Assembly: GCA_017447865.1 (NCBI GenBank)
Contig: JAFSMO010000055.1
Coordinates: 62,001-126,000 of the forward strand
DNA from: Thermoguttaceae bacterium
GTDB taxonomy: Bacteria > Planctomycetota > Planctomycetia > Pirellulales > Thermoguttaceae
Direction: 5' to 3'
Length of the DNA: 64,000 bases
The position numbers and the translations under genes are program-made. This document shows, one piece after another, positions 1-64,000 of the stretch; positions within the stretch are counted from its first letter, which is position 1; each line of letters begins with the position of its first letter. The notes below the pieces were generated by a model. It was not told where the DNA came from. It did not search any database and saw only the letters and a program-made list of their open reading frames with translations.

Positions 1-342
1 GCCGGCCCACTTGCGCACCGGGACGCGGTACTGCAGCACGGCGCAGACGTAGCCGCGCTCACGGAAGTACTCGGCCGTGTAGTAAAACGCGCCGGGATAA
101 ACGCTCAGGAACGCGTACCCGCCGCCAGGGAAAATGAGGAGGCATTTGCCGTTGGCCTTCGTCTTTTCAGGCAGAAAAACGTCCAGCATCGGGCACGTGA
201 CGTCGCGCGTCGCCTTGATCTTCTCCACGGATTCCGTCTCATTGGGTGCCAGACCGGGCCAGACCCGAACGTGAAAGTCCTGCGCCAACGCGAGCGTCGA
301 AAAAAGAAAGAGCAAAACGAGGGGAAAAACCGGTTTCATCAT
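1..342 (-). CDS. Secreted alpha/beta hydrolase (acetyl-xylan-esterase/BD-FAE-like), 5' part only
   Basis: The coding sequence begins at ATG 342 (a second in-frame ATG is at 339), with AAGGA upstream, and runs off the left edge, leaving 114 residues. Residues 1-21 form a signal peptide ending ALA-Q, so the product is exported. It then shows a PMLDVFLPE strand and the oxyanion-hole-like segment LIFPGGGY (about residues 69-76), followed by a helix and the strand VCAVLQYRVP. This is the usual start of alpha/beta hydrolases annotated as BD-FAE or acetyl xylan esterase in Planctomycetota. The catalytic Ser/Asp/His lie outside the window, so the exact substrate cannot be read. Its role in polysaccharide deacetylation is inferred from family and context. 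Confidence 0.75.
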   Translation of the reverse strand, partial: MMKPVFPLVLLFLFSTLALAQDFHVRVWPGLAPNETESVEKIKATRDVTCPMLDVFLPEKTKANGKCLLIFPGGGYAFLSVYPGAFYYTAEYFRERGYVCAVLQYRVPVRKWAG

Positions 343-390
343 GATCAGAAATCCTTGATTTGGAAGGGGAAAGGTGGGAAAAAAGGGACG

Positions 391-1446
391 CTACTGAACC
401 GCTGCGCCGCTGGCTGCGGAGCCGGACGCGCGCATCCCTTTGCAGTGGTGAACTTCCGGGTCCACGGAGTAGCTCAGGCGCTGGATCGAGCCGTCGCACA
501 TCGCCATGCCGCAGGAGCCGGCGTGAGCGCTCCCGAACATGAACCGGCCGCCGATGTACCCTTCGCGGTCCTGGTACGGAAGGCATCTGGTCCCGGAACT
601 GAGGGTGAACGTCGTGCCGTTCAGCTCGCCGCAGTAGGTCGAACGGATCACGTCGTGGTCCGCGCCGCAGTAGTGACTGTAATCGTCGCCGCCGGAACGG
701 CTCGAGCCGCTGTAGTACATGCTCTCGTAGCAGGCCGGCACGATGAAACGCTCGCCGACCAGGTACGTGTTGGAGGTCCCGTCACGCACGTCGCCGACCG
801 TCGTTTTGGAGTAGAGGTAAATCGTCCCCGTGTGCTTGGTCCCGAGTTGGGGCCAGCTTTTGGTGGAGCGGTACTTCGCGATGGTTGCCGTATCGGGCCC
901 GGCGTAGGAATAAACGGAGCCTTTCGAGTCGAGGTACGTACCGTAGCACGCGGCGTAATCGCTCTTGGTGCTCATCGACGGCTGCGTCCCGTTATAAAGC
1001 CCCTGCTGCAGGGTTTCGTAAAGTTTGCACGGCCGGCGGGACGGGCAGTGGAAAACCGCCAGCGGCGTGCTCATGACCGTCGCGGCGCCGGATTTTTGAG
1101 TGGCCGAGGGGGCTTCCGGCACGGCTCCGTCCGCGGGCATCTGGAAGAGCGCGTTCTGCTCGAGCATCGGAAGGATCGCGTAGCACCACGAGCCGGACTG
1201 CGTGTAACTGAACCCGCCCTCTGGGTCGCCCATCCAGTTGTAGCCGTAGCCACCGGACGGGTACGAACGCGAGGCGCTTTCCACGTTCAGCATCGCGAGC
1301 GAAAGGTTCTTCAGATTATTGCCGCACTGCATGACCCGGGCCGCCTCACGCGCCTGCTGGACCGCCGGCAGAAGGAGTCCGACCAGCATCCCAATGATGG
1401 CGATGACGACCAAAAGCTCAACGAGCGTAAAAGCGGAACGACGCAT
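391..1446 (-). CDS. DUF1559 domain prepilin-like protein
   Basis: A 351-residue protein. The start at 1446 is chosen because CGGAGGA lies 6 nt upstream and the class III prepilin leader begins right there ([19 protein letters not shown]). The first ~30 residues give the prepilin cleavage/methylation motif and one hydrophobic helix, followed by [11 protein letters not shown] and the DUF1559 body. The C-terminus has the typical [13 protein letters not shown] segment. DUF1559 proteins are expanded in Planctomycetota and thought to be type II/IV-pilus-like pseudopilins, but their roles are mostly unknown. Two more copies lie at 15088 and 23389. An upstream extension to 1506 is possible but has no leader logic. 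Confidence 0.9.
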
Positions 1447-1477
1447 TTTTTCCTCCGGGGTCGAATTAAAATGGAAA

Positions 1478-3313
1478 TTAATCAAAAAGCCAATCGTCAA
1501 CGTCACCCGTTTTCTCTTTGACTTCTTCCTCGCTCATCGTGTCAGCGTCGTTGAATTCATCACGCAGACCCTGGCGCTCGCAGCCCTCGACGTAGATCGC
1601 CTTGTACGGACGCGCGGGGCAGATCGACTCGCAGCCGCCGCAGCCGATGCAGATCGATTCGTCCACGTGCGGGATGGTCAGGCCCTTTTCCGGGTCGCCG
1701 TACGGGATCATCGAGACCGCCTTGGTCGGGCAGTGCTCGTCGCAGGCGCCGCAGAACGTTCCGTCCACGGCCACCACGCAGTTTTCCTCGACGAAACGCA
1801 CGCGGCCCATCTGAACGCGGTTTTTGAAGTAGCGCATTTGCTCCGCCGGCGTTTTTTCCGGTTCCATCTTCCGTTCGGGTTTGCCCGGAACGTCCGATTC
1901 TTTCGGAGTTTCCTTGGGAGTCGACCGCTTTTCAGGATCCTCGTACAGAACCAGGAGATCGCCGCTTGGGGTTTCCATTTCGGCTATATCCATCCTGTGG
2001 GCTATGCCCAGAATATTGATCGCGCCGTTCGGGCAGACCTCCGAGCAGACGGTGCAGTCGTAATTGCAGAACGTGTTCGTGAAGTCCATGACCGGCGCGA
2101 ACATTCCCTTCACGCCGTACTCGAGGAAGGCCGGCTTGAGCACGTGCTGCGGGCATTTCGCGACGCAGAGATGGCACGCGGTACAGTGGTGAAGCAAGTG
2201 ACCGATGCTTCCCGCTCCCGGAGGGGCCACGGGGGTCTGGCGCGTCCAGGCGTGCTGGCCCGATTTGTACACTTTGTCGGGTTGAGGCTTCACCATGACC
2301 GTGTTGGCGACCACCGCCGCGGTTCCCGCCACGACCGGCACACTCGCCGCCATCGACGCCGTCGTGATGAGGAAATCACGCCGGGCCTGGGCTTTTTCGG
2401 CGTCCGATTTATGCGTAATTCCGCCTTCGGCTCCATTACCGCCTTTCATGGCAGGCAGAAAGCCGCCGATCGAGTAGGTCAGCGCGTCAAACTTGCACGA
2501 GCCGAGGCAGTTGAAGCAGTCCACGCAGCGGGAAGCGTCCACGGCTTTCCCCTTGGTGTTCATGCAGGACGATTTGCACTTTTGCGCGCACATCCCGCAG
2601 CTCTTGCACCTGGACGCGTCGATGCGGATGCGGAAGAGGGAAAAGCGGCTCAAAAGACCCAAAATCGTGCCGACCGGGCAGATCGTGTTGCACCACGTGC
2701 GGCCGGAACGCCACGCGAGGATCCCGATCACGGCGAGCGAACCGAGCGCGAGGCAGAAACTCCCGACCGAAAGCATCGCGTGGGAGTACGCAATGCGCGA
2801 GAAGTTGAGGCTCCCCTCCGTAACGAGGCACGAATTATTGATCAAAATGTAAACCGGGCGGAACACGCCGTTCGCGATGCGCCCGAAAATCGAGTACGGC
2901 TCTATCACGTAGAAAAGAAAGCCCAGCCCCACGTAACCGGCCCCAAACGCGACCAGGACGCCGGCCCAGCGCAGAAGCGGGAGCGGTTTCTTGTACCGGT
3001 ACTTTTTCCCGCCCGGCATTCGTTTGGAAAGCCACGAGATGAAGTCCTGCAGAATCCCAAGCGGGCAGATGACCGAGCAGTACAGACGCCCGAAAAGGAA
3101 CGTCACGGCCAGAATCGCCAGCACGACCCAGTGCGCGTGGTGCAGAAGCGCCGGGAAGAACTGGATCTTCTCGAGCCAGCTCCCCTGACCGACGGTCAAC
3201 CCGTCCGGGTTTTGTGCCGTTCCGAGAAACGCCTGCGTCCAATCGAAGAAAAAAAGCGTGATCGCCGCAAGCATGGCGACGGCGAAAATGATTCGGAGGG
3301 TTTTAAGTATCAT
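1478..3313 (-). CDS. NapH/NapG-like membrane polyferredoxin (4Fe-4S) with internal Tat-like motif
   Basis: A 611-residue protein starting at ATG 3313 (AAAGGA upstream). The N-terminal ~230 residues hold several membrane helices and the NapH/MauN-type segments CSVICPLG and CNTICPVG. A cytoplasmic ferredoxin module follows ([22 protein letters not shown]). Near residue 308 comes [15 protein letters not shown], which resembles a Tat signal, and then a NapG-like part with four more Cys clusters ([42 protein letters not shown]). The layout therefore looks like NapH joined to NapG in one chain, probably moving electrons from quinol to an unidentified acceptor. No nap genes adjoin it. Residues ~288-301 are encoded by a palindromic repeat (see the repeat at 2411). 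The gap to the next minus-strand gene is 31 nt. Confidence 0.85.
2411..2451. repeat. Palindromic repeat copy inside a coding sequence
   Basis: The + strand reads GCGTAATTCCG, then CCTTCGG, then CTCCATTACCGCC, nearly matching the units of the intergenic array at 11038-11289. It adds about 14 residues ([13 protein letters not shown] and neighbours) between the ferredoxin module and the Tat-like motif of the polyferredoxin, and keeps the frame open. Confidence 0.75.
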
Positions 3314-3370
3314 TTTGGGTCCTTTGACTCTCTGAAAGTTAAGAACGTTTTCAATCAAACGGGCGAAAAT

Positions 3371-5293
3371 CTACCCGGAAAGTTTTTCGATCGCGGCCAG
3401 GATCCCGCTCGCGTCCAGCCCGACCTCGGCGAGCTGCTCCGCCCGGGTGGCGTGCTGGATGAAACGGTCCGGAATGCCCAGCCGGATGATCCGCGGCGAC
3501 GTGGGCCAGTCCTCCGGGTGAAGGTCCTGCGCGTCGTTCGCCATTTCCAAAACCGCGGAGCCGGCGCCGCCGATCCTGCACCCTTCCTCCACCGTGAGCG
3601 TCCACGCGCTTTGGCGGATGAGCGGAAGAAGCGTTTCCTCGTCCAGCGGCTTGAGGAAGCGCAGATTCACGACCGTGATGGAACGGTCCCCGCGCTGACG
3701 CACGGCCTCGAGCGCTTCCGCCGCCTGAACGCCCGTCGCGAGGATCAGCCCGCCGCCGGGGGTTCCCGCCTGCAAAATCTCGCACTTGCCCAACCGGACC
3801 GGCTGACGTTCCACGCCGGTAATTTTCGGGGCCTGGGTCTTGGAGTAGCGAATCGTGACCGGGCCGGTGTGGGTAACCGCCAGCTCGAGCAGTCCGTTCA
3901 GGTCGTACTCGTCGCACGGGGCGGTGATCGTCAGGTTCGGGAAGATGCGCAGGTACGCCAGATCGTACGCGCCGTGGTGCGTCGGGCCGTCCGCGCCGAC
4001 CAGTCCCGCCCGGTCCATCAGGAGCGTCACGGGAAGATTCTGGAGGGAAACTTCCTGGAAAATGTGGTCGAACGCCCGCTGGAGGAACGTGCTGTAAATG
4101 TCCACGACGGGCCGCAGGCCAGCCTTGGCCATCCCCGAGGCGAGGACGACCGCGTGCGACTCGCAGATCCCCACGTCGAAGAAACGGTCCGGGAATTCCT
4201 TCCGGATCAGCTCCAGCTTGTTCCCCTGGCACATCGCGGCCGTAATCACCACGACGTGCGGGTCGCGCTCCATCAACTCCCGGATCTTCTCGCTGGCGAG
4301 CGCCGTGTACGAGTGGTCCGGCTTCGTTTCGCACTCGGGAAGCGTCACCCCCTGCACCATCGCGGGATTCGGAGCGTGGTAACTGGCCGGGTCCTCTTCT
4401 GCGGGCGTGAAACCGTGGCCTTTTTGCGTCAGAACGTGAAGCAGGACGGGGCATTTAAACTGGCGCGCCATACGGAGGAATTTCTGCATCTGGCGAATGT
4501 CGTGCCCGTCCACGGGGCCGATGTAGCGGATCCCCAGCTCCTCGAAAAGCATCCCGCCCGAAACGCAGGCTTTGAACGCCATTTTCAGGTCGTGGAATTT
4601 GCTCCGGATCCCCTTCCCAACGACCGGAATGTTCTGGACCATCTGCTTCAGGTCGGCCTTCATTTCGGTGTAGAACGGGTTCATGCGCAGGGAGTCCAGG
4701 TACTGGCCGAAACTTCCGACGCGGGGGCAGATCGCCATTTTATTGTCGTTCAGGATCACCGTGATGTTCTTGCGCAGCTCGCCGAGATGGTTCAGCCCCT
4801 CGAAAACCACGCCGCTGGTGAAGGAGCCGTCCCCAATGACCGCCACAACGTGGCGCCGGGGTTCATCTTCCGCCGCCTCATTGATCACACGGAGAAGATC
4901 GTCGCCGCAGCGCAAACCAAGCGCGGAGGAAATGCTGCATCCGGCGTGGCCCGTCATGAAAAGGTCGTAAATGCTCTCTTCCGGGTTCGGGTAGCCCATC
5001 AGCCCGCCGCGCGTGCGGATCGTCGAAAACTGCGGGTAACGCCCCGTCACGAGTTTGTGCGGGTACGACTGGTGCCCCACGTCCCAAATGAGCCGATCGT
5101 ATGAGAAATCAAAGACGGAGTGAAGCGCAAGCGTGAGTTCCACCACCCCCAAATTGGACGCGAAATGCGCAGACCGCTGCGCGACCACGGAGCAGATCGC
5201 CTGGCGAATTTCGGCCGCCAGTTGATTCAGCTCCGGGACGGAAAGCCCTTTCAGGTCTTGAGGGGATTGAATATTGGGAAGCAGTGGAGGCAT
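3371..5293 (-). CDS. dxs: 1-deoxy-D-xylulose-5-phosphate synthase
   Basis: A 640-residue thiamine-diphosphate enzyme that condenses pyruvate with glyceraldehyde 3-phosphate, the first step of the MEP isoprenoid pathway, in the cytoplasm. Visible marks are SNLGVVELTLALH, WDVGHQSYPHK (~70-80), the TPP/Mg motif GDG(SFTSG) at 154-156 with NDN at 182-184, the pyrimidine-binding domain with DRAGLVGADGPTHHG, and the C-terminal transketolase domain. Length is normal for the family. The motif GDGSFTSG departs from the usual GDGALTGG, but the Asp and Asn ligands remain. The start at 5293 has no clear Shine-Dalgarno sequence. It lies 57 nt upstream of the polyferredoxin gene on the same strand, possibly one transcript. 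Confidence 0.96.
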   Translation of the reverse strand: MPPLLPNIQSPQDLKGLSVPELNQLAAEIRQAICSVVAQRSAHFASNLGVVELTLALHSVFDFSYDRLIWDVGHQSYPHKLVTGRYPQFSTIRTRGGLMGYPNPEESIYDLFMTGHAGCSISSALGLRCGDDLLRVINEAAEDEPRRHVVAVIGDGSFTSGVVFEGLNHLGELRKNITVILNDNKMAICPRVGSFGQYLDSLRMNPFYTEMKADLKQMVQNIPVVGKGIRSKFHDLKMAFKACVSGGMLFEELGIRYIGPVDGHDIRQMQKFLRMARQFKCPVLLHVLTQKGHGFTPAEEDPASYHAPNPAMVQGVTLPECETKPDHSYTALASEKIRELMERDPHVVVITAAMCQGNKLELIRKEFPDRFFDVGICESHAVVLASGMAKAGLRPVVDIYSTFLQRAFDHIFQEVSLQNLPVTLLMDRAGLVGADGPTHHGAYDLAYLRIFPNLTITAPCDEYDLNGLLELAVTHTGPVTIRYSKTQAPKITGVERQPVRLGKCEILQAGTPGGGLILATGVQAAEALEAVRQRGDRSITVVNLRFLKPLDEETLLPLIRQSAWTLTVEEGCRIGGAGSAVLEMANDAQDLHPEDWPTSPRIIRLGIPDRFIQHATRAEQLAEVGLDASGILAAIEKLSG

Positions 5294-5390
5294 GATGAGG
5301 GAAAAGGTGAATTACGGGAAAGGAGCCGCGCAGGCCCTCCCAATTTGAACGGACCGACGCGCAGGCCGGTCCTAAAAAATCTAACGGTCT

Positions 5391-5413
5391 AAAAATCTTC
5401 CGGTCCTCCGGAA
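5391..5413 (-). terminator. Intrinsic terminator of ftsH
   Basis: Read on the minus strand directly after the ftsH stop codon: TTCCGG, loop AGGA, CCGGAA, then GATTTTT. This is a compact hairpin with a T run. Confidence 0.7.
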
Positions 5414-7690
5414 CTACTTCTTTTTTCTGTAGGCGGGCGGGCCGAGAATTTCCTCGATCTGCGACTCGTCCAGCTCCTCGCGGATGATCAGCGCCTGGGC
5501 CAGCGCGTCCAGCATGTTGCGGTTTTCACCCAGGAGGGCTTCCACCTGCTGCGACGTGTCGTTCAGGATCCGCATGATCTCCTCGTCGATGATCTGGGCC
5601 GTTTTGTCGCTGAAATTCCGCTGCTGGGACATTTCTTTCCCAAGGAACGGATGCTCGCCGCCGGTGATGAAGGCCGCGGGTCCGATGCGCTGGCTCATGC
5701 CCCACGCAGAGACCATTTTCTGCACGATTTCCGTCGCCCGTTCCAGGTCGTTGGCCGCGCCGGCGTTCAGCTCGTTGAAAACGAGTTTTTCCGCTTCGCG
5801 CCCGCCGAGCATCATCTTCAGTTTGGCGTGGATCTCGCGCTGGGAGTGCATCAGGCGGTCTTCCTCCGGGACGCTCCACGTCACGCCGAGGGCCCGGCCG
5901 CGTGGAATCACGGAGACTTTGCTCACGCGGTCACATTCCGGCGTAAGCCACGCGACGAGCGTGTGCCCCGCCTCGTGGTACGCGGTCTTTTCTTTCTCTT
6001 CGTCGCTGATGATCTCTTCACGCTTCGCGCCCATCAGGACTTTATCAATCGCATAGTAGAAATCGTTCATGCCCACATTTTCGCGATCGTACCGGCACGC
6101 CCAAAGGGCCGCTTCGTTCACGATGTTGCGAATGTCCGCGCCGGTCAGACCGGTCGTCATGGCGGCCAGGCGCTCAAAGTCCACGTTGTTGTTGAGCGGG
6201 ACTTTCCGCGTATGCACCTTGAAGAGCTGAATGCGGTCTTTGTGCACGGGACGGTCCACCGTGACGTGACGGTCGAAACGGCCGGGACGCAGAAGCGCCG
6301 GGTCCAGAACGTCCGGCCGGTTGGTGGCCGCGATGACGATCACCACGTCGGTCGTGGCGAAACCGTCCATTTCGCTCAGGATCTGGTTCAGGGTCTGCTC
6401 GCGCTCGTCGTTTCCGCCGCCCAGACCGGTTCCGCGCTGGCGGCCGATCGCGTCGATCTCGTCGATGAACAAAATCGCAGGGGCGTTGGAGCGCGCCACG
6501 TCGAACATGTCGCGGACCCGGCTCGCGCCGACGCCGACGACCATCTGGATGAAATCGGAAGCGTTGATGGAGTAAAACGCGACTCCCGCCTCACCCGCAA
6601 TGGCGCGGGCTAGGAGGGTTTTACCGGTACCGGGAGGGCCGAACATCAAAACGCCCTTGGGGATCCGCGCGCCGAGACGCTCGAATTTTTCGGGATGCTT
6701 CAGGAAATCCACGATTTCGGAAAGGTCCTCCTTCACGGATTTCAGCCCCGCCACGTCGGCAAAGGTCACGGCATCATCGCCCCCCTGGAAACGTTTGGCC
6801 GGGCTTTTGCTGAAACCGAACATGGGACCGCCGCCAAGTTGGTCACGGGTACGGCGGAACTGCATCCAGATGCTTCCGACCAGGATGATCGTCACGATGA
6901 TCGAAATGAGCATCATGTAACCGACCGCGTCGAGCGATTCCTTCACGTTATATTTGTCGCCGACCTTTTCACGGATTTTTTTGTCCAGTTCGCCGCCCGC
7001 CTCAAGGACCGACGGAAGGGTGGTGGTGAATTTTTTCCCGAGACGAGTTTTTTTGCCAGTTCCGGATTTGGACCCGGCTCCGGGTTTGGTTTCGGCTTCG
7101 GGTTTGGTTTCGGCTTCGGGTTTGGTTTCGGCTTCGGGGCTGGATTCGGCTTCGGGTTTAGTCTCGGCTTCGGGCTGGGACTCGGTTTTGGCTTCGGAAT
7201 CCTCAGTCTGCGCGGATTTCGTTTCGGAATCTGCGTCCGGGGAATCTTTCTTTTCGGAAGGAGAAGATGGAGCTCGGGAAACCACGGAATTGTCCGGAGC
7301 AAACGGCGGATCCACGAATTCGCCGGAGACTTTGTTCGCGTCAATGGTCACTTTGGCGATGTTCCCGGCATCAAGCTGTTCGAGGAAGAAACCGTAATTG
7401 ATCGGTGCGGATTTGGTCGCATTTCCCATGAAATACCATGCTAAAGCCGCAACGACTCCAATGATGAGCAGCATGAACATCGTGTTGGACTGTGGCGAAT
7501 CATCCTGGCTGGACTTTTCGGAATCCGGAAGGCCGTCGCGAACATCATAAACGGGTTTCTTTTTTTCGGGATCAGGCGTTCCTTCGTCCTTTTCCTTCGG
7601 CGGTTCAGACGGTTTCTCCGAATCGTTCTGAGGAATTTCATCTTGTGGACCGGGTTCGTCCTGGATATTATTTTTTTCTGGTTCTGTCAT
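5414..7690 (-). CDS. ftsH: ATP-dependent zinc metalloprotease FtsH
   Basis: A 758-residue membrane AAA+ protease that degrades misassembled membrane proteins and regulatory proteins. In order: an unusually long acidic cytoplasmic N-tail (~70 residues), a first membrane helix, a periplasmic domain, a second helix near residue 260, the AAA module with Walker A GPPGTGKT, Walker [11 protein letters not shown], arginine-finger region RPGRFDRH, and the zinc protease motif HEAGH with the later Asp ligand in ANDLERAT. The periplasmic part contains an insertion of PEAETK-type repeats. ATG 7690 was chosen; TTG 7699 in frame is an alternative. A terminator follows the stop and a promoter precedes the gene. 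Confidence 0.96.
7080..7190 (-). repeat. 18-bp tandem repeats inside ftsH
   Basis: About five to six copies of an 18-bp unit (TCGGCTTCGGGTTTGGTT on the + strand) encode successive PEAETK-like hexapeptides in the periplasmic loop of FtsH. Copies at the edges are degenerate (PEAESS, PGAGSK). Confidence 0.8.
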
Positions 7691-8041
7691 TTCAATCAAA
7701 AAAAGAGTCTAAAACCAAGACTGCGAGAAAGGGCCCCCGCGGTCTGCGTAATTAGTCGATAATTAATTTACCATTTAGTCTATTTTACCCTATATTTTAA
7801 ATATTGTAAAGAGGCTGGCCCCCATAAAAATGGAATATTTTAGAATCTTTTTCAAAAAAGGTGGGGGGTTGAGAAAATTTTGACGCTAAAACCTGATAAA
7901 CCCGAAGTGGCCCCCCTTTATATTTAAAAATTTTGCAATATAATGAGGAATTAGGACGTTTAAATTCAGACCTGTTTTTTTCTCACGCATTGGTGTAAGC
8001 CGTGCTCCCCTTGCAGATCCTCCCTTTTTCCCGAGACTTCC
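7691..8041. other. Divergent intergenic region, no gene seen
   Basis: This 351-base AT-rich gap separates ftsH (minus) from the DUF1549 gene (plus). It holds the promoter listed at 7782 and a possible plus-strand -10 box TATAAT at 7939-7944 with a poor -35. A run of G at 7863 and a run of C at 7911 could pair over a long loop. No open frame with a ribosome site was found. Confidence 0.6.
7782..7810 (-). promoter_or_regulatory. Predicted sigma70 promoter for ftsH
   Basis: On the minus strand: TTTACA (7810-7805), 17-base spacer, TAAAAT (7787-7782), roughly 90 nt upstream of the ftsH start. Confidence 0.55.
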
Positions 8042-9667
8042 ATGAAAAATCTTCCCTTAATCGCTTTTTTGCTCTTTTTGCTCCCGGCTTTTGCATTCGC
8101 GGAAGAGGCGCAGCCCAAAGAACCGTTTGAAATTCAGGACGATTTCAAAGCGCTGAACGAAATCGACGGGGTGGTTTTGGCCGACCTCCAGAAGAAAGGG
8201 ATCCAGCCCGCGTTTTTAAGTTCCGACCCCGTTTTCCTGCGCCGGGTTTACCTCGACGTGACCGGAAAAATCCCGACGGTTGAGGAGGCCCGGGAGTTCC
8301 TGAAAAACGAGTCGCCGACCAAACGTGCCGAGCTGATCGACCGTCTGCTCGATTCGCCGCAGTACGCCGACTACTGGACGATGCGCTGGGCGGACTTTTT
8401 GCGCGTGAAGGCGGAATTTCCGATCAACCTCTGGCCGCACGCCACGGCGGTTTATTTTCGGTGGATCCACGAACAAATTGACCAAAACACGCCGTACGAC
8501 GTTTTAGCCCGCGACCTGCTCATGGGCCAGGGGAGCTGCTTCCGCGCGCCGTGCGCCAATTTTTACCGGGCGGTGGAGCGCAAGGAACCCGTCGAGCTGG
8601 CCAGTGTGGCCGTGCTGACTTTTCTGGGGGAGCGGACCGATTTGTGGCCCGAGGCGAAACGAAACGACGTGACGAAATTCTTCACGCGCGTGGCGTTCAA
8701 AGGCTCGGCCCAGTGGAAAGAGGAAATCGTTTACTGGGACTCCAAACCGCTCGACTCGCCCGAGGTCGTTTTCCCGGACGGCTCGAAAGGGACCGTTGGG
8801 CCGGGGCAGGACCCGCGCGAGGTTTTCATGAACTGGCTCGTTCGGCCGGAAAATCATGCTTTCAACCAGCAGATCGTCAACCGGCTCTGGTTCTGGCTCA
8901 TGGGCGTGGGAATCATCGACCCGCCGGACGATCTGCGCCAGATGTTCGCGGGCGCCCAGCCGCCGGCGTATCCGGGAGGCGGAAACCCGCCGATCAACGC
9001 GGAGCTCCTGAACGTTCTGGAGAAAAAACTCGTCGAAACGCACTACGATCTGAAGGCCGTCATGAAGTTCATCCTGAATTCGCGCACCTACCAGCAGTCC
9101 TCCATCCCGCGCGAAACGGCTGAAAATGCCGAAAAGGCCGTGAGGAATCTGGCGGTTTACCCCGTCCGGCGAATCGACGCGGAGGTCCTGCAGGACGTTT
9201 TCATCGACGTTTTCAACACCAAAATCAAGTACGTCAGCGAAGTCCCGGAGCCGTTTTCGTACGTCCCGGAGGGCGTCCGGACGGTCCAGCTTTACGACTC
9301 GGGCCTGACGAATCCGTTCCTGGAAATGTTCGGCCGCTCCACGCGCGACAGCGGCATGACGACCGACCGGAACCGGAGCGTGAACGAGGCGCAGCAAATG
9401 TTCCTCATGAACTCGAACGAAGTGAACACCTGGATGCTCCAGAACGTCCAGAACCGGATCCGGGAACTGGATAAAATCAAGACGAGACTGCCGGAACAGT
9501 TCGCAAAAGGCGCGCGCAATCTGGCCGAGACTTTGTGGCTCAAATTCCTCTCCCGCCATCCCACGGAACCTGAGATCGAGGCTTTCACCGAGGTGCTGAG
9601 GAGCCGGGACTCGAACGATGCCGTGTGGTTTTTGGTCAATTCAAGGGAATTTTTGTGTTTGCATTAA
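8042..9667 (+). CDS. DUF1549/DUF1553 domain secreted protein
   Basis: A 541-residue protein with a Sec signal peptide (residues 1-20, ending AFAFA-E). DUF1549 follows (FLRRVYLDVTGKIPT, LLDSPQYADYW) and then DUF1553 (LVRPENHAFNQQIVNRLW, RRIDAEVLQDV). In Planctomycetota such proteins are almost always encoded just upstream of a DUF1501 protein, as here (57-nt gap). They are abundant in marine and gut planctomycetes, with suspected but unproven roles in polysaccharide or cytochrome-linked metabolism. No haem CxxCH motif (PSCyt1) is present, so this is the short version lacking the N-terminal cytochrome module. The start is the only ATG before the signal peptide. Confidence 0.9.
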   Translation: MKNLPLIAFLLFLLPAFAFAEEAQPKEPFEIQDDFKALNEIDGVVLADLQKKGIQPAFLSSDPVFLRRVYLDVTGKIPTVEEAREFLKNESPTKRAELIDRLLDSPQYADYWTMRWADFLRVKAEFPINLWPHATAVYFRWIHEQIDQNTPYDVLARDLLMGQGSCFRAPCANFYRAVERKEPVELASVAVLTFLGERTDLWPEAKRNDVTKFFTRVAFKGSAQWKEEIVYWDSKPLDSPEVVFPDGSKGTVGPGQDPREVFMNWLVRPENHAFNQQIVNRLWFWLMGVGIIDPPDDLRQMFAGAQPPAYPGGGNPPINAELLNVLEKKLVETHYDLKAVMKFILNSRTYQQSSIPRETAENAEKAVRNLAVYPVRRIDAEVLQDVFIDVFNTKIKYVSEVPEPFSYVPEGVRTVQLYDSGLTNPFLEMFGRSTRDSGMTTDRNRSVNEAQQMFLMNSNEVNTWMLQNVQNRIRELDKIKTRLPEQFAKGARNLAETLWLKFLSRHPTEPEIEAFTEVLRSRDSNDAVWFLVNSREFLCLH

Positions 9668-9724
9668 AAAAGGGCCAGTCAACCCGGTCCTTCGAAATAA
9701 ATCGGAATAAAAAGGAGCGTGAAA

Positions 9725-11032
9725 ATGCTAGATCGTCGTAATTTCCTCAAAACGGCCGCCTCGTTTACTGCGGCGGGACTGGTTTCCCGCGCGTTCGGTG
9801 AGGAGGCGGAGGCTCCGAAACCCGCTTTCAAAGCCGGGAAGGCCAGGCACGTCATTCAGATCTGGATGTGGGGCGGGCCGAGCAGTCTGGAAACGTTCGA
9901 CCCGAAACCGGGCGCGGGGCCGGCGTACTGCGGATCGTTGGACCACCCGCTCCAAACGAACGTGCCGGGGATCGAAATCAGCCAGACTTTGCCGAATCTC
10001 GCCCAGTGCGCGGACCTTTACGCCTGCATCCGTACCATGACTCACGAGACGAACCACCACGAGATCGCGGCGTACCGGATGCAGACCGGCCGCATGCCCG
10101 GCGGTGGGCTCGTTTACCCGAATTTGGGCGCGGGCATCTCGAAGATCTGTGGCGTGGACGCCGGCTACGACTCGCCCATTCCGCCGTACGTCGTGCTGAC
10201 GACCGGCCAGGGGCGTTTCTCGGAATCCGGTTTCCTCGGCCCGAAGTACAAGCCGTTCATTACGGGCGGCGACCCGTCCAAAACGCCGTTCCTCGTTTCC
10301 GGCTACGTGCTGCCGGGAGTGGACGGGGAACATCAGGCGCGCCGTCAGGAAAACCTCGCCAAACTGGACGCCTGGGGGAATCAGTTCCCCGAAAACGGTC
10401 TGGTCGATGACCTGGAGGCGGCCCGGAAGAACGCGTACCAGCTCATCACGGGCACGGCCGCCGAAACGTTCAACCTGGGAAACGAGACGGAGGAAATGCG
10501 CAACGCGTACGGGATGAACTGGTTCGGCCAATCGTGCCTCATGGCGCGGCGGCTCGTCGAAAAGGGCGTTCCGTACATCACGATCAACTACAAAGGCTGG
10601 GACACGCACAAGCGGCACTTTGAGGTCCTGAACCGCCGTCAGTCCGAATGGGATCAGGGGCTTGCGACGCTTCTGAAGGACCTGCGCGACCGCGGGCTGC
10701 TCGACGAAACGATCATCTGGTGGGGCGGCGAGTTCGGCCGCACGCCGAAGATCCAGACCGAGTCGCCGTGGTTCGGCGGACGCGGCCATTTCTGCCACTG
10801 CTTCAGCGTGATGCTCGCCGGCGGCGGGTTCAAAGGCGGAACGGTGGTCGGAAAGTCGAACGAGACGGGCGAGAAAGTCGCCGAGCGGCCGGTTTATCCG
10901 CAGGACCTCCTGGGCTCGATCTACTGGCAGATGGGGATCGACCCGACCGGCAAAATGCCGAACGATAAAGGCTTCGACATTCCGATCCAGGACCCGCCGA
11001 GCGAGGCCGGCTGGCTCAGGGAATTGGTTTAA
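9725..11032 (+). CDS. DUF1501 domain protein with Tat signal
   Basis: A 435-residue protein. ATG 9725 fits the AAGGAG box at 9713-9717; GTG 9719 lies too close to it. The N-terminus DRRNFLKTAASF is a twin-arginine signal, so the folded protein should be exported. The DUF1501 hallmarks VIQIWMWGGPSSLETFDPKP and WWGGEFGRTPKIQ are present; the family belongs to the sulfatase/alkaline-phosphatase-like superfamily. It is paired with the preceding DUF1549/DUF1553 gene and probably co-transcribed. Its substrate is unknown. The palindromic repeat array begins right after the stop codon. Confidence 0.92.
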   Translation: MLDRRNFLKTAASFTAAGLVSRAFGEEAEAPKPAFKAGKARHVIQIWMWGGPSSLETFDPKPGAGPAYCGSLDHPLQTNVPGIEISQTLPNLAQCADLYACIRTMTHETNHHEIAAYRMQTGRMPGGGLVYPNLGAGISKICGVDAGYDSPIPPYVVLTTGQGRFSESGFLGPKYKPFITGGDPSKTPFLVSGYVLPGVDGEHQARRQENLAKLDAWGNQFPENGLVDDLEAARKNAYQLITGTAAETFNLGNETEEMRNAYGMNWFGQSCLMARRLVEKGVPYITINYKGWDTHKRHFEVLNRRQSEWDQGLATLLKDLRDRGLLDETIIWWGGEFGRTPKIQTESPWFGGRGHFCHCFSVMLAGGGFKGGTVVGKSNETGEKVAERPVYPQDLLGSIYWQMGIDPTGKMPNDKGFDIPIQDPPSEAGWLRELV

Positions 11033-11037
11033 CGGAA

Positions 11038-11289
11038 GGCGGTAATGGAGCGCACAGCGCGGAATTACGCGCCGGGTGAAATCACTACGGATGAATGGGA
11101 GGCGGTAATGGAGGCCGGAGGCCGGAATTACGCGCCGGGCGAAACCACCACGAACGCAGTGACGCGTAATTCCGCGCTCCGCGCTCCATTACCGCCTCCC
11201 ATCTACGAGTAATTCCGCGCTCCGCGCTCAATTACCGCCTCCCATCTACGCGTAATTCCGGCCTTCGGCCTCCATTACCGCCTCCCATC
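11038..11289. repeat. Array of ~40-bp palindromic (REP-like) repeats, five units
   Basis: This fills the 320-base gap after the DUF1501 gene. Two units point one way (11038-11071, 11099-11133) and three the other (about 11163-11202, 11208-11245, 11250-11289). The shared core is CGTAATTCCG, a variable GC-rich palindrome (either GCGCTCCGCGCT or GCCTTCGGCC), then CCATTACCGCCTCCCAT. Each unit can fold (GTAAT with ATTAC, GGCC with GGCC). The spacing is irregular and the cores vary, so it is not a CRISPR array. A sixth copy lies inside the gene at 1478-3313. Confidence 0.85.
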
Positions 11290-11352
11290 CGGGGTAAAAT
11301 GAAAATCAATCGTTCCAGCCCCCCCACCTTCCTCTAACCTGAAAGATTTTTT

Positions 11353-12582
11353 ATGAATTCCTCCCACCTTTCCCGCCGAAATTTTCTTGCGGCCTCCGCC
11401 CTGATCGCGGGGTCGGGCCTGAGCACCGCGCAAACCATCCAGAATATTCCGGGTTTTGACCAGACCCGGACCGATTACGATCCGCTGCAGGAGTGGAAAC
11501 CGTACACGGACCGCAAAGTCCGCGTAGGGATCGCCGGGCACGGCGTCTGCCAGTTCGGCCTTCAGTTTTCGCTTCAGAACCACCCGAACGCGGATCTGGT
11601 CGCCATCACGGACCTTTTCCCGGACCGGCTGGCCGACATGCAGAAGAAATGCGGGTGCAAGAAGACGTACCCCTCGCTGGAAGAAATGGTCAAAGACGAC
11701 TCGATCGAGGCGATTTTCTGCGCGACGGACGCCCCGGCGCACGCCAAACACGCGATCCTTTGCATGGAGCACGGGAAGCACGTGGCGACGGCCGTTCCGG
11801 CGTTTCGCGGCGACATTGAGGACGCGGAGCGTCTGCTCGAGTGCGTGAAAAAGCACCCGGATCTGGTGTACTGCATGTTCGAGACTTCCTGCTTCCACGA
11901 CGATCTGTACGCGATGGAAAAGCTCTACGCGGCCAATGTTTTCGGAAGGATCATTTACTCGGAGGGCGAGTACTGCCACCCGACCATTCTCGGCGGGCCG
12001 TCCATCGGCTCGTACAAAGACTGGCGCGCGAACGGCTGCCCGATGTGGTACCCGACGCACGCCACGGCGTATTACGTCGGCGTGACGCACAAGAGTTTCA
12101 CGGAGGTTTCCTGCTGGGGGACCGCGCCGTTCGACGAGGTGCATCGGAAGGTGAACGCGATCGGGAACTCGTTCCGCAGTGAAGTCGGCCTTTTCCGCAC
12201 GGCCGAAGGGGGCATTTCGCGCATGATGGTCTGCCACTCGCAGGGCGAGTACCTCGAAGCGGGCCGGATCCGCGGCGAGTACGGCGGTTTCAATAAAACG
12301 TTCGTCGGCGACCCCACGGCGCAGAAGCGTTACGAGCAGGTGCAGGCTGAGGGCGTGAAGATCCGCAAATACGCGCTTCCTCCGGGCGTTCAGCCGGGCG
12401 GGCACGGCGGTTCCCACGGCTACCTGGGGCACGATTTTATCGACTCGATCCTCCGCAAGCGCAAGCCGGCCGTGGACGTTTACGACGCCCTGAACATGAC
12501 CGTGCCGGGCTACTACGCCCACCTTTCCTCGATGAAGGACGGCGAAACGATGAAGATCCCGCAGTTCCTGCGTGAGGGGTGA
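11353..12582 (+). CDS. Gfo/Idh/MocA family oxidoreductase-like protein, Tat-exported
   Basis: A 409-residue protein with a Tat-type start (SRRNFLAASALIAGS) and a Rossmann domain (VRVGIAGHGVCQFG, DLVAITDLFPDR). The C-terminal domain carries a GGSHGYLGHDFIDSI segment typical of planctomycete members. The position where active Gfo/Idh/MocA dehydrogenases carry EKP reads ATAVPA (HGKHVATAVPAF), so the usual catalytic lysine is absent and activity is uncertain. Family members oxidise or reduce sugars and inositols with NAD(P). It stands alone on the strand, preceded by the repeat array and followed by a long palindrome. Confidence 0.87.
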   Translation: MNSSHLSRRNFLAASALIAGSGLSTAQTIQNIPGFDQTRTDYDPLQEWKPYTDRKVRVGIAGHGVCQFGLQFSLQNHPNADLVAITDLFPDRLADMQKKCGCKKTYPSLEEMVKDDSIEAIFCATDAPAHAKHAILCMEHGKHVATAVPAFRGDIEDAERLLECVKKHPDLVYCMFETSCFHDDLYAMEKLYAANVFGRIIYSEGEYCHPTILGGPSIGSYKDWRANGCPMWYPTHATAYYVGVTHKSFTEVSCWGTAPFDEVHRKVNAIGNSFRSEVGLFRTAEGGISRMMVCHSQGEYLEAGRIRGEYGGFNKTFVGDPTAQKRYEQVQAEGVKIRKYALPPGVQPGGHGGSHGYLGHDFIDSILRKRKPAVDVYDALNMTVPGYYAHLSSMKDGETMKIPQFLREG

Positions 12583-12884
12583 TCTTCCTTCCCTGAGAAC
12601 CAAATGAGACCAGCCTGGAGTTCACGTCCAGCTCGCTGCAGACTCCAGCGACTATAGGCCCCGCGGATTAGGCGGATTGGGCGGATCAGGGCGGATTTAA
12701 GTGGATTTTAAATATTGAATTGAATCATTCAAAACGTGGGGGAACGCTCAAAAGTTTAAATGATTTAAATATTTAAATCCAATCCGCCTTAATCCGCCTG
12801 ATCCGCCGAATCCGTGGGGCCTATTGCGGCTTCGGTCGTTTTTTGGGAGATTGATTGTCGCGTACGCGGGATTTCAAGAGTTTT
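12583..12884. other. Convergent intergenic region dominated by an inverted repeat
   Basis: This 302-base gap lies between the Gfo/Idh/MocA gene (+) and hflX (-). Near 12615-12649 CTGGAGT and ACTCCAG can pair. The rest is the long palindrome listed separately. No open frame was seen. Confidence 0.6.
12653..12824. repeat. Long imperfect inverted repeat with GGCGGAT iterations
   Basis: The left arm (12653-12730) begins ATAGGCCCCGCGGATT and the right arm (12752-12824) ends AATCCGTGGGGCCTAT. Inside each arm GGCGGATT/GGCGGATCAG recurs three to four times, followed by an AT-rich TTTAAATATTT zone. The central loop is ~20 bases. Lying between convergent genes, it could act as a two-way terminator or be a mobile palindromic element. 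Confidence 0.85.
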
Positions 12885-14237
12885 TTATTCCAGAACGGTC
12901 ATTTTCATCTCTTCGTTCCGGATCTTGCCGAGGAACGTGCTTGCGATGCGGCAGCGGATCACGACCGTTCCGTCCTCGCGGTACTGACGGGAGAAAACCT
13001 CGCCGTAGTTGGCCAGATATGCCGCCAGTTTTCCGTTTGCCGAGGAGGTTTCGATCTCGACCGTGGGGAAGTTCCGGCTCAGCATTTCGCTCACCTCGTG
13101 CGCCAGTTCCTCCAGGCCCTGACCCGTGCGGGCGCTGATCCCCAGCGCGTTCGGGTACTGGTTCAAAAGCGCCTGAAGGCCGTACCCCTTCGGCAGTTCG
13201 CCCTCGGCGTCGAGTTTTTCCAGCACGTCGATCTTATTAATGACCAGGATCGTGTCTTTTTCTTCGATCCCAAGCTGCTCGAGGACCTCGTAGGCCGCCT
13301 GGATCTGGAACATGACCATCGGATTGCTTCCGTCCGCGACGTGCAGAAGCAGGTCGGCGCAGCGGGCCTCCTCGAGCGTCGCACGGAAACTGGCGACCAG
13401 ATGGTGCGGAAGTTTGCGCACAAACCCGACCGTGTCGCTCAAAAGGATCGGCCCCCAGCCGGGCAAAGTCCAGCGGCGCGTTCGTGTGTCGAGCGTCGCG
13501 AAAAGCTGGTCCTTCACGTAAACATCCGAGCCGGTCAGGGCGTTCAGGAGCGTGCTTTTCCCGGCGTTCGTGTACCCGACGAGCGAAACCGTGCGCGTCT
13601 GGCTGCGGGACTGGACCTCACGCTCTTTGCGCTGCTGAACGACCGCAAGCTCGGCTTTCAGGTCGGAAATGCGCTTCTGCGCGAGCCGCCGGTCGGTTTC
13701 GAGCTGGGTCTCGCCCGGGCCGCGAAGCCCCACGCCCTTTTTCTGACGCGAAAGGTGGGTCCACATGCGTTTCAGCCGCGGGAGCGAGTACTCAAGCTGG
13801 GCCAGCTCCACCGCCAGCCGCGCCTCTTTCGTCTGCGCCCGGCTCGCGAAAATGTCGAGGATCAGCTCCGTCCGGTCCAGGACCTTCACGTTCAGCTCTT
13901 TTTCCAGGTTTCGCGTCTGGCTCGGGGCCAAATCGTCGTCGAAAATGACCACGTCCGCGCCGGTGTGCTCCACCATCCCCTTGAGTTCCATGACTTTCCC
14001 GCTTCCGATGTACGTGGCGGGCTCGATCGTCGCGCGGCGCTGGACCATCTCGCCCACGACCTGCGTATCGGCGGCCTCGGCAAGCCCGCGAAGCTCATCG
14101 AGCGGCTCCTCGGTGGCTTTTCCGAGCACGCTCAGCCCGGCCCCGTTTTCCGCGGGAGCACCGGGTTTTTGCGGCCGCAAAACGGCGACGAGGAACGATT
14201 TCTCGATGGGAACGGCAGTGGAATTGAGCTGGTCCAT
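12885..14237 (-). CDS. hflX: GTPase HflX
   Basis: A 450-residue ribosome-associated GTPase that splits stalled ribosomes. The N-terminal HflX domain has YIGSGKVMEL (~76-85) and DDLAPSQTRNLE. The linker GPGETQLETDRR (~173-184) follows. The G domain has G1 GYTNAGKST (221-229), G3 DTVGF, G4 NKID and G5 SARTGQG. Length matches the family. ATG 14237 precedes the first predicted strand. It shares the minus strand with the flavin reductase gene, which ends 27 nt upstream of this start, so the two may be co-transcribed. Confidence 0.95.
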   Translation of the reverse strand: MDQLNSTAVPIEKSFLVAVLRPQKPGAPAENGAGLSVLGKATEEPLDELRGLAEAADTQVVGEMVQRRATIEPATYIGSGKVMELKGMVEHTGADVVIFDDDLAPSQTRNLEKELNVKVLDRTELILDIFASRAQTKEARLAVELAQLEYSLPRLKRMWTHLSRQKKGVGLRGPGETQLETDRRLAQKRISDLKAELAVVQQRKEREVQSRSQTRTVSLVGYTNAGKSTLLNALTGSDVYVKDQLFATLDTRTRRWTLPGWGPILLSDTVGFVRKLPHHLVASFRATLEEARCADLLLHVADGSNPMVMFQIQAAYEVLEQLGIEEKDTILVINKIDVLEKLDAEGELPKGYGLQALLNQYPNALGISARTGQGLEELAHEVSEMLSRNFPTVEIETSSANGKLAAYLANYGEVFSRQYREDGTVVIRCRIASTFLGKIRNEEMKMTVLE

Positions 14238-14264
14238 AAAAATTTTGAGGGGGAATGAATCGGT

Positions 14265-14825
14265 TTACTTCAGTTTCTTGCCATCGCTGAAAGCCGTGCC
14301 GGCTTTTCCGCTGATTTTGAGGTACAAGTGGCGGAACGGGTCGAAAACGAGCGGCGCGACTTTGTCCGCGTCGGGAAGACCGTCTTCGCCCAGTACGCGC
14401 TCATCGACGCTCACGTTTTTGATCTCACCCACCAGGCGGCAGGCGTTTTCGTCCCAGCTTTTGACCGTGCACTCGACCGCGACTGGGAGTTCCTCAATGA
14501 TCGGGGCGTCCACGAATTCGGATTTGACCGCATGAAAGCCGGCTTTCGCGAATTTGTCCGGCTCTTTGTTCCCGGAAACGATCCCCACGTAATCGCAAGC
14601 GACGACGTGCGCTTCGTCCGCCACGTTGACCGTGAACGCACCGCGAACGAGGAGGTTCTTCACCGTTTTGTGGCCGGGATCGAGGCAAATGGAAATCTCA
14701 TTTTCCTCGCTGATCCCACCCCAGGCCGCGTTCATGGCGTTGGGCGTTCCGTCGGCGTCATAAGCGGCGATGATGAAAACCGGCATGGGGTAAACGGCAG
14801 GTTTGGGGCCAAAATTCTTGCGCAT
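14265..14825 (-). CDS. Flavin reductase family protein (FMN-binding split barrel)
   Basis: A 186-residue protein with the split-barrel flavin reductase-like fold: AAYDADGTPNAMNAAWGG, then ICLDPGHKTVKNL and AFTVNVADEAHV, and a later CDYVGIVSGN segment. Members bind FMN and often reduce flavins or take part in electron transfer; the partner here cannot be told. ATG 14825 has AAAGGACTG upstream. A promoter (14899-14926) lies upstream, and hflX follows 27 nt downstream. Confidence 0.85.
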   Translation of the reverse strand: MRKNFGPKPAVYPMPVFIIAAYDADGTPNAMNAAWGGISEENEISICLDPGHKTVKNLLVRGAFTVNVADEAHVVACDYVGIVSGNKEPDKFAKAGFHAVKSEFVDAPIIEELPVAVECTVKSWDENACRLVGEIKNVSVDERVLGEDGLPDADKVAPLVFDPFRHLYLKISGKAGTAFSDGKKLK

Positions 14826-14898
14826 GGTTCAGTCCTTTCCAAAGCATTTTCATCGAACGAGCAAAACACCTGAGTGTTTCCGGGAAATTTCATCCTGT

Positions 14899-14926
14899 AT
14901 TTTACCAGATTCAAAAATTTCGTAAA
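14899..14926 (-). promoter_or_regulatory. Predicted promoter for flavin reductase gene and hflX
   Basis: On the minus strand: TTTACG (14926-14921), 16-base spacer, TAAAAT (14904-14899). Confidence 0.5.
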
Positions 14927-15009
14927 TCGGGAGTCATGGCGCAAAAAAGAAAAATGGGAAAATTTTTAGGAAATTTCGGGAAAATCTCACAAAAAACCCT
15001 TGAAATTGT

Positions 15010-15037
15010 TTGACTTCTTGAAAAATTTTCGTATAAT
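15010..15037 (+). promoter_or_regulatory. Predicted sigma70 promoter for the second DUF1559 gene
   Basis: TTGACT (15010-15015), 16-base spacer, TATAAT (15032-15037), about 50 nt before the start codon at 15088. Confidence 0.65.
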
Positions 15038-15087
15038 GTAAAAATAAAGTATTGCTTTCGTTTTTTTATGAAAACAGGACTCCACTC

Positions 15088-16050
15088 ATGAAGCGTTCCG
15101 CGTTTACACTCGTTGAGCTTTTAGTCGTCATCGCGATCATTGGAATGTTGGTCGGACTCTTGCTTCCAGCCGTTCAGCAGGCTCGTGAGGCGGCTCGTCA
15201 AATGCAGTGCGGGAACAATCTGAAGCAGATGGGTCTCGCCTCGATGAACCACGAATCCTCCACCAAAGCCATGCCAAGCGGGGGTTGGGACGGCTACTGG
15301 GTCGGAGACGGTGACCAGGGTTTTGGCGCGACACAGCCCGGCGGCTGGACGTTTTCGCTTCTGCCCTACATGGAACAGAACGCCGTTTTCATGCTCGGAG
15401 CGAACGGCGTCATTGAAACCGACCAGACTCAAAAAGATGGCGCGAAAACCCGGGCGGAAACCGTGATTCCGGTCTTCAACTGCCCGTCACGCCGTTCCGC
15501 GATCGCGTACCCCTACGCGCTGAGCGCGGTGCTGATTAATACGACCGCCTGCACGGTCACCGGGAAACTGGACTATGCCGGAAACGGCGGCGACTCCGGA
15601 AACGGAGGAAGTTGGAACTCCGGCGGTTACGGAACGTCCCCCAACACGATCGCCGCGGGACGGACGCAGAAAACCTCCATCACCTGCTCCGGCGTGATCT
15701 TTTTCAAGAGCACCGTCTCGATGGGTGAGATCCGTGACGGAACCTCGAACACGTACCTGGTCGGCGAAAAGTACGTCTGCAACACGCACTACGAAGACGG
15801 CAAAGACGGCGGCGACGACATCGTGGTCTATTGCGGGAACGACGAAGACATCATACGCCAAGGGAATTCCCAGCCGTTCCAGGACCGCAACGCGATCCAG
15901 CAGGGATCGTTTGGAAGCGCCCACGCCGGATCGTTCGGCATGGCGATGTGCGACGGCTCCGTGCAGCGCATCAGTTACGCGATTGACCTTGAGACGAACC
16001 GTTACCTCGCGCACAAAGCGGACGGCAAGGCGGTCACGATTCCGCAGTAA
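15088..16050 (+). CDS. DUF1559 domain prepilin-like protein
   Basis: A 320-residue protein. The start at 15088 places the class III prepilin leader [19 protein letters not shown] at the N-terminus, with AGGA upstream; an in-frame extension to 15052 lacks sense. A single N-terminal hydrophobic helix is followed by [20 protein letters not shown], the DUF1559 body with [16 protein letters not shown], and the C-terminal [16 protein letters not shown]. It is likely anchored by its helix in a pseudopilus-like structure or in the membrane. It has its own strong promoter and a GC-hairpin terminator, so it is probably monocistronic. Confidence 0.92.
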
Positions 16051-16066
16051 ACGAGTAAACGAAACG

Positions 16067-16092
16067 TGGGGGCGATTTCAAAGGCCCCCCTT
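16067..16092 (+). terminator. Possible terminator after DUF1559 gene
   Basis: TGGGGGC (from 16067), loop GATTTCAAAG, GCCCCCC to 16090, followed by a short TTAATTT. Confidence 0.5.
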
Positions 16093-16176
16093 AATTTAAA
16101 ATTTCAAGTACGGATTAACTGCAATTCCAACCATTAATCCTCTGATTCCCCATTCCTTTTTTCAGGAGACGAAAAT

Positions 16177-17085
16177 ATGAAACGTCGTGAATTTCTCGCA
16201 CTTGCCGCGGCCGCGGCATTCTGCCAGAACTTGAAACCCACTTTCGCCGACGGCGCGAAGAAAAAACTTCTTTACTTCGAACGTTCCAACGGCTTCATTC
16301 ACCCCTCCACGATCATTGACCCCGCGACCGGCAAGAGCGTCGGCGGCCGCGTCATCACGGAAGTTGCCAGTAAACTCGGCTTTGAAGTGGTCTGCACGAA
16401 AGACGGCCGAATTTTTGACGGCGATCTCTCCCAGTACGCCGCCTTCATTCTGAACTGCTGCGGCCAGCTTACCGGAAACGGCGGAAATGACGGCCCGGAC
16501 GCTTACCCTATGAGCGAAGCCGGCCTTCAGAATTTCTTCTCGGCAGTCCGCGCCGGCGCTGGCGTCATGGGCTTCCATAACGCGTCGGACACGAATAAGT
16601 CCGGCGGTCCGACCCGCTTCGGGAACCGCCCGATCGAGGAACGGAACGACTACACGAAGATGATTGGCGGCGAATTCATCGTTCACGGCAGTCAGCAGGA
16701 AACCGACATTCGGATCGTGAAGAAGGGCGAGCTTCCGTCCGTGACCGAAATTCCGCGCGTGAAGGAAGAGTGGTACGCGCTGAGAAACTTCAACCCGGAC
16801 ATTCACGTCCTGTTCGTGCAGGAGACCGAAGGAATGCAGACCGACGGCGGAAACGTCTGCTACGACCGCGTTCCGTTCCCGTGCACGTGGGTCCGCAAAG
16901 AAGGGAATGGCCGCGTGGCGTACACGTCGTTCGCCCATAATACTTCGACGTGGGAAACCGACTGGATGAAGGCCGTGATTTTCGACCTGATGAAATTCAT
17001 CACCTGTCAGATGGACCTCGACCTGACGCCGAACATGAACCAGGTGGCCCCGGGCTGCGAAGTCGCGTGCCGCCGTGAGGAGTAA
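16177..17085 (+). CDS. ThuA domain protein with Tat signal
   Basis: A 302-residue protein preceded by CAGGAGACG. The N-terminus MKRREFLALAAAAAF is a twin-arginine signal. The mature part is a ThuA-like, class I glutamine-amidotransferase-like fold: KLLYFERSNGFIHPS, YAAFILNCCGQ, AGAGVMGFHNASDT, GGEFIVHGS and RVAYTSFAHN. In Planctomycetota these genes accompany DUF1080, Gfo/Idh/MocA and sugar-isomerase genes and are thought to help sugar use. The catalytic role is not established. A long hairpin follows at 17121. Confidence 0.88.
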   Translation: MKRREFLALAAAAAFCQNLKPTFADGAKKKLLYFERSNGFIHPSTIIDPATGKSVGGRVITEVASKLGFEVVCTKDGRIFDGDLSQYAAFILNCCGQLTGNGGNDGPDAYPMSEAGLQNFFSAVRAGAGVMGFHNASDTNKSGGPTRFGNRPIEERNDYTKMIGGEFIVHGSQQETDIRIVKKGELPSVTEIPRVKEEWYALRNFNPDIHVLFVQETEGMQTDGGNVCYDRVPFPCTWVRKEGNGRVAYTSFAHNTSTWETDWMKAVIFDLMKFITCQMDLDLTPNMNQVAPGCEVACRREE

Positions 17086-17120
17086 ATCCTTAACGCTCCC
17101 CTAGTTCAAGACGAAATTTT

Positions 17121-17163
17121 GGGGCCAATGTGCCAATTTTCTCAAAAAAATTGGCTTGGCCCC
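17121..17163 (+). terminator. Long hairpin between thuA-like gene and tRNA
   Basis: GGGGCCAA (17121-17128) pairs with TTGGCCCC (17156-17163), and inside it GCCAATTTT (17132-17140) pairs with AAAATTGGC (17147-17155). It probably ends the ThuA transcript. Its 3' end directly abuts the -35 box of the tRNA promoter. Confidence 0.6.
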
Positions 17164-17164
17164 C

Positions 17165-17193
17165 TTGACAGACAAAATCTTTTCTGTTAAAAT
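17165..17193 (+). promoter_or_regulatory. Consensus sigma70 promoter for tRNA-Gly
   Basis: TTGACA (17165-17170), 17-base spacer, TAAAAT (17188-17193); the tRNA begins 17 nt later. Confidence 0.8.
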
Positions 17194-17210
17194 ATGAGTA
17201 AATCTGAAAA

Positions 17211-17282
17211 GCGAGAGTAATTCAGTGGCAGAATGCTAGCTTCCCAAGCTGGACGTCGCGGGTTCGAATCCCGTCCCTCGCT
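17211..17282 (+). tRNA. tRNA-Gly(CCC)
   Basis: The cloverleaf can be drawn by eye. The acceptor GCGAGAG pairs with CCCTCGC, with one A-C mismatch at the sixth pair. The D stem is ATTC/GAAT. The anticodon stem CTAGC/GCTGG carries the loop TTCCCAA, giving anticodon CCC (Gly). The T arm is GCGGG-TTCGAAT-CCCGT. The discriminator is T. No CCA is encoded. It has its own promoter, and a terminator lies downstream. Confidence 0.9.
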
Positions 17283-17289
17283 CTGCATG

Positions 17290-17362
17290 AAAAAGGCCGG
17301 ACGGATGGACATCCCCCCAAATTTTATATCATGTCCTGCGGGATGCGATACCTCCGGCCTGT
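17290..17362 (+). other. Structured segment downstream of the tRNA
   Basis: AGGCCGGA near 17291 can pair with TCCGGCCT near 17353, and inside this GGACAT can pair with ATGTCC across an AT-rich loop. TGTTTTGTTT follows. It may be a first terminator or part of a longer tRNA transcript. No coding frame was seen. Confidence 0.4.
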
Positions 17363-17373
17363 TTTGTTTCATT

Positions 17374-17405
17374 AAGCCGGCTTTATTCGAGCCGGCTTTT
17401 TTCTT
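17374..17405 (+). terminator. Intrinsic terminator of the tRNA transcript
   Basis: AAGCCGGCT, loop TTATTCG, AGCCGGCTT, then TTTTTCTTTT. The stem is perfect and may also serve the convergent minus-strand gene. Confidence 0.85.
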
Positions 17406-17419
17406 TTATTCAGACTCTT

Positions 17420-18535
17420 CTAATCCAAATTCGGGCAGATGATCCCGTCGCGGAAATCGGAAGCCAGGAACTCCAACCGCATGTCACACTCTTCCTTTTC
17501 GTAGTCGGTGAGATTGCGCGGCGAAACGATCGGTTTTTCCGGCACGGAGTTTTCTTTGCCGTAATGGCGGGAGAGCGTGTTTTTGAAGACGCCGCGCTTC
17601 TGCCACATGTAAAGACTCATTCCGCGCAGGCTTCCCTCAAAATTGACCATCAGCGTGAATTTACTAAACAGAGCGGTCGCCCGCATGAAGTCTCCGGCGT
17701 CGTACGCCCGCTGAATGTTCCCCAAAATGTCGGCGTAAACGGCGCGCTCCGTCACGAGGCCCTCGCAGCCGATACGCATGTGCTGGAGCCACTTGAACCC
17801 GCCCATCGCGGACATGACGCGCTTGATTTTCGGTTTGGCCGCCACGAGTTCCTTCATGCGCCCCTCGATCGGGCCGGTTTCTTCCTTCACGTAGCCGAAA
17901 AATTCCGACTCTTCGCCCAACTGGATGAGGAGTTTTACGGACGGCGCCTTCCCTTTGAATTTCGTTCCGCCGGAGGTCTGAATGATGACCGGCCGGTGCA
18001 CGATCTTCATCAGTTCGCGCCAGTACTCGTACAGATCGTCCTCGGTCTGGCCTTCATCCGGCGGGCGGGAGATGATCGCGGTGGGTTCCAGCGACTCGGC
18101 ATGACGCGCGTAGTCCAGCATGTCGGCCGTGTTCTTGCCGTTCACACCAAGGCAAAGCGCGGCTTTGCGCCCCTTCATCGTCTCAGCCAGAACGGTCATT
18201 CCTTTCATTTTTTCCTCTTTCGTCAGAAGGTCCACGGCGTCGCCGGCCTGAGGCCAGATCATCCCGTGGCACTGCGCCCAATCGACGAATTTGGCCGATT
18301 TCGCGAGCACTTCGTAATCGACCTCCCCGTTTTCGAGGAACGGCGTGGAAAGGATCGGGAACGGCCCGCGAACGCGCGGATCGCCGATGATCGGGCCCGT
18401 CGGAGGGAGTTTCGGAGCGTCATCGGCGGCTGCGGCGGGAGCCGCGTCCTGAGCCAAAATTGAGGCGGGGGCCGCCAGTCCGGCGAGCATCGTGCCGAGC
18501 ATGGTGCGGCGGTTCAGTTCAAAAGAGTTTTTCAT
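17420..18535 (-). CDS. Dihydrodipicolinate synthase (DapA/NanA) family protein with Tat-like signal
   Basis: A 371-residue protein. The start at 18535 has AAAGGAC upstream. The N-terminus (ELNRRTMLGTMLAGLAAPAS) resembles a Tat signal ending in ILAQ. The mature part is a TIM-barrel class I aldolase relative: GPFPILSTPFLENGEVDYEVL, PQAGDAVDLLTKEEK, VNGKNTADMLDYARHAESL, RPVIIQTSGG. The usual Schiff-base lysine segment appears as FFGYVKEETGP, so K is kept. Cytoplasmic relatives make dihydrodipicolinate or cleave sialic acid; an exported version suggests another substrate. Upstream frame extension overlaps the next gene and is rejected. Confidence 0.82.
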   Translation of the reverse strand: MKNSFELNRRTMLGTMLAGLAAPASILAQDAAPAAAADDAPKLPPTGPIIGDPRVRGPFPILSTPFLENGEVDYEVLAKSAKFVDWAQCHGMIWPQAGDAVDLLTKEEKMKGMTVLAETMKGRKAALCLGVNGKNTADMLDYARHAESLEPTAIISRPPDEGQTEDDLYEYWRELMKIVHRPVIIQTSGGTKFKGKAPSVKLLIQLGEESEFFGYVKEETGPIEGRMKELVAAKPKIKRVMSAMGGFKWLQHMRIGCEGLVTERAVYADILGNIQRAYDAGDFMRATALFSKFTLMVNFEGSLRGMSLYMWQKRGVFKNTLSRHYGKENSVPEKPIVSPRNLTDYEKEECDMRLEFLASDFRDGIICPNLD

Positions 18536-18605
18536 GGGTGGGTCCTTTCGGAGTAAGGGGTAATTATCAGCAAAAACGTTTAATTTAAATGGTTTGATTT
18601 CGGAT

Positions 18606-21600
18606 TCAATCCGGGTCGCGCAGTTTCCGGTAGTACATTTCCAGGGCCTTTTCGTAGCCGGGAATTGGTTTCTCGCCGGGAACCAGGCGCAAAATGTCCC
18701 GCTGGCGCGTGGGCAACTCGCCCCAGTAGTCGTTTTGAAGCGTTTCCAACGCCGTGGGAGCCGCCGGAACGTCCTCACCCGGCGCCGGATTTTGCCCGGA
18801 AATCGGCTTCTGCGCCTGGGAATCGGCGTTTTCGGAAAGGTCTTCTTTTTCGTGCGTCGCTTCGTTCCGCCCGGATCCATCTTCCGCGTTTTGCGTTTCG
18901 TCCGGGACTTCCTGACGCTGAAGGGCCGAACGGAGGCCGTACAGAATTTCCTCCTGGATCGAAATGGTCATTTCGCCGAGGTCCTGTTTTTCCAGGAGGA
19001 ACATCACCTGGTACATCTGCGCGAGGATTTCGTCGAACGCAGAATTCGGGACGGCATCAAACCCGAGCTTTTTGGCGCACTGGGCCGTTTTTCGTTCCTG
19101 CTCGGCCAGAAATGCGGCCTGATCCGCTTTTTCCGCGGTTTTTTTCTCTTCATCTTCCGCGAGGGCTTTCGTCTGCTCCAGAATGATCGACTGCATGGAG
19201 ATCAGGATCAAAACGTCCGCCGGGAGAATTTCGGACTCTTCTTTTGGCGTTTCGTCGTCACCATCTTCGGCCGAAGTCTCCGGCTCACCGTCCGTTTCAT
19301 CTTCGCCAAGTGCTGGTTTTTTCGGATTAGAAAGGCGATTTTCGAAATCGGAGTTTTTGACGAGCTTGCCCATTTCCGGCGTCAACCCGTCGGCGATTTG
19401 TGCGAGTTCCGCGAGCTGGTCGTAAATCTGAAGCTGGAGCGTGTACTGGTCCTCCAGAAGTTCCAGCGGCGGCGCGTGATGAACCGAAATGGTCTGAAAA
19501 TCCTGAACGGAAACCTGAAGATTGGCCGTCAGATCTTCCCAAAGCGGCGCCAAAACTCGCGGAAGTGTGGGCTTTGCTCCTTGCTCACGCTGGGTAAAAT
19601 ACGAACCCGCCAGAATTTGGACCGTCGCGCAGTCACGGAACGCTTTCCGCTGAGCTCTGGTGAGGGGAACGATCTCGGTTTTGTCCTGCTTCACCACATT
19701 TTCCGGCGTGTTAGTTTCTTCCAGAAGATGAAGGATTTGCTCCTCGCTGGCCAGCATCCGGCCGAAAACCTGAAGTTCATCCCGCAGCGGATTGGGCGAT
19801 TGCGGTCCAAGTGACTTCACGGACGCTTCAAACGCAAAATTCAGCTGAACGTTTTCGCGCTGGAAGTCCCAGAGCCGATTTTCCTTCAGCGCGTGCAGTT
19901 CCATTTCCAAGCCGCCCCGAATCGTCGGAACGGTTTTCAGCCGGAAATTTTCGTCAAAGATTTCATCGTACTGGACCAAAAACCGCTCCAGTTCCGAACG
20001 AATCGCCCAAATTTCTTCCTCGGCGGACTGCAGCGCCGCAGCGTGTTCGAGCCGGATTTCCATCGGCGCGCGGTTTTCCGCCTGATTCAGAATCGGCTGA
20101 AGGCCTTCCGCCAGTTTTTTCTGCCGCCCGGCAAGCGCTTCAAAATCCCGGACCATCGCGTCCGAGAATTCCTCCCGATTCCATTCTTTCAGCTGAGGGT
20201 GAAGGATTTGCAGGATCTGCTCCAGATTTCCCGTCAGGCGTCCCCGAAAACTTTCGAGTTTCGCGGGATCCGTTCCTCCGGGGAGCTGAAGCGATTTGGA
20301 AAGCAAAACGATTTCCCGGTTCAGTTCCGAAATTGGTCCGGCTTCCAGTTTTTTGAGCAGACCGCGCAAATCCCGGAGCGTCGCGAGTTGGGCCTTGGAA
20401 GTGGTCGAAGCATGGAACGGAAATTCCGGGTTTCCATCGAGTTCCTGCTCCAGACTTTCGAGTGCCGCCGGAAGGCCGTTTGGCGACCGTGAATCCAGAA
20501 GCCGCTGAATGGTTTCCATTCCCTGCGCGAGGAAATTGGCCGTTTCCGGGGCTTTTTCCGTGAAGGAATCGTCGAGGCGCTTCCGGCTTTGCGTCAGTAA
20601 ATTCCCGACTCTGCGGAGTTCCTGCGTGATGGAAATCCACTGCTGAAACGCCCGAAACTGCATCGCCTCAGGCGTGACGGCGTTGAAGTAAATGGTTCCA
20701 TCAACCGTCCGGTTCCCTTCCGAATCGATCGCGAACGCTTCGACCCGGACGCGCATCCCGGCCTCAAGAGGAACGGACGCCAGATCCCACGTGAACTCGG
20801 CCGTCTGAGAAAGCGGAAGCGGCACGTCCGGAATCTCGCCCGTTTCCGGGTCCGCGGCGTTCCAGACGCTAAAAACGGTCCACTTCGGCGTTCCGTCATT
20901 GGCCTGCGGGAAGGAAAAACCACTCACCGCCCCCGCGTCCGGTTTTTCCGTGACCCACTGAAAGCCGACGGCGGTCAGGCCAAAATCGTCCTGGGCCTGA
21001 AATTTAAGCGGAAGTTTCGCCCCCGGGAGGAACGGGCGCCCGTCTTCCGGCGACTCGCAGGCCACGATCGGGCTGAGGTCTTCCCGCATTCGAATCGGGT
21101 GGCGCTCCAAAACGGAGGTCAGGCCGGTCTGATCGGTCAGTTCCAGCCAGTAGTCGCACTCCTGCAAAAGTTCAAAACGGAATTTGAAGACGCGCGAAGC
21201 CCCGCCGTCGACCGGCTCGCCCGGGACGTACGTCCGATTGGAAAAGCGGAGCCGGGCCTCTTGAAGCGGGCGATCTGCCGCAATCATCACGCCGATGCGT
21301 GACCCCTGGAGACCGGAAATTTCCCACCCGGTTTCCGCGGGCTTCTGATGCGTAGATGCGGGAGGCTGGAGCCGTAAAATCACGTTGGTCAAGCGCGCGT
21401 ACGTCCGGACTTTAACGGGCAGACGCTCGCTTAACCTCGGGTTTTCGCCCGGCATGCAGAGCGAAACCCAGAAAGATTTCTGAACGTTGGGAATTCGGAC
21501 GAGGAACCGGCCGAAAATCGGCTCCACGCGAAGAATCTGGGCGGGTTCCTGCGCGTCCTCTGAGGCCCAAACCGCGACCTGAACCTGGGCGGCGTTTTTT

Positions 21601-22295
21601 CTGAGGGAGATTTCCGCATCAAACGTTTCACCTGCCACGAGCTCTTTCGGAATCGCTTTCCACTGCGGCCGAAAATCGATCTTCCAGGCGTTTTCCGTCT
21701 TCCACGGCATGACGAAACGTTCGACGGCCACGGGGCCATTTTCGCCGCACTGGGCCGCAAAAATCGCAAACACGAAGAAGAACAAAACGGTGAAGCCTCG
21801 CAATATCCAGCGTGCCCGCCAGAAACGCTCCAGCCGAAGCCAGTCGGAGGGGCGAAATCCCTCCATTTCCGTGTCTGTCTGCGTGATCACCGCCTCACGG
21901 AGTTCCTCACCCGCCGCGGGCTGGGGGCGTTCCAGAAAGTCCAGCGCGTTTTCAAGCTGCTTCGGAAGCGAGGGCGGCGGATCAGAGGAGGCGGAGGGGC
22001 GATTTCGCATGGCACACAAAAAATGAAAGGTTTCAAATCGGGTTTTGGGGATTTTCCGGAAAGCCCGGAACAAAAAACGGCTTTCCAGGGCCAGAACCAC
22101 CAGCGTAGCCGCCAGGATCAGCCAGCGCAGCAGAGGAAACTCCCAGAATTTCCACCACCAAAGAGCAAAATCCAGCCCGGAGCCGAGCAAAAAAAAGGCC
22201 CCGACCGAGATGAAAACCACTTCCAGCGCGTACTCCACCACATGATGCCGGAACGCATCGCGAAAATGATCGAGTTGGCGCTGGATCGGTCGCAT
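18606..22295 (-). CDS. Giant DUF4175-like membrane-anchored protein
   Basis: A 1229-residue protein. Membrane helices lie at about residues 20-42, 55-71 and 163-183. The middle is beta-rich with several Ig-like stretches (RPFLPGAKLPLKFQAQDDFG). The second half is largely helical, with a Glu-rich acidic region (ETSAEDGDDETPKEES) before a C-terminus with a possible HEKEDL linker. Similar long proteins occur in planctomycetes near MoxR/DUF58 genes and are tagged DUF4175, but no such neighbour is seen here. Function is unknown; a scaffold or envelope role is a guess. Start 22295 has no clear ribosome site. The DapA-like gene follows 70 nt downstream. Confidence 0.72.
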   Translation of the reverse strand: MRPIQRQLDHFRDAFRHHVVEYALEVVFISVGAFFLLGSGLDFALWWWKFWEFPLLRWLILAATLVVLALESRFLFRAFRKIPKTRFETFHFLCAMRNRPSASSDPPPSLPKQLENALDFLERPQPAAGEELREAVITQTDTEMEGFRPSDWLRLERFWRARWILRGFTVLFFFVFAIFAAQCGENGPVAVERFVMPWKTENAWKIDFRPQWKAIPKELVAGETFDAEISLRKNAAQVQVAVWASEDAQEPAQILRVEPIFGRFLVRIPNVQKSFWVSLCMPGENPRLSERLPVKVRTYARLTNVILRLQPPASTHQKPAETGWEISGLQGSRIGVMIAADRPLQEARLRFSNRTYVPGEPVDGGASRVFKFRFELLQECDYWLELTDQTGLTSVLERHPIRMREDLSPIVACESPEDGRPFLPGAKLPLKFQAQDDFGLTAVGFQWVTEKPDAGAVSGFSFPQANDGTPKWTVFSVWNAADPETGEIPDVPLPLSQTAEFTWDLASVPLEAGMRVRVEAFAIDSEGNRTVDGTIYFNAVTPEAMQFRAFQQWISITQELRRVGNLLTQSRKRLDDSFTEKAPETANFLAQGMETIQRLLDSRSPNGLPAALESLEQELDGNPEFPFHASTTSKAQLATLRDLRGLLKKLEAGPISELNREIVLLSKSLQLPGGTDPAKLESFRGRLTGNLEQILQILHPQLKEWNREEFSDAMVRDFEALAGRQKKLAEGLQPILNQAENRAPMEIRLEHAAALQSAEEEIWAIRSELERFLVQYDEIFDENFRLKTVPTIRGGLEMELHALKENRLWDFQRENVQLNFAFEASVKSLGPQSPNPLRDELQVFGRMLASEEQILHLLEETNTPENVVKQDKTEIVPLTRAQRKAFRDCATVQILAGSYFTQREQGAKPTLPRVLAPLWEDLTANLQVSVQDFQTISVHHAPPLELLEDQYTLQLQIYDQLAELAQIADGLTPEMGKLVKNSDFENRLSNPKKPALGEDETDGEPETSAEDGDDETPKEESEILPADVLILISMQSIILEQTKALAEDEEKKTAEKADQAAFLAEQERKTAQCAKKLGFDAVPNSAFDEILAQMYQVMFLLEKQDLGEMTISIQEEILYGLRSALQRQEVPDETQNAEDGSGRNEATHEKEDLSENADSQAQKPISGQNPAPGEDVPAAPTALETLQNDYWGELPTRQRDILRLVPGEKPIPGYEKALEMYYRKLRDPD

Positions 22296-22352
22296 ATTTC
22301 GGCTCGGGGGTTTGGGGGAACAAAAACTGGAAAGGAGACGAAAACTCGAAAA

Positions 22353-23114
22353 TTAATCCCCGTACTTGGGCGGCATTTTCCGCTTGTGCCCGGTGGCGTT
22401 CATGGTCCGCTGAATTTTGGCGACGTTTTCCGGCGTCCCGGTCCCGTGAAGGAGGAATTCATCGATTTCCGCATACGTGATCCCCATTTCCGACTCGTCG
22501 GTCTGGCCTTCAAAAAGCCCGGCGGAGGGCGCTTTATTAATGATCACGTCCGGTGCGCCGAGAAAACGCAGGAAATCGAAAATCTCCGTGACGGTCAAAT
22601 CCGCGATCGGGTTGAAGTCAAACGCGCCGTCGCCCCATTTTGTGAAGTAGCCCATCGCCAGCTCGGAGCGGTTTCCCGTCCCGCAGACCAGTGCGCCGCG
22701 CGACTGCGCCAGCGTGTAGAGCGTCAGCATCCGCAGCCGCGGGTTCACGTTCATTTTCGCTTTAGCTTGGGAATCTTCCGAAAGATCCATTTCCGAAAGG
22801 ACCGGGTCCAGAACGCCGAGGAAAGCGGTTTTCACGGTCGAAAGATCCACTTCCACCGTGGGGATCCCGAACTGACGGGCGGCCAGAAGCGCGTGTTCAC
22901 GGTCGGTCCCGAAATTGCAGGAACTCTGGCATGGCATGATGACGCCCAGAATATTTTCCGTGGCTTTTCTGCACAAAATTCCAGCCAGCGTGCAATCTTT
23001 CCCGCCGCTGTTTCCGTACACGATCCCCATTCCGGGGCTGGTCTCGTTTTTCCCGATCATTTTCCGGATCCACGCGACCCGTTCGTCGGTTTCTTTGGCC
23101 CAATCACGAAGCAT
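22353..23114 (-). CDS. nadE: NAD(+) synthase, ammonia-dependent type
   Basis: A 253-residue adenine-nucleotide alpha-hydrolase that turns deamido-NAD, ATP and ammonia into NAD. Visible: PP-loop YGNSGGKDC (~34-42), GVIMPCQS, the VNPRLRMLTLYTLA segment, GTGNRSELAMGYFTKWGDG and the closing HKRKMPPKYGD. It lacks the nitrilase domain of glutamine-dependent forms, so free ammonia is the likely donor. The PP-loop ends in Cys where Ser is usual. The start has AGAGGA upstream, and a strong promoter lies 140 nt away. Confidence 0.9.
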   Translation of the reverse strand: MLRDWAKETDERVAWIRKMIGKNETSPGMGIVYGNSGGKDCTLAGILCRKATENILGVIMPCQSSCNFGTDREHALLAARQFGIPTVEVDLSTVKTAFLGVLDPVLSEMDLSEDSQAKAKMNVNPRLRMLTLYTLAQSRGALVCGTGNRSELAMGYFTKWGDGAFDFNPIADLTVTEIFDFLRFLGAPDVIINKAPSAGLFEGQTDESEMGITYAEIDEFLLHGTGTPENVAKIQRTMNATGHKRKMPPKYGD

Positions 23115-23254
23115 TTTATTCCTCTTGCAACACCTTAAGCGAAAAGAATTGATGAAAAGAAGAATCAGGAGTGAGAGGTTGAACTCTTTCCTCTCATTAT
23201 TCGTTATTCGTTCTTCATTATTCGTTTATTCCCGATTCCCCTCCACACTAAAAT

Positions 23255-23283
23255 ATTATATCACACGAGCCGCGCTCTGTAAA
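23255..23283 (-). promoter_or_regulatory. Predicted sigma70 promoter for nadE
   Basis: On the minus strand: TTTACA (23283-23278), 17-base spacer, TATAAT (23260-23255). This gives a leader of about 130 nt. Confidence 0.65.
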
Positions 23284-23315
23284 GCCCCTTGAGGAAAAAA
23301 TTTTTATCTCTCCCC

Positions 23316-23344
23316 TTGCACAAAAATTCAAAAAATGTTAAAAT
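23316..23344 (+). promoter_or_regulatory. Predicted promoter for the third DUF1559 gene
   Basis: TTGCAC (23316-23321), 17-base spacer, TAAAAT (23339-23344); AAGGAGG (23352-23358) follows in the leader. Confidence 0.6.
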
Positions 23345-23388
23345 AAAAAGAAAAGGAGGAATTTTTCCATTTTAAAAGGGGAAACGCA

Positions 23389-24453
23389 ATGAACCGGACA
23401 AGAAAATCAGGGTTTACGCTCGTCGAGCTGCTGGTCGTGATCGCGATCATCGGAATGTTGGTCGGGCTTCTGCTCCCAGCCGTTCAGCAGGCGCGCGAGG
23501 CGGCCCGAGTAATGCAGTGCGGCAATAATCTGAAGCAACTGGGGCTCGCCGCGATGAACACTGAAAGTAGCTCCAAGTCGCTTCCAGGCGGTGGTTGGGG
23601 CTACCACTGGTGCGGGGACCCGGACGGCGGCTTTGGCCAAAAGCAGCCCGGCGGCTGGTGCTACCAGATCCTCCCGGCGCTCGAACAGAACGCCTTGTTC
23701 ATGCTCCCGACGGACGGTCAGCTCCCGGAAAACCCCTCCGCGACCCAGAAGACGAAAGCGGCTGAAATGCAATCCGTCCCGATCCCGGCTTTCATTTGCC
23801 CGTCCCGGCGTCCGGCGATGCTCTACGAGTCAAAAGGCTACCAGGGGCTGGAAAACTCGAACATGGCCAATCCCGGCAGCAAAACCGACTACGCCGCCAA
23901 CTGGGGGACCAATAATAACAGCAAGGGGAACCACCACGATTACGTCGGAAAATCCCCCTCAGAAAACGCCACGTTCCGTGCCCAGAATTCCTGGCCCAAT
24001 TTCGCCACCCAGCAGACCGGCGTCATGTTCGCGTACTCGCACGTTACGGTCGGCGAGATCCGCGATGGAATGAGCAACACGTTCCTCTTCGGCGAGAAAT
24101 TCCACCAGCCGAGGCTTTACAACACGATCGACCTGGGCGGCGGCGCCAAAGAAACGAATGACGATTACACGATGCTTTACGGCGCGGACATCGATCAGAT
24201 CCGCACGACCTACTGCGGCGACTGGAGCGGCACTGCCTTTACACGCGGAAGTAATGCACGGCCCCCGATGCAGGACCGTGACGGTTTCGGAGGCAATACT
24301 CCCTGGTTCGGAAGCCCCCACGCCGGATCGTTGGGGATGGCGATGTGCGACGCCTCCGTGCAGCGCGTCTCCTACTCAGTGGACGCTGAGGTTTACACGG
24401 CGAAGGGTTCCCGCGCAGACGGCCAGGCCGCCAGCGGCACGTCGCTCGAGTAA
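23389..24453 (+). CDS. DUF1559 domain prepilin-like protein
   Basis: A 354-residue protein with prepilin leader [18 protein letters not shown] and the DUF1559 body ([52 protein letters not shown]). AAAAGGGGAAACGC precedes the ATG. It resembles the protein at 391-1446 in both core and tail (a closing ADGQAASG matches GSAASG), suggesting a recent duplication between those two. The third copy (15088) is more distant in the tail. Its own promoter lies upstream. Confidence 0.92.
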
Positions 24454-24516
24454 CGGCGTTCTGTTGAAGTCTGAACAGAAAAATGAAAATTTGAAAATCA
24501 AATTGGAGGGGAGCGT

Positions 24517-25908
24517 ATGCAGAAACTCACCCACGCCAACTTTCAGTTTCTTGAAAATGAGTCCCGCGACTGGGTTCGGGCCAATATCATTACGGAGGAA
24601 ATCCGTGACGTGATCCTGGTCCGGTACGAGGTCCATTCCCGGGCGGAATCCCTGCAGCGGACCGGCCTTTTGACGATTCTTTCGCTGGGAGTTTTTCTGC
24701 TCGGGCTGGCGATTTTTCTCCTCGTGAGTTTCAACTGGGCGGCGATGACGGCGGTCCAGAAACTCTCCATCGTGTTCGGCGCGCTGGCAGTCGCCTACAT
24801 CACGGGCGGCATTTTCGGGGCCCGGAAGCACCCGGTCCTTTCCGAGGTGGCGTTTTTCTTCGGCGCGATCCTGTTCGGCGTCGGGATCTGGCAGATCGGT
24901 CAGATCTTCCACATTTCGGCCCACGCGCCGGATCTGCTCTGGTACTGGGCGGTTGGGAGCCTGGCGCTGGCGATTGGGCTGCGCACGCCGGTGGTGCACG
25001 CCTTGGTTTGCGTCCTGCTGATGATTTGGATCCCGTGGGAAATCTTGGGGTACTACTACCTCGCGCCCGGCTTCCTGCGTTTGTTTGGGGGGACCTGGGG
25101 CCAGAGCGTGCCCAACGTCGGCTGGTCGGTGCCGGTCCTGCTCGCGCTGGGGTACTGGGTCACGCCGTGCCTGGAAGCCGGAAGCCGAAGCCGGGCGACG
25201 GTCCGGTTTTTCTACGCGCTCGCGTTCCTCTGGTGGGTCCTCTGGATTCCGGGCGCCTGGGACGGACCTTTTGGAACCTCGTTCTACTACGTGGTTTGCG
25301 GAACGATCCTGACGCTCTTGCCGCGGCTCCTTTCCCAGGTCCGCGAATCAGGAAAACTCTCGCCTGCCTCGCAGCTTTTCGTGGTGGCCGGGACGCTGAT
25401 GTTCGGCGCGGGGCTGATCCCGTTTTCATACAATGAAATCAACTGGTACCGGTATAATCCCGACTTGAGTTTTTACGCTTTCCCGATCGCGCTGGAGTTT
25501 CTGTTCCTCCTGACGCTCGCGCTGATGTCAGGGAAGGCTCCCGCTCGGAAATTTGTGCGGCAGAATCTGCTTCTGATCCTGACCGGGATTTACGCCGCGT
25601 GCGTGCTTTTCCTGATCCGCTACACTTCGACCCTGAAGTTCGACACGTGGTCCGGGGGGCTCGTGGCCATGCAGAACATTTTCATGTTCGTTCTGGCGCT
25701 TTCGTTCATCCACTTCGGTCTGCGCGAGTCCGTCCTTTCGGTCTTCACGTTCGGCGTGCTTTACTTCCTGCTCTGGTCGGTGCTTCGCTACTTCGACCTT
25801 TTCGGCGACGTGGGCGGGATGCTCGGCGCGGCAGGGCTTTTCTTCTTCTGTGCCGTCGTGATGTTCGGCTTCGCGTTTTACTGGTTCAAAATGAAGAAAG
25901 GAGCGTGA
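24517..25908 (+). CDS. DUF2157 domain multi-pass membrane protein
   Basis: A 463-residue protein preceded by GGAGGGGAGCG. A short soluble N-terminus (~50 residues) with helices is followed by about ten to twelve hydrophobic segments, beginning GLLTILSLGVFLLGLAIF and running to the C-terminal FFFCAVVMFGFAFYW. The DUF2157 hallmark region has WQIGQIFHISAHAPDLLWYW. Function is unknown. It is followed after 4 nt by a GDYXXLXY protein, the usual partner of DUF2157 in many genomes, so a membrane complex is likely. Confidence 0.88.
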   Translation: MQKLTHANFQFLENESRDWVRANIITEEIRDVILVRYEVHSRAESLQRTGLLTILSLGVFLLGLAIFLLVSFNWAAMTAVQKLSIVFGALAVAYITGGIFGARKHPVLSEVAFFFGAILFGVGIWQIGQIFHISAHAPDLLWYWAVGSLALAIGLRTPVVHALVCVLLMIWIPWEILGYYYLAPGFLRLFGGTWGQSVPNVGWSVPVLLALGYWVTPCLEAGSRSRATVRFFYALAFLWWVLWIPGAWDGPFGTSFYYVVCGTILTLLPRLLSQVRESGKLSPASQLFVVAGTLMFGAGLIPFSYNEINWYRYNPDLSFYAFPIALEFLFLLTLALMSGKAPARKFVRQNLLLILTGIYAACVLFLIRYTSTLKFDTWSGGLVAMQNIFMFVLALSFIHFGLRESVLSVFTFGVLYFLLWSVLRYFDLFGDVGGMLGAAGLFFFCAVVMFGFAFYWFKMKKGA

Positions 25909-25912
25909 CCCC

Positions 25913-26515
25913 ATGAATAAACGCGCGTTTTATATTACGGTCGTTATTCTCGCGCAGCTTGCGCTCCTTTTCGGATTGATCGCGTGGTACAGCATGCCGT
26001 TTTGGGTGGAAGACGCGGTCGAAGTGACGGTCCGCACGGAGCCGGTCGATCCGAGGGATCCGTTCCGCGGGGATTACGTGATCCTGAACTACCCGTTCAG
26101 CCGGCTGACCGGAGACCTGCAAGACGCCGCCCGGGAAAAGCATGAAAAAATGAAGGGCCGGTACGTGTACACGATCCTGAAACCGGCTCCGGGCACGCAT
26201 TTCTGGGAGATGGAAAAGCAGACGTACGACTTCCCCGGCAAAAATCAGAAAGACGCCGATTCCGTCGTGATCCGCGGAATGACCACGGAGCCTTACTACT
26301 CGACGCCCATCCGTTACGGGATCGAGCAGTTTTTCCTTCAGGAAGGGACTGGCCGCGCGATCGAAGAAGCGATGCTGAACGCCCGGGGCCAGCAGACCGT
26401 CGAGGTCACGCTCCGCGTCCTCCCCTCGGGCCGCGCCGCGGTCAAAAGCGTAAAAGTCGTTCCGCCAGACCGCGAGGTGAAAATCGAATTCATGCCGACG
26501 GAACTATACAATTAG
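25913..26515 (+). CDS. GDYXXLXY domain membrane-anchored protein
   Basis: A 200-residue protein preceded by AAGGAGCG. One N-terminal membrane helix (residues 6-25), then the name-giving motif GDYVILNY (residues 58-65) after VDPRDPFR, and an extracytoplasmic domain. It is the known companion of DUF2157 and is translated right after it (4-nt gap). No catalytic residue is evident. The stop codon TAG lies within the left arm of an inverted repeat. Confidence 0.88.
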   Translation: MNKRAFYITVVILAQLALLFGLIAWYSMPFWVEDAVEVTVRTEPVDPRDPFRGDYVILNYPFSRLTGDLQDAAREKHEKMKGRYVYTILKPAPGTHFWEMEKQTYDFPGKNQKDADSVVIRGMTTEPYYSTPIRYGIEQFFLQEGTGRAIEEAMLNARGQQTVEVTLRVLPSGRAAVKSVKVVPPDREVKIEFMPTELYN

Positions 26516-26633
26516 GAATTAGGAATGCGTAATGCGTAATTATCGCTTCGCGTAATGAAAGATTCAGAAAGCCTTCGACCGTTAAAAGCCGAAGGCTTTT
26601 TTAATTACGCATTACGCATTCCTAATTCCTAAT
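26511..26633. repeat. Inverted repeat with perfect 32-bp arms enclosing a terminator
   Basis: The left arm (26511-26542) is ATTAGGAATTAGGAATGCG continuing TAATGCGTAATTA; the right arm (26602-26633) is its exact reverse complement. Between them AAAGCCTTC (26568-26576) pairs with GAAGGCTTT, followed by TTTTTT, so a bidirectional terminator sits inside. It separates convergent genes and supplies the stop codon of the left one. Confidence 0.9.
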
Positions 26634-26635
26634 TG

Positions 26636-26655
26636 AAACGGCGCTTTCGCGCCGT
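26636..26655. terminator. Perfect hairpin at the end of the DUF6807 gene
   Basis: AACGGCGC, loop TTTC, GCGCCGTT, 4 nt past the stop codon of the minus-strand gene. It lacks a T run of its own. Confidence 0.4.
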
Positions 26656-26659
26656 TGGC

Positions 26660-28387
26660 TCACGGTTCGTCTTTAAGGATCACTTTGTACGCGGCGGTGA
26701 TGCACTGCCCCGGCTCGAGAAGGATCGGGTCTTCGTGAACGCGCATCGTGCCGCCCATGTAGGCGAACGCTTTCCAGCCGTCCCCCATGGAGTAGCCGGT
26801 CATGGGGCGCGTATTGCCCTCTTTCTCCTCGATGGTCACCGAAACGTTTTTGCCGCCGATGGTCCCGGTGGCGTTGATCCACTTGCAGTCCTTCAGCCGC
26901 TCGTCGCCGCGGACGATCGCCCCGTCATGCGCGCCGGTGCTGTTGGTGAACCGGACGCTCTCGTTCATGTCCCGGGCGAAACGCATTCCCAGGCCGAAGT
27001 AGTACCGGCCCCAGATCTTGACCGCTTTGTCTCCGGCGGGCGTGAGGACCGATTTCCAGTGCAGGACGTTGGTGCCGTCCACGCTTTCGACCGAGATCTC
27101 GCGCTTCTCTTTGGCCAGAACGACCCCTTCGGAAGAAACCCAGTTCAGCTCCGCCTTGATGGAGGACTCGTCGGACTCGAGTTTGGTGAGGACTTCCTGG
27201 CCGCACTTGGCGCTGTACTCGCCCCAAAACTCGACGTCGTCGATCCCCAGCGAGTACATCAGGCCGTGGTGGTGAAGGTGGTCGGCGGGCGAGTCGGCCA
27301 AAACCTGAACGCCGTTGGGCGTGTAAAGCTCCTCGACGTACGGCTTGTGCTTCCCGGCGGGCTGGAACTGCGCCACGACCTTGCCGTTCGCCTTGAGCGG
27401 GATCCGGGTCTTGAGCTGGCCGTCCACCAGCTCGGCGGTCTGGCCGTCGGCGGAGAGACGGTACAGGCCGTCGATCGTGCGGGCGTAGATCGTGTACGAA
27501 CCGTCCGCGTTGGGTGCGGTCACCACGGCGACGAACCCGGTCATGCCGCCGGCGAGCATCGTCCATGCTTTTTCCGCCCGGTCGTACTGGCAGATGGCGC
27601 CGGAATCATCGACCACGATCAGAACGTCTTTTTCCGGGGTCTTGCCGACCGTCATGCACCGGACGGCTTTCCCCAGCGTGTCCGTCTTGTTCCCGATCAG
27701 AATGTAAGTTTCGTCCTCCGCGGCGGCGATGATCTCGTCCTCTTTGGTCGTCGTGGCGATGTTTCCGCAAAGGGTCGTTTTGACGCCGCGGCCCATGAGC
27801 TTCTGCGAGTAAACGCTCCAGGCCGGGTTGAACGAGTAAACGTCGCCGTTGGTCACGACGACGAACTGCGGCGGCATTTTGGCCTTGATCTTCCCGCACG
27901 AGACCTGGTCAAAGTCGCCGGGGATCGGGGGCCAGCCCTTTTTGTCGAAGTCTTTGTTCCACATGTAGGAACTTCCCGAGTAGGTCGAAACGATGACCGA
28001 CCCCTTGGGTTCGTTGGCCGTGCCTGCGGGTGCGGTGCAGAAGCCCTTGATGTTGTTCCCGTTCGCGTCGGCCAGAATGACCGCTTTGCCGGTCTCGATC
28101 GACTTTTGGACGTCGATTACGTAGAGCGATTTCCTGTTCTGGCTGATGACCGCCAGCGTGTCGCGGCCGTCTCCGTCCAGGTCCAGAACGCCGATTTTGT
28201 CCGCTTTTTCGTAGAAGCCCAGCAGACGGACGCTCTTTTGACCGTCGAAAACGCGGACTTCGCCGGTCGAGTCGATCCAGGCGACGCCGAAGGAACCCCC
28301 GGCCATATTATAGCAGCAATTCTCCACCGCCGCCGCGGGTGCGGTCAGCGCGAAAGCGAGTAAAAGCGCGAAAAGAATCTTTTTCAT
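26660..28387 (-). CDS. Secreted propeller-plus-DUF6807 (PmoA-like) protein
   Basis: A 575-residue protein with signal peptide MKKILFALLLAFALTAPAAA. The N-terminal ~300 residues look like FG-GAP/VCBS-type propeller blades (IGVLDLDGDGRDTLAV). The C-terminal ~240 residues match the DUF6807 family, once called methane oxygenase PmoA: KPYVEELYTPNGVQVLADSP, HLHHHGLMYSLG, EFWGEYS. Despite the old name this is not particulate methane monooxygenase; the fold resembles carbohydrate-related proteins and the family is common beside glycan genes. His-rich HLHHH could bind metal. It lies upstream of no obvious partner; the Gfo/Idh/MocA gene precedes it by 26 nt on the same strand, suggesting an operon. Confidence 0.82.
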   Translation of the reverse strand: MKKILFALLLAFALTAPAAAVENCCYNMAGGSFGVAWIDSTGEVRVFDGQKSVRLLGFYEKADKIGVLDLDGDGRDTLAVISQNRKSLYVIDVQKSIETGKAVILADANGNNIKGFCTAPAGTANEPKGSVIVSTYSGSSYMWNKDFDKKGWPPIPGDFDQVSCGKIKAKMPPQFVVVTNGDVYSFNPAWSVYSQKLMGRGVKTTLCGNIATTTKEDEIIAAAEDETYILIGNKTDTLGKAVRCMTVGKTPEKDVLIVVDDSGAICQYDRAEKAWTMLAGGMTGFVAVVTAPNADGSYTIYARTIDGLYRLSADGQTAELVDGQLKTRIPLKANGKVVAQFQPAGKHKPYVEELYTPNGVQVLADSPADHLHHHGLMYSLGIDDVEFWGEYSAKCGQEVLTKLESDESSIKAELNWVSSEGVVLAKEKREISVESVDGTNVLHWKSVLTPAGDKAVKIWGRYYFGLGMRFARDMNESVRFTNSTGAHDGAIVRGDERLKDCKWINATGTIGGKNVSVTIEEKEGNTRPMTGYSMGDGWKAFAYMGGTMRVHEDPILLEPGQCITAAYKVILKDEP

Positions 28388-28413
28388 TTTATTCTCCTTA
28401 AATCGTGGTGAGT

Positions 28414-29646
28414 TCAGTTCAGGCTCATGGTTTGCGTTTCCGGGTCGAAGAGCACGACTTTGTTCTCGCGGTGGGAAATGACGCCCATGCTCAGCGGCGC
28501 CTGCACACGGACGGCCGTCTCAATGTCGCTGAAGGGCTTTTCGCGCGTCTTGACGCAATCGAGCAGGTTCCGCCAAAGCTTGCTCGTGTCGCCCATGCCG
28601 TTCCACGGAATATTGATCTCTTCCTTGCCGGGGGCGAACGGAACGATGCGGATGCCGGACTTGCCTTTGCCGAGTTCCTCCCAGATGATGATCCCGTTCG
28701 TTCCGCGGATCATCGTGTTGGACGGGACGTGGTTCGAGAGTGAGTTGCACATGACGACCGACGGGCCGTCTTCGTAGTCGGCGATGATGTTGCACTGGTC
28801 GGGAACTTCGCGATTATACTGGAACGTTCCGCCGCCGCCGAAAACGCGCGTCGGGAAATCCAGGTTCAGGACACAGAAAACGGGTGTAAACATGTGCACC
28901 AGCAGGTCCGTGGCCGGGCCGCCGGCGTAGTCCCACCACAAACGCCACTGGAAGAAACGCGAGACGGAAAACGGAACCTTCGGCGCGTCGCCAAGAAAAC
29001 GCTCCCAGTTCAGGTCCGGACCGGGTTTGGCGTTGGCGTCCGGAATGGTCATGCGCTCGCCCCAGTCTCCGCGGCGGAAGTAGCTCAGCTGCACGTGGAC
29101 GGGCTTCCCGATGATCCCCTCCTGGATCATCTGCGCGATTTTCGGGAAATTCTCGTCGGCCATGTACTGCGTCCCGACCTGAACCAGACGCTTGTTCTTT
29201 TCGGCGGCCTGCTCGACTTTCTTTGCCATGTCGAACTGCGACCAGTGCGTCAGCGGCTTTTCGCAGTAAACGTCCTTCCCGGCGTTCAGAGCGTCGATCG
29301 CCAGAGGCGCGTGCAGACGGTCCGGCGCGGCGATGCAAACCACGTCCACGTTCGGGTCAGCCAGCAGATTTTCGTGCTCGTCGTACATTTTGCAGCCGCC
29401 GAGATTCTCCGAGGCCTTCACCAGGCGCGGGCGGTAAACGTCGCAGACGGCGACCGGCTCGGCGATTCCTTCCTTCTGGAAGTTTTTGATGATGCCCTGG
29501 TGTGCGCCGCTTCGTCCGCCGACGCCGATAAAACCGACGCCGATGCGTTCGTTGGCGCCTTGAGCGGAGGCGGGAATAATATCGAGGGCGGGAATGGCTG
29601 CCGCAGCGACCGCGGCCGTTTTCAAAAAGTCACGTCTTGTGGTCAT
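28414..29646 (-). CDS. Gfo/Idh/MocA family oxidoreductase, Tat-exported
   Basis: A 410-residue protein. Start 29646 has CAGGAG 6-7 nt upstream, and MTTRRDFLKTAAVAAAAIPA is a Tat signal. The Rossmann domain has VGFIGVGGRSGAHQG, the canonical catalytic motif appears as CEKPLTHW, and FFQWRLWWDYAGGPATD is typical of planctomycete members. So, unlike the copy at 11353, this one keeps EKP and is probably an active NAD(P)-dependent sugar dehydrogenase or isomerase of the periplasm. A frame extension upstream reads through an inverted repeat and is not used. Confidence 0.92.
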   Translation of the reverse strand: MTTRRDFLKTAAVAAAAIPALDIIPASAQGANERIGVGFIGVGGRSGAHQGIIKNFQKEGIAEPVAVCDVYRPRLVKASENLGGCKMYDEHENLLADPNVDVVCIAAPDRLHAPLAIDALNAGKDVYCEKPLTHWSQFDMAKKVEQAAEKNKRLVQVGTQYMADENFPKIAQMIQEGIIGKPVHVQLSYFRRGDWGERMTIPDANAKPGPDLNWERFLGDAPKVPFSVSRFFQWRLWWDYAGGPATDLLVHMFTPVFCVLNLDFPTRVFGGGGTFQYNREVPDQCNIIADYEDGPSVVMCNSLSNHVPSNTMIRGTNGIIIWEELGKGKSGIRIVPFAPGKEEINIPWNGMGDTSKLWRNLLDCVKTREKPFSDIETAVRVQAPLSMGVISHRENKVVLFDPETQTMSLN

Positions 29647-29681
29647 AAAATTCTCCTGAATCATGGTGAAAGAAGTAATAA

Positions 29682-29807
29682 AGTGTGGAGTGTGGAGAGT
29701 GGAGTGTGGAGTTGGAAAAGCCTTCGGCTTTTTACCGGTTGCGCTCTTTCTAGAACTTACATTACGCGAAGCGTCAACTCCACACTCCACCCTCCAAACT
29801 CCACACT
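29682..29807. repeat. Inverted repeat of GTGTGGAGT units enclosing a terminator
   Basis: The left arm (29682-29714) repeats AGTGTGGAG/TGTGGAGAG; the right arm (29775-29807) is its reverse complement with two mismatches. Inside, AAAAGCC, TTC, GGCTTTTT (about 29716-29732) forms a terminator. The right arm ends in the stop codon of the dehydrogenase gene (TGA, 29807-29809 on the minus strand). Confidence 0.88.
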
Positions 29808-30772
29808 CAAGAAACTACGTTGATCGGTTTGCCTGCGACGAACGCGGCAACGTTCCGGATCACCACGTCGAGGCAGCGCTTTCTTGCGGCCAGGGTCGCC
29901 CAGGCGATGTGGCCCGTAAAGAAGCAGTTCTTTGCCGTCAGAAGCGGGTTTTCTGCCGCCGGGGGTTCCGTCGAGAGGACGTCCAGCCCCGCGCCCGCGA
30001 TCCGGCCGGCATTCAGCGCGTCGGCCAGCGCCGCCTCGTCGATCAGCACGCCGCGGGCCGTATTGATCAGGAACGCGGTCGGCTTCATCAGCGCCAGCCG
30101 GTCGGCATTCACCAGCCCGATCGTCTCGGGCGTTGCCGGGCAGTGCAGGCTCAGAACGTCCGCCTGCCGGAAAACCTCCTCCATGGGCAAAATCTCTACG
30201 TCCATCATCTCGTTCGGGCACCGAAGCGTCTGCCTGCGGCACGCCACGACCCGCATTTCCAGGGCCAGGGCGATCTGGGCGACTTTCCGCGCGATGTTCC
30301 CGAAGCCGATCAGGCCCATCGTTTTGCCGGCCAGCTCGACGAGCGGGTGGGACCAGTACGTAAAATCGGGGTTCCTCGTCCACGCCCCGCCGCGGATCTC
30401 GGCCGTATGCTCGGAAAGGTGGAACGTCAGGTTCAGCAGATGCGCGAACGTGAGCTGGGCGACCGACGGCGTGCTGTAGGCCGGCACGTTCGTGACCGTG
30501 ACCCCATGGCGCCGGGCCGCCTCAATGTCCACGACGTTGTAGCCGGTCGCCTGGACGCCGATGTAGCGGAGATTGGGAAGCTGCGCAAATTCCGCCTCGC
30601 CGAAGACCGCCTTGTTCCCCAGCACGATGTCGGCATCTCGGGCCAGCTCGGGGATCTGCTCGCGTGTGCAGCGGTCATAAACGACCAGCTCGCCGAACTC
30701 CTCGAGCGGCGAGTAGTCCAAATCCCCCGGATTCAGCGCGTAGCCGTCCAGAATTACGATTTTGTGATTCAT
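29807..30772 (-). CDS. D-2-hydroxyacid dehydrogenase
   Basis: A 321-residue NAD-dependent dehydrogenase of the D-isomer-specific family, reducing 2-ketoacids such as hydroxypyruvate. Seen: substrate-side GVQATGYNVVDIEAARRHG, the nucleotide loop GLIGFGNIARKVAQ, INTARGVLIDE (catalytic Arg), DVLSTEPP (Glu) and GHIAWAT (catalytic His). Length is normal. The start at 30772 has GGAG upstream. It resembles glycerate dehydrogenase in form, but the substrate cannot be decided. It is the last gene before the inverted repeat. Confidence 0.9.
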   Translation of the reverse strand: MNHKIVILDGYALNPGDLDYSPLEEFGELVVYDRCTREQIPELARDADIVLGNKAVFGEAEFAQLPNLRYIGVQATGYNVVDIEAARRHGVTVTNVPAYSTPSVAQLTFAHLLNLTFHLSEHTAEIRGGAWTRNPDFTYWSHPLVELAGKTMGLIGFGNIARKVAQIALALEMRVVACRRQTLRCPNEMMDVEILPMEEVFRQADVLSLHCPATPETIGLVNADRLALMKPTAFLINTARGVLIDEAALADALNAGRIAGAGLDVLSTEPPAAENPLLTAKNCFFTGHIAWATLAARKRCLDVVIRNVAAFVAGKPINVVS

Positions 30773-30821
30773 GAAAACTCCAGTCAAAAGTTAAAAAAGG
30801 CCAAAAGTCAAACGCCGGGCA

Positions 30822-32963
30822 TCAGCCAAAAAGACTCTTCCAGAATGACTGTGTTTTTTTGGGGATTTCTGGATTGTTCCCAGAGCCTTTCACGACGCCT
30901 GCGGACTCGGAAATAAGCCAGTCGTGCAACATTCCTTCCCAATAATTCCGGAACAGAGTATTGTTATTAAACGTTCCCATTCCTTTCTCGATAATATACA
31001 CACCGACGTCTTTCCCGTCATGGATTTTACATCCGGTAACGGTCGGATTTCCAAAACTTTTCACTTGGATTCCCGAGTTTACATTTCCGTAAATATCGCA
31101 GTCCTGGAACACACCGCGGCCTTCCTGACTGACAAACACTCCAGAGCTTTTTCCGTCGAAGATCCTGCACCCGGTAACGGTCGGATTCCCTAACGCCATG
31201 ACAGCCACTCCCACATCTGTGTTTGCGTAAATCTCACAGTCCTGGATTTCACCCAAGCCTCCTTTGGAGGCCACGCCGATACTTTTCCCGTCGTGGATCC
31301 TGCACCCGATGATGGTCGGATTCCCCCCCTCAACGATCCCAATTCCCACTTGTGAGTTTGCGTAAATATCACAGCCGCGGAACAGGCCAAAGCCGCCTGA
31401 GACGGCGACTCCATTCGAGCCCCCGTCATGGATCTTGCATTTGATGACGGTCGGATTCGCCGACTCGGTTACGCCGATTCCCGCCGCGTCATTTCCATAA
31501 ATGTCGCAGCCTCGGAACTCGCCTCTGGCCTCCTCGCCGATGTACACGCCGCTGCCTCCGCAGTCCTTAATGAGACACTGCTCCACCACCGGACTGGTTT
31601 CTTTTCCTTTGATGACCATTCCACTCGTCTTGCGAGAGGTGATAATACAGCGAAAAAACTGTGGTGTGCCGCCGGTAACGCAAAAAGCATTACCCTCGTC
31701 CCCGCCGCTGATGGCGGTCAGGTTTTGGAAAGAAGGGCTTCCACCGGTGATTTTGAAAGCGTCGAAATCCGGGCAGTCAATGACCACGCTCTCCGGGTCC
31801 CCCGTTTCCCCCCGGAAGGTGACTTTCCGGTTAATGACCAGCGTCTTTGAAAGCTCGTATTTTCCCGGTTTGATCGTGATGATTGCGCCGTCCGGGGCTT
31901 TTTCGTACGCTTCCTCCAGCGTCTCGAACGTTCCCGGAACGACGATGTTCTTCGAAACGATCGGCGCTTTCGGCGGCGGCGGAACGATGCGTTTCGAAAC
32001 GACCGGCTCTTTCAGCGGCGGAGGAACGATGCGCTTCGAAACGCCCGGTTCTTTCAGCGCGTTAATAAACTCCACGCAAGAATTAAAGCGTTCTTCCGGT
32101 TTTTTGGCCAGGGCACGCAAAACCGCCGCGTTGACGCTTTCGGGGACGTTTGCAAGCGGCGGAACGGGGGAATAGACGATTTGCCCCCAGAGTGCAACCG
32201 GGTCGTCCGCGTCAAACGGAAGGCGGCCCGAAAGAAAGAGGTACGCCAGAACGCCAAGCGCGTACTGGTCCGTGCGGCCGTCCTGCTCCTGATTCGGAAG
32301 GCACTGCTCCGGAGCCATATAAGAGGGCGTGCCGCTGCGGCCGCGGGCGCCTGCCGTCTGCGTGACCGTGCGATGAATCTGGGCCGAAACACCGAAATCA
32401 CTGAGCCACGGGATCTTGCGCCCGCCGCGTAACGCCAGAAGAATATTTTGCGGCTTCACGTCCCGATGAACCACCCCATTCGCGTGAGCGTGGTCCAACG
32501 CCATCGCCACCGGACGAAGAGCGTCCACGACCCGAGAAACGGGTAAGCCATTTGCGTGGCTGGGCTGACGGACGAACCAGTCCCAGAGCGTTCCGCCGTC
32601 GGCGTACGCCAGAACGAAAAAGTAGCCGCAGGCCGGGTCGGATTTCAGCGCGTAGATCGGGCAGATGTACTGGTGCGTAAGCGGCTGGACGAGCTGGAAC
32701 GTCCTGATGACCTTTTCCATTTCGTCCTTTTCTTTCTGGATCAGGGCCGGCAGGACCTTGCAGACGACTTTCCGGAGCTCGTTTCCCCCTTCAAATTCCG
32801 TGGCGAGCCACGCCTGGCCGTAGGTTCCGGAACCAAGGAGTTTTTCGAGGCGGTAGTTCCGATTTTCACCCAAAAGCATCCCGGGCGCCAGGTTTTCGGG
32901 CGTCATCGGGGAAAAATCATCATCGTCGATCGTTTTTTGATTGTCGAGCGTTTCGTCCATCAT
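30822..32963 (-). CDS. Ser/Thr protein kinase fused to right-handed beta-helix
   Basis: A 713-residue protein without signal peptide or membrane helix. The kinase domain (~35-305) is complete: GSGTYG (44-49), Lys in VCKV (K69), HRDVKPQN (166-173), DFG (189-191), APE (217-219). A proline-rich linker follows with three near-copies of VSKRIVPPP (~313-350). Then comes a NosD-like beta-helix of 46-residue repeats built around GCDIYGN, GIGV, NPTV and CKIHDG. The kinase is of the Hanks type frequent in Planctomycetota. The beta-helix may bind a glycan or partner. Because the chain is soluble, the substrate is probably cytoplasmic. A promoter lies at 33007-33035. Confidence 0.93.
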   Translation of the reverse strand: MMDETLDNQKTIDDDDFSPMTPENLAPGMLLGENRNYRLEKLLGSGTYGQAWLATEFEGGNELRKVVCKVLPALIQKEKDEMEKVIRTFQLVQPLTHQYICPIYALKSDPACGYFFVLAYADGGTLWDWFVRQPSHANGLPVSRVVDALRPVAMALDHAHANGVVHRDVKPQNILLALRGGRKIPWLSDFGVSAQIHRTVTQTAGARGRSGTPSYMAPEQCLPNQEQDGRTDQYALGVLAYLFLSGRLPFDADDPVALWGQIVYSPVPPLANVPESVNAAVLRALAKKPEERFNSCVEFINALKEPGVSKRIVPPPLKEPVVSKRIVPPPPKAPIVSKNIVVPGTFETLEEAYEKAPDGAIITIKPGKYELSKTLVINRKVTFRGETGDPESVVIDCPDFDAFKITGGSPSFQNLTAISGGDEGNAFCVTGGTPQFFRCIITSRKTSGMVIKGKETSPVVEQCLIKDCGGSGVYIGEEARGEFRGCDIYGNDAAGIGVTESANPTVIKCKIHDGGSNGVAVSGGFGLFRGCDIYANSQVGIGIVEGGNPTIIGCRIHDGKSIGVASKGGLGEIQDCEIYANTDVGVAVMALGNPTVTGCRIFDGKSSGVFVSQEGRGVFQDCDIYGNVNSGIQVKSFGNPTVTGCKIHDGKDVGVYIIEKGMGTFNNNTLFRNYWEGMLHDWLISESAGVVKGSGNNPEIPKKTQSFWKSLFG

Positions 32964-33006
32964 TTTAAACCTTTGTTTTTACCAAGAGCCACCGCAATCG
33001 ATTTAT

Positions 33007-33035
33007 ATTATGCCCGTCTTTCTTTCATTTGTCAA
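33007..33035 (-). promoter_or_regulatory. Predicted sigma70 promoter for the beta-helix kinase
   Basis: On the minus strand: TTGACA (33035-33030), 17-base spacer, CATAAT (33012-33007), about 45 nt before the start. Confidence 0.7.
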
Positions 33036-33113
33036 GTATTCAGGAAAAAAAGAACGCGATTTTTCCGGATATTTTTGCAAAATTCCCTGTTCCTTTTTTT
33101 GTGTCAGGCCCAC

Positions 33114-33141
33114 TTGACTTTTTTTCTGGCCGTGGTAAATT
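33114..33141 (+). promoter_or_regulatory. Predicted promoter for the glycoside hydrolase
   Basis: TTGACT (33114-33119), 16-base spacer, TAAATT (33136-33141), ~45 nt before the start codon. Confidence 0.5.
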
Positions 33142-33184
33142 AAAGAAAAACATTCCATCATCCCACCATCTGAAAGGACAAAAA

Positions 33185-35818
33185 ATGAAAAAAATCCTCG
33201 CCTCTTTCGTGTTCTGCGTTTTCGCGGCACTTGCGGGCCTCTGTTTCGCGCAGGGTCTTGCTCCCGACGTTTCCAACGACCCGGCGCTTTTCCCGTTCGT
33301 CATTTCCTACGACGGCCCCCAAAACGCGACCAGCATGGCGCACCTTCTGGACGCTCCGGCCGGAAATGCGGGCTTTGTGCGCGTGGAAAACGGCCACTTT
33401 GTGAACGATAAAGGCCGCGTTCGCCTGCACGCCACCAACCTGACCGGCCCCGCCAACTTCCCGACCCACGAGGAAGCCGACAAACTGGCCGACCGCCTCG
33501 CCCGCTTCGGGATCAACTGCGTACGTCTGCACTACTTCGATTCCGCGTACGGGACCTTCATGTTCGAGAAACTCCCCGGGATCATCGAGGAAAACGAGAA
33601 CACCCAGAAGATCCTGAGCAAATCCCAGCGCGACCGGCAGGACTACATGATCGCCGCCTTCAAAAAGCACGGGATCTACGTCGACATGAACCTCCACGTC
33701 GCCCGGTTCTGGGACGAACGTGACGGCTTCGTACACGGCGGCCCCTGGGCGAACAAAGGGACCGACAATTTCGTGAAACGGATGATCGAGGAACAGAAGA
33801 TCTACGCCCGCGAACTGCTGACCCACGTGAACCCGTACACCGGTCTGGCCTACACCGACGAGCCGGCCATTGCCGTGATCGAAATTAATAACGAAAACTC
33901 GCTCTGGGCCAACTACCGCAACGGAGGAATGGATAATCTGCCGAAAATGTACGCCGACGAGTTCCAGGAACAGTGGAACGACTGGCTCCTGAAGAAGTAC
34001 GGCACCGACGAGAAACTGCGCGAGGCGTGGCAGTACGAGCCGGTCCCGCTCCACGGCGAGCAGATCCCGGAAGGAAAATTCACCGGACCGGTCGATTTCA
34101 CGAAAAAGCCGTGGACGCTCTACACCTGCGGGAAAGGAACGTTCAAGACCGAAGTCGAGGACGGTGTTCTGAAACTGGAAGTGACCGCCAGCGAGGGCGT
34201 GAACCCGAAGATCCACCGCGCAGTCAAGATCAAGAAGGGCGGCATTTATACGTTCTCGTTCAAGATCCGCCGCACGGAAGGAACCGGCCCGGCTGAACTC
34301 GGAACGGCGCTGGCGGACTACGTGGGTGGTTTCCGCACGTTCGGGCTTTTCACCCGTCTGACGGTCGGCAAGGAGTGGAAAACGTTCACGTTCCCGATTT
34401 GCGTCGGTGAGGACTCGGACGGCGCGGAGCTTCAGCTCACCCGCTTCCCGGTCGGGAAATACGAGATCAAAGACTTCTCGTTCCAGTCCGGCGCGGAAGG
34501 GTACGAGCTGGATGGAAGCCTGAAAGAAAAATCGATCAAAATCGTGAAGTCGAAAGATTTCGCGCCGGCGCAGGCCCAGAAGGATTTCGCCCAGTTCATC
34601 AGCGACACGGAATACGCGTACTGGACCGGGATGTGCAATTTCATCCACGACGAGCTGCACGCGAAGCAGCCGGTTTCCGGCACGCAGCTGAACTACTCGC
34701 CGTCCTACGTTCAGGGCGCGCTTGATTACGTGGACCATCACGCGTACTGGCTCCACCCGTCCGTGAAACCGGACTGGGAAATCGGCAACACGCCGATGGT
34801 GAACTCCAGCTCCAACTGCGTGACGAACATGGCGGCGCAGCGCGTCGCGGGCAAGCCGTTCACGGTCAGCGAGTACAACCACCCGTTCCCGAATTACTAC
34901 GGGGCGGAAGGTCAGCCGATGCTCCGTGCGTACGGCGCGTTCCAGGACTGGGACGGCGTGTTCGAGTACACGTACAACCACTGCCCGAACTTCGAGCCGA
35001 TCCGCAACTCGTACTTCTTCAGCATGATTTGCCGGACGGACGTTCTGGCGCACATTCCGGCCTGTGCCGCGATGTTCCTGCGCGGGGACGTTCAGACCGC
35101 CAAAGAGTGCGTGACCGCCAGTTTCACCGCTGAAAAGGAACGCGCCCGCATCGAGCAGAGAAACACGAGCCTCGGGATCACGGGCCTGCAGGTGGACTCC
35201 CGTATGCCGCTCATTCACCGGACGCAGGTCGAAGTCAACGCTCCGGAAGACGTGGTTTCCGGCCCGAATGACGATCTGAACGCGCTCAACGGCGTGTACA
35301 CGAGCGACACGGGCGAGCTGGTCTGGAACCTCGAAAAGGTCGGAAAAGGCGTTTTCCTCGTGAAATCGAAGAACACGAAACTCTTCAGCGGCTTCCCGGA
35401 AGGCCGGACGTTTGATCTGGCGGACGGCGTGACGCTCGCCGTCGGGAAAACGATGCTCGGCTGGGCGACCATTTCCATGACCTCGCAGAACGCGAAAGGC
35501 TTCGGAAAAGACGGCGCCTCGCGCATTCTCCTGACCGCCACGGGCTACTGCGGGAACAAAGGCCAGATCGCCGAAAACCGCGCGGAAAACGGCCGGCGGA
35601 TCCACTTCACGACGTGGGGTGAAGGGCCGATCGTCGCGGAAGGAATCCCTGCCGAGCTGACGCTTCCCGCCCCGGCCGCCAGCGTGAAGGTTTTCGCGCT
35701 CGACCCGCACGGCGACCGCAAAGCGGAAGTCCCGGTCAAAGCCGGAAACGCCGGGAACGCCGTGATCCAGATCGGGCCGGAATTCAAAACGGTCTGGTAC
35801 GAGATCGAGATTCAGTAA
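33185..35818 (+). CDS. Secreted glycoside hydrolase, GH5-like clan A barrel
   Basis: An 877-residue protein starting at 33185 (AAAGGA upstream) with a Sec signal peptide ending CFA-Q. The catalytic barrel shows LHATNLTGPANFPTHEEAD, INCVRLHYFDS, the acid/base in EINNENSLW (E237) and the likely nucleophile in TVSEYNHPFP (~E562). Between them lies a beta-sandwich insertion (~345-495) that looks like a carbohydrate-binding or galactose-binding module. The C-terminal part is beta-rich. The family is probably GH5 or a close relative within clan GH-A; the exact substrate is unclear. The frame upstream of 33185 lacks a start with a ribosome site. Confidence 0.85.
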   Translation: MKKILASFVFCVFAALAGLCFAQGLAPDVSNDPALFPFVISYDGPQNATSMAHLLDAPAGNAGFVRVENGHFVNDKGRVRLHATNLTGPANFPTHEEADKLADRLARFGINCVRLHYFDSAYGTFMFEKLPGIIEENENTQKILSKSQRDRQDYMIAAFKKHGIYVDMNLHVARFWDERDGFVHGGPWANKGTDNFVKRMIEEQKIYARELLTHVNPYTGLAYTDEPAIAVIEINNENSLWANYRNGGMDNLPKMYADEFQEQWNDWLLKKYGTDEKLREAWQYEPVPLHGEQIPEGKFTGPVDFTKKPWTLYTCGKGTFKTEVEDGVLKLEVTASEGVNPKIHRAVKIKKGGIYTFSFKIRRTEGTGPAELGTALADYVGGFRTFGLFTRLTVGKEWKTFTFPICVGEDSDGAELQLTRFPVGKYEIKDFSFQSGAEGYELDGSLKEKSIKIVKSKDFAPAQAQKDFAQFISDTEYAYWTGMCNFIHDELHAKQPVSGTQLNYSPSYVQGALDYVDHHAYWLHPSVKPDWEIGNTPMVNSSSNCVTNMAAQRVAGKPFTVSEYNHPFPNYYGAEGQPMLRAYGAFQDWDGVFEYTYNHCPNFEPIRNSYFFSMICRTDVLAHIPACAAMFLRGDVQTAKECVTASFTAEKERARIEQRNTSLGITGLQVDSRMPLIHRTQVEVNAPEDVVSGPNDDLNALNGVYTSDTGELVWNLEKVGKGVFLVKSKNTKLFSGFPEGRTFDLADGVTLAVGKTMLGWATISMTSQNAKGFGKDGASRILLTATGYCGNKGQIAENRAENGRRIHFTTWGEGPIVAEGIPAELTLPAPAASVKVFALDPHGDRKAEVPVKAGNAGNAVIQIGPEFKTVWYEIEIQ

Positions 35819-35859
35819 AAAATTTCGTCTCCCCCCCTTTCCCAAAAGGAAAAATGTGT

Positions 35860-35865
35860 TATAAT
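35860..35865 (+). promoter_or_regulatory. Extended -10 promoter of ffs
   Basis: TGTTATAAT provides an extended -10; the -35 region is weak. The RNA begins about 15 nt later. Confidence 0.6.
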
Positions 35866-35880
35866 ACATAAATCATTAAC

Positions 35881-35984
35881 GGCCTTCAAAAGGGCCTAAG
35901 CAACGGCAAGTCATGAACCTGGTCAGGGGTTTGCGCCAGCAGCCATAAGTGGAACTACCGTGTGTTTGGGTCCTTTTGGAGGCC
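35881..35984 (+). ncRNA. ffs: Signal recognition particle RNA (4.5S-like)
   Basis: About 104 nt. The ends pair: GGCCTTCAAAAGGGCC with GGTCCTTTTGGAGGCC. The core has GGTCAGG (35931-35937) and, after 10 nt, AGCAGCC, which is the strictly conserved SRP helix 8 asymmetric and symmetric loop. E. coli has the same 10-nt spacing. A T-rich tract (TTCTTCTTTTT) follows and an extended -10 precedes. The tip reads GGTTTGCGCC, so the usual GNRA tetraloop is replaced. This RNA binds Ffh and FtsY for co-translational targeting. Confidence 0.9.
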
Positions 35985-36319
35985 TTCTTCTTTTTATTGC
36001 AATAAAATCTCGAAAGAATCCGTTAATACTCAATAAAATCGTGTAAATTTGCACCCACCCCCCTTTTCTCAAATCCAAAATCGGGTAGAATTAAGGGGTG
36101 ATTCATTTAGTTCAAAGAGCAAATGAGTGCATGATGTTTCGTTTAATCCGGTTTTCAGCCCGGTTTTTTTCAAGAAAAACGGCATTTTGCTTGTCTCCTG
36201 CTCTTGCGCTTTTTTTGATTTTAGTGTAAAATTGAGAATCGGATTGCCGTCTCCCGGCGGCTGAACTGAATGAACGCCAGGAAAAGAGGCTTTCCCTGAA
36301 AAACCGTCAGGAGGACGGT
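35985..36319 (+). other. Intergenic region with possible short transcript and leader
   Basis: After ffs, a T-rich stretch serves as its terminator. A TAGAAT near 36087 could start a short transcript ended by CCGG, TTTTCAGC, CCGGTTTTTTT near 36152-36171. The promoter for the Rid-like gene follows at 36204. AACCGTC/GACGGTT forms a hairpin near 36302-36320. Confidence 0.35.
36204..36232 (+). promoter_or_regulatory. Predicted promoter for the Rid-like gene
   Basis: TTGCGC (36204-36209), 17-base spacer, TAAAAT (36227-36232). It would give a leader of about 190 nt. Confidence 0.45.
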
Positions 36320-36421
36320 TTGAAAAAATTTACGGGAAAAGCTGATCCTTGCCGGGTCCCCTTTTTTGATTCGACTTGGAATCAGATTTCCGCGAAAGCC
36401 CGCCCGCCCCAGCCAGATTGA
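36320..36421 (+). CDS. Candidate leader peptide ORF
   Basis: A 33-codon frame starting at TTG 36320, five bases after a perfect AGGAGG (36309-36314) that sits in the loop of a hairpin. It ends TGA at 36421, 10 nt before the ATG of the Rid-like gene, which has no ribosome site of its own. It may be translated and couple translation to the next gene. There is no conservation evidence. Confidence 0.3.
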   Translation: MKKFTGKADPCRVPFFDSTWNQISAKARPPQPD

Positions 36422-36431
36422 AACGTTTGTG

Positions 36432-37676
36432 ATGAATGTAAAATCGACTACGAAAGTAAACTGTACCATTTCCAGAACATTCGACGCGGTCCATCTTCTG
36501 TTGACCGTCTGCCCGCCGATGGAGCTCGTGGGCGCGCCGCTGGAAATTCAGATCGACTCGGTAAATGCCCAAATTTCCGCCGCGATCCAGGAGTACGCTC
36601 CCGACGCGGAAGTCATTCAGCAAACGGTTTTTCTCAAAGATTACGAAGACCGAAAATTCTGTCAGCAGATCTGGCGTGAGTATTACGGTGAAAAAATCCC
36701 GGTGAATGTTTACGTCCCTCAGGCCCCGTGTGACGGTCAGCTTCTCGCGGTCGAAGTGCTGGTTCTTGAGCCGGAAAATTCCCAGGTTTTGCACCGCAGC
36801 GAGAATTTGCTCGCGTTCAAACAGGACGGCGTGACGTTCTACTTTGCGTGCGAGCAGGAACCCGAGGACTATTCGCGCAGCATGTACGCGCAGTCGGTCG
36901 GAATGTTCCAGGGGCTTGAGAAGAGTTTCAAAAGCCGGAAAATCCCATTCGAAAACGTGATTCGGACGTGGCTTTACCTCGGAAATATTACGGAGCCGAC
37001 CTACAGCGAGCTGGAAGGGGAAACCCAGCGCTACAAGGAATTGAACCGCGCGAGGACTGACTTCTTCCGCGACATTCGGTTCTTTGACGGCGTGACGAAA
37101 ACGCCTTGGACCCACGAAGTTTACCCGGCCAGTACCGGCATCGGCGCGGACGGGGACACGGTCGTGATGAGCGCCTTGGCCGTCCAGTTCGACGACCCGC
37201 AGAACGGCGTAATCCTGCCGCTCGAAAACCCGCAGCAAACCTCCGCCTTCTGTTACGGCACGGAGTACAGCATCAAAAGCCCGAAATTTTCACGCGCGCT
37301 TCTTCTGGCCAGTCACGACTCCGGCCTGATTTTCGTCTCGGGGACCGCGAGCATCATCGAGCAGGAAACCTGGTACCAGGGCGACCCGGAAAAGCAGACG
37401 GAGCAGACGCTTAATAATATTGAGGTCCTGATCAACGAGCAGAATCTCGCGGCGCACGGAAAGCCCGGTTTCGGCTGCGAACTCTCGGAATTGGTGAGTA
37501 TGCGCGTGTACGTGAAACGGCCGGAGGACTACGAGAAAGTCCGCGCCGTTTGTGAGCGCCGCCTGCCCAACGTCCCGAGTATTTACACCATCGCAGACGT
37601 TTGCCGCCCGGACCTTCTGGTCGAGATCGAAGGGATCGCGGACGTCGGCCCATCGCGGAATATTGAAAGAAAATAA
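36432..37676 (+). CDS. Multi-domain Rid-like protein (FkbO/Hyg5 chorismatase-like)
   Basis: A 414-residue protein. The first ~115 residues look like a RidA-type domain (QTVFLKDYEDRKFCQQIWREYYG, PVNVYVPQAPCDGQLLAVEV). The rest resembles the two-domain chorismatase/Rid fold: MFQGLEKSFKSRKIPFENVIRTWLYL, FDGVTKTPWTHEVYPASTGIG, a central LIFVSGTASI, and MRVYVKRPEDYEKVRA with the Rid-type LVEIEG end. Chorismatases hydrolyse chorismate; whether the key residues are kept cannot be judged, so a deaminase-like role is equally possible. The start at 36432 is the best ATG; an in-frame TTG at 36366 is an alternative. Nothing nearby makes a natural product cluster. Confidence 0.75.
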   Translation: MNVKSTTKVNCTISRTFDAVHLLLTVCPPMELVGAPLEIQIDSVNAQISAAIQEYAPDAEVIQQTVFLKDYEDRKFCQQIWREYYGEKIPVNVYVPQAPCDGQLLAVEVLVLEPENSQVLHRSENLLAFKQDGVTFYFACEQEPEDYSRSMYAQSVGMFQGLEKSFKSRKIPFENVIRTWLYLGNITEPTYSELEGETQRYKELNRARTDFFRDIRFFDGVTKTPWTHEVYPASTGIGADGDTVVMSALAVQFDDPQNGVILPLENPQQTSAFCYGTEYSIKSPKFSRALLLASHDSGLIFVSGTASIIEQETWYQGDPEKQTEQTLNNIEVLINEQNLAAHGKPGFGCELSELVSMRVYVKRPEDYEKVRAVCERRLPNVPSIYTIADVCRPDLLVEIEGIADVGPSRNIERK

Positions 37677-37765
37677 AGCCCTGGATTCTAAATTCAGAGT
37701 AAAAAACCGGGGTCAAAGTCTGGACTTAAACGGGGAAAAAGTACGCTTCCGCCATCCGCCCTGCT

Positions 37766-38368
37766 CTAGTACAAATCGTTCTTCTCGATGTACTTCCGCA
37801 CGCTCTCAGGAAGCCAGTACTTCACGCTTTTTCCCGCTTTTACGCGCTTCCGGATCTCCGTGCTGCTGATCGCCACGGCGGGCATGGGGACTCGTGAGGC
37901 GCGGATCTGACGGAGGCGTTCCCGCGTCGTGAGGCCATTGAGAAAAGAAAGGTCCAGAATTTCCTGACCGCCGCGCCCGATGAGCGCCAGCGTCGCCAGC
38001 TCGCAGATCCGCCGCGGCTCGTACCAGTCCGGAAAAATCCGCAGCATGTCCTCGCCCATGAGCAGGAAAAGCTCGCCGTTCGGGTACTTCCGGCGCAAGT
38101 ATTCCAGCGTGTAAACCGTGTAGCTGACCTCGTTCTGCCGCAGTTCGTAAAGCTCCAGACTGAAAAACGGATTCCCGCGCAGCGCCAGCCGAAGCATCGC
38201 GACCCGATGCTCTTCAGAGGTCAAATGCTTCCTCCGCTTGTGCGGCGGGATCTTGGCCGGAATGAACAAAACGCGGTCCAGACCGAGCGTCTCGCGGGCG
38301 GTTTCCGCCAGAAGAAGGTGCCCGTAGTGAATGGGGTCGAACGTCCCGCCGAAAATTCCGAGTCTCAT
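37766..38368 (-). CDS. nadD: Nicotinate-nucleotide adenylyltransferase
   Basis: A 200-residue nucleotidyltransferase that makes deamido-NAD from nicotinate mononucleotide and ATP. Motifs: GGTFDPIHYGHL (7-18, the HxGH motif), FIPAKIPPHK, GEDMLRIFPDWY and the ISSTEIRKR signature. Length is normal. Its start overlaps the stop of the upstream gene by 4 nt (ATGA), showing translational coupling. With nadE at 22353 the window holds both final steps of NAD synthesis, though far apart. Confidence 0.95.
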   Translation of the reverse strand: MRLGIFGGTFDPIHYGHLLLAETARETLGLDRVLFIPAKIPPHKRRKHLTSEEHRVAMLRLALRGNPFFSLELYELRQNEVSYTVYTLEYLRRKYPNGELFLLMGEDMLRIFPDWYEPRRICELATLALIGRGGQEILDLSFLNGLTTRERLRQIRASRVPMPAVAISSTEIRKRVKAGKSVKYWLPESVRKYIEKNDLY

Positions 38369-39204
38369 TGCAGGATCAGCCGCTCCGTGAAGTTAATGGA
38401 AACCTTGAGTGAACTGACCTCGCCGCGGAATCCCATCACCGACTCGTCCACGCGCTCGGAGAGGAAAATCGCCCGGCCCCGTTCCACATCGAAGAGGAAA
38501 ATTCCCTCGTAAAGCCGATCCAGAAGCTGGGCCTGAAGCGCGCGGTCCTGGATCGGGGAGAGGATCTTCGTCGAGTAGGCGATTTTCGCGATCCCGTCCG
38601 AAACGCTTTCGAGCTTGAACCGCTGGATCATCTCCACGCGCTGGAGCTGGCCCTGCCTGTTCTGCGCGTAAATCGGGTACTGGTGCGTCCACGAGTGCCC
38701 AACCGGGATCGCTTCCTCGGGGAACTGGATGCAGACGTACGCCTGATTGGCCTGCTGAACGATCGTGGTCGCCCGGTAGTCCTCCCGCGAAACCTGCTCG
38801 CCCCGCGCGGAGATCCGGACCCTTGAAAGGTCACGCCCCAGCGATTCCGGCACGGAGTCGAAACCGTCTTTCGGCGCGATTTCCTTTCGACTGTCGAACG
38901 TCCGGGTCGTTCCATCTTCGCGGCGCTCGCGCATATCGACCCACGGGACCGAATTCACGACCGTGGCCGTTCCATCTTCCGCGACCTTTTCGACCTTCCA
39001 GGACTTCATCGAGTGCGTGTACGTATCGACGTTTTCCTCCTGGGTCCCGACTTTCGTGACGGTCCGATTGCTGTGCGTCACTTCCCACTCCAGGACGTCA
39101 CCTTCGTGCCACTTGTACCGAAGCTGGAAGGTTTTTTCGGGCTCCGCCGCCAAAGCCGCGAAACTGATGAGGACGAAAAACGCAAAAAAAGTGATGCAGC
39201 GCAT
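38365..39204 (-). CDS. Secreted beta-rich protein of unknown function (DUF6263-like)
   Basis: A 279-residue protein with signal peptide MRCITFFAFFVLISFAALA. The mature chain is beta-rich with FQLRYKWHEGDVLEWEVTH at its start, a repeated V/T pattern, and KISYSTK-like strands; this resembles the DUF6263 type of outer-surface protein, an assignment that is only tentative. It is coupled to nadD by a 4-nt overlap. No strong ribosome site precedes the ATG. Nothing in the sequence points to an activity. Confidence 0.7.
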   Translation of the reverse strand: MRCITFFAFFVLISFAALAAEPEKTFQLRYKWHEGDVLEWEVTHSNRTVTKVGTQEENVDTYTHSMKSWKVEKVAEDGTATVVNSVPWVDMRERREDGTTRTFDSRKEIAPKDGFDSVPESLGRDLSRVRISARGEQVSREDYRATTIVQQANQAYVCIQFPEEAIPVGHSWTHQYPIYAQNRQGQLQRVEMIQRFKLESVSDGIAKIAYSTKILSPIQDRALQAQLLDRLYEGIFLFDVERGRAIFLSERVDESVMGFRGEVSSLKVSINFTERLILQ

Positions 39205-39273
39205 AATTTAATGATAAATTATAAATGATGAATTATGAATTGGTAATTGGAATTTGGGATCAGGAGAAAAACC

Positions 39274-40287
39274 TCATTCTTCGGTACCGGTCATTTTTTT
39301 CATGAGGGTCTCAGCTTCCTGGCGAACCGTTTCGTCGTAGGAGTCGTTTTCTGCGACTTTTTTCAGCGCTTTCACGTTTTTAGCCGCTTCTTTTCCCGCG
39401 GCGGCAGGATTCATTTTCCCGCTCTGCATTTTTTTCCGGGAAGCCTGCATCTGTGCCCAAACCTTCTGCATCTCATCCATTCCAGCCATTTTCTTGGCCT
39501 TTTTGATGATTTTCTCGGCTTTTTCCTCCTGCGGCATTCCCTTCAGGCACTTCAGCATCGCGGTCGTCCGATACAGCGCTTCCGACGGTCTTTCCGCAAG
39601 CAGGTCTTTGAGCGACTGCAACTCCGTATTGATCGCCACGTTGATTTCGTCAATGAACGTCTGCACTTCCTGATCCTTGGAGGCTTTTTTCTCCATCTGC
39701 TTGATCAGAGGCGCCCACGCTTTGTCGGACGTGAACTTCATCGCGACCTTCGCCTGCGACTGCGGAACATTCAGATCCAGAACCGGGTTGAAACCGTTCA
39801 CCAGACGGTTCCGCTGGAGGGCCTCCTTTACGTGGAACTCGACTTTCGGGAGGACCTCGTTCGGAGTACCTTCCGCGACCAGCTCCCCGCGGCAATTCAA
39901 GAGGTAGGCCTGCGGAATTCCACCGCCCTTCGGCGGAGCCAGCGGGCAGTTGTACCCCTGGAAATTCGTGAAGTTGCAGTTGTTCTGCTTGAGGAAGTCG
40001 GTGACTTCCGGCACCATTTCCTGCAGGTGGCTTCCAATCAAAACGAAACTCCCGGATGAGCCGTACTTGGCCTGGCACTCCATCAGGTGCGGGAACGCAG
40101 CCCGACAGGGGCCGCAAAAGATCCCCCAGTACTCAATGTAAACGACTTTACCGGTCAAATCCGCGTCGGTGAGCGGTTTTCCCCAAATCACTTGGGGAGC
40201 GCCTTGAAAATACTGGGCTGAAACTGCACTGGAAAGAAAAAACAGTGCAAGCCCAAAATACAAGCACGAAAAGAAAAACGATTTCAT
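39274..40287 (-). CDS. Secreted thioredoxin-like (TlpA/ResA-type) protein
   Basis: A 337-residue protein. Start 40287 has GGAAAGGG upstream and gives a signal peptide (KSFFFSCLYFGLALFF, cleaved after VSAQ). The domain has WGIFCGPCRAAFPHL with the redox CGPC motif, FVLIGSHLQEM, and cis-proline GGGIPQAYLL. The C-terminal third is helical and Lys-rich (KKAKKMAGMDEMQKVW), beyond the thioredoxin fold. It probably reduces or exchanges disulfides outside the cytoplasm. It has a very good promoter upstream. Confidence 0.88.
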   Translation of the reverse strand: MKSFFFSCLYFGLALFFLSSAVSAQYFQGAPQVIWGKPLTDADLTGKVVYIEYWGIFCGPCRAAFPHLMECQAKYGSSGSFVLIGSHLQEMVPEVTDFLKQNNCNFTNFQGYNCPLAPPKGGGIPQAYLLNCRGELVAEGTPNEVLPKVEFHVKEALQRNRLVNGFNPVLDLNVPQSQAKVAMKFTSDKAWAPLIKQMEKKASKDQEVQTFIDEINVAINTELQSLKDLLAERPSEALYRTTAMLKCLKGMPQEEKAEKIIKKAKKMAGMDEMQKVWAQMQASRKKMQSGKMNPAAAGKEAAKNVKALKKVAENDSYDETVRQEAETLMKKMTGTEE

Positions 40288-40348
40288 AAAAGGCCCTTTC
40301 CGGAAGTTACTGGGAAAACGGACAAAAAATACGACTCTATAAAATTTA

Positions 40349-40377
40349 AGTATAAACCGGAAAGAACAAATTGTCAA
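40349..40377 (-). promoter_or_regulatory. Strong sigma70 promoter for the thioredoxin-like gene
   Basis: On the minus strand: TTGACA (40377-40372), 17-base spacer, TATACT (40354-40349). Confidence 0.8.
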
Positions 40378-40392
40378 GGGGGTACAAATAAA

Positions 40393-41532
40393 TTATTTTC
40401 TGTATTTTCCCAACAAAAACAAAAACCGGCGAATATCCAACGGAAGCGGGGCCACCAGCTGCATTTTCTCGCCCGTTTTTGGGTGGAAAAACTCGATCCG
40501 CTGGGCGTGCAGAGCCTGACGCTCCAAAACCAGCGTCCCGGCCGGAAGAGCGCTCCAGTCCGTGTTTTCGTAGTCCTCTGCCTCTGGCGGAAGAGGAAGC
40601 GCAGAATCCAGCGAGATCCCCGAGAGAGACCGGTCGCGCCGCAATTCACCGAGCAAAAGCCTCGGATGCGTACTGTAAAGCAGATCCCCCGCGATCGGGC
40701 ACCCGATGTACGTCAGGTGAAGGCGGATCTGGTGCGTGCGCCCCGTTTTCGGGAAGCAACGGAACGCCGTGAAGCCATCGAAATGCTCCGCGACTTCGTA
40801 AAACGTCCGCGCGGAACGGGCGTCCGGGTCGTCGAACCGGATCATTTTTTTCTCGCGCTGCCCCCCGGAGTGGTCACCGATCGGAGCGTCGATCCAGTCG
40901 CAGTCACGCACCGGCCGACCGTAAGAAACCGCAAAATATTGCTTCTGAACGAGGCGCTGCTCGAACTGGGCGGCGAGTTTCGCGTGGGAAAAATCGTTCC
41001 GGGCGACCAGGATCACGCCGCTCGTGTCACGGTCAAGACGGTGAACGATCCCCGGGCGCTGTGGGCCGCCGGACTGACTCAAATCGTCGCCGTAGCGGAA
41101 TTGCAGCGCACTGGCGAGCGTGCCGGACCAATGGCCCCGGGCCGGATGAACGACCATTCCCGGTGGTTTGTTCACGGCCGCGACCCACTCGTCCTCGTAC
41201 AGAATTTCGAGCGGAATGTCCTCAGCGTGGGGGCATTCCCTCGGAAGCTCCGGGAGCGTGATCGTGACAGTTTGACCCGGGTTCAGTTTATACGCCGGCT
41301 TCGCGGTTTTCCCGTCCACGAAAACGTTTCCGTCCGTGATCGAGTTCCGCATCATCACGCGGCTGAAATCCGGGAAATGGTAAACCAGGAATTTATCGAG
41401 CCGCCAGCCGGACTCGTCCAGCGCCGTGACAACGGTCTGGGTCCCGGTCGGGATCTCGTGCGCAGCGTCCCCTGCTCCGTCCGTCTCGTCGGGAAAAATC
41501 AGTTCGTCGGTAAAATCTTGCGGCTCGGTCAT
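40393..41532 (-). CDS. RluA-family 23S rRNA pseudouridine synthase (RluD-like)
   Basis: A 379-residue RNA-modifying enzyme. The S4 domain comes first (WRLDKFLVYHFPDFSRVMMRN), then the RluA domain with NKPPGMVVHPARGH, the catalytic HRLDRDTSG (D167) and PKTGRTHQIRLHLTYIGCPI. RluD-type enzymes modify 23S rRNA near positions 1911-1917, which is known for the family. Start ATG 41532; TTG 41547 is an alternative. It ends 16 nt upstream of the promoter region for the thioredoxin-like gene and is probably transcribed separately. Confidence 0.93.
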   Translation of the reverse strand: MTEPQDFTDELIFPDETDGAGDAAHEIPTGTQTVVTALDESGWRLDKFLVYHFPDFSRVMMRNSITDGNVFVDGKTAKPAYKLNPGQTVTITLPELPRECPHAEDIPLEILYEDEWVAAVNKPPGMVVHPARGHWSGTLASALQFRYGDDLSQSGGPQRPGIVHRLDRDTSGVILVARNDFSHAKLAAQFEQRLVQKQYFAVSYGRPVRDCDWIDAPIGDHSGGQREKKMIRFDDPDARSARTFYEVAEHFDGFTAFRCFPKTGRTHQIRLHLTYIGCPIAGDLLYSTHPRLLLGELRRDRSLSGISLDSALPLPPEAEDYENTDWSALPAGTLVLERQALHAQRIEFFHPKTGEKMQLVAPLPLDIRRFLFLLGKYRK

Positions 41533-41597
41533 AAAAAAAGCCCCCAATACGGAGCTTCCTTTTTAATTATGAATTTTGAATTATGAATTATGAATGA

Positions 41598-41618
41598 GGG
41601 CCTGAAGTGATGCAGGCC
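41598..41618 (-). terminator. Hairpin after the repeat-tailed protein gene
   Basis: On the minus strand GGGCCTG, loop CATCACTT, CAGGCCC. Only a weak AT-rich tail follows. Confidence 0.45.
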
Positions 41619-41635
41619 CCCAAATTCGATTTAAA

Positions 41636-42688
41636 TCAGTTCTGCGGGGCGGCTTCAGAAGCCGGAGCAGGAGCGGCTTCAGCGGCCGGAGCAGGAGCGG
41701 CTTCAGCGGCCGGGGCCGGAGCAGCTTCAGCGGCCGGGGCCGGAGCGGCTTCAGCGGCCGGAGCCGGCTCAGTTTCAGGAGCAGCAGCCGGAGCAGCTTC
41801 AGCAGCCGGAGCCGGTTCCGTTTCAGGAGCAGCAGCCGGAGCAGCTTCAGCAGCCGGAGCCGGTTCCGTTTCAGGAGCAGCAGCCGGAGCTTCTTCAAGT
41901 GCCGGAGCTGGAGCTTCCTCAGCGGCCGGAGCCGGAGTTTCTTCAGCGGCAGGGGCCGGGGCTTCCTCAGCAGCAGGAGCGAGCGTTTCCGGATTCGGAG
42001 CGTCCAGATTCGTGTTTTCTTCCTGGCTGGCGGAAACTTCTTCCGGAGTGACTGCGGCCGGAGCCGGAACACTCAGCGCGGCGATGTTGGCTTCGTCGAG
42101 CTTGTAAACATCCAGGATCTGCTGGGCTTTGCGGCCGTAGGAGTCCTGCGTCCGCGCGATTTCCTGGTAAAGCTTTTTGGCGGCCTTGATGTTTTCTTCC
42201 TGGTTTTCGATCTGGGCCATCAGTTCAGCGTTCTTGGCGAGCGCAAATTTGGCCATCTGGTTCATTTTATCGTTGACGTTCGCGGAAACGAGAGCGTTGA
42301 ACTGATCCTTCGATTTCTCAAACGCTTCTTTTGCGGCGGCGGAATCATTCGCGGCGAGCTTCTGAACGCCTTCCAACTGGACGCGGGCCGCACTCTGGAA
42401 CGCAACCAGGGAGCCCGGCAACGTGTTCAGATTGGCTTTGGCAAAATCGTCAAGCGCTTCCTGAATCTCATCCGAGGTTTTCCCTTCGGCGGAAGCAATC
42501 GTGTAGTAATTTTCCCAGAGTTTCTTCTGGGCGTTGATCTTCGCCTTTTTTGCAGATGCCCAGGCGATGAAAGCCACCAGGCAAATAACGAGAGCGGTGA
42601 CCAGCGGTTTCCAGTAGGTCTTAATCCACGCACCGTTTGAAACGAGCCAACTTTCCAAATCGTTTTCGCGACGAACTTCTTCTTTCAT
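41636..42688 (-). CDS. Membrane-anchored YfgM/TPR-like protein with Ala/Pro/Glu repeat tail
   Basis: A 350-residue protein. A short cytoplasmic segment precedes one membrane helix (WKPLVTALVICLVAFIAWA, ~26-44), then a helical domain of about 165 residues similar to the YfgM/TPR family, thought to help periplasmic folding or stabilise translocon partners. The last ~130 residues are repeats built from APAAEEAP and AAPETEPAPAAEA. This low-complexity tail is encoded by 48-bp tandem units. The start has a good promoter (42743-42771) upstream. The homology of the tail says little. Confidence 0.75.
   Translation of the reverse strand: MKEEVRRENDLESWLVSNGAWIKTYWKPLVTALVICLVAFIAWASAKKAKINAQKKLWENYYTIASAEGKTSDEIQEALDDFAKANLNTLPGSLVAFQSAARVQLEGVQKLAANDSAAAKEAFEKSKDQFNALVSANVNDKMNQMAKFALAKNAELMAQIENQEENIKAAKKLYQEIARTQDSYGRKAQQILDVYKLDEANIAALSVPAPAAVTPEEVSASQEENTNLDAPNPETLAPAAEEAPAPAAEETPAPAAEEAPAPALEEAPAAAPETEPAPAAEAAPAAAPETEPAPAAEAAPAAAPETEPAPAAEAAPAPAAEAAPAPAAEAAPAPAAEAAPAPASEAAPQN
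41760..41905 (-). repeat. 48-bp tandem repeats coding for an Ala/Pro/Glu tail
   Basis: Two to three nearly identical 48-base units (each 16 residues, AAPETEPAPAAEAAPA) with shorter 24- to 30-base variants on both sides. Confidence 0.75.
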
Positions 42689-42742
42689 TTGAGTTAATCC
42701 ATTAATTAAATGTGGAAGTGATTGTAATCCAAATTTCGGTTT

Positions 42743-42771
42743 ATTATCCCTGAAAAATCGGATTCCGTCAA
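42743..42771 (-). promoter_or_regulatory. Predicted promoter for the YfgM-like gene
   Basis: On the minus strand: TTGACG (42771-42766), 17-base spacer, GATAAT (42748-42743). Confidence 0.65.
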
Positions 42772-42839
42772 GGGGAATCTCTCTGATTTTCGGGATTTTT
42801 TTGAAAAATTTTAGCCTTGAGGGAATTCGTGGGTGAAAT

Positions 42840-45704
42840 CTACTTCACGACGTAATTCACCATTTTGCCCGGGATCACGATTTTCTTCACGACCGTTTTC
42901 CCTTCAATCCAGTTGCAGAACTTTTCGTCCTTCAGCGCCGCGGCTTCCGTCTCGGCCGCATCCAGTCCAGCCGGGAGCTGGATCTTCGAGCGCAGCTTGC
43001 CGCAAACGTGGAGCGTCACTTCGACCGTGTGCTGCACCAGCGCCGACTCGTCAAACTGCGGGAACGGCTCGTAGGCCAGCGTGGTTTCGTGCCCCAGAGC
43101 CTGCCAGAGCTCCTCCGCAATGTGCGGCGCATACGGCGCGAGCAGAAGCACGAACGTTTCCATCGCCTTTTTCGGACGAACCGTCTGCTTGCTGAAGAAA
43201 TTCTGGAACTCCATCATGCGCGCGATCGCCGTGTTGAGCTGGAGCGATTCAATGTCGTTCCGGACCGCTTTGATCGTTTTGTGAAGCACGCGGTTCTGCT
43301 CTTCCGTCGGCTCCACGTCCTGAACGGCCTCGGCGAGCTGAATCTCGTCGGCCCTTTCGTCGATCATCATACGCCAGACGCGGCCGAGGAAATCGCGCAC
43401 GCCGCAGACGCTCTCGACGCTCCACGGCTTCACGGCTTCGAGCGGGCCCATGAACATTTCGTACATGCGCAGGGAGTCGGCGCCGTGCTCTTTCACCACG
43501 TCGTCGGGATTAATGACGTTTCCGCGGCTCTTGGACATTTTGAAGGCGCGCGAGTCGAGTTTCACCGATTTGTCGGCCTTCAGGACGAAAAATTCGCCCG
43601 CTTTTTCCACGTCCTCTTTGGCGATCTTGACGCGGGTCAGGTCAGCTTTTTCCGCTTCGCTCAGGGCCTTGACCTTTTCGATGCTCACGAACGTGCCGTC
43701 CGGACGCTGGAACGCGTTGAATTCCATCTCGCCGAGGATCATCCCCTGGTTCACGAGTTTGTGGAACGGCTCTTTCGTGGAGACAAAACCACGGTCAAAG
43801 AGCACTTTGTGCCAGAAACGCGCGTACAAAAGGTGAAGCACCGCGTGCTCCGCGCCGCCGATGTAGAGGTCCACCGGCATCCACGCCTTTTCGACTTCCG
43901 GATCGACGAAACGCTCGGAGTTTTTCGGGTCCAGGTAGCGCAAATAGTACCAGCACGAACCCGCCCACTGCGGCATCGAGTTGGTCTCGCGCTTGTATTT
44001 TTTCCCGTCCAGCTCGACGTAGAGCCAGTCTTTCGGCGCGTGCTCCATCGGCGGCTCCGGGTTTTCGAGCGGCGGGAAGTCAAACTGCTCCATCTTCGGA
44101 AGATTCAGCGGCAGATCCGCGTCAGTCAACGCACGCATGCGGCCGGTTTTGTTCCCGTTTTCGTCCAACTCGTGCAGGATCGGGAACGGCTCGCCCCAAA
44201 TGTGCTGACGGCTGAAGAGCCAGTCGCGGAGTTTGTAGTTCACAGCCTTTTTGCCGATCCCAAGACCGACGAGCCACGACACGATTTCCTTCTTGACCTC
44301 CTGCGTGGGCATTCCGTTGAACTGGCCGGAATTGACCGCCAGACCGCTGACGGTGAACGCCTCGATGCCGTCGCGCAGCTTCTGGACCATTTCTTCCGTC
44401 ACGCCGTTTTCGCCGACGATCGGGTCCACGACCTGAATGATCGGAATATTGTATTTCTTCGCGAAGTCAAAGTCACGTGTATCGTGGGCCGGGACCGCCA
44501 TGATCGCGCCGGTCCCGTAGCCGGCCAGAACGTAGTCGGCGACCCAGATCGGCGTCATTTCGCCATTGACCGGGTTGATCGCGTACGAGCCGGTGAACAC
44601 GCCGGTCTTTTCCTTCGCCAGTTCGGTACGGTCGAGGTCGCTTTTTCCGGCGGCTTCGGCGCAGTAGGCCTTCACGGTCGCTTCGTTTTCCGGAGTGGTC
44701 AGACGCGGAACGAGCGCGTGCTCCGGCGAGACCACCATGTACGTGGCGCCGAAGAGAGTGTCGGGGCGCGTCGTGTAAATGCGCAGGACGTCATTTCCCG
44801 GCTTGCGCGGGTAACCGGTCTGCTCGCGGGTCTTGAGCCACGCTTCGTACTCGGCCTGATTTGGTTTTCCGTCCGGGGTCTTTTCGGAGCCGATGAAGAA
44901 ATCCAGCTCGCCGCCGGTGCTCCGCCCGATCCAGTTGCGCTGGAGGAGTTTCACGCTTTCCGGCCAGTCCAGCTCGTCGAGCTCGTCCGCCAGCCGGTCC
45001 GCGTAGGCGGTGATGCGGAGCATCCACTGACGCATCGGAATACGCACGACCGGATGACCGCCGCGCTCGCTTTTTCCGTCGATGATCTCTTCATTGGCGA
45101 GCACCGTCCCGAGGACCGGGCACCAATTCACCGGGGCTTCCTGCTGGTACGCGAGGCGATGATCGTCCACGTACTGACGCACGGCGTCTTCGCCTTCCGC
45201 CTTCACATCGTCGGGAATCGGAAGTTCCGCGATCGGCCGGCCCTTTTTCTGGTCGCGATCGTACCACGTATCGAACAGAATGAGGAAGATTTTCTGCGTC
45301 CAGCGGAAGTAATCCACGTCGGTCGTGGCCAGCTCGCGGTCCCAGTCGTAGGAGAAGCCGAGCATTTTGAGCTGACGGCGGAAATTCGCGACGTTCTTTT
45401 CCGTGGTGATTCGGGGATGGATGCCGGTTTTCTTGGCGAACTGCTCCGCCGGAAGGCCGAACGCGTCCCAGCCCATCGGGTGCATGACGCTCACGCCGTT
45501 CATGCGGTTGTAGCGCGACACGATGTCCGTCGCGGTGTAACCTTCCGGGTGCCCCACGTGCAGACCGTTACCGCTCGGGTACGGGAACATGTCAAGGACG
45601 TACAATTTCTTCTCCCCCGGCAAACGCGGAGCGGCAAACGTTTTATTCTCTTCCCAATATTTCTGCCATTTCGGCTCAATGACGGCCGGATTATAGCGCG
45701 GCAT
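42840..45704 (-). CDS. leuS: Leucyl-tRNA synthetase
   Basis: A 954-residue class I aminoacyl-tRNA synthetase that charges tRNA-Leu. Motifs: [18 protein letters not shown] (HIGH region at 49-52), the editing domain with [19 protein letters not shown], a large insertion, and [15 protein letters not shown] (KMSKS ~721-725). The C-terminal anticodon-binding domain follows. The length, ~80 residues longer than E. coli LeuRS, fits planctomycete forms with an extended catalytic insertion. Start ATG 45704; AGATTGAATC precedes. It is likely monocistronic: the YfgM-like gene downstream has its own promoter. Confidence 0.97.
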
Positions 45705-45764
45705 GATTCAATCTCCCAGTGAAAATTTCTGCCAGTTTTTGAAAATATTAAAATCAGAAAGCTC

Positions 45765-45770
45765 ATTATA
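45765..45770 (-). promoter_or_regulatory. Possible -10 box of the leuS promoter
   Basis: TATAAT on the minus strand; the -35 match is poor. Confidence 0.4.
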
Positions 45771-45837
45771 CCCGATTTTCAAAAAAAGAACAGAGGGGGG
45801 GAGAAAATAGTTTAAAGTCAGAAAAAGGAAGCTTCGT

Positions 45838-45973
45838 TTAAAGGCCCCCCTGAAAGGGGGGCTGGCTCGCGAAGCGAGACTGGGGGGTTCCGACCAAAGG
45901 ACGGACTTTCCCCGGTTTCCAAACCCCACCACCGCCTACGGCGGTCCCCCTCCCCTTTCAGGGGAGGCTTTAA
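45838..45973. mobile_element. MITE-like palindromic element with TTTAAA ends
   Basis: The ends TTTAAAGGCCCCCCTGAAAG and, on the opposite strand, TTTAAAGCCTCCCCTGAAAG form imperfect terminal inverted repeats. Inner hairpins are CTCGC/GCGAG and CCGCC/GGCGG. It is about 136 bp, without coding capacity, and lies between panB and leuS. Confidence 0.6.
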
Positions 45974-46004
45974 ATTGGTGCGGTCGTATCGACCTCGTAA
46001 AGGT

Positions 46005-46766
46005 TTACTTCGCCGGGAAAACGCCTTCCTCCACGTCCTTTTTGTACGCCTCGCAGGCCCCAAGAATCGCGGCATGAAGGTCCACGTACTGCTTCGCGTG
46101 CTTCGGAGTACGGCCGGAAAGACCCAAAATGTCCTGCAGGACCAGGATCTGACCGTCGCATTTCGCGCCGGAGCCGATCCCGATCGTCGGGATCTCGAGT
46201 TCCTGCGTGATCTCGCCGGCGATTTCTCGCTCGACGCACTCCAGAACGACGCCGAACGCTCCCGCTTCCTGGACCGCCAGCGCGTCGCGCATCAGTTCAT
46301 CCTGGACGCGCTGAATGGAGTATTTGCCGAACATCTGGATCTTCTGCGGCAAGAGCCCGATGTGCGCCAGGACCGGAATTCCGGCGTCCACGAGCCGCGC
46401 AACCATTTCCTTCTGCTGGAACGAGGTTTCCATCTTGATCCCGTGGCAGTTCGTCCGTTTCATGATCTGGGAGCAGTCACGCAGAGTCTCCACCCACGAC
46501 TGATGACCGCCGGGGAACGGAAGGTCCGCGATGACCAGCGCATTCTGCGCCGCGCGGCGGACGATCTCCGTGTGGTAAATCATTTCCTCGAGCGTCACGG
46601 GGAGCGTGTTCGCCTTTCCCTGCACGACCATTCCGAGCGAGTCGCCGACCAGGATCGCGTCGATCCCGGCCTGATCCACGAGCTGGGCCGTAGGGAAGTC
46701 GTAGGCCGTCAGCATGGAAAGTTTGCGCCCGGTTTTTTTGATGGCGGTAAATTCAGGAATATTCAT
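46005..46766 (-). CDS. panB: 3-methyl-2-oxobutanoate hydroxymethyltransferase
   Basis: A 253-residue TIM-barrel enzyme that adds a hydroxymethyl group from methylene-tetrahydrofolate to ketoisovalerate, the first step of pantothenate synthesis. Motifs: LTAYDFPTAQLVDQAG, ILVGDSLGMVVQG (metal Asp), DLPF and EAGAFGVVLECV. Length is normal. GAGGTGAG precedes the ATG. It lies 28 nt downstream of the LRR gene, so they probably share the promoter at 48235. panC is not in the window. Confidence 0.95.
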   Translation of the reverse strand: MNIPEFTAIKKTGRKLSMLTAYDFPTAQLVDQAGIDAILVGDSLGMVVQGKANTLPVTLEEMIYHTEIVRRAAQNALVIADLPFPGGHQSWVETLRDCSQIMKRTNCHGIKMETSFQQKEMVARLVDAGIPVLAHIGLLPQKIQMFGKYSIQRVQDELMRDALAVQEAGAFGVVLECVEREIAGEITQELEIPTIGIGSGAKCDGQILVLQDILGLSGRTPKHAKQYVDLHAAILGACEAYKKDVEEGVFPAK

Positions 46767-46794
46767 GACTCACCTCGAACCGAAAATCACCCAA

Positions 46795-48186
46795 TTAATT
46801 CTTTCTCGACCACGGAGCGGCCAGGAAACGCCCCAGTTTGTGCATCGTGCTGGTCTGTGCGCCGCGGAAAATTTCTTTCGCATGGCTTCCGAAGACCTTT
46901 TTGATGCCGCGCTCCGTGATGAGCGTCCCGTCCACGAGCACTTCCTGAAGGTTTTCAAAGCGTTTCAGCTGGCGGAGCGAATCGTCGCTGAAGTAAGTGT
47001 CCGTCACATTGAACTCGATCAGGTCGGTCATTTTTTTCAGGCTCGCCAAACACGCGTCCGTCACCTGCGTATCGTTCAGGTGGAGGACCTTCAGGAGCGT
47101 CATGTCGCGCAGCCACTCGACGCCCCGGTCCGTGATTGGGCTTTCGTAGTCGTTTCCATCGATCGGGATCGTCCCGCCGAGGTAAAGCTCCAGCATCGAG
47201 GTCATTCCCGCGATGTACTTCAGGCCAGCGTCCGAAACGATCGTCCCCTGAAGGTTCAGAAGCTGCATCTGGTGCAGGCCCTGAAGCGCGGCCATTCCAT
47301 CGTCCGAAATATTCGTATCGTCGAGTTTCAGCGAGTCGAGATTCTGGAACTGCGGCAGGAATTCCATCCCTGCGTTCGAGAAAGGCGTGGACGTGAGCGT
47401 CAGCTCGCGCAGATTCGTCAGGCCGTCCAGGCTTCCAAACGATTCGCCCGTCACTTCCGTTGAGGTGAGGATGATCGATTCCAGCTCGGTCAGCCGGAAA
47501 AGGGCTTTGATCCCCGAGTCGGTCACGTGCGTGGAGGTGAGGTTGATCTCGTGCAGATTCGTGATTTGGCCCAAAAGCTGGAGCGCTTCGTCGTCGATGA
47601 ACTCGTTCATGGCAAGGCTGAGCCGCAGAGGAACGTCGATTTTCTTCCACGCGGTCACGCACTCGGCCGTGAGCGGGTAATGCCACCAGACTTCCAGCGT
47701 TTCGCCCTCTTTCAGCGCCTTGACGACCAGCGGGTCGATCTCCGGATTGGGCGTGAGCGTCGGATCGTCCGGGTCCTGCCAGACCTTGGCCGCTTTGACT
47801 CCCGTGGCGGTACGGACCTCCAGTTTGTCCGCCGTGATCATCGCGGGAAGCGAGTCCTCCTTCACGGCCGCGCCGCCCTGGAAATTCCCATACGGGTACG
47901 GGATCGGCTGCCCGTCCGGTCCGACCATTCCCGGGTAAAAAGCGGGGACCGCGTAGCCGGAGCTCATCTGCATCGGAGCGCCAGCCGGAAGGACCGTCAC
48001 GAAAGAAGGAAGAGCGGGAGCCTGAGGCGCGGCGGATGGAGCGGCAGACTGCGGCGGAAGGTCCTTTTCCTCCTCGGCCATTTCGCCAATTTCGGAAAGC
48101 ATCCGGTCGTAAGTCGCCTGATCGATCGCGCCGTCAAGAAAGCGCTGCATTAATTTCTGCTTAAGCTCCAAAAGCTCACGTTTCAT
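46795..48186 (-). CDS. Leucine-rich repeat protein
   Basis: A 463-residue soluble protein without signal peptide. The N-terminal ~50 residues form a SHOCT-like helical segment (LKQKLMQRFLDGAIDQATYDRML), followed by a Pro/Ala/Gly-rich linker and then about nine leucine-rich repeats (TNLHEINLTSTHVTDSGIKA, and related LTSTEVT, LDDTNISDDGM units). LRRs of this type usually mediate protein-protein contact, but the partner is unknown. The N-terminal ATG is preceded by AGGGAACG, and a strong promoter lies upstream. panB follows 28 nt downstream, which may be incidental. Confidence 0.85.
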   Translation of the reverse strand: MKRELLELKQKLMQRFLDGAIDQATYDRMLSEIGEMAEEEKDLPPQSAAPSAAPQAPALPSFVTVLPAGAPMQMSSGYAVPAFYPGMVGPDGQPIPYPYGNFQGGAAVKEDSLPAMITADKLEVRTATGVKAAKVWQDPDDPTLTPNPEIDPLVVKALKEGETLEVWWHYPLTAECVTAWKKIDVPLRLSLAMNEFIDDEALQLLGQITNLHEINLTSTHVTDSGIKALFRLTELESIILTSTEVTGESFGSLDGLTNLRELTLTSTPFSNAGMEFLPQFQNLDSLKLDDTNISDDGMAALQGLHQMQLLNLQGTIVSDAGLKYIAGMTSMLELYLGGTIPIDGNDYESPITDRGVEWLRDMTLLKVLHLNDTQVTDACLASLKKMTDLIEFNVTDTYFSDDSLRQLKRFENLQEVLVDGTLITERGIKKVFGSHAKEIFRGAQTSTMHKLGRFLAAPWSRKN

Positions 48187-48234
48187 GGTCGTTCCCTAAA
48201 TACTCGGCCAAAAGGTTAAAATGTTCAGGCCCTA

Positions 48235-48263
48235 ATTATAATCGTTTCTTGATTTTCTGTAAA
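48235..48263 (-). promoter_or_regulatory. Predicted sigma70 promoter for the LRR-panB unit
   Basis: On the minus strand: TTTACA (48263-48258), 17-base spacer, TATAAT (48240-48235). Confidence 0.7.
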
Positions 48264-48598
48264 GTGGGAAAAGACGTTTTTTTAAAGTTTTTTAATATTT
48301 ACGAGAGAAAGCCGGAGGAGGTGCGCAGAGAGATCGAGAAAAAAAGGAAGATCTGAAGGCGGAGACGACGCGCGGAGCGCGTCGTCGTTCTGGAGTGCGG
48401 TGATACGGTCGCGCAAGCGACATTCACCGCTTTCACTTGCGGCAATAAAGCCTCAAAGAGGCATTTGCCGCTGAAGTGCGCTGGACGTTCACCACGTGAA
48501 AAACCATTTTTCACCACTAAAATTTTCGGTCGCTAAGTGAAAGCGGCAAATGAAGCCTTCGGCTTCTGTATTGCCGCACTCCAAATGACGCGTCGCCC
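48264..48598. other. Intergenic region with nested palindromes
   Basis: The stretch holds the repeat element at 48365-48600 and, before it, an A-rich run (48339-48345). No coding frame with a ribosome site was found; the frame at 48299-48517 is part of the repeat. Confidence 0.55.
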
Positions 48599-48600
48599 CT
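48365..48600. repeat. Nested inverted-repeat element with GCGGCAA hairpins
   Basis: The outer arms are GACGCGTCGTCGTTCTGGAG-TGCGG (to ~48400) and, reversed, GCCGCACTCCAAATGACGCG (to 48594). Two inner hairpins share GCGGCAA-AT-x-GCC/GGC-x-TTGCCGC (48449-48471 region and 48543-48577), and a GACGACGCGC/GCGCGTCGTC palindrome lies at the left end. Confidence 0.8.
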
Positions 48601-48811
48601 AAATGACCTGCGTCAGATTCTTGATCCTGACCTGATCCCCGCAGACCCGCCGGAGCGTTTCCTGCGCGAGCTGTTTGTGGTACCAGGTCGAAAGGGAGCC
48701 GAGCAGGCAGAGCGCGTTTTCTTCCCGCTCGACTTTCAACTGGCGCAGTTCAAGCACCGGGCAGAGACTCAGAACGCTCTGCGCGTTGGATTCCAATTCT
48801 TGAGTTTTCAT
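48599..48811 (-). CDS. Small BON-domain protein
   Basis: A 70-residue protein. The chain looks like one BON domain: LRQLKVEREENALCLLGSLS, then LAQETLRRVCGDQVRIKNLT at the end, the typical BON pattern. No signal peptide or membrane helix is seen, so it is presumably cytoplasmic. BON domains bind membranes or ligands. The C-terminus runs into the nested palindromic element (the stop TAG lies at 48599-48601). Upstream AGGAAGCCC may be its ribosome site. Confidence 0.65.
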   Translation of the reverse strand: MKTQELESNAQSVLSLCPVLELRQLKVEREENALCLLGSLSTWYHKQLAQETLRRVCGDQVRIKNLTQVI

Positions 48812-48902
48812 GGGCTTCCTCTTTTCTGAAACTGGGGTGAAATGAAAGGTTAATTCATTTTACCCGGCCAGTCCAGAAATGCCGCAGCTCTCCCCTGAAA
48901 GC

Positions 48903-49535
48903 TCAACTGCCGGCGCGGCGCAGCTGCTCGAGAAGATTTTGGATCTTCTGATGGTTTTCGTCCGTCTGCCGAATGATCAAATGGCCGTTTGGCGACCAGA
49001 ACTGGATCGTGCCGTTCCCGCCATTCTGCTCCCACGACTCCGGGTGGATCGTGTTCTGGATCACCTCGACGAGCTGCTCGCCGGCCTCCTCGCTGATCTG
49101 GCCTCTCCCGGCTCCGGCCCCGGCTCCAACTCCAGGAACGCCCATCTGCGCCATTTCCGCCTGCTGCGCCTTTTCCGGGCGCTTCACCGTCGCGGGCTTT
49201 TTCTCCTTTGCCTCTTCATCCTGCTTTTGGGCTTTCTTCTGCGCGAGTTCCGCCTCGGCGATCTGGATGGAAAGCACGTCGAGCTTCACGCGGAGGTTCC
49301 GCAAAAGCAGATTCCGCGTCGAGTCTGGAAGCGCTTCATCCGCCTCGACTTCACGGTAAAGCCCGAGGAGTTCCCGCGCGGCGGTCTCGGCCTGGGGAGC
49401 TTCGACCTTTTTCCAGTGCTTCAGGGCAGTCTGCACTTCCTTCTGAAGCTCCTTCCCCTCCGCGGCCTGCGCACAGACCGGGGGCAGAACGAGCGCCAGG
49501 CCCAAAATCAAAAGAGCGAGTTTGAAAATTTTCAT
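48903..49535 (-). CDS. Secreted protein with secretin-N-like C-terminal domain
   Basis: A 210-residue protein. GAGGAGGAACCTC precedes ATG 49535, giving a signal peptide (FKLALLILGLALVLPP, ending CAQA). The middle is helical, with an Ala/Gly/Lys-rich linker (GVGAGAGAGRG). The last ~65 residues show VEVIQNTIHPESW, then GTIQFWSPNGHLIIRQTDEN and HQKIQNLLEQLR, a motif that planctomycete secretin-linked or DUF-containing proteins often show. It may sit near a type II/IV secretion channel; this is inference. The gene starts right after the stop of the gene at 49568 (33-nt gap), suggesting co-transcription. Confidence 0.7.
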   Translation of the reverse strand: MKIFKLALLILGLALVLPPVCAQAAEGKELQKEVQTALKHWKKVEAPQAETAARELLGLYREVEADEALPDSTRNLLLRNLRVKLDVLSIQIAEAELAQKKAQKQDEEAKEKKPATVKRPEKAQQAEMAQMGVPGVGAGAGAGRGQISEEAGEQLVEVIQNTIHPESWEQNGGNGTIQFWSPNGHLIIRQTDENHQKIQNLLEQLRRAGS

Positions 49536-49567
49536 GAGGTTCCTCCTCAAAAAGTCAATGAAGTTTT

Positions 49568-52084
49568 CTACTTCGTAATTTTCACGACCATCACGCACTC
49601 GGCGCCGAGGTTTTTCTCTCCGCAGAGGATTTCCGTCTTGCCCTTCAAATCGTCGCGGAAGGACGTGAATTCCACCTCGATCGGCTCACTGGTCGGGTTG
49701 AAGACCGTCAGGTAGTACACGCCGCCGTCGGCCGCCGGGTCGCCAAAACGCTCGACGAGCAGGTCGCCGCTGCTGACGGAAACGCCCGTCTCAGGCTCCC
49801 AGCCCGCCTCCGCGACCAGCTTGCAGAGCGGGACGTACTTTTTGAAAAGCGGCCGGTCACGCTCGTAAAGTGCCGGATTTTTGAAGTAATGGTCGGTCGA
49901 AGCGTTGGCGCTGAAGTAGCCCGGGAACATTCCGAACGCGAGCGAGCGCTGCATGAACTTTTCGCTGCACTCGTACGAGAATTTCGTGAAATCCGTGTTC
50001 ATCAGGAAGCAGTACGGCTTCCCTCCGCAGAGCATCCGGCGGTACTGCAATTCCCGGACGTCCATCGGGTGCCAGCCGTTGCGGTTCCAGTCGGTTTCCG
50101 TCCCCATGACGTCGAGGATCGGCGCGAGCCACGAGAGCGAGCTGGGCGTCGAATTGGCCATCATGAGGCGGTTCGACGCGTGGACTTTCTGCTCCAGTTC
50201 ACGCACGTACTCAAAAGAGGTAAGACCCCGGAAAAGCGCGGGCTTTTTCTCCTTCAGCCCGAACGTGAGCGGCGTTTTCGCGCAGGCCAGGTGCTCGCGG
50301 CGGAAGTTCAGCGTAAGCGTCACGTAGCACTCCGAGGAATCGATGTACTCGCCATCCACGCCGGAAAAATCGTTTTCTTCGCGGACTTTGCCGTAGCATC
50401 TCTCCTGGTAGTCGGCGCTCCATTTGGCCTCGCAAGTGTTTGGGGACTGGACCCCCGGCAGGTCGCACGTGCTCCAGACGATCCCTTTGCACCACGGCGT
50501 GTCGAGGTAGCGCCCCGACGGTCTCTGGTCCGCGTCGTACATCACGGAAGTCTCCCACCCTTTCGAGTACGAGCCGCCCTTTCCGGACTCCGCGATTTTG
50601 CGCGCCTCGGCGATCCCCAGGTCGATGATCTGCTCTTTGGAAAGGTTTTCGCCCTCCTCGCCATCCGGGAGCTCAAGGCGCATCCACCACGTCGTCGGCT
50701 CCGTGTAGCGGAACGTCAGGTAATTGTGCGCGTCGTCCCACGCCGTTTCATTGTCGCCTTCCATGAACCGGAAGCCGAAATCTTCATGATTGGGGACCTC
50801 GCTGATCTTCGCGAACGGCATCCAGACGCCCATTTTGGAAACGCGGACCTTGAACGCCTCCGGGTAGAGTTTCATGTAGCGGCTCCACGCGCTCCGCAGC
50901 CCGCCGGACTCCTGCGAGAAGTGGCAGAAACGCAGTTCCCACTCGTTATTTTCCGGCACGAAACCCAAATCGTACGCGATACAAAGCTCTTTCGTGACCC
51001 GATTGTAGAACGTCCGGTAAATGGCCGGAAATGCCGGGTCGATCCCGAGCCAGTACTCGACGGAGTCGTTCCCCACGCCCTGGATCGGGAAACGGTTCAT
51101 GCGGCCCATCCCGGAGGGATTCGCGCGTCCCTGCGAGACTTCGTCCCACTCGATGGTTTTCGAGGAGTCCAACGCGTCGAAGTATTTCGTCATTTCGGCC
51201 GGGACCGGAACCGCCGCCACGAGCGTCACGCAGCGGTCCGCAGGGCTCAGGCTTTTGATCTTCACCGCGTCAAAAATGGCTCCGCACGGGGTGGTTTTGG
51301 AGTCGAGTTTCAGTTCAAACTCTTTCTGGCCGTCCTGCGCGAACGAGGCGGTGTACACGCCGTCCTTTCCCCCCTCGAGACGATGCCAGTCAGAATCCTG
51401 CGCCGCGTCGCGCAAGTAAAAACGCGGAACCGGATTTTTCGCCTCAGCCGTCTGGGAGTCCCCGACTGCCTGGGCGACTTTCGGCGAGCGGAAAACGTTC
51501 AGTCCGTCGAAATGGAACAGACCACCGATTTTTTCCGGGTCCCCTTGGCGCAGCGTCGGCATACGGAACTGGACCGTCCCTTTTTTCAGGCGGAAGAGGC
51601 AGTAGAACGTCAGCCTCTTGATCGGCTTCGACGGCAGGAAAAAAGTCGATTCGGTCTTCCACTCCTTCGAGCCGTCAAAACTGGCTTTGATCCCCCACTC
51701 GGGCGTGCCGTCCGTGTACATCGCGTCCACGTAGAGCGAGTAATCTCCGCCGGGCCCCGCCACCTGCGCGGTCAGGTTCCGGCTTTCCCCAGAAATGAAG
51801 ATCGGGAGCGGCTCGGTCTGGTCCAGGGTCACGCCCCAGATCACCGCGTTCGTCGCAGTGGCTCCTTCACTCGGAGCGTCAACGGTCCAGAGGACGCCCT
51901 TTTCGTCAGTGGTTTCCGTCACATTGCCGGACTTGTGCGCGGTGAATTTCTCGAGCAGATTTTCCTCGGCAAAAATCGTTTCGCGGCACTGCTGCATGCA
52001 GACAAAATCCGCACGGGCGCCAAGCGTCAAAACGAGCAGAAGGCCAAGAGACCAAACCAGACGGCGGGAAAGAGTGGGAAGCAT
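49568..52084 (-). CDS. Large secreted protein of unknown family (glycosidase-like)
   Basis: An 838-residue protein starting with AGGAG upstream. A signal peptide (LVWSLGLLLVLTLGARA) leads into a beta-rich N-terminal half (LFHFDGLNVFRSPKVAQA, repeats of KxFE strands), then a region with aromatic-rich segments (GVDGEYIDSSECYV, MGTETDWNRNGWHPMD) that looks like a TIM-barrel glycosidase, and a C-terminal beta-sandwich (YYLTVFNPTSEPIEVEF). I do not recognise a named family. Asp/Glu in DGEYIDSSE are candidate catalytic residues. Its neighbours (sugar isomerase, GH-like genes) support a glycan role. It shares a divergent promoter region with the isomerase gene. Confidence 0.6.
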   Translation of the reverse strand: MLPTLSRRLVWSLGLLLVLTLGARADFVCMQQCRETIFAEENLLEKFTAHKSGNVTETTDEKGVLWTVDAPSEGATATNAVIWGVTLDQTEPLPIFISGESRNLTAQVAGPGGDYSLYVDAMYTDGTPEWGIKASFDGSKEWKTESTFFLPSKPIKRLTFYCLFRLKKGTVQFRMPTLRQGDPEKIGGLFHFDGLNVFRSPKVAQAVGDSQTAEAKNPVPRFYLRDAAQDSDWHRLEGGKDGVYTASFAQDGQKEFELKLDSKTTPCGAIFDAVKIKSLSPADRCVTLVAAVPVPAEMTKYFDALDSSKTIEWDEVSQGRANPSGMGRMNRFPIQGVGNDSVEYWLGIDPAFPAIYRTFYNRVTKELCIAYDLGFVPENNEWELRFCHFSQESGGLRSAWSRYMKLYPEAFKVRVSKMGVWMPFAKISEVPNHEDFGFRFMEGDNETAWDDAHNYLTFRYTEPTTWWMRLELPDGEEGENLSKEQIIDLGIAEARKIAESGKGGSYSKGWETSVMYDADQRPSGRYLDTPWCKGIVWSTCDLPGVQSPNTCEAKWSADYQERCYGKVREENDFSGVDGEYIDSSECYVTLTLNFRREHLACAKTPLTFGLKEKKPALFRGLTSFEYVRELEQKVHASNRLMMANSTPSSLSWLAPILDVMGTETDWNRNGWHPMDVRELQYRRMLCGGKPYCFLMNTDFTKFSYECSEKFMQRSLAFGMFPGYFSANASTDHYFKNPALYERDRPLFKKYVPLCKLVAEAGWEPETGVSVSSGDLLVERFGDPAADGGVYYLTVFNPTSEPIEVEFTSFRDDLKGKTEILCGEKNLGAECVMVVKITK

Positions 52085-52140
52085 GATTTTTCTCCTGCGA
52101 AAAACTTTCAGGGGGGGACTATTTCTTTCGACCGGTTTGT

Positions 52141-52173
52141 GGTATAATACAAACTGGTCACTACTAATTAGTG
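52141..52173. promoter_or_regulatory. Divergent promoter region with symmetric -10 and palindromic operator
   Basis: GGTATAATAC (52141-52150) contains TATAAT (52143-52148) on the + strand, with a TG-extended form, and reads TATTAT on the minus strand. CACTA, CTAAT, TAGTG (52159-52173) forms a palindrome just downstream, where a repressor could sit. Confidence 0.45.
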
Positions 52174-52234
52174 TAACGCAGTTTTTTCAAATTTCAAGCC
52201 CCCCCAAGAGAAAATCATAAAAAAAGGAGCCGCC

Positions 52235-53167
52235 ATGAATCTTTCCCGACGTTCTTTCCTGAAACACTCCACCCTGCTCGCCGCCTCCGCCGCCGCTTTG
52301 CCGGAGTTTGTGAAGGCCGAGGAACCCGCAGCCGTCCCGCGCCCGAAAATTGCCGTTCTGGGCCGTCTTCCCGACGCGGCCAAAATCGAAGAAATGCAGA
52401 AACTCGGCATTGACGGGATGGAAATCTCCGGCCCGTTCACGATGGAAGAGGCAAAAGCCGCCCGGAAAATGGCCGAAGCCGCGGGTTTCCGCTTTCACTC
52501 CTGCATGGGCGGAGGCTCCGTCGAGAGGATGGAACTCGCCGCGGAGCTGGGCGCGGACGCCGTGCTGGTCGTCCCGGGCCGCGTCAGCGGCGTGAAAATG
52601 CCCGAGCCGTGGGAGTTCAAGATCCAGTTTGACGAAAAGACCAATCTGCTCCAGCAGGTCGTCGAGGGCGACAATTCGCCGTATGCCGACTACATCAAGG
52701 CGCACAACGAGGCGATGCAGAAGGCGCGGGCGCTGGTGGAAGGCCTGATCCCCGCCGCCGAGAAACTCGGGATCACGATGGGGCTGGAAAACGTCTGGAA
52801 TAATATGTGGGTCCATCCCGCTTTCGCAGCCAATTTCGTCCTTTCGTTCGGCGTGCCGCAGGTCCAGGCGTACTTCGACTGCGGGAACAACGTGAAGTAC
52901 TACCCCCGCCCGCAGGACTGGTTCGACGCGTACCAGGGGAAAGTCATCCGCGTGCACATCAAAGACTTCAAGCTCAACGAAGACGGTCACGGCGGGCGGT
53001 TCGTCCGCGTCATGGAAGGCTCGATCGACTGGCCGGCCGTCCGCGCGAAGATGATCGAGTGGAAGTACGACCGCTGGATCACGGTCGAACTCGAAGGAAA
53101 CCCGCTCTCGCTCGAAGAACAGGCGAAACGGATGAAGCTCATCCTCGACGGCAAACCGCTCGAATGA
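52235..53167 (+). CDS. Tat-exported sugar phosphate isomerase/epimerase (xylose-isomerase-like barrel)
   Basis: A 310-residue protein preceded by AAAAAGGAGCCGCC. The N-terminus LSRRSFLKHSTLLAASAA is a Tat signal. The barrel has GIDGMEISGPFTMEEAKAARK, VLVVPGRVSG, ENVWNNMWVHP, QAYFDCGNNVKYYPRPQDW and VHIKDFKLNEDGHGG. Metal-binding Glu/Asp/His in these positions fit the AP2-endonuclease-like fold of sugar isomerases. Relatives act on inositol or ketose intermediates; the exported form probably works on free sugars in the periplasm. It sits next to the large secreted protein and is expressed from the divergent promoter. Confidence 0.88.
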   Translation: MNLSRRSFLKHSTLLAASAAALPEFVKAEEPAAVPRPKIAVLGRLPDAAKIEEMQKLGIDGMEISGPFTMEEAKAARKMAEAAGFRFHSCMGGGSVERMELAAELGADAVLVVPGRVSGVKMPEPWEFKIQFDEKTNLLQQVVEGDNSPYADYIKAHNEAMQKARALVEGLIPAAEKLGITMGLENVWNNMWVHPAFAANFVLSFGVPQVQAYFDCGNNVKYYPRPQDWFDAYQGKVIRVHIKDFKLNEDGHGGRFVRVMEGSIDWPAVRAKMIEWKYDRWITVELEGNPLSLEEQAKRMKLILDGKPLE

Positions 53168-53205
53168 TCAATTAAGAATTAAGAATGATGAATTATGAAT
53201 GAAAA

Positions 53206-53245
53206 GGGGACTCGCCTCACGCTGAGACGGGTCCCCAAGTTTTAT
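53206..53245. terminator. Terminator between convergent genes
   Basis: GGGGACTCGCCTCA, loop CGC, TGAGACGGGTCCCC (53206-53236), then AAGTTTTATAT. The stem has two mismatches. Confidence 0.7.
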
Positions 53246-53261
53246 ATAATCAATTAAACTC

Positions 53262-56200
53262 TCAAGCCTGCTTTTTCGCCCTTCTTCCGGCGAAGCACAT
53301 CAGGCCGGCGCCGATGGCGAGCAGAAGCCACGTGGCAGGTTCCGGAACGTCACCTCCAACCGGAGACGGCGACAAAGCCCCGTTCAAGGCCACGATGCCT
53401 GGCCGGCTGAAGTCCAGACCCCAAACTCCGAAGGCCTGGGAATCGTCAAGCGTCAATTCAACCTGCTCCGTCAGGTAGGTCAGAAAATCCAGAACGATCG
53501 ACTCGGCATCGCCCAGCATTTCTTTCATGACTTCTTCCGTCACGATCAGCTGAAGGTCCGCGGCACCGCGCACATCACCCACGTCGGCCGGCTGCTTCTC
53601 GGTGACGAGCTTCTGGTACATTTCCTCGTTCGTCAGGTCGATGATGTACTTCGAGCCGGCTTCAAACAGCGCGTTCCCGGTAACCGTTCCCGTGAGCTGA
53701 ATTTCACCGCCGGCTTTGACCGTCACGTCTCCGTTAACGGTTCCATCGAGATCAAGCATTCCGCCGTCGTTGACCGTGACCGGAGATTTCAGCGATCCGG
53801 TGACGTTCAGCGTGCCCTCGGAAACCGTGGTGGGACCGGTGTACGTGTTCGCCCCGGAAAGGGTCCACGTGCCGGTGCCGACCTTCTCGACGGAAATCAC
53901 GTCGTTCGCGGTGCCGTGCGTGTAGTTCTGAATGGATCCGGAGTACGTCGCGTCGGTATTCGCACCGCCTACCTGGACCGTGACCGCGGTCTTCTGATTG
54001 TCGTTGCCCGTGCGCAGAACGCCGTTTCCGGAAAGCTCGCCGAACTGGAAAACACCCGAATCGTCCGGCGCGTTGGAGGCGAGGAAGAAATTGCCGCCGT
54101 CGCCGACGTATTTGGCGTTCGGAGACGAGGATTTATCATTATAAAGGCCCACGAAAGCGCCGTTTTTGCTCACGACGGTCCCTTCGAAAGCGGTGGAATC
54201 ACCCTGGAACCAGAGTTGATGCCCCGCCGAGCCGCTGCCATCGAGCACGACCTCGCCGCTGCCGGTCACGTCGCCGGTGATAAACGTCCGCGCGTTGTTG
54301 GACATTTGGACGAGCGTCGAAGTGTCCGCGGTCACGTCCACATCGCCGAGTTTGAGATTAATGTCGCCCGCGACCTTTCCGCCGTTAAAGACGACCGAAT
54401 TCGCGATGGAGTTCGCATTTCCCGAGACGAGCGTTCCGCCTTCGTTCAAATTCACGACCGCGTCGAGCGAGGCCGCCTGGCTCGAGTTCCCGACGGAGAA
54501 CGTTCCGCCGTTCACGTCGATGGCCGTCGCATCGGTCATGGCGGTCTTGGTCACGACGTCGCCGCCGTTGACCGTGATCTTCGCCACGCTGATGGCCGGG
54601 TTGGAATCCTGGAAAATGATCTGCCCCGTTGCGCCTTCCGCGGTTTCAATGACCATTTCGGCCCCCGCGACCTGACCGAAAATGACGTCGGACGAGTTTT
54701 CCTGAAGGAGCGTGCCGCCGTTGAACGTCACTTCCTGGTTCACGTACACCCGCGAGATGGTGCCGTCACCGAAGTCCGCGCCGCTTTGACGGTTGAACGC
54801 GAGGGTCCCATCCTCGCCCACCACGATCGGCATGACCGCCGTCGGGACCGGGTCGAAGGAGGAGTAGGTGAAGCCCTGAATGTGGCCGTTTTTGTTCTCT
54901 CCGCCGTCACCGATCTGGAATTTTCCTTCGGAAACCGTCAGGGTGCCCGTGGTCAGCGTAACTCCCGGACTGTTCGCCCAAGTCCACGTACCGATGCCGA
55001 CTTTTTCGATGTTGACTTTGGTGGTCCCCTTCGAGGTCGTGTAGTCGAGGAATCTTCCCGCGAACGTGCCGCTCATGTCTTCGCCGCCGACCTGGATATT
55101 AATGTCCGTGACCCCGTTGTTCGTCGCATCAGCGCCCGAACGGAATTCCGAGGTCGTGCCCGTCGTCTCGATCATCCCGAACGTGAAAACGTCCGTGTTG
55201 GTCTTCGGAACGATGATGATCCCACTGGCGTTTCCCGTGTTCACGACGTACCGGGCGGCAGCGCTCGCCGATTTGGTTTCCTCCGTGTCCGGATCATAGT
55301 AAAAACCGAGCCAGCTCGCGGTGGACGTAATCGTGCCGGAGTACCCGGAATGGTCACCGAGGAAGTGGACCTGAGAGCCGCCGGACTTCGTCAGATTGGC
55401 CGAGCCGGTGAAATCACCGAGGAATTTCAGCGAGCCGCCCGTCGCGTCGATCGTACTGTCGGAGGCGACTTTCACGTCACTGGCGAATCGGATGTCCCCC
55501 CCCGCGCCGGCGTTTCCAAGCGTACCGCCGTCGAGCGTCAGGGAGCCGGTCCCCAGCGCATTGCCGGTCTTGACGTTCAGGAGGCCCTCACGCACGACGA
55601 CTTCGCCGCTGAAATCCGCGTGGCTTCCATCAACCATCAAATTGCTGGCACCGGTTTTCAGGACGATGCCGGAGCCTTTGAGCTGCCCGTCCCGGATCCG
55701 GATGTCCGCCTTGTTCGCGTTGAACTCCAGGTCATAATCGGCCGCACCGGTCAAATCTTCCGGCCGGGAAACCGTGACGCCGGCGGCGAATTTGATCTCA
55801 GCCGTCCCGGCATTTTCGATCATCGTCCCGTTGGAGGCGCTCACCGTGAAACCGTAGTCATTAATACTTGAGCGGTTCGTGCGCAGAACGCCGTAATCCT
55901 TCAGAATGATGGGACCAAACCATGCGCCCGAATCTGCGCCGCTCCCGTACTGGAGGGTCGTCCTGCGGATCACTTCCGATTCCACGGAGGTTTCGGGATC
56001 CACGACCGTGACTTTTTCACCGGAGATCGTGATCGTGTTTTCGGTGGTACCATCCTTCTGAGCCCCTCCCGTGGGGACCAGCAGGGTTCCGCCGCCCGTC
56101 AGGACGATCGTTCCGTGCTCGTTTCCGCCGCCAGCAAATCTCAAACCGCCGCTCCACGTGAGCGTAACGCCCGGATCGACCGAGATCTCACCGGCGCCGT

Positions 56201-57305
56201 TGCTGCGCATCACCTTGTTCGACGCATCGCCGGCGTAGCCGCGGATGTACATGGTGGCGGCGATTTCCGAATCTTTCGTGACTTTCGTCGTACCGCAGAG
56301 CAGAACGTTTCCGTAACCGGAGCCGGCATTCGCGGTTCCGTCCGGATTCAGGGCCGTGATTTTGCCGCCGTCCAGGACCAGATCACCGAGATTGACGTGG
56401 CCGGAGCTGAGGTTCAAAATGCCGCCGTTGGTCAACTTGAGGATGAGGTTGCTTTTCGTCCGGTCGCCGTTCTTGTCGCTTACGAATTCAGAGGTTTTGA
56501 ACGCGTTGCCCACGCCGATGTCGAACGTCGTGTGCGAGCCGTCGGTTGCGGTCGTGGTCCCGTCCACGACGATCGTCGTGCGCAACAGGCCGTCGTCGTA
56601 GGTCCCCACCGCTTTCGTGAGTTTAAACGTTCCGCCGCCGTCAATGATCATCTTGACTTTCCCGCCGTTCGTATCGTTGAACGTTATAGGCGCGTTGAAG
56701 GTGAGCGTTTTGCCGGGAGAGACCGTAAAGGCCGTGGAGTTTCCCGGAACGCGGTTCGTGGGTTCCCGGACCATGATTTTGTCGGTGCCGGTGATCGTCG
56801 CGTCATCGGTGGCGGTGATGGTGCCAGCCAGAAGGATCGACCCCCAGCCGGAACCATTGGCGGAGACCTCGATGCTTCCTCCGTTGAGCGTGACATTTCC
56901 GAGGTTCGCATTATTCCCGGCCGCGGTAAACGTGATCTTTCCGCCATTGACCGTAATGGGCGCCGGAGTATCGGTCCCCAAACCGAGGGGGTTCTTGCTG
57001 CCCAGTTCCAGCGTGGCGCCCGAGGCGACCGTGATGCCGCTCGTTCCGCGGAGCGTGTTCTCCGCGCCCAGCTTCAGCGTGCCGGCGTTGATCGTGGTGG
57101 AACCCGTGTAGGTGTTGTTCCCCGTGAGCGTAAACGTTCCATCCCCATTCTTCACGAGGTCGTTTGCCCCAGTGAACGGGACCGTGTAAGTATCGGGGTC
57201 AATCGGCTCACCATCGGCCGTGACGGTGATCGTCGCAGCCGGGCAAAGGGACGCCATCAAAACGAAAACGGTAAAAAAGGCGGTTCGGGAACGAAGCATT
57301 TTCAT
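53262..57305 (-). CDS. Autotransporter-associated beta-strand repeat protein with PEP-CTERM anchor
   Basis: A 1347-residue protein. Start 57305 (ATG; 57299 is an in-frame alternative) gives a signal peptide (RTAFFTVFVLMASLCPA). The body is made of PATR-type repeats (NTYTGSTTINAGTLKLG, LTGTTTVTEGTLN style), forming a long beta-solenoid. The C-terminus DVPEPATWLLLAIGAGLM followed by basic residues is a PEP-CTERM signal, so an exosortase should process and anchor it at the surface. It lies divergent from the HzsA-like gene; a weak -10/-35 pair (TATAAT and TTGATT with 15-base spacing, about 57372-57398) could serve it. The chain has no enzyme motif, so a structural or adhesive role is likely. Confidence 0.9.
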   Translation of the reverse strand: MKMLRSRTAFFTVFVLMASLCPAATITVTADGEPIDPDTYTVPFTGANDLVKNGDGTFTLTGNNTYTGSTTINAGTLKLGAENTLRGTSGITVASGATLELGSKNPLGLGTDTPAPITVNGGKITFTAAGNNANLGNVTLNGGSIEVSANGSGWGSILLAGTITATDDATITGTDKIMVREPTNRVPGNSTAFTVSPGKTLTFNAPITFNDTNGGKVKMIIDGGGTFKLTKAVGTYDDGLLRTTIVVDGTTTATDGSHTTFDIGVGNAFKTSEFVSDKNGDRTKSNLILKLTNGGILNLSSGHVNLGDLVLDGGKITALNPDGTANAGSGYGNVLLCGTTKVTKDSEIAATMYIRGYAGDASNKVMRSNGAGEISVDPGVTLTWSGGLRFAGGGNEHGTIVLTGGGTLLVPTGGAQKDGTTENTITISGEKVTVVDPETSVESEVIRRTTLQYGSGADSGAWFGPIILKDYGVLRTNRSSINDYGFTVSASNGTMIENAGTAEIKFAAGVTVSRPEDLTGAADYDLEFNANKADIRIRDGQLKGSGIVLKTGASNLMVDGSHADFSGEVVVREGLLNVKTGNALGTGSLTLDGGTLGNAGAGGDIRFASDVKVASDSTIDATGGSLKFLGDFTGSANLTKSGGSQVHFLGDHSGYSGTITSTASWLGFYYDPDTEETKSASAAARYVVNTGNASGIIIVPKTNTDVFTFGMIETTGTTSEFRSGADATNNGVTDINIQVGGEDMSGTFAGRFLDYTTSKGTTKVNIEKVGIGTWTWANSPGVTLTTGTLTVSEGKFQIGDGGENKNGHIQGFTYSSFDPVPTAVMPIVVGEDGTLAFNRQSGADFGDGTISRVYVNQEVTFNGGTLLQENSSDVIFGQVAGAEMVIETAEGATGQIIFQDSNPAISVAKITVNGGDVVTKTAMTDATAIDVNGGTFSVGNSSQAASLDAVVNLNEGGTLVSGNANSIANSVVFNGGKVAGDINLKLGDVDVTADTSTLVQMSNNARTFITGDVTGSGEVVLDGSGSAGHQLWFQGDSTAFEGTVVSKNGAFVGLYNDKSSSPNAKYVGDGGNFFLASNAPDDSGVFQFGELSGNGVLRTGNDNQKTAVTVQVGGANTDATYSGSIQNYTHGTANDVISVEKVGTGTWTLSGANTYTGPTTVSEGTLNVTGSLKSPVTVNDGGMLDLDGTVNGDVTVKAGGEIQLTGTVTGNALFEAGSKYIIDLTNEEMYQKLVTEKQPADVGDVRGAADLQLIVTEEVMKEMLGDAESIVLDFLTYLTEQVELTLDDSQAFGVWGLDFSRPGIVALNGALSPSPVGGDVPEPATWLLLAIGAGLMCFAGRRAKKQA

Positions 57306-57448
57306 TTTTAATCTGATTTGGAATGATTGAAAAAATGTGGGGAGAGTATTCCCCTGAAATTCTATACTCTTATTATATACCAATTTACGTGAAATCAAGT
57401 CCTTTTTTTTGAATTTTCTCAAAAAAACAGAAAAAAATTCCAGGAATC

Positions 57449-57477
57449 TTGACTTTTGAAGGACGCCGTGTTATAAT
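57449..57477 (+). promoter_or_regulatory. Strong sigma70 promoter of the HzsA-related gene
   Basis: TTGACT (57449-57454), 17-base spacer, TATAAT (57472-57477), 49 nt before the ATG. Confidence 0.8.
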
Positions 57478-57525
57478 TTTCAGAAACGTCCCGTCCTTTT
57501 TGTCGTTTTTGTCAAGGATCGTGCC

Positions 57526-59922
57526 ATGAAAGCGATTTCGAATTCCTCCCTCCTTTTTCTCTTTCTCCTGACTCTCATTTCCTTCGCGGCCGCCAATGAC
57601 GCCGAATTCCGGAAGCAGATCGAAGCGGACTGGCTCGCTGAAGAGGCGCGGCTGGACCGGAACCCCGCCGACTGGGCCGTGATCGACTCGCTTTTTGAAC
57701 GCACGGAGAAAACCGTCGCGTCGTGGCACGCCGAGCCGGAAGGTCTTCAGCCGCTGCTTGCGGAACTGGCCGGTCTGAAACGCGAAGCCTGGGCGCTGCG
57801 TCAGGCGGAAAGCGGTTCGGCCGAGGCGGACCGTCTCGCGCTTTACCTCAAGATCCGCTGGTGCGTTCGCCGGATCGTTCTTCTTCATCCGGCGCTGAAA
57901 GACCGGCCCGTCGCGTTCATGAAGCAGCGGCGCGTGATCCAGCAAATGTTCCACGAATATTCCGGCTGGTACTACGACTTTTTCGGGACTTCCGGCGGCG
58001 GCGTGTTCATCCTCCCCCGGCCCGGCCAGTCGGACGAGACCGTCGAGCTGACCGGCAGTCTGCCGACCGGGACGTTCTGCACGCCGTCGCTCTCGTTCGA
58101 CGGGAAAACCATCTACTTCGCCTGGTGCCGCGTCATCGAGGGCGAGCGTCCCTGGGACGAGGGCCGATTCGATTCCGCCAAACTGCCCCCGCGGCCGGAA
58201 AACGCCCAGGGATTTGAGTTCAACTACTTCTCCACGACGCGCCCGGCCTTCCACCTCTACGCGGTCGATGTGGACGGGAAAAACCTCCGCCAGATCACGT
58301 ACGGGATCCATGACGACGTGGACCCGTGCGAGCTGCCGGACGGCCGGATCGCGTTCATGAGCACCCGCCGGGGCGGTTACATTCGCTGCAACAGTCACTA
58401 CGAGCCGCTCGAAACCTCGACGATGCACACGGTCCGGAAGGACGGGACGGAACTGACCCAGCTCTCGTACCACGAAACGGACGAATGGCATCCGTCCGTG
58501 CGTCCCGACGGCCGGCTCCTCTACACGCGCTGGGACTACGTGGACCGGGACGCCACGCTCTTTCACGGGATTTGGACCTCGAACCCGGACGGGACGGCGC
58601 CGATGCACCTTTTCGGGAGTTACACGATCGAGATCGACGCGCACTACCAGCCGAAAATGATCCCCGGAACGAAAAAAATCATCGCGGTCGCCGGCGCTCA
58701 TCACGCGGTGGTCGGCGGGGGCCTGATCCTGATTGATACGGAAAAGCTCTCGCGGGACCCGCAGGACGGGACCGACTCCATGACGGCGGTGGAAAACCTC
58801 ACGCCGGAGATCCCGTTTTCCGAGGTGAATCACCAGTGGGCCAAGTCGTTCTATTCGTGCCCTCTGCCGCTTTCTGAGGACCATTTTCTCGTGGCGTTCA
58901 GCTTCGACCCGCTCCCAGGCATGGGGCCGAACTACCGCGAGGACTCGAAGAGCGGGATCTACTACTTCGACCGCTTCGGGAACAAGGAATTGCTCTACCG
59001 CGACCCGGAAATTTCGAGCGTCGGGCCGATGCTCCTGAACACGCCGGACGGGGTCCCGTTCGTGAAGAAGCCGCCGATCGTCCCGAGCGTTCTGGACGAA
59101 AAACTCGCGGAGGAGATGCAGGGCGAATTCTTCCTGAGCGACGTGAACATCAGCCAGCTCCCGATGCCGGCCGGGCGGAGAATCGTCGCTCTGCGCGTCT
59201 TCGAGCTGCTCCCGAAAACCCAGAACGCCGGCGGAAACTCCCCCCGGATCGGCTGGGCCAATACGATCCCCGCCAGGTCGTACCTCGGTGAGGTCCCGGT
59301 CGAGTCGGACGGCTCGGCCTTCTTCCGCGTGCCGGCCCGCAAACCGCTCTACTTCCAGGCGATCGACGCCGAGGGCAAAGCCGTGCAAGGGATGCGCAGC
59401 AACGTGTACCTCCAGCCCGGCGAGAAGCGCGCATGCATCGGCTGCCACGAGCCGGTAAATCAGGCGATCCCGCAGAAAAACGTGCCGCTTGCCGGACGTC
59501 GTGCGCCTTCGGTCCCCGAGCCGACGGTCACGGAACCGGGCCCGCTGGGGTACGTCCGTCAGATCCAACCGATCCTGGACCGGAACTGCGTGAAATGCCA
59601 CCACGGGGGCGACTCGAGCCAGCCGGACCTGCGCGGGACGGACGCCGGCGAATTCACGGCCTCGTACGAAAGCCTGAAACCTTACTTGCGCTGGTACGAG
59701 TGGGGCGGCCAGTCGATCTCGCTGATCACCTCCCGCCCCGGCGAGTGCGGCACGGACCAGTCGCCCCTGACGAAGATCCTGACGGACGAAAACCACCGGA
59801 CCGTACCCCTCCCCGACGCCGACCGCCGTGTGCTTTACCTCTGGATGGACACGAACTCGCCGTTCTACGGGTCGTACAATCCCCGCGAGAGAGAACTGCA
59901 GAAAGAAGGAAAAAAACTTTGA
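57526..59922 (+). CDS. HzsA-related multi-domain cytochrome c protein
   Basis: A 798-residue protein with signal peptide (SSLLFLFLLTLISFAAA). The central ~400 residues form TolB-type propeller strands (DGKTIYFAWCRV, DGRIAFMSTRRGGYIRCN). Two haem c sites follow: CIGCH (~637-641) and CVKCH (~688-692). This is the layout of hydrazine-synthase-alpha-related proteins in Planctomycetota, most of which lie outside anammox organisms. It does not by itself imply anammox: no hzsBC is nearby. It probably performs a periplasmic redox reaction of unknown substrate. It has its own strong promoter, and cas3 begins 11 nt after its stop. Confidence 0.9.
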   Translation: MKAISNSSLLFLFLLTLISFAAANDAEFRKQIEADWLAEEARLDRNPADWAVIDSLFERTEKTVASWHAEPEGLQPLLAELAGLKREAWALRQAESGSAEADRLALYLKIRWCVRRIVLLHPALKDRPVAFMKQRRVIQQMFHEYSGWYYDFFGTSGGGVFILPRPGQSDETVELTGSLPTGTFCTPSLSFDGKTIYFAWCRVIEGERPWDEGRFDSAKLPPRPENAQGFEFNYFSTTRPAFHLYAVDVDGKNLRQITYGIHDDVDPCELPDGRIAFMSTRRGGYIRCNSHYEPLETSTMHTVRKDGTELTQLSYHETDEWHPSVRPDGRLLYTRWDYVDRDATLFHGIWTSNPDGTAPMHLFGSYTIEIDAHYQPKMIPGTKKIIAVAGAHHAVVGGGLILIDTEKLSRDPQDGTDSMTAVENLTPEIPFSEVNHQWAKSFYSCPLPLSEDHFLVAFSFDPLPGMGPNYREDSKSGIYYFDRFGNKELLYRDPEISSVGPMLLNTPDGVPFVKKPPIVPSVLDEKLAEEMQGEFFLSDVNISQLPMPAGRRIVALRVFELLPKTQNAGGNSPRIGWANTIPARSYLGEVPVESDGSAFFRVPARKPLYFQAIDAEGKAVQGMRSNVYLQPGEKRACIGCHEPVNQAIPQKNVPLAGRRAPSVPEPTVTEPGPLGYVRQIQPILDRNCVKCHHGGDSSQPDLRGTDAGEFTASYESLKPYLRWYEWGGQSISLITSRPGECGTDQSPLTKILTDENHRTVPLPDADRRVLYLWMDTNSPFYGSYNPRERELQKEGKKL

Positions 59923-59933
59923 AAGGAAATTTT

Positions 59934-62501
59934 ATGGACCAGACGAATAAGATCCTCCCTTTGGAGGAATGTTTGGCGAAAACCCGTCACGACGCGGACG
60001 GAAACATCGGGCCTGGCGTAAACGTGGAAACGCATTGCCTCGCGGCCTTTGAGGTGGCGCGCCAGCTTTTGAAGTACTACAGTCATTTCTGTACGGCTTC
60101 TTTGTGGGACCCGAAGAAAGACCTCCTCGCGCCGCTTCTGCACGACGTGGGGAAGGTTTCGCCCCGGTTTCAGAAGAAAATTTACAGCGCGTTCCAGAAG
60201 GAACTTCCGGAGGCAATTTCGGAGGTGAATATAGGTGACGAAAATCACTGCGTTACTTCTTCCGTGACATTGAGATGGCTAAATTTACGCAATTTGGCAA
60301 AAGTAGCGGCTTCCCATCATGGAAGATCCTGTGAGGGGGATGGTCATGATGCAACTACAGATCGCTATGGCAATCGCGAATGGGAAGCTCTTCGTGAAGA
60401 ACTCATTCAAAAGCTCATAGAAAGAGTTGGTCTGGAAAAGAAAGATATTTCAAAGGAGCCTTGGAAAAAGCAAATTGTTTTGGGCCTCACGATTCTGGCC
60501 GACTGGCTCAGTTCCGGAATGGACCTGGAACCGGGGCAAGAACCGACTCCTGAAATCTGCGCGGAAGCCGTTGGTAAAGCGGGGTTCAAGCCATTCAAAG
60601 TCCAGCAAGACCTGACGTTTTCAGAACTTTTCCGAGGCGACAACCAACCGGGATTCGAGCCAAACGACGTTCAAAAAACGATGCTCGAAAATATTCAGCC
60701 CGGCGGCATATACGTGCTGGAAACCGAAATGGGCAGCGGGAAAACCGAGGCGGCCCTTGCGCTGGCTTACGAACTACTGAAGTCGCACAAGTACGCGGGA
60801 GTCTATTTCGCGCTTCCCACCCAGTTGACATCGAATAAAATTTACGACCGATTCAAACCGTTTTTAGAAAACATTCTGGCCCCTGAAAACGGCGAACTGA
60901 AACCACTTTTGCTCCATAGCAAGGCATGGTTGGAAAAAGAGATACAAAACGACGAAGAGAACGGTTTTCAGAGGAAGGAATACAAAGCGGATTCCTGGTT
61001 TTCCGACCGAAAACGCGCCCTGCTTGCACCGTTTGCCGTCGGTACGATCGATCAGCTTTTGATGGCGGTGATCAATGTACGGCACAGCGCCCTGAGAAGC
61101 CTTGGCGCGGCCGGGAAAGTCATCATTCTGGACGAGGTTCACAGTTACGACGCATACACCGGCTCGCTCATTCGAACCCTCGTGGAATACCTGCGGAAAT
61201 GGAACTGCACCGTCATCATTCTTTCCGCCACACTTACCCACGAACTGAGAAATAAGCTTTTGGGAGTTGAAAATACCCAACAGGAACGAGGCTACCCGCT
61301 GCTGAGCATCCGCGGAGAAAAAGAGGTTTTTTACCATGAATTTGACCAGAAAAAATCCAAAAAGGTCAAAATCTCGCATACCAGTTCCATCGATCAGGCT
61401 TACGACACAGCTTTGAAGCGTGCGGAACAGGGCGAGTGCGTTTTGTGGATCGAAAACACGGTCAGTGACGCCCAGAAGGCGTTTCGGCACTTTACGTGTT
61501 TCTTTGACCCCCAAAATGTCGGTCTGATCCATTCCCGTTTTCAGGAAAAAACCCGTCGAAAAAACGAGGACGAATGGGTCGATAAATTTGGGAAAAACGC
61601 TTCCCAAGCCGATCGCGCAGGCGGTAAAATTCTGGTCGGGACTCAAGTATTGGAACAGTCGGTCGATATTGACGCGGATTTTCTCGTCACCCGTCTCTGC
61701 CCGACCGACATGCTTCTTCAGCGTATTGGCCGTTTGTGGCGGCATGAGTCGCTGAATCCTTTCCGCCCGAAATCCGCTCAGCCTGAAGTTCTAATTTTAA
61801 ACGAAAATCCATTCCAGAATGTGGAAAAAGAAAACGCTCCCACCAACACCCCACCGGTTTACGCCCCATACGTTCTGATGCGCTCGCAGGAAGTGTTTGA
61901 AAACCGGGACGAAATCGTGATTCCCCGGGATATGCGCGAACTCATCGAATCGACTTACTCCGAACGGGAAGAAAGAGAAACAGGTTGGTACGCCAAGTTG
62001 AAGCAGGAACTTGAAAAGAAACGCCGAGAACTTAAAGCATTGGCTCTTTCAAGCATGGGAACGATTGATGAAGCCAGTCCCGATACCGAGGCGAGTACAC
62101 GCTACATTGAACATGAAACAGTAGAGGTCCTTCTCATAAAGGAATTTTGTGAGAATGAAATCTTGCCCTTTGGTTCCGACGAATGGATAACAATTCCGTC
62201 AAAGAAAGACTCAAAAAGAGAGCGTATAAAGTGTGCCCAGGATTTGAGTCAGTACCTTGTACGTGTTTATGCCGATAGAGCGCCAAATTATGTGGGGTAC
62301 CCCCTTGACAAATTAAGTCACATCCTTTACACTGGATCAAATGACAGGGATCGACCTCTGCGTATCGCTTTTCTTCACGAGGGCAATGATGTACTTTGTG
62401 ACCAGGCGGGTAAACCCTTGGAAGCCGATGATCCTAAATTCAAAAAATTGAAATACAATCACAAAACAGGCTATTCTTACGAAAGAATGGAGGATAAATG
62501 A
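59934..62501 (+). CDS. cas3: CRISPR-associated helicase/nuclease Cas3 (type I-E)
   Basis: An 855-residue protein. AAAGGAAA lies 5-6 nt upstream of ATG 59934. The HD nuclease has His34, His70-Asp71 (LLHDVGK) and SHHG (~127-130). The SF2 helicase has Walker A MGSGKTEAAL (266-275), LDEVHSYD (399-406), SATLTHE (431-437), and a motif VI QRIGRLWRH. Cas3 unwinds and cuts foreign DNA after Cascade recruitment. The reading frame also extends upstream to 59433 but that overlaps the HzsA gene and has no ribosome site. It overlaps casA by 4 nt (ATGA). Codon use becomes more AT-rich after ~60230. Confidence 0.95.
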   Translation: MDQTNKILPLEECLAKTRHDADGNIGPGVNVETHCLAAFEVARQLLKYYSHFCTASLWDPKKDLLAPLLHDVGKVSPRFQKKIYSAFQKELPEAISEVNIGDENHCVTSSVTLRWLNLRNLAKVAASHHGRSCEGDGHDATTDRYGNREWEALREELIQKLIERVGLEKKDISKEPWKKQIVLGLTILADWLSSGMDLEPGQEPTPEICAEAVGKAGFKPFKVQQDLTFSELFRGDNQPGFEPNDVQKTMLENIQPGGIYVLETEMGSGKTEAALALAYELLKSHKYAGVYFALPTQLTSNKIYDRFKPFLENILAPENGELKPLLLHSKAWLEKEIQNDEENGFQRKEYKADSWFSDRKRALLAPFAVGTIDQLLMAVINVRHSALRSLGAAGKVIILDEVHSYDAYTGSLIRTLVEYLRKWNCTVIILSATLTHELRNKLLGVENTQQERGYPLLSIRGEKEVFYHEFDQKKSKKVKISHTSSIDQAYDTALKRAEQGECVLWIENTVSDAQKAFRHFTCFFDPQNVGLIHSRFQEKTRRKNEDEWVDKFGKNASQADRAGGKILVGTQVLEQSVDIDADFLVTRLCPTDMLLQRIGRLWRHESLNPFRPKSAQPEVLILNENPFQNVEKENAPTNTPPVYAPYVLMRSQEVFENRDEIVIPRDMRELIESTYSEREERETGWYAKLKQELEKKRRELKALALSSMGTIDEASPDTEASTRYIEHETVEVLLIKEFCENEILPFGSDEWITIPSKKDSKRERIKCAQDLSQYLVRVYADRAPNYVGYPLDKLSHILYTGSNDRDRPLRIAFLHEGNDVLCDQAGKPLEADDPKFKKLKYNHKTGYSYERMEDK

Positions 62502-64000
62502 GCGAAAACTCCCCACCCAAATCGTTCAACCTGGTCACCGAGCCGTGGATCCCCATTGCAGGGGTTGGTCTGGTAAGTCTGAACGATGTTTTCACAAACG
62601 AGTATGCGCGACTTGGCGGTACACCGATCGAGAAGGTGGTCATTCTTCGCCTTCTTCTGTGTATCGTTCACGCGAGTATGCCCAATCTGGACTTGGACGG
62701 CTGGTATGAATTAGACAGTGATCCTACCCGCAAAAAACTGGCCGATAAAGCATTCGACTACCTTCAAAAATGGAAGGGCCGTTTCGATCTTTACGACGAA
62801 ACCCACCCGTTTTTGCAGTTTACACAATTGAGAGATCAACCGGCTGATCCCAAAAAAATCAATCCCAATGCACTTTCTCTTCCCATCTCCAGTGGAAATA
62901 CAACTATTCTGACCCAGTGGAATGTTGGAAAGGAACCAACGGATGCTGAACTCACGCGGTTGATTCTCTGTGGTTCCTGTTATGGAATGGGTGGCGGGAA
63001 GTACGATTTTAAATTGAAGGTTGATCAAAACTTCCAAAAACGAGAGGAGGGGAAAAAAAGCAAAGATTCAGCTTTTCCAGGAACATTAACAGGGACTAAA
63101 GGTTATTTGCACACGTTTATGCTTGGGAAAAACCTTTGGGAAACGATTCTGTTGAACCTCCTGACTGAAGACGAGCTTCATGACCTTCTGCCAATGATGA
63201 AACTTGGACAACCGTTTTGGGAATCAATGCCTACAGGTGAAAAAGACACCAAATACCGTCCTAGTTATATGGGGACACTTTTCCCAATGGATAAATTTTT
63301 CTGCTTGCTAAATGAGCAGAATGGGAAACAGAGACTCCAGATGACAGAGGGGATTCAGTACTCATCTAAAGCACCCAAGGAACCCAAAAAAACCAAAGCG
63401 CCCAAAGCCCCTCCCCATTGGGACCCGGGAATTACGATTTACTCCATCACAAAAGACAACTATGCAACTCTTTGGTGTGATCCAAATCTGGCTCCCTGGC
63501 GTCAGCTCCCAGCCCTTTTGGAATTTATGGCTGCTCCCAAATCGAAATATAAATATCCTGCTTTTGTAATTCAGGGACTTTCGAAATTTGAGGAACATAA
63601 TAAAGTTACCTCTTTCGGTCTATGGGTTGGCGGTGTCGCGGTCAGTAACAAATCCGGTGAACAGTACGTTTCCGGCCAGAACGACTATGTAGATTCCGAC
63701 TTTTTGATTCCAATGAATTGGTTTAATGATACGAACTCGTTTGATCGTTTTACTAAATTCGTCGAGTCAATTAAATTTTACTCAGAATGTCTTGAAGCTG
63801 CAGTAAACGCTTACTTCAAAAGCCTGAAAGACAATAGGAACAAACTGGGAGGCATTGCGACGCGACTCTTTTGGGAGAAAATGGCACTGCTTGCGCAGTC
63901 GATCATTTCGCTTTCAGAGGAAAAGGACCAGGAAAAAATCAAAGCTAAAAAAATCGAATGGATGAAACTCGCCCGTTCGTGCTACGACGAATTTTGTCCG
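62498..64000 (+). CDS. casA: Type I-E Cascade large subunit CasA (Cse1/Cas8e), 3' end cut off
   Basis: An open frame of at least 501 codons runs to the window edge. ATG 62498 overlaps the cas3 stop (ATGA). The Cse1 hallmarks are FNLVTEPWIPI (10-20) and HPFLQF (~103-108), and the later GMGGGKYDF-type loop region. CasA recognises the PAM and forms the large subunit of the Cascade surveillance complex. A Lys/Pro-rich insertion (about residues 290-308, with PKKTKAPKAP) separates two domains. Its GC content is clearly lower than that of the neighbouring housekeeping genes. Downstream cse2, cas7, cas5, cas6 and the array are expected but not visible. Confidence 0.95.
   Translation, partial: MSENSPPKSFNLVTEPWIPIAGVGLVSLNDVFTNEYARLGGTPIEKVVILRLLLCIVHASMPNLDLDGWYELDSDPTRKKLADKAFDYLQKWKGRFDLYDETHPFLQFTQLRDQPADPKKINPNALSLPISSGNTTILTQWNVGKEPTDAELTRLILCGSCYGMGGGKYDFKLKVDQNFQKREEGKKSKDSAFPGTLTGTKGYLHTFMLGKNLWETILLNLLTEDELHDLLPMMKLGQPFWESMPTGEKDTKYRPSYMGTLFPMDKFFCLLNEQNGKQRLQMTEGIQYSSKAPKEPKKTKAPKAPPHWDPGITIYSITKDNYATLWCDPNLAPWRQLPALLEFMAAPKSKYKYPAFVIQGLSKFEEHNKVTSFGLWVGGVAVSNKSGEQYVSGQNDYVDSDFLIPMNWFNDTNSFDRFTKFVESIKFYSECLEAAVNAYFKSLKDNRNKLGGIATRLFWEKMALLAQSIISLSEEKDQEKIKAKKIEWMKLARSCYDEFCP

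Follow-up and report, generated by a model that had tools for sequence, protein, structure and literature searches.

The best-known palindromic repeats to lie in frame within open reading frames are the RPEs of Rickettsia. The initial annotation of the DNA analysed here regarded such repeats as seldom described elsewhere, a view at odds with the survey of Di Nocera et al. 2013 (PMC3733652), whose main text describes intragenic REPs in several species and in several phyla, single or grouped and often in DNA-repair genes. According to that text, Opitutus terrae (Verrucomicrobia) is the species with the most intragenic GTAG repeats, REPs are reported in the PVC superphylum, and the ends of some GTAG REPs supply the stop codons of genes. 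The GTAG and CGTC REPs described there share several traits with the 42-nt repeat reported here: they are palindromes of the 20-40 nt class, of high copy number and mainly extragenic, lying near the 3' ends of genes in tandem and convergent gaps, with some copies within ORFs. Unlike them, the 42-nt unit carries neither a GTAG nor a CGTC tag. Both tags were absent from the consensus (22 copies; solo and array copies), and GTAG was present only in some array spacers, so that the repeat does not appear, by its sequence, to belong to either superfamily.

The window, a stretch of 64,000 nt from a Thermoguttaceae bacterium, contains an array of the repeat at 11031-11289 (two plus-strand and three minus-strand copies) and a copy in frame within a polyferredoxin gene at 2411..2450 (minus strand), with the sequence CATGAAAGGCGGTAATGGAGCCGAAGGCGGAATTACGCAT. 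Aligned copies define a REP-like palindrome with a unit of ~42 nt, GGCGGTAATGGAG-[stem-loop-stem]-CGGAATTACGC, or, written out, RATGRRAGGCGGTAATGGAG-N4-loop-N4'-CGGAATTACGC. Genes of the DUF1559, PSCyt2/PSD1 and DUF1501 types in the host point to the Planctomycetota. The unit has the potential to form an imperfect hairpin, in which a GGA/GGA internal loop separates the outer stem (GTAAT/ATTAC) from an inner stem of 4 bp. Compensating changes among copies preserve the pairing of the inner stem, which occurs as GGCC/GGCC, GCGC/GCGC or GTGC/GCAC.

The exact pattern GCGGTAATN{11,23}AATTACG, which fixes 15 bases, had 140 matches in the genome, the polyferredoxin copy among them, and the reversed-pattern control had none over a search span of 4.8 Mb; BLAST of the segment at 2411-2450 against the genome gave 70 matches. 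Together with a covariance model, R1, built from 22 copies including that in the polyferredoxin gene, these searches yielded a catalogue of 155 copies in 76 clusters. R1 was scored on 150 of 4712 candidates genome-wide, and completeness was checked by the pattern search and an 860-kb sample. A search with a short-stem pattern added one solo copy, intergenic and absent from the catalogue (C70:21328), which brings the genome total to a minimum of 156 copies and 77 clusters. In the unbiased 860-kb sample, all 21 R1 matches with E<=1 scored at least 54 bits and no degenerate copies were found; since a tail of decayed copies is missing there, the family looks young and homogeneous in sequence. The exact pattern had no match in 39 relatives, 7 congeners among them, and a similar exact pattern had none in GTDB-species contigs, a collection from which the host's own genome may be left out. 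The repeat is thus a short imperfect palindrome of high copy number and limited to one species, as are REPs in the broad sense.

The same holds for its placement. Using gene calls from a simple codon-usage caller, under which ~75% of the sample was called coding, 51 clusters lay in tandem, 14 in convergent and 5 in divergent contexts, against 254, 66 and 75 background gaps, respectively; few clusters, therefore, lie between divergent genes. The automatic tally placed two clusters inside genes and, by its cluster rule, assigned a third (C25:7985) to the divergent class; in this cluster the first copy is gene-interior and the other copies lie past the gene end. Hence 3 of the 76 catalogued clusters have interior coding copies and 73 do not, and depletion of the repeat within genes is plain from these counts; a binomial estimate, which takes clusters as independent and insertion as uniform, gives a rough guide to it. 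The repeat is mainly extragenic and favours tandem and convergent gaps, again in keeping with REPs in the broad sense. Several genes terminate within a copy and take their stop from its TAA or TGA (NGRR*, DGRR*, MEGGK*). At L104:2508-2540, one copy provides the stop codons for two convergent genes. About ten solo copies (L098, L111, L112, L118 and other loci) directly follow (TAATGAATAACGAA)-type satellites, and five have TTGAACTCATTCTG downstream in common, an arrangement that would fit nesting within a larger repeat.

The array in the window illustrates how copies are grouped. Copy 1 (11031..11072, plus strand; R1 62.4 bits) overlaps the upstream DUF1501 gene (Pfam DUF1501), whose stop codon ends in the first 2 nt of the copy. 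Copy 2 (11094..11135, plus strand; 68.9 bits) forms a REPIN-like pair with copy 3 (11162..11203, minus strand; 68.2 bits; inverted repeat I9), which is followed by copies 4 (11205..11246, minus strand; 60.4 bits) and 5 (11248..11289, minus strand; 68.6 bits) at a 43-nt period (direct family D9). Across the catalogue, most direct spacings are 43 or 61-63 nt; neighbours in inverted orientation form 26 convergent pairs, mainly 63-70 nt apart. The repeat thus occurs in direct and alternating (BIME-like) arrays, another property of REPs in the broad sense. With its regularly spaced inverted pairs and direct arrays it resembles REPINs and BIMEs, but differs from them in that 42 of the 76 clusters are single copies and in that no cognate RAYT was identified.

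One RAYT in the genome scores above the curated cut-off (L042; NF047646), and it is flanked by a different repeat, GGAGTGCGRYRATACAG, of which the genome has 119 feet, largely in inverted pairs ~173 nt apart. The 3.3-kb locus of this RAYT contains no R1-type copy. The association that characterizes RAYT-associated REPs was accordingly not found for the 42-nt repeat, in an assembly that is 92% complete and from which a second RAYT could be missing. Kinship between the 42-nt repeat and the RAYT-flanking repeat looked plausible, as their feet share 12 of 17 positions, but it did not withstand a shuffle test, in which this similarity was reached by 148 of 2000 shuffles. An element of ~190 bp at window positions 48386-48582 is MITE-like, and its inverted ends, GGAGTGCGRYRATACAG, are the same as those of the RAYT flanks; six feet of the GGAGTGCGRYRATACAG type were also present in one congener (G002).

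The polyferredoxin gene (1478..3313, minus strand; 611 aa) fuses a NapH-like membrane ferredoxin to a NapG-like ferredoxin half. NCBIfam matches to NapH (181-282) and NapG (305-434) all fall below the curated cut-offs, and Pfam Fer4 domains are present. The repeat is located at the hypervariable NapH/NapG junction, directly before a Tat-like RRDFL motif, and translation of the 611-aa ORF confirmed the initial annotation that it is read in frame in a linker ahead of this motif. The annotation had also likened the segment to the array at 11031-11289, and had named a match within chance range as grounds for doubt. Here, R1 matched the copy at 54 bits over all 42 positions (E-value 1.3e-8 in 860 kb). 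Gly-rich coding sequence with a chance or convergent likeness to the repeat would be tolerated in so variable a linker, but with the 15-fixed-base pattern without a control match in 4.8 Mb and the 54-bit score, we give this explanation practically no weight; for the polyferredoxin copy it is refuted by the genome-wide search.

The polyferredoxin copy is atypical in that its inner stem has 3 bp instead of 4, which makes it 40 nt long, 2 nt under the consensus. The same shortening is seen in a noncoding copy at C89:18327, and for this reason the short-stem form may predate the insertion into the polyferredoxin gene and need not stem from frame repair. The repeat sequence was absent from the junction in the orthologues of 7 congeners (those compared include L012, L013 and L017), as the initial annotation had anticipated for close relatives. 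Its estimate that the insertion added about 14 residues was borne out in part: the element does encode residues in frame, but they number 13, and a clean gain is not supported, given that the junction is hypervariable and that the linkers of close orthologues are equal in length or longer. On this comparison the repeat may have taken the place of linker sequence instead of adding to its length. Downstream of the copy lies GCATAAAT, which is also the spacer of 43-nt arrays at C34:37303 and C61:20552.

A genome-wide search, a check proposed in the same annotation, revealed further gene-interior copies, and they keep the reading frame in both of the genes concerned. The first gene is recG (L094; C39:13748-16183, minus strand), whose product passes the curated cut-offs of two RecG models in NCBIfam. 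It contains three tandem copies with a period of 45 nt, or 15 codons: MGGGNGARSAELRSE, MGGGNGGRRPELRTE and MGGGNGARSAELRVE. No other pair in the catalogue has a direct spacing of 45 nt, and 7 of the 49 other direct spacings are divisible by 3; the chance of two in-phase spacings in recG is ~0.02 if they are independent. The 45-nt phase in recG, where arrays elsewhere have 43 or 61-63 nt, shows the direct action of frame selection on the repeat array. The RecG repeats were absent from RecG of 7 congeners, and the protein is 812 aa long compared with 738-791 aa in the congener frames, which fits a gain of sequence. The repeat region falls between two stretches aligned to the solved RecG structures 1gm5 and 9wm0. 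The main text of PMC3733652 makes no mention of RecG, and a codon-phased triple array of 45-nt period in recG does not appear to be described in that survey. Intragenic REPs are already known as a kind; what is new is the 42-nt family itself and, most notably, the codon-phased recG array.

The second gene (L078; C25:7742-8881, plus strand) encodes a coiled-coil membrane protein of unassigned family and carries a single copy, oppositely oriented (ARNSALRAPLPPF), which is absent from the orthologues of 7 congeners. All three host sites, in the polyferredoxin, RecG and L078, are length-variable linkers, and the boundaries of the insertions are inexact for that reason. Judged from these alignments, with boundaries blurred by the variable linkers, the three insertions lie in frame within ORFs whose homologues lack the insert, as RPEs do. 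The likeness to RPEs is one of form and placement: both are palindromic, in frame within ORFs and tolerated at variable sites, but the 42-nt repeat lies almost entirely outside genes, with 3 of 76 clusters within them.

Taken together, these observations are most probably explained by a mobile REP-like family specific to this lineage, with rare intragenic insertions persisting where the frame stays open and the linker is tolerant. Copies would spread probably as single-stranded hairpins moved by a HUH (Y1) transposase of the REP type, or alternatively by recombination out of existing arrays; we infer both the mobility and the mobilizing enzyme. A rare insertion into coding DNA would then survive if the change in length preserves the frame and the linker tolerates it. 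The GCGC-type unit has no stop in four of its six frames, and survival in coding DNA is therefore possible. The polyferredoxin, recG and coiled-coil membrane protein genes would be the three survivors. The first two share the frame in which the 5' half of the repeat is translated (ATG RRA GGC GGT AAT GGA, MxGGNG). In the simplest and most likely reading, the encoded peptide would serve as a neutral spacer. Such a family would offer a clean example, in a probable planctomycete, in which the entry of a mobile hairpin repeat into coding DNA can be counted, and the finding that one of its three host genes encodes a DNA-repair helicase is in line with the unexplained bias towards repair genes reported in 2013 (PMC3733652).

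Alternatively, template switching or gene conversion in the course of repair could have carried array DNA into the coding sites, without transposition of single units, and the recG triplet would then have grown by local duplication. The GCATAAAT sequence after the polyferredoxin copy, identical to an array spacer, and the tandem arrangement in recG both suggest such an origin. Yet the 42 single clusters among 76 indicate that single units move or persist, and stem type and spacer vary among the three units in recG, which speaks against recent simple duplication. We regard this origin as possible but rather doubtful.

Each of the five coding copies has an intact inner stem. Retained stems would be expected if the copies were kept for an effect on translation, with ribosomes slowed by the mRNA hairpin where two domains meet, such as the NapH membrane half and the Tat-like half; the polyferredoxin copy does lie exactly between two independently folding halves. 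But young copies would have intact stems anyway, the polyferredoxin copy folds as single-stranded DNA no better than shuffles (z -0.15), congeners have no hairpin of the 42-nt family at this junction, and in the middle recG copy a synonymous change of GGT to GGC has already abolished outer-stem pairing. An effect of this kind is very unlikely. We likewise see only a slim chance that the coding copies have been domesticated, such that the recG triplet, with its codon phase and intact inner hairpins, would alter RecG or its translation and perhaps feed back on the mobility of the repeat; if true, this would help to account for the excess of REPs that has been reported in DNA-repair genes. Survival of rare insertions from a mobile family, with the peptide as a neutral spacer, is thus the reading we prefer for the coding copies.

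The window contains repeats of other kinds as well. Further inverted satellite-like repeats, with arms of at most 34 nt, lie at 26509-26635 (AATTAGGAATGCGTAATGCG) and 29682-29807 (GTGTGGAGTGTGGAG), and a tandem array with a 24-nt period and at least 12 registers occupies 41597-42028.
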